Positions 1 to 32,963 of a DNA stretch of 32,963 nucleotides are shown here, one piece after another. Where the stretch lies: assembly GCA_937900875.1 (NCBI GenBank), contig CALCGD010000238.1, forward strand, positions 1 through 32,963, read 5' to 3'. The position numbers and the translations under genes were made by a program. Under the pieces are notes generated by a model. It was not told where the DNA came from, did not search any database, and saw only the letters and a program-made list of their open reading frames with translations. The stretch's first letter is position 1, and every line of letters starts with the position of its first letter. This DNA comes from an uncultured Flavobacteriales bacterium. Lineage in GTDB: Bacteria > Bacteroidota > Bacteroidia > UBA10329.

Positions 1-340
<340 letters not shown>

Positions 341-352
341 AAGTTTGATGTT

Positions 353-409
353 GTTCGATAAATCGAACGTTTCCTGACAAGATCATTGACTCGCCTAAAT
401 AAATTTAGG
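353..409 (-). promoter_or_regulatory. rRNA leader with two perfect short inverted repeats
   Basis: Just upstream of the 16S 5' end lie two perfect 7-bp inverted repeats, each with a 2-nt AA/TT centre: GTTCGAT-AA-ATCGAAC at 353-368 and CCTAAAT-AA-ATTTAGG at 394-409. They lie in the transcribed leader downstream of both promoters. Leader stems near mature 16S are commonly used for processing or folding; that role here is inference. The stretch 341-717 has no convincing gene. An open frame at 412-702 on the plus strand is low-complexity and overlaps the promoters. Confidence 0.45.
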
Positions 410-437
410 ACTTGAATTTTTGCTTGCTACCTATCTT

Positions 438-455
438 CCAATATTTTCAAAGAAC
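438..455 (-). promoter_or_regulatory. boxA-like element in rRNA leader
   Basis: On the minus strand this reads CGTTCTTTGAAAATATTGG-like. A related GGTTCTTTAAAAAG lies at 628-643 behind the upstream promoter. Both resemble the TGCTCTTTA core of the rRNA antitermination boxA. The resemblance is partial, so assignment as a Nus-factor site is tentative. Its position between promoter and 16S fits. Confidence 0.3.
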
Positions 456-514
456 GAATTTGTTTTCGAGCCAGTTTCTTAGTCTGTCTCAATCCCTGTC
501 CGTAAACGGGTCGG

Positions 515-567
515 CAAAAGTACTAATGTTTTTAATCCCGACAACATCTTTGAAAAATATTTTCAAA
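515..567 (-). promoter_or_regulatory. rrn promoter P2 (Bacteroidetes sigma-A type)
   Basis: Minus strand: the -7 element TACTTTTG is at 515-522 (consensus TAnnTTTG). A 19-nt spacer separates it from the -33 TTG at 542-544. Just upstream is an A/T-rich near-palindrome, TTTGAAAAATATTTTCAAA, at 549-567, resembling an UP element. The sequence after the -7 is GCCGACCC. The expected start is a few bases left of 515, giving a leader of roughly 170 nt before 16S. Confidence 0.8.
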
Positions 568-662
568 AATTTATTTGGCGAGAGAAAAACAACCGCTCAA
601 CTCGTGAGCATTTACTTGTGTTATTCCGACTTTTTAAAGAACCGTTCCCGTGTAAGGGGCGG

Positions 663-716
663 CAAAGATACTACTGACTTTTATACCTGCAATACTTTTT
701 GAAAAAATATTTTCAA
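663..716 (-). promoter_or_regulatory. rrn promoter P1 (upstream copy)
   Basis: Minus strand: the -7 element TATCTTTG is at 663-670, the spacer is 19 nt, and the -33 TTG is at 690-692. The upstream A/T dyad TTTTTGAAAAAATATTTTCAA at 696-716 matches the one at P2. The downstream start is GCCGCCCC, again like P2. The dyad ends 2 bp before the stop codon of the dehydrogenase gene, so the promoter region abuts its coding sequence directly. Confidence 0.8.
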
Positions 717-717
717 T

Positions 718-1416
718 CTATGGTGTAGATGAGGAAACAGGGAGCACTTTTCCATTGTAATACACATGCCCATTTAAGGTGAAATCAAGCACGAAATCGG
801 CCATTTGAAACGATGAAAGCGGGGCCTGAAAACCGGGAAAAGCTTTTTCCAACATTTCTGTCTGAACCGCACCAAAAGCCAAACAGTTAACCTTGATGTT
901 GTCTTCTTTGAACTCCTCGGCTAAGCACTCTGATAGACCTGCGATGGCAGATTTACTGGAACTATAGGCAGAAAGCCCCGGAAATTTCGATGCTCCTTGG
1001 AAGCCGCCCATGCTTCCAATGTTGACAACATGGGTTGATTTCGTCCCGCCCATCATTGGTTTCAACATCTGAACAAGTCTGGCTGGCGCGAAAACATTTA
1101 CTTTAAAAATGGCTTGAAAGTCCTCATCAGTCAAATCCATAAAAGGTTTGGAAATGAGCAGACCGGCATTATTAACCAATGCATCAACCCTATTAACGTG
1201 AGCTGTTATTGCATCCAAAGAAATGGTACAGACATCTTCCGCAAGCGGAACAAAGACTCCCTTTCTATTAATGGAGTTGGCATAATCACTCAATTCCTTC
1301 AGTCGTTCTTCTCGTCTGGCGATGCCTAAAACCTTCGTTATCCGTTCATCAGCAATGAGTTTTTTCGTCAATTCATAACCAACACCCGAGCTCGCTCCCG
1401 TTACAATCACATTCAT
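718..1416 (-). CDS. SDR-family NAD(P)-dependent oxidoreductase
   Basis: A classical short-chain dehydrogenase of 232 aa with one Rossmann domain. Visible motifs are TGASSGVG (residues 6-13, dinucleotide binding), NNAG (82-85), the active-site Ser135 in NIGSMGG, and Tyr151/Lys155 in the YxxxK motif. The substrate cannot be read from sequence; the enzyme is probably a cytosolic carbonyl/alcohol oxidoreductase. The frame is open to 1452, but the start was placed at the ATG at 1414-1416. That makes the Rossmann strand begin directly as in the family, and a TATGTTTG (-7-like, 1433-1440) lies just upstream, which would exclude the longer start. No good -33 TTG was found for it. The gene reads toward the rrn operon with no visible terminator between them. 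Confidence 0.93.
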   Translation of the reverse strand: MNVIVTGASSGVGYELTKKLIADERITKVLGIARREERLKELSDYANSINRKGVFVPLAEDVCTISLDAITAHVNRVDALVNNAGLLISKPFMDLTDEDFQAIFKVNVFAPARLVQMLKPMMGGTKSTHVVNIGSMGGFQGASKFPGLSAYSSSKSAIAGLSECLAEEFKEDNIKVNCLAFGAVQTEMLEKAFPGFQAPLSSFQMADFVLDFTLNGHVYYNGKVLPVSSSTP

Positions 1417-1501
1417 TTTCTTGTCTTTGACACAAACATAATTGAAGATCATCTATATAATGGATGAATCTCATCTTCTGTTTCCTGCTTAAATTCGGAG
1501 T

Positions 1502-4483
1502 ATGATTCGACCATTCTTATCTCTTAGTTTACTTGTACTGATTGCCTGGGTACCTGCAACTGCACAGCTTCGGAGTTTCTCGAATACCTATAAAGTCGAG
1601 TTTTCCGCAGCCTATTCAGCTCATCCAGAAATACCTAAAGGGTTATTGGAAGCAGCGTCTTACAACCGCACCAACCTTCGTTTCTTAGATGAGTCGGAGT
1701 TGGGTAGTTGTATCGGATTACCTAAAAGTTTTGGCGTTTTCGGATTAGTCGAAGATGGAAAAGGCTACTTCAGCAATACACTATCGCTGATTGCTGGATT
1801 GTCTGGAAGTGAAGTTTTGGCAGTTAAAACCAATCCCAGCATACATATTCTAGCATATGCTAATGCGATTACGTCAGTTCCCCTTTCCGGATGGAGCGGT
1901 GCTGAAATCGCCCAACGATTAATTCATCTTTCGGAACTACCGCATGATACTGAGGAGCAAACCTTCGCTTTGGAGATTCAACTCTTTGAGATCATTTCTT
2001 TATTGAACAACCGTGAATTCATGACGAAGCTCGGTTATCCGACACTTCGTATTGACCTCAAAGAAATCTTTGGGAGCAATCTTGAAGTGCTTTCTGCTAA
2101 GCGTATTCTGATGAATGGCGAACACATATATAATGAGAGTGGCGAGACCTATCGGGCAGGTGGTGGAATAGCACCCTGCTATGATTATGCTGCTGATGCT
2201 TTTGTGCAAACACCAACTTGCAATTACAGTTCACGTAGCGGAACCGCTGTTAGTGCAGTGACCATTCATACCATTCAAGGAACTTACGCAGGAGCCATAA
2301 GTTGGGCGCAAAACTGCACTGCAAATGTGTCTTACCATTATGTGGTGAGCAGTACGGGACAGGTAACACAGATGGTTTGTGAAGCAGACAAAGGCTGGCA
2401 CGTAGGAACCGAAAACCCATACACTATCGGAATTGAGCATGATGGTTATGTGAGTGAGCCGAATAATTACACGACAGCGATGTACACAACTACTGGAGAT
2501 TTGTGCAATGACATTTCGCAAAGTGGATATGGCATAAGTGGCCTGCGAACCGCCTATTTTCCATGGGCAGCTACCACTAATTACAATGCTACAAGTACTC
2601 CAGGCTCTTGTGTAAAAATCAAAGGTCATCAGCATTTCCCCAATCAATCACACACTGACCCAGGACAATATTGGGACTGGGATCACTTTTATAAGTTGGT
2701 TAATCCCAATACCCAGACTACGACTTTAACAGCCGCTTCTGGCAATTTCTTCGATAATGGCGGTCAAATTGGCGTATATAACAGTGATGAACGGACCATA
2801 ACGCTCATCCAGCCAACGGGAGCAAATTCTCTTTCGGTTACATTTCAGTCGTTCGATTTGGAGGATGAATGGGACTACTTGTATATATATGATGGCACGA
2901 ACGTGTTTTCGCCCTTAATCGGCTATTATACTGGAACTGATAATCCTGGAACTGTGACTTCTAACAGCGGACATCTTTTGTTTGAATTTCGAAGTGATTG
3001 TGCCGGTGCCAATCCTGGATGGGAAGCAACTTGGAGTTCGCAAGGAGCAGACAATATTCCTCCAACGGTTGAAGTGTACGCTGACAATTGGGAAACTGAA
3101 AACTTCTATGCGCTTTATACCGAGAATGACAATCAGGGAGGAAGTGGGGTTGTTGATGAAGAACGTTTTTCGTCTGTTCTGGATTTTGATGGAACTCGAT
3201 GGGCTGGAAATTCAGATCAAGGCTACATATATGATGGTTTCAATCCTGGGTTGATTGAATGGGTTTCGCAAACTGGAACATGGAATCTTACAAGTGGCTT
3301 AGGCTCACAAACAGACGAAGCAAATTCAAACACCAACCTTCACATTCCTGTTATTCAAGAACAGTTCTTCAATTATCTATACTCTTTTAAGGTGAAAATT
3401 GACGGTTCTGGAGCAAACCGTAGAGCTGGAATGCACTTCATGTGTTCGGATGCTACGTTGGAAAACCGAGGCAACTCCTATTTCGTCTATCTGCGAGCTG
3501 ACCAGAACAAGGTTCAGATATATAAGGTGACAAACGATGTTTGGGAATTAGAAACAGACGATGATTTCACGGTTAATCCGAACGCTTGGTACAACATGAA
3601 AGTAATATGCAATCACTTTAACGGAGAAATTCGGCTCTATATAGACGGTGTGACGGTGAGTTCTTGGACAGACCCGTCCCCTATTCTTACCGGAAACAGC
3701 ATTTCATTGCGTACTGGGAATTGCACTGCTGAATATGACGATATTCGAGTTTACAAAGGACGAATTGGTGCACAATACATTACAATAGGAACATCTGCCG
3801 ATCCCGTTCGCTATCAAAACCCTGACTCTAATACACCCGCCTGCGAGATTAGAACATACGTTTTTGATGGTGCTGGGAATTGTTCTAATGAAGACGTTAT
3901 TCAAGTAAATATCGATTGGTCGCCTCCAGTTCTTTCGGGAGTGAATGACGGAACCTCTACGGATATTGACCAAACGAATGATGGAACTCAGCTTTTCGCC
4001 AATTGGCAAGCTGCAACTGACCCCAATTCGGGAATCGACCTTTATGAAGTGGCGATAGGAGATTTTGCTGGCGGAACGAACATTCACTCTTTTAGTAATG
4101 AAGGATTGAATACCTCCATCAACGTTCCTTATACGCTAACTCCAAACGACTGGTATTATACAACAGTAAAAGCAGTGAATGGTGCGGGTTTAGAAGAGGC
4201 CCACACATCAGATGGACAGCAATACGTTGATATTACGGTTGGAATTGAGGAACTAATGACTCAATCTGTTTACCCTAATCCAACAACAGGAATCGTAAAC
4301 CTTCCTCAGATTGAAAACCTGAAATGGGAATTGTATGATGCGACAGGAAGATTGATTAGTACAGGGAACGACTACCAGCAGATTGACCTTAAATCTCTCG
4401 GTATTGCTAAACAAACATATGTGTTGCAGCTGATTTCAGAAGACGTTAAGACCAAGATAAAACTGGTTTATCTCAACAGGTAA
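1502..4483 (+). CDS. Secreted N-acetylmuramoyl-L-alanine amidase (AmpD/amidase_2 type) with CUB-like domain and T9SS tail
   Basis: A 993-aa exported protein. A signal peptide spans residues 1-22 (hydrophobic core, ending ATAQ). An N-terminal region of about 220 aa has no recognised fold. The amidase_2 domain spans roughly 230-400: zinc ligands His256, His376 and Asp386, the last two 10 residues apart as in AmpD, plus Glu312 in IGIEHDG. This predicts cleavage of the MurNAc-L-Ala bond of peptidoglycan. Residues about 405-512 form a CUB-like domain (YIYDG, LLFEFRSDC). A concanavalin/LamG-like part follows (about 560-750), then a possible Fn3-like segment. The C-terminal T9SS type A sorting domain starts at SVYPNPTTG. 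It probably acts outside the outer membrane or on prey or debris peptidoglycan rather than in cytoplasmic recycling. The stop codon is immediately adjacent to the stop of the convergent M16 peptidase gene. Confidence 0.9.
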   Translation: MIRPFLSLSLLVLIAWVPATAQLRSFSNTYKVEFSAAYSAHPEIPKGLLEAASYNRTNLRFLDESELGSCIGLPKSFGVFGLVEDGKGYFSNTLSLIAGLSGSEVLAVKTNPSIHILAYANAITSVPLSGWSGAEIAQRLIHLSELPHDTEEQTFALEIQLFEIISLLNNREFMTKLGYPTLRIDLKEIFGSNLEVLSAKRILMNGEHIYNESGETYRAGGGIAPCYDYAADAFVQTPTCNYSSRSGTAVSAVTIHTIQGTYAGAISWAQNCTANVSYHYVVSSTGQVTQMVCEADKGWHVGTENPYTIGIEHDGYVSEPNNYTTAMYTTTGDLCNDISQSGYGISGLRTAYFPWAATTNYNATSTPGSCVKIKGHQHFPNQSHTDPGQYWDWDHFYKLVNPNTQTTTLTAASGNFFDNGGQIGVYNSDERTITLIQPTGANSLSVTFQSFDLEDEWDYLYIYDGTNVFSPLIGYYTGTDNPGTVTSNSGHLLFEFRSDCAGANPGWEATWSSQGADNIPPTVEVYADNWETENFYALYTENDNQGGSGVVDEERFSSVLDFDGTRWAGNSDQGYIYDGFNPGLIEWVSQTGTWNLTSGLGSQTDEANSNTNLHIPVIQEQFFNYLYSFKVKIDGSGANRRAGMHFMCSDATLENRGNSYFVYLRADQNKVQIYKVTNDVWELETDDDFTVNPNAWYNMKVICNHFNGEIRLYIDGVTVSSWTDPSPILTGNSISLRTGNCTAEYDDIRVYKGRIGAQYITIGTSADPVRYQNPDSNTPACEIRTYVFDGAGNCSNEDVIQVNIDWSPPVLSGVNDGTSTDIDQTNDGTQLFANWQAATDPNSGIDLYEVAIGDFAGGTNIHSFSNEGLNTSINVPYTLTPNDWYYTTVKAVNGAGLEEAHTSDGQQYVDITVGIEELMTQSVYPNPTTGIVNLPQIENLKWELYDATGRLISTGNDYQQIDLKSLGIAKQTYVLQLISEDVKTKIKLVYLNR

Positions 4484-5722
4484 TCACTTGCTCTTATATA
4501 TAAGGTAGCTGAAGTCCTTTTCGTCAAGCACTTCGTTGGCTATTTTGAGCAGCTGAGAAGATGTTAGACCGTTGATTTTCTCACCTATTTCACGCCAAGT
4601 TCTAACCTCATCAAAAGCCAAAATACTCTTGCCAATTCCCAGCATTTGGCTTTGATTATTCTCTTGGCCAATAGCAACCTGACCCAATAGCTGCTGCTTT
4701 GCTTTGTGCAATTGCAGCGTTCCAAGGCCTTTTTCACGAAGCAACCGAAGTTCCTTGTGTGTTAAATCGATGCACTTTTTCAGAAATTTCTCGTCCATTC
4801 CCAAGTAAATAGCAAACAAACCAGTGTCAGAATAGGTTGAATAATTGGTCTCAACATTATAAGTATAGCCATGTCGCTCGCGCAGAGTCATGTGCAAACG
4901 TGCGTTCATTCCTGGTCCGCCAAGTATATTGCTGAGCAGAAACATGCCTATTCGGTCCTCATGGTCAGATGGATACGCCACATTTCCCATCATTAAATGG
5001 GTTTGATAGTTCGATTTTTTGACTTCAAGCCGCTCTGGTTTGTAACCACTGAAGGATGAACGCTTGGTTATCGAATCTGACGAACCAACTTCATGACCAA
5101 AAAACTTCTCAATTAAAGCTTTCAATTTCTTCAGATCAATCTTGCCAACCGAGGCAATTACCATTTGATCGGTTCGATAACCGCGTTTCAGGAATTTCCT
5201 TACCGAATTATCATTAAAGCTGTAAACACTTTTAGGCGTTCCGAGCGTGCCTCTTCCTAGTGGGTCGTTAGAAAAGACAAGCTCATCAAACTCGTCAAAA
5301 ATCATTTCAGAAGGCGAGTCCAAATAGGAGTTTATCTCGTCTACAATGACCGATTTTTCCTTTTCGAGTTCTTTAGCAGGAAACGTAGCATGAAACACGA
5401 TATCGTTAAATAACTCAATGGCTCTTGCATAATGCTCGTTCAGAAATGTGGCGTGAACAACGGTTTCTTCCTTGGTGGTATACGCATTTAGCTCACCGCC
5501 AATATCTTCCATGCGACTAAGTACATGGTAAGCCTTTCTTCGCTCCGTTCCTTTAAAAATGACGTGCTCGATGAAATGCGCCAAACCATGCTCATCTGGC
5601 AATTCATCTCTAGAACCCATGTTCACGAAAAAGCCCAGGTGCGAAACGGGCGAATTCACTTCTCTATGAATTACCCGAATACCGTTAGGCAAAGTCCACC
5701 GCTCAAAATGCTCTTCCTGCAT
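4484..5722 (-). CDS. M16-family zinc metallopeptidase
   Basis: A 412-aa processing-peptidase-like protein. It has the inverted zinc motif HFIEH (His49, Glu52, His53) and a third ligand Glu129, exactly 76 residues after His53, as in mitochondrial processing peptidase and PqqL-type enzymes. The rest of the N-terminal half is M16-like (GSRDE, EHGLAHFIEH, GGELNAYT). The C-terminal half is the inactive partner domain. No signal peptide is visible. The length fits the short active M16B type (about 400-440 aa). It lies 5 bp downstream of the membrane-protein gene, so the two are almost certainly co-transcribed. It could process or degrade peptides; the substrate is unknown. Confidence 0.93.
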   Translation of the reverse strand: MQEEHFERWTLPNGIRVIHREVNSPVSHLGFFVNMGSRDELPDEHGLAHFIEHVIFKGTERRKAYHVLSRMEDIGGELNAYTTKEETVVHATFLNEHYARAIELFNDIVFHATFPAKELEKEKSVIVDEINSYLDSPSEMIFDEFDELVFSNDPLGRGTLGTPKSVYSFNDNSVRKFLKRGYRTDQMVIASVGKIDLKKLKALIEKFFGHEVGSSDSITKRSSFSGYKPERLEVKKSNYQTHLMMGNVAYPSDHEDRIGMFLLSNILGGPGMNARLHMTLRERHGYTYNVETNYSTYSDTGLFAIYLGMDEKFLKKCIDLTHKELRLLREKGLGTLQLHKAKQQLLGQVAIGQENNQSQMLGIGKSILAFDEVRTWREIGEKINGLTSSQLLKIANEVLDEKDFSYLIYKSK

Positions 5723-5727
5723 AGACG

Positions 5728-7260
5728 CTAAAAGTACTTCTGAATTAATGGAAATTTACTGGCGAGATAAGCCTCAATGCGTAGCGTATTTACCAGTGAA
5801 ATGATTCCGCACGCTAAAAACGGCAACGCTGGGACCTTATAACGGACAATTGCACCTACCACCGGGGTTACTAACCCTGTGAGAATGAGGATGATAAGTG
5901 CAAAAGAAAGCGCCAAAAAGAAGATAGGATTAGAAAGTGCTTCTCGCTGAAAAAATCCGAGCATTAAGATTACGAGCACAAACAGCAAGAAATTCTCCAA
6001 ACCAGAAAGCGCCATAAATGGCGATTTGATATTCCACGGAAACGGACGAGCTATCGAATTAACAAATGCCATCGGTACCGCTTTCACAATACTCCACACA
6101 GTTTCGTCCAATTTGGGAATATCTATTGTGCTACCCGTTTTACCGTAATCCAACAAGACAACTTGCTGCGTTCCTTCTTTGAGTAATAAAAGAGTCGCGT
6201 CTGCTTGCTTGGCCTGTTTCCAATAAACGGCTGGTACATCAGATTTCAACAGCAGCTTTTTCCTGTCAGAAATAAACTCTAACAGCTCGAAATTTTCAGC
6301 CCCTATATATAAGGTATCATTTACAGCAGTTTTGATGTAGGTACCACCCTCGGCTAATTGGTAAAATTCATGCTGACGTTGTGCCATTCTTTTAAACAAA
6401 CTCTTCTCTGGTATCAAATTATCGAGCGCAATTAATGCGAGAAAGCCACTTACAAACAATCCAATAAACCAAATAACCGGGTGGAGAGTTTTGATTTTTC
6501 GAGACAACAACCAACCCAGTAAACCGAAGGTGATAGCCACTAAAGCATAGCTTTTTACAGTGACGAGGAAAAACAAACTCAACAGAATGAGAGCCAATCT
6601 TCCGATAGTGAACCCTTCGTTTATCAAATTCATCATTCCATAAAGCAAGAGTCCCAAACCGAGAAGAAGCAACGGTTCTTTTAAAACACCTGAAGCCCAA
6701 AACATCATTCCAGGCATAAGAAATACTCCAGCGAAAAACCACCTTTCTTTAGTTGGAGCCATCTGTTTCAAAAAGTGCAAAATTCCGGTAAGACCAACCA
6801 ACCCTAAGAAATTGGCCACTACGCTATGCACATTATAATGACCTAAAGAGAAGAGACGAACAAAAGCATTGAAACGGATAATGGTGTGCGTATCGTTGGC
6901 AATGCTGCTACCATAAGGTCGATACCAATGGTTCATTTGATCATAATACTGCTCAAAATGAGCGGTATCATTTCCAATTCCAAAAAGCATTTTAATAAAA
7001 TCGAAAGGATGCTGGCCGAGAGCCGAAAACATCACCATTCCGTCATCAAAGTACTTCCAGATATCGGCAGTTGAGCGGTCGGTGTAGTAATAGGTATAAA
7101 TGAGGTAGAGCAGAAATCCACTCATCACTTTAAGCACAAAAACTCCTTGAAACCACTTTATAGGAATGCTTCCTACACGGAAGAATTTCATCCGAGAAAT
7201 TACGAACAGGAACAAAGCCGTGTAGCCAAGTGTCAGAACAGTTCCTATCAGATGATACAT
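5728..7260 (-). CDS. Polytopic inner-membrane protein, function unknown
   Basis: A 510-aa protein with many hydrophobic helices: about residues 3-24, 38-58, 145-165, 172-215, 220-260, 265-285, 425-445 and 450-500. A hydrophilic part (about 290-415) sits between the membrane blocks and is probably periplasmic. The C-terminal GAIVRYKVPALPFL stretch resembles the RY-x-P-x-x-P ending of membrane glycosyltransferases and O-antigen polymerase-like proteins. That is suggestive only; no catalytic motif was recognised. The gene is first in an operon with the M16 peptidase. A -7-like TACATTTG at 7266-7273 lies only 5 bp before the ATG. Confidence 0.7.
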   Translation of the reverse strand: MYHLIGTVLTLGYTALFLFVISRMKFFRVGSIPIKWFQGVFVLKVMSGFLLYLIYTYYYTDRSTADIWKYFDDGMVMFSALGQHPFDFIKMLFGIGNDTAHFEQYYDQMNHWYRPYGSSIANDTHTIIRFNAFVRLFSLGHYNVHSVVANFLGLVGLTGILHFLKQMAPTKERWFFAGVFLMPGMMFWASGVLKEPLLLLGLGLLLYGMMNLINEGFTIGRLALILLSLFFLVTVKSYALVAITFGLLGWLLSRKIKTLHPVIWFIGLFVSGFLALIALDNLIPEKSLFKRMAQRQHEFYQLAEGGTYIKTAVNDTLYIGAENFELLEFISDRKKLLLKSDVPAVYWKQAKQADATLLLLKEGTQQVVLLDYGKTGSTIDIPKLDETVWSIVKAVPMAFVNSIARPFPWNIKSPFMALSGLENFLLFVLVILMLGFFQREALSNPIFFLALSFALIILILTGLVTPVVGAIVRYKVPALPFLACGIISLVNTLRIEAYLASKFPLIQKYF

Positions 7261-7265
7261 GGCTT

Positions 7266-7298
7266 CAAATGTAACGGCTTTCCGTGTTGATAACTCAA
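7266..7298 (-). promoter_or_regulatory. Putative promoter of membrane protein/M16 operon
   Basis: Minus strand: -7-like TACATTTG at 7266-7273 and TTG at 7296-7298, with a 22-nt spacer (longer than the 19 nt seen elsewhere here). The -7 ends 5 bp before the ATG at 7260, so the transcript would have almost no leader. It is divergent from the purL -7 element at 7323-7330. Confidence 0.45.
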
Positions 7299-7322
7299 GA
7301 ATAACCTACGGACGTGGTTCAC

Positions 7323-7330
7323 TACTTTTG
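7323..7330 (+). promoter_or_regulatory. -7 element of purL promoter
   Basis: TACTTTTG matches TAnnTTTG and lies 29 bp before the purL ATG. No TTG is present at the expected -33 distance; the nearest is at 7287-7289, too far. The promoter call therefore rests on the -7 element alone. Weak -33 conservation could mean activator dependence. Confidence 0.45.
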
Positions 7331-7359
7331 CGGCTCATTTCAATCTCGATCCGCCTAAG

Positions 7360-9618
7360 ATGAACAACCCAACAACTGACCAATTGACCACCGTACAAAC
7401 TGCAGAAGATTTAGGCGTACGTCCTGAAGAGTTTGAGCAGATTAAGAGCATTCTTGGCCGCACACCAAACTTTACCGAACTAAGCATTTTCTCGGTTATG
7501 TGGAGTGAGCATTGCAGCTATAAGAACTCAATTACTTGGCTAAAAACACTTCCGAGAGAAGGGTCTAAAATGTTGGTTGAGGCAGGAGAAGAGAATGCGG
7601 GAATGGTTGATATTGGTGAAGGTTTGGCGTGCGTGTTTAAGATTGAATCACACAATCACCCTTCGGCTTTAGAGCCGTACCAAGGAGCAGCTACAGGTGT
7701 TGGCGGGATCAACCGCGACATCTTTACAATGGGTGCTCGTCCAGTTGCACAATTGAACTCATTACGTTTTGGAAATCCAGATTTGGAAAAAACAAAATGG
7801 CTTGTAAAAGGAGTTGTAAAAGGAATTGGCGATTACGGTAACTCATTCGGAATTCCAACTGTTGGCGGAGAGGTTTTCTTTGATGAATGCTACAACCAAA
7901 ATCCATTGGTTAACGCCATGTCGGTTGGAACACTAGAAGTTGGAAAGATGGTTTCCGCTACTTCTTACGGAACTGGAAATCCTGTTTTTATCGTTGGTTC
8001 TTCAACAGGAAAAGACGGGATTCACGGAGCAGCTTTTGCAAGTAAAGACATTACGGAAGAAAGTGCTGGAGATTTACCAGCGGTTCAGGTTGGAGATCCA
8101 TTCCAAGAGAAATTATTGTTGGAAGCTTCGTTAGAAGTGATTGAAACTGGTGCAGTGGTTGGCATGCAAGACATGGGAGCAGCTGGAATTACTTGTTCCA
8201 CATCGGAAATGAGCGAGAAAGGAGGTCACGGAATGGATATCTGGTTGGATAAAGTTCCAACTCGTCAAGACAATATGCTTGATTGGGAAATCCTTTTGAG
8301 CGAATCTCAAGAGCGCATGCTCATTGTAGTTGAAAAAGGAAAGGAAGAAGCTGTATTGGCTGTGTTCGATAAGTGGGATTTGAACTGCGTTGAAATTGGC
8401 ATTGTGACAGAACCAAACCTTGGAGAGAAAGGCGGAACCCTTCGTTACTTCATGAACGGTGAATTGAAGGCTGAACTCCCAGCATGGGATTTGGTTTTAG
8501 GTGGTGGTGCTCCAGTTTACGAGCGCGAATACAAGGAGCCTGCTTATTACGCTGAATTCCAAAAATTCAATATTGACCAACTGCCTGAGCCAGAAAGTTT
8601 GAAAGACGCAGCTTGGCACCTCATCGGTCATTTAAATATCGCTTCAAAAAACTGGGTTACCGAGCAATACGATAGTATGGTTGGAACCGTGAATATGAGT
8701 ACAAACGCGCCATCTGACGCTGCGGTTGTAAACATCAAAGACAGCAATCGAGCGTTGACTATGACGGTTGACTGCAACTCGCGTTACGTGAATGCTGACC
8801 CTGAAAAAGGGACTCAGATTGCCGTGGCAGAAGCAGCAAGAAATCTTGTTTGTACTGGCTCTGAGCCAACGGCCGTTACGAATTGTCTGAACTTTGGAAA
8901 TCCATATTCTCCGGAGGTTTACTGGCAATTTGTCGGAGCAATTAAAGGAATGGGAGCGGCTTGCCGTAAGTTCGACACGCCAGTTACTGGTGGTAATGTT
9001 AGCTTCTACAACCAATCGGTTTTTGGAGATAAAACAGAACCTGTTTTCCCTACTCCAACCATTGGCATGGTTGGACTCCTTGCTGATAAGGGCAACCGTA
9101 TGACTTTGAACTTCAAGAAAGCTGACGACCTCATTTATTTGGTTGGAACGGCCAGAAACGATGTCAACTCTTCGGAATATTTGTACAGCTTCAGAGGCAT
9201 AAAAGGTTCTCCTGCACCATATATGGATTTGAACGAAGAGCACACGCTACAGCAACAAATTCTCGAACTAATAAATGAGAAGGCCGTTGCTTCCGTTCAT
9301 GATATTTCTGACGGTGGATTATTCGTGACAGTTCTGGAATCTGCTCTACCAAATGGTTTGGGATTTAAGATTGAAACTGATTCAGAAATTAGGAAAGATG
9401 CCTTCCTTTTTGGCGAAAGCCAGAGCCGAGCTATTGTTTCTGTTTCTCCGAATAACCAAGAGCGATTTGTAGAATTAATGTCGTCTTCTGATGTAGATTA
9501 TTCTCTGCTTGGAACAGTTACCGCAAACAACCAAATGATGGTTGATGACGAAGATTTCGGAAAAGTGAGTGATGCCAGCAAAACGTACAACACTGTTATG
9601 GCCTCACACTTCAATTAA
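7360..9618 (+). CDS. purL: Phosphoribosylformylglycinamidine synthase subunit PurL (small type)
   Basis: Catalyses the ATP-dependent conversion of FGAR plus ammonia to FGAM, step four of purine synthesis, in the cytosol. At 752 aa it is the small PurL (AIRS/PurM-type repeats only), which needs separate PurS and PurQ. Diagnostic motifs include MWSEHCSYKNS near residues 47-57, SHNHPSALEPYQGAATGVGG with the nucleotide-binding loop, the glycine-rich TVGGEV, and DISDGGL in the second half. No N-terminal PurS-like or C-terminal glutaminase domain is fused. No purS or purQ is in this window, so they must lie elsewhere. The 3' end overlaps the convergent response-regulator gene by 15 bp. Confidence 0.97.
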   Translation: MNNPTTDQLTTVQTAEDLGVRPEEFEQIKSILGRTPNFTELSIFSVMWSEHCSYKNSITWLKTLPREGSKMLVEAGEENAGMVDIGEGLACVFKIESHNHPSALEPYQGAATGVGGINRDIFTMGARPVAQLNSLRFGNPDLEKTKWLVKGVVKGIGDYGNSFGIPTVGGEVFFDECYNQNPLVNAMSVGTLEVGKMVSATSYGTGNPVFIVGSSTGKDGIHGAAFASKDITEESAGDLPAVQVGDPFQEKLLLEASLEVIETGAVVGMQDMGAAGITCSTSEMSEKGGHGMDIWLDKVPTRQDNMLDWEILLSESQERMLIVVEKGKEEAVLAVFDKWDLNCVEIGIVTEPNLGEKGGTLRYFMNGELKAELPAWDLVLGGGAPVYEREYKEPAYYAEFQKFNIDQLPEPESLKDAAWHLIGHLNIASKNWVTEQYDSMVGTVNMSTNAPSDAAVVNIKDSNRALTMTVDCNSRYVNADPEKGTQIAVAEAARNLVCTGSEPTAVTNCLNFGNPYSPEVYWQFVGAIKGMGAACRKFDTPVTGGNVSFYNQSVFGDKTEPVFPTPTIGMVGLLADKGNRMTLNFKKADDLIYLVGTARNDVNSSEYLYSFRGIKGSPAPYMDLNEEHTLQQQILELINEKAVASVHDISDGGLFVTVLESALPNGLGFKIETDSEIRKDAFLFGESQSRAIVSVSPNNQERFVELMSSSDVDYSLLGTVTANNQMMVDDEDFGKVSDASKTYNTVMASHFN

Positions 9619-10050
9619 TCTTGTAATTCTTAGTAACAGGTCTTTCATTTTCTTAGGAGCGTGGCTGTTTTTCATAAAATAGAAAAACGCGCCATCAGCT
9701 AGTAATTGAAGAGTCTTTTCCCGATTATAAGTTAGACTTTCAACCAAATCTTCGTGTTTACTTGCTGTGGTTAAATCTGCTTTAGAAGAAAGTAAAATGC
9801 AAGGCAAACCAGGCTTAGCTGCACGTAATGCACGTATCAACTCCATCCCATTCATTGCGGTTGCTATCGAGCCATTCAAATAATAGTCCACCACAATAAT
9901 CTGTGGTTCAAAAGATTCGTCTGCCAAAAGATCTTCAGCAGTTTCATAGGTCCGTACCGAAAGTGAGGGTTCAGACCCTAATTCATTCGTTAGAAGCTTC
10001 AACCAAGAAGCATCATCTTCCACTACTGCGACATTTATGATCCTGCTCAT
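9604..10050 (-). CDS. Single-domain response regulator receiver (atypical), copy 2
   Basis: A 148-aa stand-alone REC domain with no output domain. The acidic pocket is Glu11-Asp12-Asp13, the phospho-acceptor Asp55 (IVVDYY), Ser88/Ser89 replaces the CheY Thr87, and Lys127 is the conserved lysine (MKN). It departs from CheY in two places. After Asp55 there is a longer beta3-alpha3 loop (YLNGSIATAMNGMEL). Between the Ser and the Lys are 39 residues instead of about 22, so the alpha4 region is enlarged. The paralogue 11 bp upstream has the same two features, so they are a tandem duplication in one operon. The last 15 bp overlap purL on the other strand. No histidine kinase is in the window, so the partner is unknown. 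Confidence 0.9.
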   Translation of the reverse strand: MSRIINVAVVEDDASWLKLLTNELGSEPSLSVRTYETAEDLLADESFEPQIIVVDYYLNGSIATAMNGMELIRALRAAKPGLPCILLSSKADLTTASKHEDLVESLTYNREKTLQLLADGAFFYFMKNSHAPKKMKDLLLRITRLIEV

Positions 10051-10061
10051 GAGTGAAAAAA

Positions 10062-10484
10062 TTAAACCAGTCGAAACGCCAATTCCTTCACATTTTTAGG
10101 AGCTGAAGTATTCTTCATTATGTAAAAGAAGGCACCTTTCTCATACTCCGCAGGCAAACCAGAACGATTAAAATCGAGTAGTCCCATTAGGTAATCGTTG
10201 TTGCTAGTCGCACTTAAATCGGCTCTAGATGAAAGGACAATGCATGGTAAATGCGGTTGCTTTTCTCGCATTCTACGAACCAGTTCCATGCCATTAATTG
10301 CATCAGCCTTATCGCTGTTTAAATAATAATCCACAATCAATAAATCAACATTTTGATCGCTATCGAGCACCTGCTCGCCTGTGGTATAAGCCGCAACTTC
10401 GTAATTCGAATCGTCTTTAAACTGCTGTTTCAGAATCATCAGATACATCTGATCGTCATCCACCAATACTACTTTATTTGCCAT
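10062..10484 (-). CDS. Single-domain response regulator receiver (atypical), copy 1
   Basis: A 140-aa stand-alone REC domain, first gene of the pair. The acidic residues are Asp9-Asp10-Asp11, the phospho-acceptor is Asp52 in LIVDYYLN, Ser85/Ser86 is the switch position, and Lys124 is in IMKN. It aligns almost end to end with its neighbour: the shared stretches are DYYLN, NGMEL, LPCI-LSS-AD and GAFFY-MKN. It has the same extended loop after the Asp and the same enlarged alpha4 segment (39 residues from Ser85 to Lys124). It probably signals by protein contact rather than DNA binding. A good promoter sits directly before the ATG. Confidence 0.9.
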   Translation of the reverse strand: MANKVVLVDDDQMYLMILKQQFKDDSNYEVAAYTTGEQVLDSDQNVDLLIVDYYLNSDKADAINGMELVRRMREKQPHLPCIVLSSRADLSATSNNDYLMGLLDFNRSGLPAEYEKGAFFYIMKNTSAPKNVKELAFRLV

Positions 10485-10488
10485 AAGC

Positions 10489-10518
10489 CAATGTTACTTT
10501 TCAGTTTATCAGCTCCAA
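10489..10518 (-). promoter_or_regulatory. Promoter of the response-regulator pair
   Basis: Minus strand: TTG at 10516-10518, a 19-nt spacer, and TAACATTG at 10489-10496 (one mismatch to TAnnTTTG). The -7 ends 4 bp before the ATG at 10484. Transcription would therefore start at or very near the start codon, predicting a leaderless or nearly leaderless mRNA. Confidence 0.6.
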
Positions 10519-10689
10519 TTAGCCATAATCAAACAACGACTTTGAGTTCCTAGTTCAGCTTGTTTTAACCTTCAATCACATCAAAAGTTTCATTTTACCT
10601 ATTTAACATTGCGTTCCGACTTCGCAACGGTAATTTCCCGCACTCATGAATGCTTGGATTTCTAACAATTAGCTCTCCGAAACATTCGC

Positions 10690-10719
10690 TTGATTTCTAT
10701 GATTGAAGCCTTATTTTTG
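10690..10719 (+). promoter_or_regulatory. Promoter of acyl-CoA synthetase gene
   Basis: TTG (-33) at 10690-10692, a 19-nt spacer, and TATTTTTG (-7, TAnnTTTG) at 10712-10719. The expected start near 10725 leaves about 35-40 nt of leader before the ATG at 10762. The -33 TTG is in frame with the gene and could be mistaken for a start codon. Confidence 0.75.
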
Positions 10720-10761
10720 AACCTATTAGAAATAACACTAATCAGTACTAAAACACCTTCA

Positions 10762-12405
10762 ATGAGTCGTCCGCTTCCTTTAGATATGATGTACCGTTGG
10801 GAAAGAGAATCTCCCGACTTAGTTTACATGCGCCAACCAATTAACGGAAAATGGCACGAATGGACCTGGAAAGAAACGGGGCAGGAGGTACGGAAAATGG
10901 CCGCTTATCTGAAGGGACTTGGTTATGAACCAGGCACTAAGATTGCCATGATTTCTAAGAATTGTGCGCACTGGATAATTACCGATTTGGCAATTCAAAT
11001 GGCAGGATACTGTGGTGTTCCGTTATATCCAAATTTGAATGATGAAACCATCAAGCAGATTTTAGAACACAGCGAATCGAAATTGCTTTTCGTTGGAAAA
11101 TTGGATGATTGGGCGTCTATGCGACCTGGAGTTCCAGATAACGTGAAGTGCATTGCTTTCCCTTTCTACGCTGAGCAGGGTTATGACGAATGGAATGATT
11201 TGGTAAAAGATGTTACCCCTATCAAGGATAACGTGCATCGTGACCCAAAGGATTTAGCTACGATTATTTACACTTCTGGAACTACCGGTATGCCTAAAGG
11301 TGTAATGCACAAGTTTCACAATTTTGGATGGGCTGCTGAAAAAGCAATGGAAGAGCTACGATTGCAGCCGCATACACAGCGATTCTTCTCTTACCTCCCA
11401 CTCTGCCACATAGCAGAAAGACTGTTGGTTGAAATGGGTAGTATCTACACAGGAAGTGAAGTGTCGTTTGCTGAATCGTTGGATACGTTTGCCGCAAATT
11501 TGGCTGAAACAAAACCAACGGTATTCTTAGGAGTTCCACGAATTTGGAGCAAATTCCAGCAGGGAATTCTGGGCAAAATGCCCCAGAAAAAACTGGACTT
11601 ATTTCTGAAAATTCCAATTCTTAATGGAATTGTGAAAAAGAAAATCCAGGCAGGATTAGGACTTGACGAAGCTCAAAATGTGTTCACAGGTGCAGCTCCT
11701 ACACCAGACTCACTCATAAATTGGTTTGCAAAACTGGACATCAATATTCAGGAAGCTTACGCGATGACTGAAAACTGTTGTTACAGCCACGTTACGAGAA
11801 ATGACGCAATTAAGGTTGGATACGTTGGGCAACCACTGCCTGATTGTGATGTAAAATTGAGCGACATCAAAGAAATTCTTGTAAAGCACGAAGCATTAAT
11901 GGATGGCTACTACAAAGAGCCAGAATTGACGGCCGAGACAATGGTTGACGGCTGGCTACGAACAGGAGACGAGGGCTACATTGACAATGAAGGTTTCTTG
12001 AAAATTACCGGCCGAGTGAAAGATCTTTTCAAAACCACTAAAGGAAAGTATGTTGCTCCTTCTCCAATTGAAATGAAGCTTTCTGAGAATTCAGACCTTG
12101 ATCAAGTTTGTATTGTTGGAGATGGAATTCCTCAACCAATTGCATTAATGGTTATTTCCGAATCAGGCGCTCTAAAATCCAAAACTGAACTTACAGATAG
12201 CATCCTTAAAACACTTGACAGAGTGAATCCAGAATTGGACCATCACGAGCAAGTGAAGAAAGCTATTGTGATTAAAGAAGCTTGGACTGTTGAGAACGAA
12301 TTACTCACTCCAACCATGAAGATTAAGCGTAATCCGATTGAGAAAATCTACCAAAAGCATTACGTTGCTTGGTACGAATCTGCGGATAGAATAATCTGGG
12401 AGTAA
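10762..12405 (+). CDS. Long-chain fatty acid--CoA ligase (AMP-binding)
   Basis: An ANL-superfamily adenylate-forming enzyme of 547 aa that activates free fatty acids to acyl-CoA with ATP and CoA. It has the P-loop-like YTSGTTGMPKGVMH (A3), the YAMTENCC motif (A5), WLRTGDEGYID (A7), GRVKDLFKTTKGKYVAPSPIE (fatty-acyl-CoA synthetase signature, A8), and a C-terminal catalytic Lys in TMKIKRN (A10). No signal peptide; probably membrane-associated on the cytosolic face. The start is set at the ATG at 10762 because the upstream in-frame TTG and the -7 element form a promoter, and MSRPLPLDMM is the natural FadD-like N-terminus. It would feed the beta-oxidation operon at 24.5-31 kb. It stands alone between its own promoter and a strong terminator. 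Confidence 0.94.
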   Translation: MSRPLPLDMMYRWERESPDLVYMRQPINGKWHEWTWKETGQEVRKMAAYLKGLGYEPGTKIAMISKNCAHWIITDLAIQMAGYCGVPLYPNLNDETIKQILEHSESKLLFVGKLDDWASMRPGVPDNVKCIAFPFYAEQGYDEWNDLVKDVTPIKDNVHRDPKDLATIIYTSGTTGMPKGVMHKFHNFGWAAEKAMEELRLQPHTQRFFSYLPLCHIAERLLVEMGSIYTGSEVSFAESLDTFAANLAETKPTVFLGVPRIWSKFQQGILGKMPQKKLDLFLKIPILNGIVKKKIQAGLGLDEAQNVFTGAAPTPDSLINWFAKLDINIQEAYAMTENCCYSHVTRNDAIKVGYVGQPLPDCDVKLSDIKEILVKHEALMDGYYKEPELTAETMVDGWLRTGDEGYIDNEGFLKITGRVKDLFKTTKGKYVAPSPIEMKLSENSDLDQVCIVGDGIPQPIALMVISESGALKSKTELTDSILKTLDRVNPELDHHEQVKKAIVIKEAWTVENELLTPTMKIKRNPIEKIYQKHYVAWYESADRIIWE

Positions 12406-12425
12406 CCCGAAAACTATAGGTTTTG

Positions 12426-12456
12426 AAAAGCCACCGAAATTCGGTGGCTTTTTTTT
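12426..12456 (+). terminator. Intrinsic terminator after acyl-CoA synthetase
   Basis: A perfect inverted repeat AAAAGCCACCGAA / TTCGGTGGCTTTT around 12439, followed by a run of T. It lies 20 bp after the stop codon. The A-rich left arm means it may also work in the other direction. Confidence 0.93.
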
Positions 12457-12576
12457 ATTCCGCACAAACGAAGGATGCCAATTGTTATGTCGTCTAAACA
12501 TGTAATTAAACCAAAGTTGATTTTCCGAGTCAGTTCACAGTAAATCAATAAAACAGAACGAAACACTAATAGCAGT

Positions 12577-14073
12577 ATGAAAAAACTATTTCCTCTTTTC
12601 GCATTCATTTTAATGACTGCACCCACTTGGGCGCAAGACTTTAACGGTTATGCCCTTTATGCTAATCAAAACCAAAACAACGCCTATCTAATAGATGACG
12701 AAGGCGACATTGCTAAAAGTTGGAGCTTACCAAGTTCTGCCAATTATGCTTGCGCGTTGGATGACAACGGAAACTTCGTTTACGGAGCCGTAAATCAAGG
12801 TAATACCCTTAATGGTGCGGCAGTTGGAGGAAAAGTTGTGTCAATTGATTCGAACAACGACATCGTTTGGGAATTTACTTACTCTAGTTCAACCTACGTT
12901 TCTCATCACGATATCTGCTTGATGCCGAATGGAAATGTTCTGCTCATTGCCTGGGAAGTAAAATCTGCTGCAGAAATGGAACAGGCTGGCTATTCAAGTT
13001 CAGGCAGTAAATGGCCAGATCATATTGTGGAAGTTCAGCAGAACGGCAATGGAGGTCAAGTTATTTGGGAATGGCACATGTGGGATCACTTTGTGCAAGA
13101 TCACGATGCCTCAAAAGATAATTATGGGGTAGTTGCAGATCATCCAGAACTGTTTGATATGAACTTAGTTACTGGTGGCGGTGGCCCTCCTGGAGGCGGT
13201 GGAGATTGGTTTCATGTAAATGGCATCGATTACAACCCAGAATTGGATCAAATCGTTTTCAGTTCAAGACACTTAAGCGAGATATATGTTATCGATCATA
13301 GCACTACTACTTCTGAAGCTGCAACTCATGCAGGAGGGAATGCAGGAATGGGCGGAGACATTCTTTACCGGTGGGGAAATCCAGGTAATTATGATGCTCC
13401 AGGATCTACAATTATACCAGCAGCAACACATGATGCACGTTGGGTAAAAGCTGGAAGACCGAATGCAGGTTACATACAAATATTTAATAACGAGGGAAAC
13501 AACGGGCACTCCGTAGTGGATGCATTCAATCCTCCGCTTAACGGTTATAACTACGATTTGACAGCGGGCCAAGCGTACTTGCCTGCAACGTATGATTTGC
13601 GTCACGAATGTCTAGAAGACTCAGATGGCCAATCTTCGTCAGACAGAATGAGCAACGGAAACGTTTTTATAAATGTGGCTGATGAATACATGTATGAAGT
13701 GGATGACCAAGATAATGTGGTTTGGCAGTACGCAGCTGGTCCAAAAAAAGCGTTCCGATATGAGTGTGATCATCCTGGTCTTACAGCACTTTTAGGAGCC
13801 GACCCATGCGGATTGGTTGGAATTGACGAAGCTGAATCTGAAAACATTTCCATCTATCCAAATCCATCAAATGGAATCTTCAACATAAGCGGAATTCCAG
13901 CTGACGAAAGCATTACGGCTATTTCGGTTTACGATATGCTGGGAAGTGAAGTATTGGCTTCAAGCAATTCAAATGCTATCGATTTAACAAACGCTACAAA
14001 CGGATTCTATTTCATCACCATCGATTTTGAAAGTGGAGATAGAATTACCCGTAAAGTTTCTGTGAGCCACTAA
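12577..14073 (+). CDS. Secreted arylsulfotransferase-like (ASST family) protein with T9SS tail
   Basis: A 498-aa exported protein. A signal peptide spans residues 1-19 (ending TWAQ). The main body resembles the six-bladed propeller of arylsulfate sulfotransferases: HHDICLMPNGNVL, the WFHVNGIDYNPELDQIVFSSRH block, and ATHDARW, which correspond to the conserved His-containing segments of the family. ASST enzymes move sulfate between phenolic compounds using a catalytic His. Which His plays that role here was not assigned. A glycine/proline-rich insert (GGGGPPGGGG) precedes the WFHVNG block. The C-terminal T9SS type A domain starts at SIYPNPSNG. It is first gene of a three-gene operon, 3 bp before the CotH gene. 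Many Bacteroidetes family members are uncharacterised, so the sulfotransfer activity is inference. Confidence 0.8.
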   Translation: MKKLFPLFAFILMTAPTWAQDFNGYALYANQNQNNAYLIDDEGDIAKSWSLPSSANYACALDDNGNFVYGAVNQGNTLNGAAVGGKVVSIDSNNDIVWEFTYSSSTYVSHHDICLMPNGNVLLIAWEVKSAAEMEQAGYSSSGSKWPDHIVEVQQNGNGGQVIWEWHMWDHFVQDHDASKDNYGVVADHPELFDMNLVTGGGGPPGGGGDWFHVNGIDYNPELDQIVFSSRHLSEIYVIDHSTTTSEAATHAGGNAGMGGDILYRWGNPGNYDAPGSTIIPAATHDARWVKAGRPNAGYIQIFNNEGNNGHSVVDAFNPPLNGYNYDLTAGQAYLPATYDLRHECLEDSDGQSSSDRMSNGNVFINVADEYMYEVDDQDNVVWQYAAGPKKAFRYECDHPGLTALLGADPCGLVGIDEAESENISIYPNPSNGIFNISGIPADESITAISVYDMLGSEVLASSNSNAIDLTNATNGFYFITIDFESGDRITRKVSVSH

Positions 14074-14076
14074 TTA

Positions 14077-16341
14077 ATGGGCTTGAGACTGACATTATTC
14101 TTAGTAATTGGATGCCTGAGCAATGTGCTCGGGCAATCTAATTTCTATCATACTGATACCATTCAGGAGATTCGAATTACGTTCTATGAATCAAACTGGG
14201 ATCAATTACTGGATGCGCTTTATGTGGCTGGCGATAATGACCGTTTAACCTGCGATTTGGAGATTAACGGTGAGGTTTTAGACAGCGTTGGAATACGCTA
14301 CAAAGGCTTTAGTTCTGTAAGTACAGATAGAACTAAAAACCCGTTCAACATAAAGTTAGATTATGTTCACGGCAATCAGGATTACAACGGTGTTACCAAG
14401 CTGAAATTGGGCAACGTTATTCAAGACCCATCATTCCTTCGCGAAGTTTTGAGCTACGAGATTGCCCGCAAATATATGCCCGCCTCTCAAGCCAATTTTG
14501 CTCGTGTTTACATCAATAATGTTTACTGGGGATTATTCACAAGTGTGGAAGATGTAGATGATCCATTTTTAGTTGACCATTATGGCGAAAGCCACGGTTC
14601 ATTTTTCAAGTGTGCGCCCGATAATTTGGATTTTGACGGAGATAACGCCAACCTAGGAAACAGCTACGGAACAGATTCAACAGATTATTATCCGTACTAC
14701 GATTTGCAGTCGGATTATGGTTGGGAAGACCTGTATGAGTTGGTGGGTGTTCTGAACGAAAACCCAAATGATATTGAAACGCTTTTAAACGTTGACAGAA
14801 CACTCTGGATGCATGCGTTCAACTATTCGCTTATCAATTTCGACAGTTATGTTGGATACGCGCAGAACTACTACATCTACAAGCAACAGAACGGCCAATT
14901 CAACCCTATTCTTTGGGATTTGAATATGTCTTTTGGCAGTTTCCGATTGGCAGATGCATCTGAATATTGGGATGGTTTCACCATCGCGGAAGCGAAAACA
15001 ATGGACCCTCTGCTCCACCTCAACAGTGTTTCGGTTTACGAGCGTCCGCTTATGCGAAATCTATTTGAAAACAGCACCTACAAGCGCATGTATTTAGCGC
15101 ATATGCGCACCATCATGGAAGAGAACATTGGCAACGGCCTCTACTCTACTCGTGCCCAATTCTTGCATGATTTAATTGACACAGCCGTACTGCAAGACAC
15201 CAACAAGTTTTACGGCTATGACGATTTTCAAAACAACCTTAACTCAACGATTAGCGACCTAATCGACTATCCAGGATTGACGGATTTAATGAACACCAGA
15301 AACACATATTTGAGTTCTTATACAGGTTTTTCTGGAGCTCCAAACATTTCTAACGTCAACACTAGCCCTGCCTCAATTACTCTAGGTGGAAGCGTTTCTA
15401 TTACTGCTGAAATAACTGGCGAGGATAACGTTTTACTAGCTTATCGGTACGGAGCAAACGATGTATTTACCACAGTTTCTATGTTGGATGATGGCACCCA
15501 AAATGACGGAGCATCTGGCGATGGTACATACGGAAAGACTCTTTCAAACATCGGCAACACCATTCAGTATTACATCTATTCTCAAAACGCTAATGCCGGA
15601 AGATTTTCTCCTGAAAGAGCCGCATACGAGTTTTATGAAATTCAATCTCAGATTACATCAGGCGACTTAGTTTTGAATGAATTGATGGCTTCTAACGAGT
15701 TCACCGCCTTAGATCAAAGTGGAGAAAGCGATGACTGGATTGAGATTTACAATACCACACAATTCGACATCTCAACCTCTGGTTTGTACCTCACAGATGA
15801 TGTCACCAATTTGGACAAATGGGCATTACCGAACTCCGTAATCCCTGCCGATGGCTACATGATTATTTGGGCCGATGAAGATGGTGAGCAAGGTGACAAT
15901 CACGCCAATTTCAAGCTTTCCAGTAATGGAGAATTTGTTGGATTGCATTATGGCGATGGAACTAAAATTGACAGCATCAGCTTTGGCGCACAGATCACAG
16001 ATGTGGCTTTTGGCAGATTTCCGAATGGAACGGGACCTTGGATAACCATGGCGCCAACGTTTAACGGTAACAACAACTTCACAAGCATTACCGAGCAAGA
16101 ACAACTGGAAGCCACGCTATACCCAAACCCAGCAAATGGAAATTTCTTCATTCGGTTTATCGAGCCAACCGCATCATCTATCCGAATTCATTCCATAGAA
16201 GGAAAACTGGTGAAGGAGCAATCCTATTCGGTAAGTGGTACATTACAAATGGACGTTTCAGACGTAGTTTCGGGAATGTATTTGGTTTCCATTTCTACTG
16301 AAAAAACGACAATTACTAAACGACTTATCATCAACAATTAA
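14077..16341 (+). CDS. Secreted CotH-kinase-family protein with lamin-tail domain and T9SS tail
   Basis: A 754-aa exported protein. A signal peptide spans residues 1-19 (ending VLGQ). A CotH domain covers about 25-420: the N-terminal IRITFYESNWDQL, the GIRYKGFSS glycine loop, KLKLGN, FARVYINNVYWGLF, and two likely catalytic acids, Asp256 (NFDSYVG) and Asp281 (LWDLNMSFG). CotH proteins are atypical secreted protein kinases first known from spore coats. An Ig-like segment follows, then a lamin-tail domain (about 528-665: LNELMASN, DWIEIYN, DGYMIIWAD). The C-terminal T9SS domain starts at TLYPNPANG. It is coupled to its neighbours by 3-bp and 6-bp gaps. Kinase activity is predicted, not proven; the lamin-tail may be an adhesion module. 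Confidence 0.88.
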   Translation: MGLRLTLFLVIGCLSNVLGQSNFYHTDTIQEIRITFYESNWDQLLDALYVAGDNDRLTCDLEINGEVLDSVGIRYKGFSSVSTDRTKNPFNIKLDYVHGNQDYNGVTKLKLGNVIQDPSFLREVLSYEIARKYMPASQANFARVYINNVYWGLFTSVEDVDDPFLVDHYGESHGSFFKCAPDNLDFDGDNANLGNSYGTDSTDYYPYYDLQSDYGWEDLYELVGVLNENPNDIETLLNVDRTLWMHAFNYSLINFDSYVGYAQNYYIYKQQNGQFNPILWDLNMSFGSFRLADASEYWDGFTIAEAKTMDPLLHLNSVSVYERPLMRNLFENSTYKRMYLAHMRTIMEENIGNGLYSTRAQFLHDLIDTAVLQDTNKFYGYDDFQNNLNSTISDLIDYPGLTDLMNTRNTYLSSYTGFSGAPNISNVNTSPASITLGGSVSITAEITGEDNVLLAYRYGANDVFTTVSMLDDGTQNDGASGDGTYGKTLSNIGNTIQYYIYSQNANAGRFSPERAAYEFYEIQSQITSGDLVLNELMASNEFTALDQSGESDDWIEIYNTTQFDISTSGLYLTDDVTNLDKWALPNSVIPADGYMIIWADEDGEQGDNHANFKLSSNGEFVGLHYGDGTKIDSISFGAQITDVAFGRFPNGTGPWITMAPTFNGNNNFTSITEQEQLEATLYPNPANGNFFIRFIEPTASSIRIHSIEGKLVKEQSYSVSGTLQMDVSDVVSGMYLVSISTEKTTITKRLIINN

Positions 16342-16347
16342 TACACT

Positions 16348-17586
16348 ATGAAAGCACTTTCTACTGCCCTTGCATTAATCCTCACAATTGGGTTATCTCA
16401 AGCACAAACCTTCACTAATTATACTGTTGCTGACGGACTCATAAACAATGGCGTCAACTGTTTGGATGTGGCCGAAAATGATGTGATGTGGTTTGGAACT
16501 CAAGCTGGCGTTTCTGTTTTTGACGGAACCAATTGGACAACGCACAGCACCAGTACAGATGCTGGGTTTGCGGATGATGTAGTGACTGCGATTAAGGTTC
16601 TTTCAAACGGAGAGGTGCTCATCGGAACTGATTTCGGATTTTCTTTTTATGATGGCACTAGCTGGACCACCATGACCGAAGCAGACGGGCTAGGAGAAGA
16701 TCGGATAAAGACAATCTATGAAATGGCTGATGGTGGCATTTTGTTTGGCACTAACGCTGGAATTAGCATGTTTGACGGGCTCACCTTCACCAATTTTGGA
16801 ACCGGAGAGGGACTTCCTTTTGGCGGAGTAACCAGTATCACTGAACAGAATAACGGTTTGTTTTATTTGGGAACCGCATTGGGCGGAATAACTGTATCTA
16901 CCAATGGTGTGTTCACTGAAATAACCGAAAACGAAGGCCTATTAAATGGTAAGGTTCGGGCCATTGTTTTAGATGATCAGAACAACAAATGGGTCGGAAC
17001 TTCTGATGGCATTTCGGTGTTTGATGCCTCAGAACAGTTGATTGCTCAGCACACCATCATGTTCACGCTTCCTGCGCCAGATACGCTTAATCCTGTAGAA
17101 GACATTAAGATTGATTCTGAAGGAAATGTGTGGGCAGCAGTTTATGTTGATTACTTGGTTACCGAAGGTGGAATCAGTGCCTACAATGGAACAGATTGGA
17201 CACAGTTTGATGTGAGTGATGGTTTAATTGGACCTGTTGTTCGTCAATTGGCCATTGATTCTCAAGACAATATTTGGGTGGCTACAAGCACTGGAATTTC
17301 AAAGATTTCTGACGTTGATTTAGGCGGAGGCGGAAACAGCATTTTCAACCCTCAGGTTACTCAGTTAGATGTATACCCGAATCCTGCTTCTGATCAAATT
17401 TCAATTACACTTCCTGTTGGAAATGAAATTGGCTTAATCGAATTCTATGACACTTCACTGAGATTGGTAAAATCAGAATCAATCAACCAGAATTCTGGTA
17501 TGATTCAAATCTCGGTTTCAGATTTGAAAACAGGTGTTTATATCACGAGAATCGGAGATGCCCTTTCTCGATTGATTATTAAATAA
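16348..17586 (+). CDS. Secreted beta-propeller (two-component-regulator propeller) protein with T9SS tail
   Basis: A 412-aa exported protein. A signal peptide spans residues 1-20 (ending SQAQ). Several repeats of about 40-45 aa follow the pattern WFGT-x-x-GVSVFDG-x-x-WT (about 35-330), as in the propeller repeats of hybrid two-component sensors and related secreted proteins. No histidine-kinase or membrane part is attached, so it is not a sensor kinase itself. The C-terminal T9SS domain starts at DVYPNPAS. It is last in the ASST/CotH operon and ends just before a terminator. The likely role is binding or scaffolding outside the cell; the ligand is unknown. Confidence 0.83.
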   Translation: MKALSTALALILTIGLSQAQTFTNYTVADGLINNGVNCLDVAENDVMWFGTQAGVSVFDGTNWTTHSTSTDAGFADDVVTAIKVLSNGEVLIGTDFGFSFYDGTSWTTMTEADGLGEDRIKTIYEMADGGILFGTNAGISMFDGLTFTNFGTGEGLPFGGVTSITEQNNGLFYLGTALGGITVSTNGVFTEITENEGLLNGKVRAIVLDDQNNKWVGTSDGISVFDASEQLIAQHTIMFTLPAPDTLNPVEDIKIDSEGNVWAAVYVDYLVTEGGISAYNGTDWTQFDVSDGLIGPVVRQLAIDSQDNIWVATSTGISKISDVDLGGGGNSIFNPQVTQLDVYPNPASDQISITLPVGNEIGLIEFYDTSLRLVKSESINQNSGMIQISVSDLKTGVYITRIGDALSRLIIK

Positions 17587-17607
17587 CTCGCACATCAAAT
17601 TATTTTA

Positions 17608-17635
17608 AGAGCCACTCTACAGAGTGGCTTTTTTA
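17608..17635 (+). terminator. Intrinsic terminator after the T9SS cargo operon
   Basis: Stem AGCCACTCT / AGAGTGGCT with a 2-nt AC loop, followed by six T. It overlaps the last 19 bases of the convergent small membrane protein gene, so that part of the sequence both codes on one strand and terminates on the other. Confidence 0.9.
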
Positions 17636-17862
17636 TTGCCCAATAATTCTCGAATCGACCTGAAAATCCAATAAGCCAAGAACAACCACGGAAATCCGTG
17701 AAATACAAGGTCGAACCAATCCATTCCTGTCATACCAATAGCTCCACCTGCCACCCAACGGATTTTACCAACGATGTGTGGTTCAGGATGAAATGGAGCA
17801 AGTCCGAGGGTTAATGAGACTAGGAACCACGTAAGTAACTGACCTTTTGTTTTTGATTGCAT
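17617..17862 (-). CDS. Small two-helix membrane protein
   Basis: An 81-aa hydrophobic protein with two likely membrane helices: about residues 8-24 (LTWFLVSLTLGLAPF) and 50-68 (LVFHGFPWLFLAYWIF). The conserved-looking PEPHIVGKIRWVAGG and a GMDWFDLVFHG stretch lie between them. Short proteins like this are widespread in Bacteroidetes and are sometimes labelled RND transporter without evidence; no function is assigned. The frame stays open to an upstream TTG at 17880, but the ATG at 17860-17862 is the better start. It lies 39 bp downstream of the S24 repressor gene, possibly co-transcribed. Confidence 0.65.
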   Translation of the reverse strand: MQSKTKGQLLTWFLVSLTLGLAPFHPEPHIVGKIRWVAGGAIGMTGMDWFDLVFHGFPWLFLAYWIFRSIRELLGNKKATL

Positions 17863-17901
17863 GAAGCAAAGGTGAATCAAACAATGATTCTGGTTAGTGA
17901 C

Positions 17902-18612
17902 TCAACTCACTTCAAAGCTATTCCACGTTTCGAATTTCCAGACTTCAAGTACTTCTTCTGCTTTAATCGAATAAGGCTGAAAAACGCGATTCGTTGACAC
18001 CAACTGAAAGCTTTTTTCAGCCTTTAGATTATTGTAAACCAGCTTAAAAACCACGCCATCGTCTTTGGTAATGATGATACAAGGCGTGCCATTCTTTATC
18101 TCATTCCAATCTTGGATAAACGAACCCGTTACCCACGCATTTTCGGGTATCGGCAACATGCTATCTCCTTTTATCTGAAAGCACCGGTAGCTCTTATTCT
18201 TGGATAGGAATGGCAACTGAAACTTAGGTAGTTTCCCTACAAACTCTGGATCGCCATAACCATTGGCATAACCAGCTTGCGCCTTGGTCGCCACCATTTC
18301 TATGTTCTCGTTTCCAGCGCTATCTGTGGTTGTGGTCAGCACGCGCAACTTCTGCCCTGTGATGTCTACATCCATTCCGCGCTCAATTTCCGAAAGCTGA
18401 AATACAGACAACTTGGTCAAATCATATCGTACCAAGGCATCTAAACTGATTTTGAAATTCTCTGCCATTCGGATGAGTTTCACAAATGGTGGCTGCACAC
18501 CTTTCTCGTAACCAATTAGCGTGGTGCGACTTAGCTCCAACATCTTGGCCAAATCGGTTTGCGAAACACCTTTTCGCTTTCTAAGAAATTTCAGGTTTGT
18601 TGATAAAAACAC
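17902..18612 (-). CDS. XRE/S24 (LexA/CI-like) self-cleaving repressor
   Basis: A 236-aa regulator. An N-terminal XRE helix-turn-helix (about 6-60: SQTDLAKMLELSRTTLIGYEKG) is joined to a C-terminal S24 peptidase domain (about 125-225). The Ser/Lys dyad is Ser151 (GDSMLP) and Lys190 (VVFKLVYN). A candidate autocleavage site is Ala113-Gly114. Spacing from Gly to Ser (37) and Ser to Lys (39) is close to that of LexA (34-35 and 37). The lambda-CI-like architecture suggests a repressor that self-cleaves on DNA damage with RecA. No ATG fits the N-terminus; the start is the GTG at 18610-18612. It is divergent from the DnaE2-type polymerase gene, with 77 bp between the two starts, so it is the likely local regulator of the mutagenesis cassette. 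Direct control is inference. Confidence 0.88.
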   Translation of the reverse strand: MFLSTNLKFLRKRKGVSQTDLAKMLELSRTTLIGYEKGVQPPFVKLIRMAENFKISLDALVRYDLTKLSVFQLSEIERGMDVDITGQKLRVLTTTTDSAGNENIEMVATKAQAGYANGYGDPEFVGKLPKFQLPFLSKNKSYRCFQIKGDSMLPIPENAWVTGSFIQDWNEIKNGTPCIIITKDDGVVFKLVYNNLKAEKSFQLVSTNRVFQPYSIKAEEVLEVWKFETWNSFEVS

Positions 18613-18641
18613 GTCTCGAAATTAGGATACTAAAATAGCAA

Positions 18642-18660
18642 TAGTCTAAATTATAAACTA
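18642..18660. promoter_or_regulatory. Candidate operator dyad 1 between repressor and DnaE2 genes
   Basis: A 19-bp imperfect palindrome, TAGTCTAAATTATAAACTA; 7 of 9 base pairs match across the centre. It lies in the 77-bp divergent region. It shares GTCTAAATnAT with dyad 2, in inverted orientation. It fits a binding site for the adjacent XRE/S24 repressor. Confidence 0.5.
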
Positions 18661-18665
18661 ATTAA

Positions 18666-18682
18666 TGTCGATTATTTAGACA
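18666..18682. promoter_or_regulatory. Candidate operator dyad 2, abutting the DnaE2 start
   Basis: TGTC-N9-GACA at 18666-18682. Its right half ATTTAGAC (18674-18681) is the exact inverse of GTCTAAAT at 18644-18651, with the half-site centres 30 bp apart. It ends 7 bp before the TTG start of the polymerase gene, so a bound protein would cover the transcription start or ribosome-binding region. No clear TAnnTTTG element was found here. Confidence 0.42.
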
Positions 18683-18689
18683 CAAGCAT

Positions 18690-21674
18690 TTGTTAATTAA
18701 CTGCCACTCATATTATAGCTTCCATTACGGAACGGTAAGCCCCAAGCAATTGCTGGAAATTGCCGTTCGCGCAGGAGCGCAATCTGTGGCATTGACAGAT
18801 GTAAACAGTTCTGCCGCTTGCTTGGAGTTTTTACGGCAGTCGCGCGAGTTTGATGTTCATCCTGTGGTTGGCATCGATTTCAAGGTAAAGGCACAGACCA
18901 AGTACGTGGCGCTAGCGCGAAACAATGATGGTTTCCTCGAAATCAACAAACATCTTTCTCAGCACTTAATGTATGGCGAAGAGGTTCTTGATGAAGCGCC
19001 TGAATTCTCTCACGCTTACATCATTTATCCGTTATCCAACGCGCCAAATCGCAAACTGAAAGAGAATGAGTTTGTGGGGGTTGCTCCTACCGAACTGATG
19101 CGTTTGAGGTTTTCGCCATGGATAAAACAGAAAGAAAAGTTGGTGGCTTTGCAACCAATGACATTCCGAAGCAAGTACGATTTCAACACACACCGATTGC
19201 TACGTTCCATCGACCAGAATTGTCTGCTCAGCAAACTACCTCCCGACCAACAGACAACCGAAAAAGACACGTTTTGGAGTTGCGAAATGCTTCACGATGC
19301 GTTTGCAGAATTCCCAGACATCATCCAAAACACCAAACTTCTATTACAGGATTGCCACGTCAATTTCGAGTTCGGCAATTACAACATATCGCACAATCAG
19401 CACCATTTTCTGGGTTCGTTTCAAGAGGACAAAGAACGGCTGGAACAGCTATGTCAGCAGAATATAAAATACCGCTATCCGAAGCCAAACAAGATTGTTT
19501 TAGACCGTTTAAAGAAGGAGCTCGACATCATTGAACAGAAGAAGTTCTTCAGTTACTTCCTCATCAACCATAATATTGTTCAGTACGCCAAGCACAAGGG
19601 CTATTTCCACATTGGCCGCGGTAGTGGCGCCAACAGCATGGTGGCCTATATAATCGGCATCACGGATGTGGATCCGATTGAGCTCGACCTCTACTTCGAA
19701 CGCTTCATTAATCCATCACGGAAAAACCCGCCCGATTTCGATATTGATTTCTCGTGGAAAGACCGTGCAGATGTGACACGCTACATTTTCGAGCGCTTTC
19801 CAAAGGCCGCATTGCAAGGCTCCTACTCCACTTTTAAAGACCGTTCTGTAAAACGTGAATTAGGGAAAGTGCTTGGCCTTCCGGCCGAAGAGATTGACAG
19901 ATTGAACAGCCGCTACACCAATCTTAACTCACTCGACCATCTCTCAAAACTGGTGCTGAAATACGGTTATCGAATTCAGGGTTTTCCCAACCACACCACG
20001 GTACATTCCAGTGGCATTCTCATTCCCGAACTCGATATTCATTCTTACAGCGCCACGTTTCTGCCGCCCAAAGGTTTTCCTACCACGCAGTTCGATATGC
20101 ACGTAGCAGAAGACGTTGGCCTACACAAATTCGATATTCTTGGTCAGCGCGGATTGGGGAAAATCAAGGATAGTATTTCCATTGTGCGCGAAAATCAAGG
20201 AGTGGAAATCGACATACATGATATTCCGCGTTTTAAGGAAGACCCAGCCATTAAAAAGCTTCTGAAACACGGCAAAACAGTTGGCGCTTTTTATGTGGAA
20301 TCGCCTGCCATGCGCATGTTGCTCATCAAACTAAAGGCGGAGGATTACAATCGTTTGGTGGCGGCCAGTTCCATCATTCGTCCAGGTGTTTCTAAAAGTG
20401 GAATGATGCGCGAATACATTCTGCGTTTTCAGGATGTAAAAAGACAGAAAGCGGCTCGGGCAGAACTGCCTGAGATGTATGATATTCTGCACGATACGTT
20501 CGGGGTAATGGTGTATCAGGAAGATGTGCTGAAAGTGGCACACATGTTTGCAGGGCTCACATTAGAAGAAGCCGATGTTTTGCGGAGAGGTATGTCTTGG
20601 AAATTCCGCGAACGAAACGAATTCGGAAAAATCAAAGACCGGTTTTTCAGCAATTGCATTGCGAAAGGCCATCGGCAGGAAACCATTGAGAAAATCTGGG
20701 AACAGATTATGAGTTTCGGAAACTTCGCTTTTGCCAAAGGTCACTCGGCCAGTTATGCGGTAGAGAGTTTTCAGGCGCTGTTTCTCAAAGCGCATTACCC
20801 GATGGAATATATGGTGGCCACAGTCAATAATGGTGGTGGTTTTTACTCGCGCGAACTGTACCTCCACGAAGCAAAACTGCACGGAGCAGAAATTCATTTG
20901 CCGTGCGTAAACCGTAGTAATGGTGGAGCAACCATCTACGGAAATAACATTTACATCGGCCTTGGAATGGTCAATAGTTTGGAGGTTGAAATGCTCAAAC
21001 ATCTTTTAACCGAACGGCTAGAAAATGGCGAATACCTAGACCTGCGAGATGTAGTAAAACGCGCTCCAGTTTCATTGGAACAGCTTCGCATTCTTATCAG
21101 AATTGGGGCTTTCCGTTTTACGGGAAAGGATAAGAAAACCCTGCTTTGGGACGCACATTTTCTACTCGGACACACCAAGGTTTCTAAACCCGAAAAGAAG
21201 TTGTTTGATGCCGATGTGAAGGAATTCCGGCTACCCGAACTCTGGTACCACAAACTCGAAAACGCCTATGACGAAATGGAACTTTTAGGCTTCCCTGTCA
21301 CTATATCGCCTTTCGACCTGATTGACCGGACGGGGTTACCCACAACTACAGCGTCCGAAATTCATAAACGCGTAAACGAAACCGTGGAAATTATCGGTTA
21401 CCGAGTGCACATTCGCGGTACGCACACCAGCAATGGCAAGTACATGACCTTCGGTAATCTCATTGATTTAGAGGGCGAATGGATAAACAGCGTTCAGTTT
21501 CCGAATGTGGCTACGCGCTATCCGTTCCGTGGGCCAGGCATTTACAAATTGCGCGGAAAAGTGACCGAAGAGTTCGGGCATATCAGTCTGGAAACGACTT
21601 ATGTGGAGCGCATTCCGAACATTAACATTGACACACCGAATACGCGTGTGGCAGATTCGGCTTTGGTGGCTTAA
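18690..21674 (+). CDS. dnaE2: Error-prone DNA polymerase III alpha-type subunit (DnaE2/ImuC-like)
   Basis: A 994-aa C-family polymerase, shorter than replicative DnaE (about 1160 aa) and in the DnaE2 range. Catalytic acids are Asp351 and Asp353 in PPDFDIDF and Asp482 in KFDILG. Palm/finger motifs GRGSGANS and FAKGHSASYAVESFQ are present, and an OB-type segment lies near the end. The N-terminal PHP domain is degraded: the usual HxH is NCH (Asn4, His6), and ALTDHN reads ALTDVN, so metal-dependent proofreading is unlikely. Starts at a TTG (18690-18692): the first PHP strand begins there and no ATG is available nearby. It heads a cassette with DUF72 (42 bp later) and a Y-family polymerase, facing a LexA-like repressor. 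It probably extends past lesions during damage tolerance. Confidence 0.9.
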   Translation: MLINCHSYYSFHYGTVSPKQLLEIAVRAGAQSVALTDVNSSAACLEFLRQSREFDVHPVVGIDFKVKAQTKYVALARNNDGFLEINKHLSQHLMYGEEVLDEAPEFSHAYIIYPLSNAPNRKLKENEFVGVAPTELMRLRFSPWIKQKEKLVALQPMTFRSKYDFNTHRLLRSIDQNCLLSKLPPDQQTTEKDTFWSCEMLHDAFAEFPDIIQNTKLLLQDCHVNFEFGNYNISHNQHHFLGSFQEDKERLEQLCQQNIKYRYPKPNKIVLDRLKKELDIIEQKKFFSYFLINHNIVQYAKHKGYFHIGRGSGANSMVAYIIGITDVDPIELDLYFERFINPSRKNPPDFDIDFSWKDRADVTRYIFERFPKAALQGSYSTFKDRSVKRELGKVLGLPAEEIDRLNSRYTNLNSLDHLSKLVLKYGYRIQGFPNHTTVHSSGILIPELDIHSYSATFLPPKGFPTTQFDMHVAEDVGLHKFDILGQRGLGKIKDSISIVRENQGVEIDIHDIPRFKEDPAIKKLLKHGKTVGAFYVESPAMRMLLIKLKAEDYNRLVAASSIIRPGVSKSGMMREYILRFQDVKRQKAARAELPEMYDILHDTFGVMVYQEDVLKVAHMFAGLTLEEADVLRRGMSWKFRERNEFGKIKDRFFSNCIAKGHRQETIEKIWEQIMSFGNFAFAKGHSASYAVESFQALFLKAHYPMEYMVATVNNGGGFYSRELYLHEAKLHGAEIHLPCVNRSNGGATIYGNNIYIGLGMVNSLEVEMLKHLLTERLENGEYLDLRDVVKRAPVSLEQLRILIRIGAFRFTGKDKKTLLWDAHFLLGHTKVSKPEKKLFDADVKEFRLPELWYHKLENAYDEMELLGFPVTISPFDLIDRTGLPTTTASEIHKRVNETVEIIGYRVHIRGTHTSNGKYMTFGNLIDLEGEWINSVQFPNVATRYPFRGPGIYKLRGKVTEEFGHISLETTYVERIPNINIDTPNTRVADSALVA

Positions 21675-21691
21675 TCACACAAAGATTATTT

Positions 21692-21701
21692 TGTCGACAA
21701 T
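21692..21701. promoter_or_regulatory. 10-bp perfect palindrome upstream of DUF72 gene
   Basis: TTGTCGACAA-type perfect palindrome (starting at 21691-21692) in the 42-bp gap between the polymerase and DUF72 genes. It contains the TGTCGA hexamer also found in operator dyad 2. It is too short to assign a role; possibly an internal regulatory site. Confidence 0.25.
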
Positions 21702-21716
21702 TGATAGATAGAGAAC

Positions 21717-22598
21717 ATGAAATTCGGTAAAGTAGACGCTCCAGAACTTGTTGATTTCTCCATGTTGGACGACCATCCTGGAACGCAATTACTGCTAAAA
21801 AAACAAGAAGAAAAAACAGGAAAACCAAAGTTATATGTTGGTTTTCCAACTTGGAACAAAGTCAAATTGGCCAACTTCTACCCAAAAGGAACCAAGGATG
21901 AATTGGTGTACTATTCCACACAATTCAACGCCATAGAATTGAACGCTTCATTCTATCGCATTTTCCCAAAAGTTCAGTTTGAAAAGTGGCGAGATAAAAC
22001 ACCAGAGGGATTTATGTTTTTCCCAAAAGTGGTTCAAAACGTGAGCCATTGGGGACGCTTGAAAGACACCGAAAAGGTGGTAGACGAAATGGTCTATGCC
22101 ATAGAGGGCTTGGAAGAAAAATTGGGTCGGGTATTTCTACAAATGCACAACAATTTTGCGCCAAAGGATTTTGACCGAGTAGTGAAATTCGTGGAGCATT
22201 GGCCCAAGCGTATTCCGTTGGCAATGGAGTTCCGTCATGCCGATTGGCACAGTGATAAAACTATTGCAGAAGAACTTTATCAATTGCTGGAAAAGCATAG
22301 CATTTCAAACATCATAACCGACACAGCTGGCAGACGAGACTTGGTTCATATGCGGCTGACCACACCAAACGTATTTGTCCGATTTACGGCCGCAAATCAT
22401 CCTGTTGATTTCAAACGGCTGGATGATTGGATTGAGAGACTGGCAAATTGGACTGAACTCGGTTTGCAGGAAATCGACTTTTTCATTCATCAGAATGCAG
22501 AAACCGAAAACCCGCTTCTGGCCAGCTATTTCATTCAGAAAATGAATGAGCGATTGGGTTTTGATTTGAAAATTCCTGCTACGCTAGACAAAGCGTAA
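21717..22598 (+). CDS. DUF72 (YecE-like) TIM-barrel protein
   Basis: A 293-aa cytosolic protein of the DUF72/YecE family. Recognisable segments: VGFPTWNKVKLANFYPKGTKDELVYYSTQFNAIELNASFYR (about 42-80), the MFFPKVVQNVSHW stretch (about 100), LGRVFLQMHNNFAPKDF, PLAMEFRHADW (about 168-178), and VFVRFTAANH. The usual length is 240-300 aa. The reaction is not known; the fold is a TIM barrel. An N-terminal extension of about 40 residues before the barrel is visible. It sits between two translesion polymerases, 42 bp after one and 38 bp before the other, so a role in the same DNA-damage response is plausible. Confidence 0.88.
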   Translation: MKFGKVDAPELVDFSMLDDHPGTQLLLKKQEEKTGKPKLYVGFPTWNKVKLANFYPKGTKDELVYYSTQFNAIELNASFYRIFPKVQFEKWRDKTPEGFMFFPKVVQNVSHWGRLKDTEKVVDEMVYAIEGLEEKLGRVFLQMHNNFAPKDFDRVVKFVEHWPKRIPLAMEFRHADWHSDKTIAEELYQLLEKHSISNIITDTAGRRDLVHMRLTTPNVFVRFTAANHPVDFKRLDDWIERLANWTELGLQEIDFFIHQNAETENPLLASYFIQKMNERLGFDLKIPATLDKA

Positions 22599-22636
22599 GT
22601 AGGTTACGGGCTACCCTTCTAATGTTGTGATGTAAA

Positions 22637-23845
22637 ATGAAATCCATAGTCCACCTAGACCTCGATACTTTCTTCATCTCCTGCGAACGTTTGCTGGAGC
22701 CGAAGCTCAATGGCAAACCTGTGCTTGTGGGTGGCGTTACCGATCGTGGTGTGGTGGCTTCGTGCAGTTATGAAGCGCGAACGTTCGGTATTCATTCAGC
22801 CATGCCGATGAAAATGGCCCGACAACTTTGTCCTGAAGCCATTGTGATACGTGGCAACAGCAGTATTTACAGCAAGCAATCAGATATCGTAACCGAAATA
22901 ATTAAAGAAGAATCGCCTTTGTTTGAGAAATCGAGCATTGACGAATTCTACATTGACGCTACGGGAATGGATCGTTTTTTCGGTTGTTACAAGTGGTCGC
23001 AGGAATTGCGCACACGCATCATAAAGGAGACAGGACTTCCGATTTCATTCGCACTTTCTACCAGTAAAACGGTGGCTAAAGTGGGTACAGGCGAAGCCAA
23101 ACCCAACAACTACAGAGAAATTCCGAAGGATTTCGAAATGTCTTTTCTAGCGCCACTTTCCATCAAAAAAATCCCGCAAGTTGGCGACCAGACGTATCGT
23201 ATGCTCCGCAGTATGGGCGTAGAGAAAGTGAAGACGGTGCAGGAAATGCCGATGGAACTAATGGAGCGTGTAATGGGCAAGCCCGGCATTTCTCTATGGA
23301 AGAAAACCCATGCTATTGATAACACGCCTGTTATCCCCTATCACGAACGGAAATCAATTTCTATTGAACGAACCTTTGAGAGAGACACCACGGATATAGT
23401 GAAGCTGAAAAGCATTATTAAAGCCATGGCCGAAAACCTCGCTTATCAGCTACGAAATGGCGATAAGTTGACTGCCTGCATCTCCGTTAAAATCCGTTAT
23501 TCAGATTTTCAGACACACAGCAAACAGCGTAGAATTCCGTACACCAGTACCGACCATGCCATCCTTAAAACAGTAGAAGAACTATTTGACCAACTCTACG
23601 ACCGAAGAGTGCTTATAAGATTGGTTGGCGTGCGCTTCAGTCACTTGGTTGGTGGTGGCTATCAAATCAATCTGTTTGAGGATAGCGAGGAACTGATAAA
23701 GCTCTACCAAGCGATGGATGCCATGCGAAACCGCTACGGACAAGATGCCGTGAAGCGTGCCGTAGGAATGGGTTCAAAAGGTATTGGGAGAAGCAATCCG
23801 TTTAACGGACAACCTCCAGTCATTCCTGCTCATAGAAGAGCGTGA
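22637..23845 (+). CDS. dinB: Y-family DNA polymerase (DinB/Pol IV-UmuC-like)
   Basis: A 402-aa translesion polymerase. Catalytic residues are Asp8 (HLDLDTFF) and Asp102-Glu103 (SIDEFY), all intact, so it is active, unlike ImuB, which lacks these. The likely steric gate is Phe13. A helix-hairpin-helix thumb (IPQVGDQTYRMLRSMGV) and little finger (about 245-340) follow. A beta-clamp-binding motif QINLF is at residues 343-347, followed by a UmuC-like tail (LYQAMDAMRNRYG). It probably inserts opposite lesions, with the DnaE2-type enzyme extending. It is third in the cassette; the stop is 2 bp from the convergent DUF1801 gene. Confidence 0.94.
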   Translation: MKSIVHLDLDTFFISCERLLEPKLNGKPVLVGGVTDRGVVASCSYEARTFGIHSAMPMKMARQLCPEAIVIRGNSSIYSKQSDIVTEIIKEESPLFEKSSIDEFYIDATGMDRFFGCYKWSQELRTRIIKETGLPISFALSTSKTVAKVGTGEAKPNNYREIPKDFEMSFLAPLSIKKIPQVGDQTYRMLRSMGVEKVKTVQEMPMELMERVMGKPGISLWKKTHAIDNTPVIPYHERKSISIERTFERDTTDIVKLKSIIKAMAENLAYQLRNGDKLTACISVKIRYSDFQTHSKQRRIPYTSTDHAILKTVEELFDQLYDRRVLIRLVGVRFSHLVGGGYQINLFEDSEELIKLYQAMDAMRNRYGQDAVKRAVGMGSKGIGRSNPFNGQPPVIPAHRRA

Positions 23846-23847
23846 GC

Positions 23848-24306
23848 TTACTTCTTTACGAAGGCATTTTCGTAAACCTCAATCCAATCATCAGCAGTCA
23901 TTTTGGTCATTAATTCGCCAAATAACTCGAACGGGATATTCTCGACTTTCTTAAACCGAATACAGCTTTTACCCATATCTAGTTTGCCTTTTACGTGCTT
24001 CGAGTATTCATCCACAAACCACTTTAATAACTCAGGATTGGCATAAATACCCATGTGATAAAATGCCACAAAATTCTTCTGATTGGCGATACTCATAAAT
24101 GGAAGCGGAAGCTTCGTATTGCAATGGTAACCAGCAGGATAAACCGAATGTGGAACAACATAACCAGGCATTCCATAGCTTAAACCAGCTTCAAACTTTG
24201 CGGGAACGTTATCGGAAACAACCTTCCACAACTTCTTCATTGCTTCTTGTCTTTCTTCTGGAATGTTCTCGAAATACTCGTCTACAGAATTAGCTTCAAC
24301 TTTCAT
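23848..24306 (-). CDS. DUF1801 (YdhG-like) domain protein
   Basis: A 152-aa soluble protein of the DUF1801/YdhG type. The family pattern is visible: VDEYFENIPEERQEAMKKLWKVV, SYGMPGYVV, a FMSIANQKNFVAFYHMG core, and the late DMGKSCIRFKKVENIPFELF. The function of the family is not established. It lies convergent to the Y-family polymerase (2-bp gap) and divergent from marR, probably with its own promoter. No link to either neighbour can be shown. Confidence 0.85.
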   Translation of the reverse strand: MKVEANSVDEYFENIPEERQEAMKKLWKVVSDNVPAKFEAGLSYGMPGYVVPHSVYPAGYHCNTKLPLPFMSIANQKNFVAFYHMGIYANPELLKWFVDEYSKHVKGKLDMGKSCIRFKKVENIPFELFGELMTKMTADDWIEVYENAFVKK

Positions 24307-24413
24307 GGTATTCAGGTTTTGATACCACTAATTTAATGGAGTTAGGCTAAAACTGAATTCGTATAATGTATTTCGACCTGCATTATCAGTTTGATTTTTG
24401 TCTTCCGGAAAAC

Positions 24414-24457
24414 GTATGCATGCATAATAGTTTTCAACATTTGGTATGCATGCATAC
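24414..24457 (+). promoter_or_regulatory. Twin palindromic operators upstream of marR (candidate regulator binding sites)
   Basis: Two copies of GTATGCATGCATA, at 24414-24426 and 24444-24456, are exactly 30 bp apart, about three helical turns on the same face. The second is a perfect 14-bp palindrome (24444-24457). Both hold the 12-bp palindrome TATGCATGCATA. They lie 22 and 52 bp before the marR ATG. Dimeric MarR proteins bind such palindromes and often control their own operon; the assignment is inference. Confidence 0.7.
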
Positions 24458-24478
24458 TATTTTATAAATTCGCATTCC

Positions 24479-24964
24479 ATGGCCACAAAACGTCATTTAC
24501 GTCCAGAAGAAAGTGTGTGTTTTACCACAAAAACCACATGGCATGCTATATCTAGATTGTACAACACAACTGGGGCTGAGCACGATGTAAGCGCTGCATC
24601 TGGGTTCGTATTGCTGAATATTGATTTAGAAAATGGGTCGCCTGCAACTAAGATTGCTCCTGCTTTAGGAATGGAACCTCGCAGTCTTACTCGAATGCTG
24701 AAAAGCATGGAAGACAAAGGCTATTTGTATCGCCAAGCTGACCCAACAGACGGACGGGTGATGCGCATTTTCTTAACAGAAGAAGGCAAGAAAAAACGTG
24801 AACTAGCCAAAATTGGAGTGGTTGCTTTCAACAAAGCGGTAAGAGAAATTGTTCCACCTGAGAAGTTGGACATCTACTTTGAAGTGGCCAACAACATCAA
24901 TGAAATAATCGACAAGAAGTCGATATACGATAAAGTGAATATTAACGGAATAAGTCAACAATAA
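24479..24964 (+). CDS. MarR-family transcriptional regulator
   Basis: A 161-aa winged-helix regulator. The recognition part is PATKIAPALGMEPRSLTRMLKSMEDKGYL (about 50-80), followed by the wing DPTDGRVMRIFLTEEGKK, both highly typical of MarR. The start is the ATG at 24479, since the upstream in-frame codons at 24446 run through the second palindrome. It heads the beta-oxidation operon with a 5-bp gap to the fadN-like gene. It probably senses an acyl-CoA or fatty acid and controls the operon through the twin palindromes; the ligand is inference. Confidence 0.92.
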   Translation: MATKRHLRPEESVCFTTKTTWHAISRLYNTTGAEHDVSAASGFVLLNIDLENGSPATKIAPALGMEPRSLTRMLKSMEDKGYLYRQADPTDGRVMRIFLTEEGKKKRELAKIGVVAFNKAVREIVPPEKLDIYFEVANNINEIIDKKSIYDKVNINGISQQ

Positions 24965-24969
24965 ATAAC

Positions 24970-27366
24970 ATGAAGAGAACTATTAAAAAAGTAGCAGTAC
25001 TTGGTTCTGGAGTGATGGGCTCGCGGATTGCGTGCCATTTTGCGAATGTCGGTCTAGAAGTGCTTTTGCTTGACATTGTACCAAGAGAACCTAACGCTAC
25101 GGAAGCTGCAAAAGGTCTTACAACAGATCATCCTGCGGTTAGAAACAGAATTGTGAACGATGCGTTGCAATTCGCTATCAAATCGAACCCAAATCCGCTT
25201 TACAAAAAGTCATTCGCAAATAGAATTACTACCGGAAACTTTACAGATGATATGGCCAAAATTGCTGATTGCGATTGGACCATTGAAGTTGTAATTGAGC
25301 GTTTGGACATTAAGAAGCAAGTGTTTGAGAATGTGGAGAAATACCGCAAACCAGGAACACTTATCACTTCTAATACTTCAGGTATTCCAATCAACCAAAT
25401 GTTAGAAGGAAGAAGCGAAGATTTCCAGAAGCATTTCTGCGGAACTCACTTCTTTAACCCACCACGTTACCTGAAATTGTTGGAGATTATCCCAACTGCT
25501 AAAACAGATCAAGCGGTCGTTGATTTCCTAATGGATTACGGTGATCGTTTCCTAGGAAAGACAATGGTTCTTTGTAAAGACACACCTGCTTTCATCGCCA
25601 ACCGAGTTGGTGTTGCAAGTATTCAGGCTCTTTTCCACTTGGTGGAAGAAATGGACCTGACAGTTACTGAAGTTGATAAGATGACTGGACCGATTTTAGG
25701 TCGTGCCAAGTCCGCAACATTCAGAACTTGTGATGTAGTTGGATTGGATACGCTCGTGCTTGTTGCAGGCGGATTGAAAGCCAACTGCCCAGACGATGAA
25801 GCAAGAGCAACATTTGATATGCCAAGCTACATCTCTAAAATGACTGAGAAAGGTTGGTTAGGTTCTAAATCAGGACAAGGATTCTTCAAGAAAGTTGGAA
25901 GAGATATCCTTGAATTGAATCTAAAAACCATGGAATATCAGGAAGCTGCGAAAGTTGATTTCCCAACATTGAAAGCTGCGAAAGCGGAAGACAACTTGAA
26001 GGCTAGAATGAAAATTCTTGCTGGTGGAACCGACAAAGCAGGCGAATTCTACAGAAAAGCATTCTACGGATTGTTCCAATATGTATCGAACAGAATTCCT
26101 GAGATTACCGAAGACTTATATAAGATAGATGATGCGCTTGGTGCTGGTTTCGGCTGGCAGTTAGGGCCATTTGCTACTTGGGATGCTTTGGGCGTTGCTG
26201 AGGCGGCAAAAGCCATGGAAGAAGCTGGAAAGAAACCTGCTCAGTGGGTTTACGACATGCTTGCTGCTGGTTGCAACACGTTCTATTCTGTCAAGGATGG
26301 AAAGAAGATGTACTACGACATTCCGTCTAAGTCATACAAAGTTGTTCCGGGAACTGAGCACCTTATCATCTTGGACAACCTTCGCGAAACCAACGTGGTT
26401 TGGAGCAACAGCGGAGCAACCATTTTCGATATAGGCGATGGCGTTCTAAACTTGGAATTCCACACGAAGATGAATACCATCGGAAGTGAAATTCTACAAG
26501 GAATTAACAAAGCCATTGATCTTGCCGAAGGCGATGCTAAATGGAAAGGGATTACAATTGCAAACAACGGAGATAACTTCTCCGCAGGAGCAAACCTTGG
26601 AATGATTTTCATGCTTGCTGCACAGCAGGAGGTGGAAGAATTAGATATGGCAGTTAAGGCATTCCAAGACACGGTAATGAGAATTCGTTACTCGTCAATT
26701 CCAGTTGTTTCTGCACCTCATGGCATGGCTTTGGGTGGTGGTTGCGAAATTTGTTTACACTCTGATAAAGTTGTTGCAGCAGCAGAAACCTACATCGGAC
26801 TTGTTGAGTTCGGAGCAGGAGTTATTCCAGCTGGAGCAGGGTCGAAAGAGATGGCTTTGCGCGCTTCTGATGATTTCCAGAAAGACAACTTGGAGCTTCC
26901 AGCTTTGAGAGAGCGTTTCCTAACCGTTGGTATGGCTAAGGTTGCCACATCGGCTGAGGAAGCATTCGAACTCGGCATCTTCCGCAAAGGAATTGATGAG
27001 GTTTGTGTGAGTTCGGAAAGGCGAATTGCGAGAGCAAAACGTGCAGTTCTTGAATTGCATGAGCAAGGTTATTCTCGACCAGTAGAAAGAACAGATATTA
27101 AGGTTTTGGGCAAGAAAGGCCTCGGAATTTTCGTTGCAGGTGCAAGAAGCATGGAAAGCGCCAAGTACATTTCTGAACATGACAGAATTATTTCTGAAGA
27201 GTTTGGTTACGTTTTGGCAGGAGGCGACCTCTCTGCAGCAACAGAAGTTTCAGAACAATATTTGTTGAAACTAGAGAGAAAAGCATTCCTAAAACTTGCC
27301 ATGACCAAAAAGTCGATGGAAAGAATGCAGAGTCTAGTGACAACAGGTAGACCACTCAGAAACTGA
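24970..27366 (+). CDS. fadN: 3-hydroxyacyl-CoA dehydrogenase / enoyl-CoA hydratase (FadN-like)
   Basis: A 798-aa bifunctional beta-oxidation enzyme. The N-terminal NAD-binding domain has VAVLGSGVMGSRIACHF (about 8-24); the dehydrogenase signature HFFNPPRYLKLLEIIP lies near 160, and the C-terminal dehydrogenase domain carries FIANRVG. The enoyl-CoA hydratase/isomerase part lies after it (about 500-680; NFSAGANLGM, ALGGGCEI oxyanion-hole regions). This order (dehydrogenase first) is that of B. subtilis FadN (about 789 aa), the reverse of E. coli FadB. Cytosolic. Together with the following thiolase and acyl-CoA dehydrogenase it forms a fadNAE-like operon. Confidence 0.93.
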   Translation: MKRTIKKVAVLGSGVMGSRIACHFANVGLEVLLLDIVPREPNATEAAKGLTTDHPAVRNRIVNDALQFAIKSNPNPLYKKSFANRITTGNFTDDMAKIADCDWTIEVVIERLDIKKQVFENVEKYRKPGTLITSNTSGIPINQMLEGRSEDFQKHFCGTHFFNPPRYLKLLEIIPTAKTDQAVVDFLMDYGDRFLGKTMVLCKDTPAFIANRVGVASIQALFHLVEEMDLTVTEVDKMTGPILGRAKSATFRTCDVVGLDTLVLVAGGLKANCPDDEARATFDMPSYISKMTEKGWLGSKSGQGFFKKVGRDILELNLKTMEYQEAAKVDFPTLKAAKAEDNLKARMKILAGGTDKAGEFYRKAFYGLFQYVSNRIPEITEDLYKIDDALGAGFGWQLGPFATWDALGVAEAAKAMEEAGKKPAQWVYDMLAAGCNTFYSVKDGKKMYYDIPSKSYKVVPGTEHLIILDNLRETNVVWSNSGATIFDIGDGVLNLEFHTKMNTIGSEILQGINKAIDLAEGDAKWKGITIANNGDNFSAGANLGMIFMLAAQQEVEELDMAVKAFQDTVMRIRYSSIPVVSAPHGMALGGGCEICLHSDKVVAAAETYIGLVEFGAGVIPAGAGSKEMALRASDDFQKDNLELPALRERFLTVGMAKVATSAEEAFELGIFRKGIDEVCVSSERRIARAKRAVLELHEQGYSRPVERTDIKVLGKKGLGIFVAGARSMESAKYISEHDRIISEEFGYVLAGGDLSAATEVSEQYLLKLERKAFLKLAMTKKSMERMQSLVTTGRPLRN

Positions 27367-27368
27367 TT

Positions 27369-27396
27369 CTTTCCTTTGTATAAACGCAAGGAAAGG
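27369..27396 (+). promoter_or_regulatory. Intercistronic hairpin covering the ribosome-binding site of the MORN gene
   Basis: The 34-bp gap between fadN and the next gene holds an inverted repeat CTTTCC-TTTG / CAAGGAAAG (27369-27378 with 27387-27395). The right arm is the purine-rich AAGGAAAGG directly before the ATG at 27401. If formed in the mRNA it would hide the Shine-Dalgarno-like sequence or mark a processing point. Confidence 0.4.
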
Positions 27397-27400
27397 CCAA

Positions 27401-27988
27401 ATGCCAAAATTTCGATTTAAATATTTCGTCTTACTAATGCTTATCTCAGCACCTTTTTTGTCCGTTGCCCAAAGCGAAAAACGACCAAAGTATTCGCCTA
27501 GGAAAGACAAGCATAAAAATGTGCGAGATGAGTTTGACCGAAAACAAGGCCTTTGGAAACTCTATTCAGCATCTCGTCTCATTATTGCGGAAATCGAATA
27601 TCTCAACGACAAAAAGCACGGAATGTCTATGAGGTATTATCCACACACGGGAGAGATGATGGAGCAAGCAGAATACTTTGATGGTAAGAAGCACGGTGAG
27701 TACAAGAAATTTTACTACACCGGAGCGGCAAAAACCGAAGGTGAATATGACCTTAATAAACGAACTGGCTATTGGGTAAATTATTATCACAATACTGGCG
27801 AAATAAGGTCGGAAGGTTCTTACCAACGAGGTCAAAAACATGGTGATTGGAAATACTATAATTCGAAGGGAGACCTCAATTATACCTACACCTATGACAA
27901 AGGCGTGCTTGTGGCAAAAGATGGAGTGTCAATTGAGGAATTGAAAAAACAAGAAGAACAAAAGAATCAAACGATAAACATTAAATAA
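27401..27988 (+). CDS. Secreted MORN/YwqK-like repeat protein
   Basis: A 195-aa protein. A signal peptide spans residues 1-24 (hydrophobic, ending SVAQ). Four or five repeats of about 23 aa follow, with the pattern YY-x-TG-x-x-x-x-EY-x-x-G-x-(K/R)-x-G-x-W (about 45-170), as in YwqK-like proteins and MORN repeats. A charged C-terminal tail ends it. No T9SS tail and no lipobox Cys, so probably periplasmic. YwqK-like proteins are often labelled antitoxins in databases, but there is no toxin here. It lies inside the beta-oxidation operon, 34 bp after fadN and only 1 bp before the thiolase gene, so it is co-transcribed; its link to fatty-acid metabolism is unknown. Confidence 0.82.
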   Translation: MPKFRFKYFVLLMLISAPFLSVAQSEKRPKYSPRKDKHKNVRDEFDRKQGLWKLYSASRLIIAEIEYLNDKKHGMSMRYYPHTGEMMEQAEYFDGKKHGEYKKFYYTGAAKTEGEYDLNKRTGYWVNYYHNTGEIRSEGSYQRGQKHGDWKYYNSKGDLNYTYTYDKGVLVAKDGVSIEELKKQEEQKNQTINIK

Positions 27989-27989
27989 A

Positions 27990-29165
27990 ATGGACGCATA
28001 TATAGTAGCAGGATTTAGGTCAGCCATAGGAAAGGCGCCAAGGGGAGTTTTCAAATTTTCTCGTCCTGATGATATTGCCGCAGAGGTTATCAAGCATTTG
28101 GTAGCTTCTGTACCGACTTTAGATAAAGACACGATTGACGATGTAATGGCTGGTTGTGCAACACCTGAAGCGGAACTCGGACTGAACATCGGAAGAATGA
28201 TTTCTTTGATGGGATTGGATACCGTTAAAGTTCCTGGAGTTACCGTGAACAGATACTGTTCGTCAGGTTTAGAAACTATTGCCATGGCAGCTGCAAAAAT
28301 TAATGCTGGAATGGCTGACTGCATTATTGCGGGTGGTGTAGAGAGTATGAGCCCAATGCCATTTGGTGGTTGGACTGTAACTCCAAACGTAAACGTGGCC
28401 CAAAATCATTCAGATTGGTACTGGGGAATGGGATTAACTGCTGAAGAAGTTGCTGAGAAGTACAAGATTAGCCGTGAGGATCAGGATATTTTCTCTGTAC
28501 GATCTCATGACCGTGCTTTGGCTGCCATCGCAAGCGGAAGATTCAAAGATGACATCGTTCCAATTACGGTGAACGAAGTTTACTTGGATGCAAGCGAAAA
28601 CCGTCAAGAGCGCTCTTTCGTGGTTGATACAGATGAAGGTCCGCGTAAAGGATCAAACGTAGAAGCTCTTTCTAGACTTCGACCAGTTTTCAAAACTGGA
28701 GGTTCTGTAACCGCTGGAAACTCATCACAAACTTCTGATGGTGCTGCCTTTGTAATGGTGGTTTCTGAGAAGAAATTGAAAGAATTAGGAGTTCAGCCAA
28801 TTGCAAGAGTTGTGTCCTATGCTGTAACTGGTTTGGAGCCACGCGAAATGGGTGTTGGTCCAATCACTGCAATTCCGGCTGCATTGAAGCAAGCCGGTTT
28901 GAACCAAAACCAGATGGACATTATCGAACTAAACGAAGCATTTGCTTCTCAGTCTTTGGCTGTTGTTCGTACACTCGGTTTGGATGACACGAAAGTGAAC
29001 GTGAACGGTGGAGCAATTGCTCTTGGTCACCCACTAGGTTGTACTGGCGGAAAACTAACGGTTCAGGTAATGAACGAATTGAAGAAAACAGGCGGTAAGT
29101 ACGGAATGGTAACCATGTGTGTGGGAACAGGACAGGGCGCTGCTGGAATCTTCGAAATGATGTAA
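27990..29165 (+). CDS. fadA: Acetyl-CoA acyltransferase (3-ketoacyl-CoA thiolase)
   Basis: A 391-aa thiolase that cleaves 3-ketoacyl-CoA with CoA to acetyl-CoA and a shortened acyl-CoA, the last beta-oxidation step. The nucleophile is Cys90 in NRYCSSGLE, the acid-base residues are His347 in GGAIALGHPLG and Cys377 in MCVGTGQG, and the GGVESMSPMP block is present. Length and motifs fit FadA. The 1-bp gap to the preceding stop suggests translational coupling with the MORN-protein gene. Confidence 0.95.
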   Translation: MDAYIVAGFRSAIGKAPRGVFKFSRPDDIAAEVIKHLVASVPTLDKDTIDDVMAGCATPEAELGLNIGRMISLMGLDTVKVPGVTVNRYCSSGLETIAMAAAKINAGMADCIIAGGVESMSPMPFGGWTVTPNVNVAQNHSDWYWGMGLTAEEVAEKYKISREDQDIFSVRSHDRALAAIASGRFKDDIVPITVNEVYLDASENRQERSFVVDTDEGPRKGSNVEALSRLRPVFKTGGSVTAGNSSQTSDGAAFVMVVSEKKLKELGVQPIARVVSYAVTGLEPREMGVGPITAIPAALKQAGLNQNQMDIIELNEAFASQSLAVVRTLGLDDTKVNVNGGAIALGHPLGCTGGKLTVQVMNELKKTGGKYGMVTMCVGTGQGAAGIFEMM

Positions 29166-29229
29166 AACCAGCTCTTGGCTTCAGAATTTGGCCATCAGCA
29201 AATACAATAATTCATAATCACTTAGATAA

Positions 29230-31020
29230 ATGGAAACAGTAGAAAAAAAAGCCCTCCAAGGTGGAGAGTGGCTTATAAGAGAAACCAATTGCCAAGATAT
29301 TTTCACTCCTGAAGAGTGGACGGAAGAGCAATTGATGATTGCACAAACTTGCCGTGATTTTATCGCACAAGAAGTATCTCCAAACTTGGATAGAATCGAT
29401 TCAATGGAGGAGGGTCTGATGAAAGGTTTGATGGACAAAGCCGGAGAGCTTGGTCTATTGGCTATTACTGTTCCTGAAGAATTTGGAGGAATGGGGGCTA
29501 GCTTCAATACAAGCTGTTTAGTAGCCGAAGCAACTGGTCATGGACATTCGTTTTCTGTAGCTATTTCAGCACATACAGGAATTGGAACATTGCCAATTCA
29601 GTATTACGGAAATGCCGATCAACATACCCGTTACTTGCCAGGATTAGCTTCTGGAGAATTAAAAGCTGCTTATGCTTTGACTGAGCCTTCTTCGGGATCT
29701 GATGCTAACTCTGGAAAAACCAAAGCGGTTCTTTCTGAAGATGGAAAGCATTACATCCTTAACGGACAGAAAATGTGGATTACCAATGCAGGTTTTGCAG
29801 ACGTTTTCACTGTTTTCGCCAAGATTGATGACGACAAGAACCTTACAGCGTTCATCGTTGATGGAGACTCAGAAGGATTGACTTTAAACGCAGAGGAGAA
29901 GAAACTCGGCATCAAAGGTTCTTCTACACGTCAGGTGTTCTTTAGTAATGTGAAGGTTCCTGTAGAGAATTTACTTTCTACGAGAGGAAACGGATTCAAG
30001 ATTGCTGTAAACATTCTAAACATTGGTAGAATTAAGCTTGGAGCTGCTGGAATTGGTGGTGGAAAGCAGTGTATTACACAGTCGGTAAACTATGCAAATG
30101 AGCGTGAGCAATTTGGTCGTCCTATTTCTAAGTACGGAGCCATACAGCACAAATTAGCGCAGCAAGCTATCCTTACATGGGTAAACGAAACGTCTTGTTA
30201 CCGTGCTGGACAGGATATCGAAAACTGCATTGAAAGCTTTATTACTGGCGGAATGGCACCAGAAAAAGCAAAGCTTAAGGGTGTTGAATCTTACGCAGTT
30301 GAATGCGCCATTCTGAAGGTTTTCGGTTCTGAAGCAATCGACTATATCGTTGATGAAGCAGTTCAGATTTATGGTGGAATGGGCTTTAGTGCCGAAGCAC
30401 CAGTTGAGCGTGCTTACCGAGATGCGCGTATCAACAGAATCTTTGAAGGAACCAACGAGATTAACCGAATGCTAACGGTAAACATGCTGTTGCAGAAAGG
30501 ACTGAAAGGCCAAATGGACTTAATGGGACCTGCACAGAAAGTTGCTGGTGAATTGATGAGCATCCCAGAATTAGGAGAAGCTGATGATACGCTTTTCGCA
30601 AAGGAAAAAGGCTATTTAAGAAACTTCAAGAAAGCTGCTTTGATGGTTGCTGGTTCTGCTGTTCAAAAACTGGCAATGAGCTTAGCAAAAGAGCAAGAAG
30701 TGTTAATGAATGTTGCTGATATGCTTATCGGAATTTACACAGCTGAATCTGCACTTCTTCGTGCTGAGAAAATTGCAAGTGTTCAAGGAGAAGCAGCTGC
30801 ATCAGTTCAAATCGATATGGTCCGAGTTTACATCACCGATACTGCCGATAACATGGCAAAGTGGGGTAAGGATGCCATTTCTTCTTACGCTGAAGGCGAT
30901 GAGTTGAAAATGATGGTTCTTGGATTGAAGAGATTCACCAAAACTGACATCTACAACTCTAAAGATGCCCGAAGAAGAATTGCTAAAGTGATTATTGACG
31001 AGAACAAATATCCTTGGTAA
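29230..31020 (+). CDS. fadE: Acyl-CoA dehydrogenase (FadE-like)
   Basis: A 596-aa flavoprotein that makes the trans-2-enoyl-CoA in the first beta-oxidation step. The N-terminal helical domain is followed by the FAD-binding signature (YALTEPSSGSDA, KMWITNAGFADVF) and by YGGMGFSAEAPVERAYRDARI. The catalytic base is Glu406 in FEGTNE, as in VLCAD-type enzymes. A C-terminal extension of about 170 aa is present, typical of B. subtilis FadE and VLCAD-like enzymes (about 590-600 aa). It is last gene of the operon. Electrons would go to an ETF encoded elsewhere. Confidence 0.94.
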   Translation: METVEKKALQGGEWLIRETNCQDIFTPEEWTEEQLMIAQTCRDFIAQEVSPNLDRIDSMEEGLMKGLMDKAGELGLLAITVPEEFGGMGASFNTSCLVAEATGHGHSFSVAISAHTGIGTLPIQYYGNADQHTRYLPGLASGELKAAYALTEPSSGSDANSGKTKAVLSEDGKHYILNGQKMWITNAGFADVFTVFAKIDDDKNLTAFIVDGDSEGLTLNAEEKKLGIKGSSTRQVFFSNVKVPVENLLSTRGNGFKIAVNILNIGRIKLGAAGIGGGKQCITQSVNYANEREQFGRPISKYGAIQHKLAQQAILTWVNETSCYRAGQDIENCIESFITGGMAPEKAKLKGVESYAVECAILKVFGSEAIDYIVDEAVQIYGGMGFSAEAPVERAYRDARINRIFEGTNEINRMLTVNMLLQKGLKGQMDLMGPAQKVAGELMSIPELGEADDTLFAKEKGYLRNFKKAALMVAGSAVQKLAMSLAKEQEVLMNVADMLIGIYTAESALLRAEKIASVQGEAAASVQIDMVRVYITDTADNMAKWGKDAISSYAEGDELKMMVLGLKRFTKTDIYNSKDARRRIAKVIIDENKYPW

Positions 31021-31041
31021 AAGTATTTGGTTGACAAGGTT

Positions 31042-31079
31042 AAGCCCCGAACTACTTTCGCAGTTCGGGGCTTTCTTTT
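31042..31079 (+). terminator. Intrinsic terminator after fad operon
   Basis: Stem AAGCCCCGAACT / AGTTCGGGGCTT (31042-31053 with 31062-31073), an 8-nt loop, then a T-rich tail (TTCTTTTG). It lies 21 bp after the fadE stop. The stem is GC-rich and strong. Confidence 0.92.
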
Positions 31080-31155
31080 GTATGACTGTATCCTTGCAAA
31101 CAATTATCCACAACGCACCACATATATTTACGTCTTGTAATTATACCAAAGCCAA

Positions 31156-32963
31156 ATGAAAAACATCTTTACGCTTATCCTTTTCTGCCTTGCCGTAAAC
31201 ATTACTATAGCACAGGAAAAACCAGAAGTAGTACCTGGAAACATCATTGTGCAAGTACCAGAAAAGAGTATTGACGAGGTCATTCTTGCCAACCAATTCT
31301 ATGATGGTCAGCCTACAGGGTTGAAGCTAAACAGATTGCTTTCTGCCCCAATGGCAGCTTACCTACTAGACTTTAACGAGAACATCCATCACCAAAAATT
31401 CTTGCAGCAAATCTGGAATCATCCGGGAGTAACTCTTATCCAACTTAACCATAAAATACAGCAGCGTATTGTACCAAACGACCCACAACTTGGGCAGCAA
31501 TGGTGGCATGTAAACGATGGAGGCGGTGGCGGTACGGCAGATGCCGATATTGATTCTGACGAAGCATGGGAAATTACCACTGGTGGTGTTACTGCCGCTG
31601 GCGATACAATTGTAGTTTGTGTGGTAGATGATGGTGGAGACTTAGATCACCCAGACCTAATAGCCAACAATTGGATTAATCACCACGAAATACCAAACAA
31701 CAACATTGATGATGACAACAATGGGTATGTAGATGATTACTTCGGATGGGATGCAGATAACGGAAACGGCAATATTGATGGTGGAAACCATGGCGTAAAC
31801 GTAGCTGGCATGATTGGAGCAGTGGGCAACAACAACACAGGTGTGGTTGGTGTAAACTGGAATGTGAAAATCATGAATATGGAATACGGAAGCATTGGCA
31901 GTGCGGGAAATCCGAACGAAGCCAATGTAATTGAAGCCTACACCTACCCTCTTATAATGAGACGCCAGTATGAAGCTACAAATGGCGCTTTGGGTGCCTT
32001 TGTTGTAGCTACAAACTCTTCTTGGGGACTAGATAATGCAGACCCATTAGACGCTCCATTGTGGTGTGCCTTTTATGACACGTTGGGTGCCGCAGGAATC
32101 CTTAGTACTGGAGCTACTGCCAACAATAATGTGAACATCGATAATGTGGGAGACCTCCCAACCGCATGTTCTTCAGAATACATGATATCGGTAACAGCCA
32201 CAAACAACGAAGATGTGAGAACGTTTTCTGGCTACGGACAAACCACCGTTGACCTTGGTGCCCCTGGAGAAGATGTTAGAACCACTGCAGCTGGCGGAGG
32301 ATACACAACCACAAGCGGAACATCGTTTGCTTCTCCGGCTACGGCAGGTGCTATTGCTTTAATTTATTCTGCACCATGCGCCTCACTAGCGGCCATTGCG
32401 CACTCATCTCCTTCTTTAGCCGCACAAATGGTGAGAGATGCCATCTTTAATGGCGTAGATCCCGTAGCTAACCTCACAACCGAATGCGTTACAGGCGGTC
32501 GATTGAATGTAAAAGGAGCATTAGACCAAATTATCAACAACTGTTCTTCTGGCGGTTGTATGCCCCCATACAGTTTAGGAGCGGGCGGCATTACAGACGG
32601 AGAGGCTACACTTGTGTGGAGCAGCTTAATTATCGTTGACTCCTTTAATATTAGCTACGGAATAGAAGGCGGTGCTGCAAACATAGTGGTCGATTTGAAT
32701 GCCGTATCCTATGATTTAACAGGACTTACTGCCTGTTCAGATTATTGGTTTACAGCGCAATCTATTTGTGATGGAGTTACGAGCAATTGGTCTGACACAC
32801 TTTTCTTTTCTACCGATGGATGTTGCGAGCCACCAACTGGAATTACGATTGTTTCTGTTGGCAACAACTCAGCAGAAATAAGTTGGAACTCAGTATTAGC
32901 AGCAAGTACCTATGAAGTAGAATGGCAAGAAGCTGGATCTGCAAACTGGACCCTCGAAACTGG
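31156..32963 (+). CDS. Secreted subtilisin-like serine protease with Fn3 repeats (5' part, cut by window edge)
   Basis: The frame is open from the ATG at 31156 to the right edge (602 codons, no stop). A signal peptide spans residues 1-20 (ending ITIAQ). A prodomain covers about 22-130. The S8 peptidase domain carries Asp158 (CVVDDGGDL; the usual DTG/DSG is DDG), His212 (NHGVNVAG) and Ser390 (SGTSFASP), so the triad is complete. From about residue 470 come two fibronectin type III-like repeats, the second starting near GCCEPPTGITIVSV. Given the neighbours, a T9SS tail is expected beyond the window but is not visible. It probably degrades extracellular protein. Confidence 0.92.
   Translation, partial: MKNIFTLILFCLAVNITIAQEKPEVVPGNIIVQVPEKSIDEVILANQFYDGQPTGLKLNRLLSAPMAAYLLDFNENIHHQKFLQQIWNHPGVTLIQLNHKIQQRIVPNDPQLGQQWWHVNDGGGGGTADADIDSDEAWEITTGGVTAAGDTIVVCVVDDGGDLDHPDLIANNWINHHEIPNNNIDDDNNGYVDDYFGWDADNGNGNIDGGNHGVNVAGMIGAVGNNNTGVVGVNWNVKIMNMEYGSIGSAGNPNEANVIEAYTYPLIMRRQYEATNGALGAFVVATNSSWGLDNADPLDAPLWCAFYDTLGAAGILSTGATANNNVNIDNVGDLPTACSSEYMISVTATNNEDVRTFSGYGQTTVDLGAPGEDVRTTAAGGGYTTTSGTSFASPATAGAIALIYSAPCASLAAIAHSSPSLAAQMVRDAIFNGVDPVANLTTECVTGGRLNVKGALDQIINNCSSGGCMPPYSLGAGGITDGEATLVWSSLIIVDSFNISYGIEGGAANIVVDLNAVSYDLTGLTACSDYWFTAQSICDGVTSNWSDTLFFSTDGCCEPPTGITIVSVGNNSAEISWNSVLAASTYEVEWQEAGSANWTLET

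Follow-up and report, generated by a model that had tools for sequence, protein, structure and literature searches.

Which protein would recognize two nearly identical palindromes that stand before a beta-oxidation operon in an uncultured Flavobacteriales bacterium, and what would it control from there? The initial annotation described palindromes at positions 24414 to 24457 of the window (the whole stretch of DNA analysed, 32,963 nucleotides), 30 bp apart, with 13 bp in common and one of them a perfect 14-bp palindrome. This was borne out by the letters of the window. Both copies lie where they had been placed, before the operon, with 13 identical bp and a distance of exactly 30 bp:

24414 to 24427, no strand assigned: distal copy of the putative operator, GTATGCATGCATAA, with a 12-bp perfect palindrome inside
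24444 to 24457, no strand assigned: proximal copy of the putative operator, GTATGCATGCATAC, a perfect 14-bp palindrome

Based on the comparisons below, we consider it very probable that an autorepressing MarR, which would control beta-oxidation in the class, has these twin palindromes as its operator. The genes behind them run in the order marR-fadB-(orf195)-thiolase-acyl-CoA dehydrogenase:

24479 to 24964, plus strand: marR-family regulator gene (P0001, 161 aa), a presumed repressor, recognized by Pfam and by fold
24970 to 27366, plus strand: fadB/fadN-like 3-hydroxyacyl-CoA dehydrogenase / enoyl-CoA hydratase, from profile matches
27401 to 27988, plus strand: 195-aa ORF within the operon
27990 to 29165, plus strand: acetyl-CoA C-acyltransferase (thiolase, fadA-like), from profile matches
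29230 to 31020, plus strand: acyl-CoA dehydrogenase, Bacillus-type FadE (NF058590, 779.7 bits against a cut-off of 600)

The regulator contains a MarR domain (Pfam PF01047, 43.2 bits, cut-off 24.6). Its monomer model (pLDDT 84.4) has the helix/strand order H-H-H-H-E-E-H-H of the MarR fold, in which dimerisation helices at the N- and C-terminal ends flank a winged helix, and, among the matches listed, resembles MarR-type regulators with Z up to 15.2, DNA-bound MepR and SlyA being among the best. This predicted fold likeness alone shows no ligand. The NCBIfam equivalog models did not place the protein with OhrR (37.2 of 200) or FabT (21.7 of 200); OhrR was its best NCBIfam match, yet far below the cut-off. 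The FadE of the operon is of Bacillus type, and its FadB shows the Staphylococcus/Bacillus domain order. The 195-aa ORF gave no Pfam match and matched an adhesin model only weakly; relatives from several families keep it in the same position. A second, paralogous MarR is encoded in the genome (L082, G000:C37:12981-13388, 45% identical) and has relatives in the genus; neither palindrome nor fadB was found near any of them.

Could the palindromes be a product of chance, or a selfish repeat, and have no regulatory role? Near matches within the window are not above chance, since two were found with up to two mismatches allowed and 1.59 were expected, both of the two being exact. On the other hand, exact TATGCATGCATA occurs at just two places in the whole genome of 3,602,974 bases, namely the twin copies, and its reversed control at none. 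The random scatter through the genome that would have spoken against an operator was looked for and not found. Given these two exact copies per 3.6 Mb and the conservation at marR loci described below, palindromes with no role are scarcely credible. A chance origin of the word is ruled out by its genome rarity, the footprint and the held-out loci.

The proximal copy lies between two predicted promoter elements:

24440 to 24443, plus strand: putative -33 element TTTG, by sequence, abutting the proximal copy
24465 to 24472, plus strand: putative -7 box TAAATTCG, a near match to Bacteroidetes TAnnTTTG

TTTG corresponds to the -33 consensus. The box TAAATTCG lies 8 nt 3' of the proximal copy. A Flavobacterium psychrophilum study (PMC9723704) gives TAnnTTTG at -12 to -5 as the sigma-A box. 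Across relatives, a -7 box matching at least five of six letters begins 8-13 nt after the word in 43 of 50 loci, and in 11 further loci the box matches only four of six. The start of marR is most likely the ATG at 24479, not the ORF-finder's ATG at 24446, which falls within the second palindrome. If TAAATTCG is the -7 box, transcription would start at about 24477, two bases 5' of that ATG. The marR mRNA would be nearly leaderless, because the ATG is only 6 nt behind the box. Several orthologues have a marR start and -7 box arrangement resembling that of the window. Since the proximal word sits between TTTG and TAAATTCG, a bound repressor would cover the promoter core.

This position also bears on whether the MarR might act as an activator, or repress marR only while fadB is served by an internal promoter. 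Some orthologues have as much as about 150-180 nt between marR and fadB, which leaves room for a second promoter. In the window, however, the gap is only 5 nt, the proximal site lies across the promoter core as a repressor's would, and in the family f2 the word also stands directly before fadB and fadE. We therefore regard such an arrangement as quite unlikely.

Conservation of the motif was followed from the genus outwards. The distal copy is retained in all five genus relatives with an intact locus (four with the exact core word TATGCNNGCATA, one at nine of ten letters), and the spacing between copies is exactly 30 bp in all five. On the 5' side of the distal word, a stretch of about 15 nt (within 24395-24413, TCTTCC...AAAACG) is likewise similar within the genus, including L014-L016, and the sequence farther upstream is divergent among its members; this stretch is perhaps another promoter element. 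Searching 148 genomes for the MarR gave a close match in 71. The footprint set comprised 77 fetched loci and the window, 78 in all, and was reduced to 77 when L058, which ends too near the gene, was dropped; 65 have fadB directly behind marR and 12 do not. Exact TATGCNNGCATA was found between -130 and +20 of 59 of the 65 fadB-adjacent marR genes, and a word of nine of ten letters or better at 62. The three loci at nine of ten are L120, L122 and L071, the word of L122 being its sole one and sitting at -106. The remaining three loci have no good site (L061, L070 at eight of ten, and L080). Shuffled upstream regions would yield 0.053 loci among all 77, and the reversed word was found upstream of marR at 0 of 77. 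Among held-out marR loci, 12 of 14 carry the exact word and one a word at nine of ten; the sole locus with no fadB behind it has none.

The outer letters of the operator were read from 61 loci picked for an exact core, their flanks being unselected. Symmetric bases were found at A(-6) in 46, T(-3) in 49, A(+14) in 49 and T(+17) in 50, and the motif centre is AT, GT, AC, TT or AA in 58. Adding these outer bases to the core gives the operator AnnTnnTATGCNNGCATAnnAnnT; the proximal copy has all four of them and the distal copy three.

Because the word lies before the same genes in many relatives that have the same regulator gene, it is very probably the landing site of the MarR, through which fat breakdown would be turned on and off. 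Another, possibly global, regulator could in principle bind it, with MarR a mere passenger of the operon. Families f2 and f54 do have the word at genes that are not beside marR, and the case for MarR binding is drawn from sequence. The company that the word keeps argues otherwise. Twenty genomes of the class have no MarR match at 1e-20, and 14 of these possess FadB; in all 14 the exact word was missing from the 0.65-1.5 kb stretches searched upstream of fadB. The difference from 59 of 65 is significant by a Fisher test that ignores kinship (p = 3e-11). The word is also present at the two lone marR orthologues of family f2 (L125 and L077, with no fadB behind), and the window's own genus has it in the operon only. 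A passenger MarR is thus improbable. MarR paralogues away from fadB, including L082, had the exact word in 0 of 10 cases. All 28 genomes with a MarR match in a phylum sample of 148 fall in the window's class. Taken together, conservation and co-occurrence strongly support the motif as the operator of this MarR, and its palindromes lie near the regulator's own predicted promoter. One MarR-less genome (L381) has, by eye, a TetR-like ORF directly before fadB.

From these observations we infer binding, the sign of regulation, the ligand and cooperativity in the following form. A MarR homodimer would bind each copy; at the proximal copy, between -33 and -7, it would block RNA polymerase at the promoter of marR-fadB-orf195-fadA-fadE, and the MarR would thereby repress both its own gene and beta-oxidation. 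An effector derived from fatty acids would release it, an acyl-CoA being the likeliest. A second dimer would most likely sit on roughly the same face at the distal copy, which is 30 bp or 2.9 turns farther upstream, and tighten repression. In F. psychrophilum, beta-oxidation genes go up with fish mucus and plasma, according to the same study (PMC9723704). This is as expected of a substrate-inducible system.

Similar to the MarR/SlyA autorepressors (MarR, SlyA, MepR, OhrR and HpaR), the window's regulator has the winged-helix domain and fold and a palindrome in its own promoter; the 12-bp GCnnGC-centred palindrome presumably resembles the SlyA word. Unlike in those systems, the targets are beta-oxidation enzymes. 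CouR, a repressor of the MarR family that senses p-coumaroyl-CoA, resembles the model with Z values of 14.5 (PDB 5cyv) and 13.9 (6c28), an acyl-CoA-bound form included, and its acyl-CoA thioester effector is, by analogy, of the kind proposed here. CouR serves aromatic acid breakdown, and when the two structures are aligned only some 20% of the residues are identical. Control of beta-oxidation by acyl-CoA release is known from FadR of E. coli (GntR type), FadR of Bacillus (TetR type) and PsrA. These would do the same job as the window's MarR, but belong to unrelated protein families with unrelated operators.

The initial annotation also suggested a new fatty-acid regulon motif; this is supported for the class, with an outcome that differs between lineages. 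For the genome of the window, a regulon beyond the operon was rejected: exact TATGCNNGCATA has three further sites there, each within another gene, and one-mismatch words show no excess (64, against 64 for the reversed control). Five genus relatives contain 19 exact words, of which the operon accounts for nine; the control word was counted 10 times. As 19 minus nine equals the control, there is no genus regulon beyond the operon, and etfB has no site in four genus genomes. The operator was found at more than one beta-oxidation locus in f2 and f54, whereas the own genus has the single operon.

Counted over three genomes of family f2, the exact word has 39 occurrences and the reversed word 8. 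We inspected all 11 sites of G123, all 14 of G091 and 6 of 14 of G326 (AT, AA and TT centres). In this family, to which the lone marR genes L125 and L077 belong, the word stands before marR, fadB and fadE at separate places: marR at three loci, fadB at two separate loci and fadE at three with twins. It also precedes other acyl-CoA dehydrogenases (L181, L195), etfB (L173), an enoyl-CoA hydratase (L186), an SDR (L196), a GMC oxidoreductase (L197) and a 4Fe-4S protein (L183, L190). The listed gene types account for 5 of 11 sites in G123 and 10 of 14 in G091, the remainder falling inside ORFs or close to different genes. Because GMC and SDR proteins form broad families, not every gene in this list is certain to be a fatty-acid gene. 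The 4Fe-4S protein behind the word at L183 and L190, in two f2 genomes, has 456-463 aa, and may pass ETF electrons to the chain. In family f54, the word lies before etfB in all three genomes examined, before an FMN oxidoreductase of the 2,4-dienoyl-CoA reductase type in two, and before a ketoacyl-synthase III gene in one. Elsewhere, the exact word lies at -65 of etfB in G049 (f42), G091 has a word at nine of ten before its etfB, and etfB of G021, G131, G011 and G009 has none.

It is likely, with somewhat less assurance than for the operator itself, that we are looking at an undescribed, class-wide MarR that would do the job of FadR through AnnTnnTATGCNNGCATAnnAnnT, with a dispersed regulon or a phased, cooperative twin of about 29 bp in particular lineages. 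The dispersed regulon of several lineages (fadBA, fadE, etfBA, 2,4-dienoyl-CoA-reductase-like and other acyl-CoA genes) would have grown from a one-operon switch. A search of the open-licence literature yielded no article that deals with the word or with MarR control of beta-oxidation in Bacteroidetes. Bacteroidota play a major part in degrading organic matter, yet in the open-licence papers searched no regulator is named for the way they break down fatty acids. The present analysis provides a candidate regulator, an operator word and a list of targets that lend themselves to testing in hosts that can be cultured, among them Polaribacter, Tenacibaculum and Winogradskyella. One regulon at differing stages of dispersal is also a natural case for the study of regulon growth.

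The twin arrangement itself recurs. Scanning 395 genomes of the class for twin words matched 23, against 2 for the reversed control; 19 of the 23 loci are at marR-fadB, two (L140, L141) lie before a stand-alone fadE and two (L142, L155) are unrelated. Among 84,980 named species, at least 118 twin loci were found and 80 were listed. Of these 80, 71 lie within -40 to 400 nt of a marR, fadB or fadE homologue, or 72 with L207, where a DUF4442 gene comes behind the twin, followed by fadB and thiolase. L247 is cut off by the contig end, and the seven others, in records labelled non-Bacteroidota, are apparently chance matches. Polaribacter and Winogradskyella are among the marine Flavobacteriaceae that have the twin, and relatives of Emticicia or Lacihabitans have such sites at split genes.

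At marR the spacings, among the matches listed, are 27 (2), 28 (14), 29 (36), 30 (4), 31 (1), 34 (1) and 37 bp (4). Thus 57 of the 62 fall at 27-31 bp; these are mostly Flavobacteriaceae and share ancestry. The recurrence would suit a pair of dimers on about the same face of the DNA. Spacer length is kept better than its letters, since spacers of one length are only 51-55% identical, and this is an argument for a geometric need, though no proof of one. The cooperative one-face binding proposed by the initial annotation is therefore plausible, but 30 bp amounts to 2.86 turns and other spacings occur (15, 25 and 32-44 bp; 37-44 bp at eight fadE loci among the matches listed). With this variety, a general rule of exactly three turns between the copies is rejected. 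Many orthologues carry one site only, so the twin is dispensable for basic function. A degenerate second-site search upstream of the proximal word, in 55 loci from outside the genus not selected for a twin, gave only a weak signal at -29, where the column mean was 3.65, compared with 2.69 over all columns (the column means having a spread of 0.25), and 8 of the 55 had at least six of ten letters.

At L138, L139, L143, L199, L204, L219, L249 and L273, two words bracket the -7 region at a spacing of 34-37 bp, the second being beside or overlapping the marR start, which is a different operator layout. L223, L250 and L258, labelled Limnohabitans, Rhodobacteraceae and Nostoc, have a Bacteroidota-type locus and are probably mis-binned or contaminant contigs; the twin-site stretch of L258 is identical to that of Emticicia L272.
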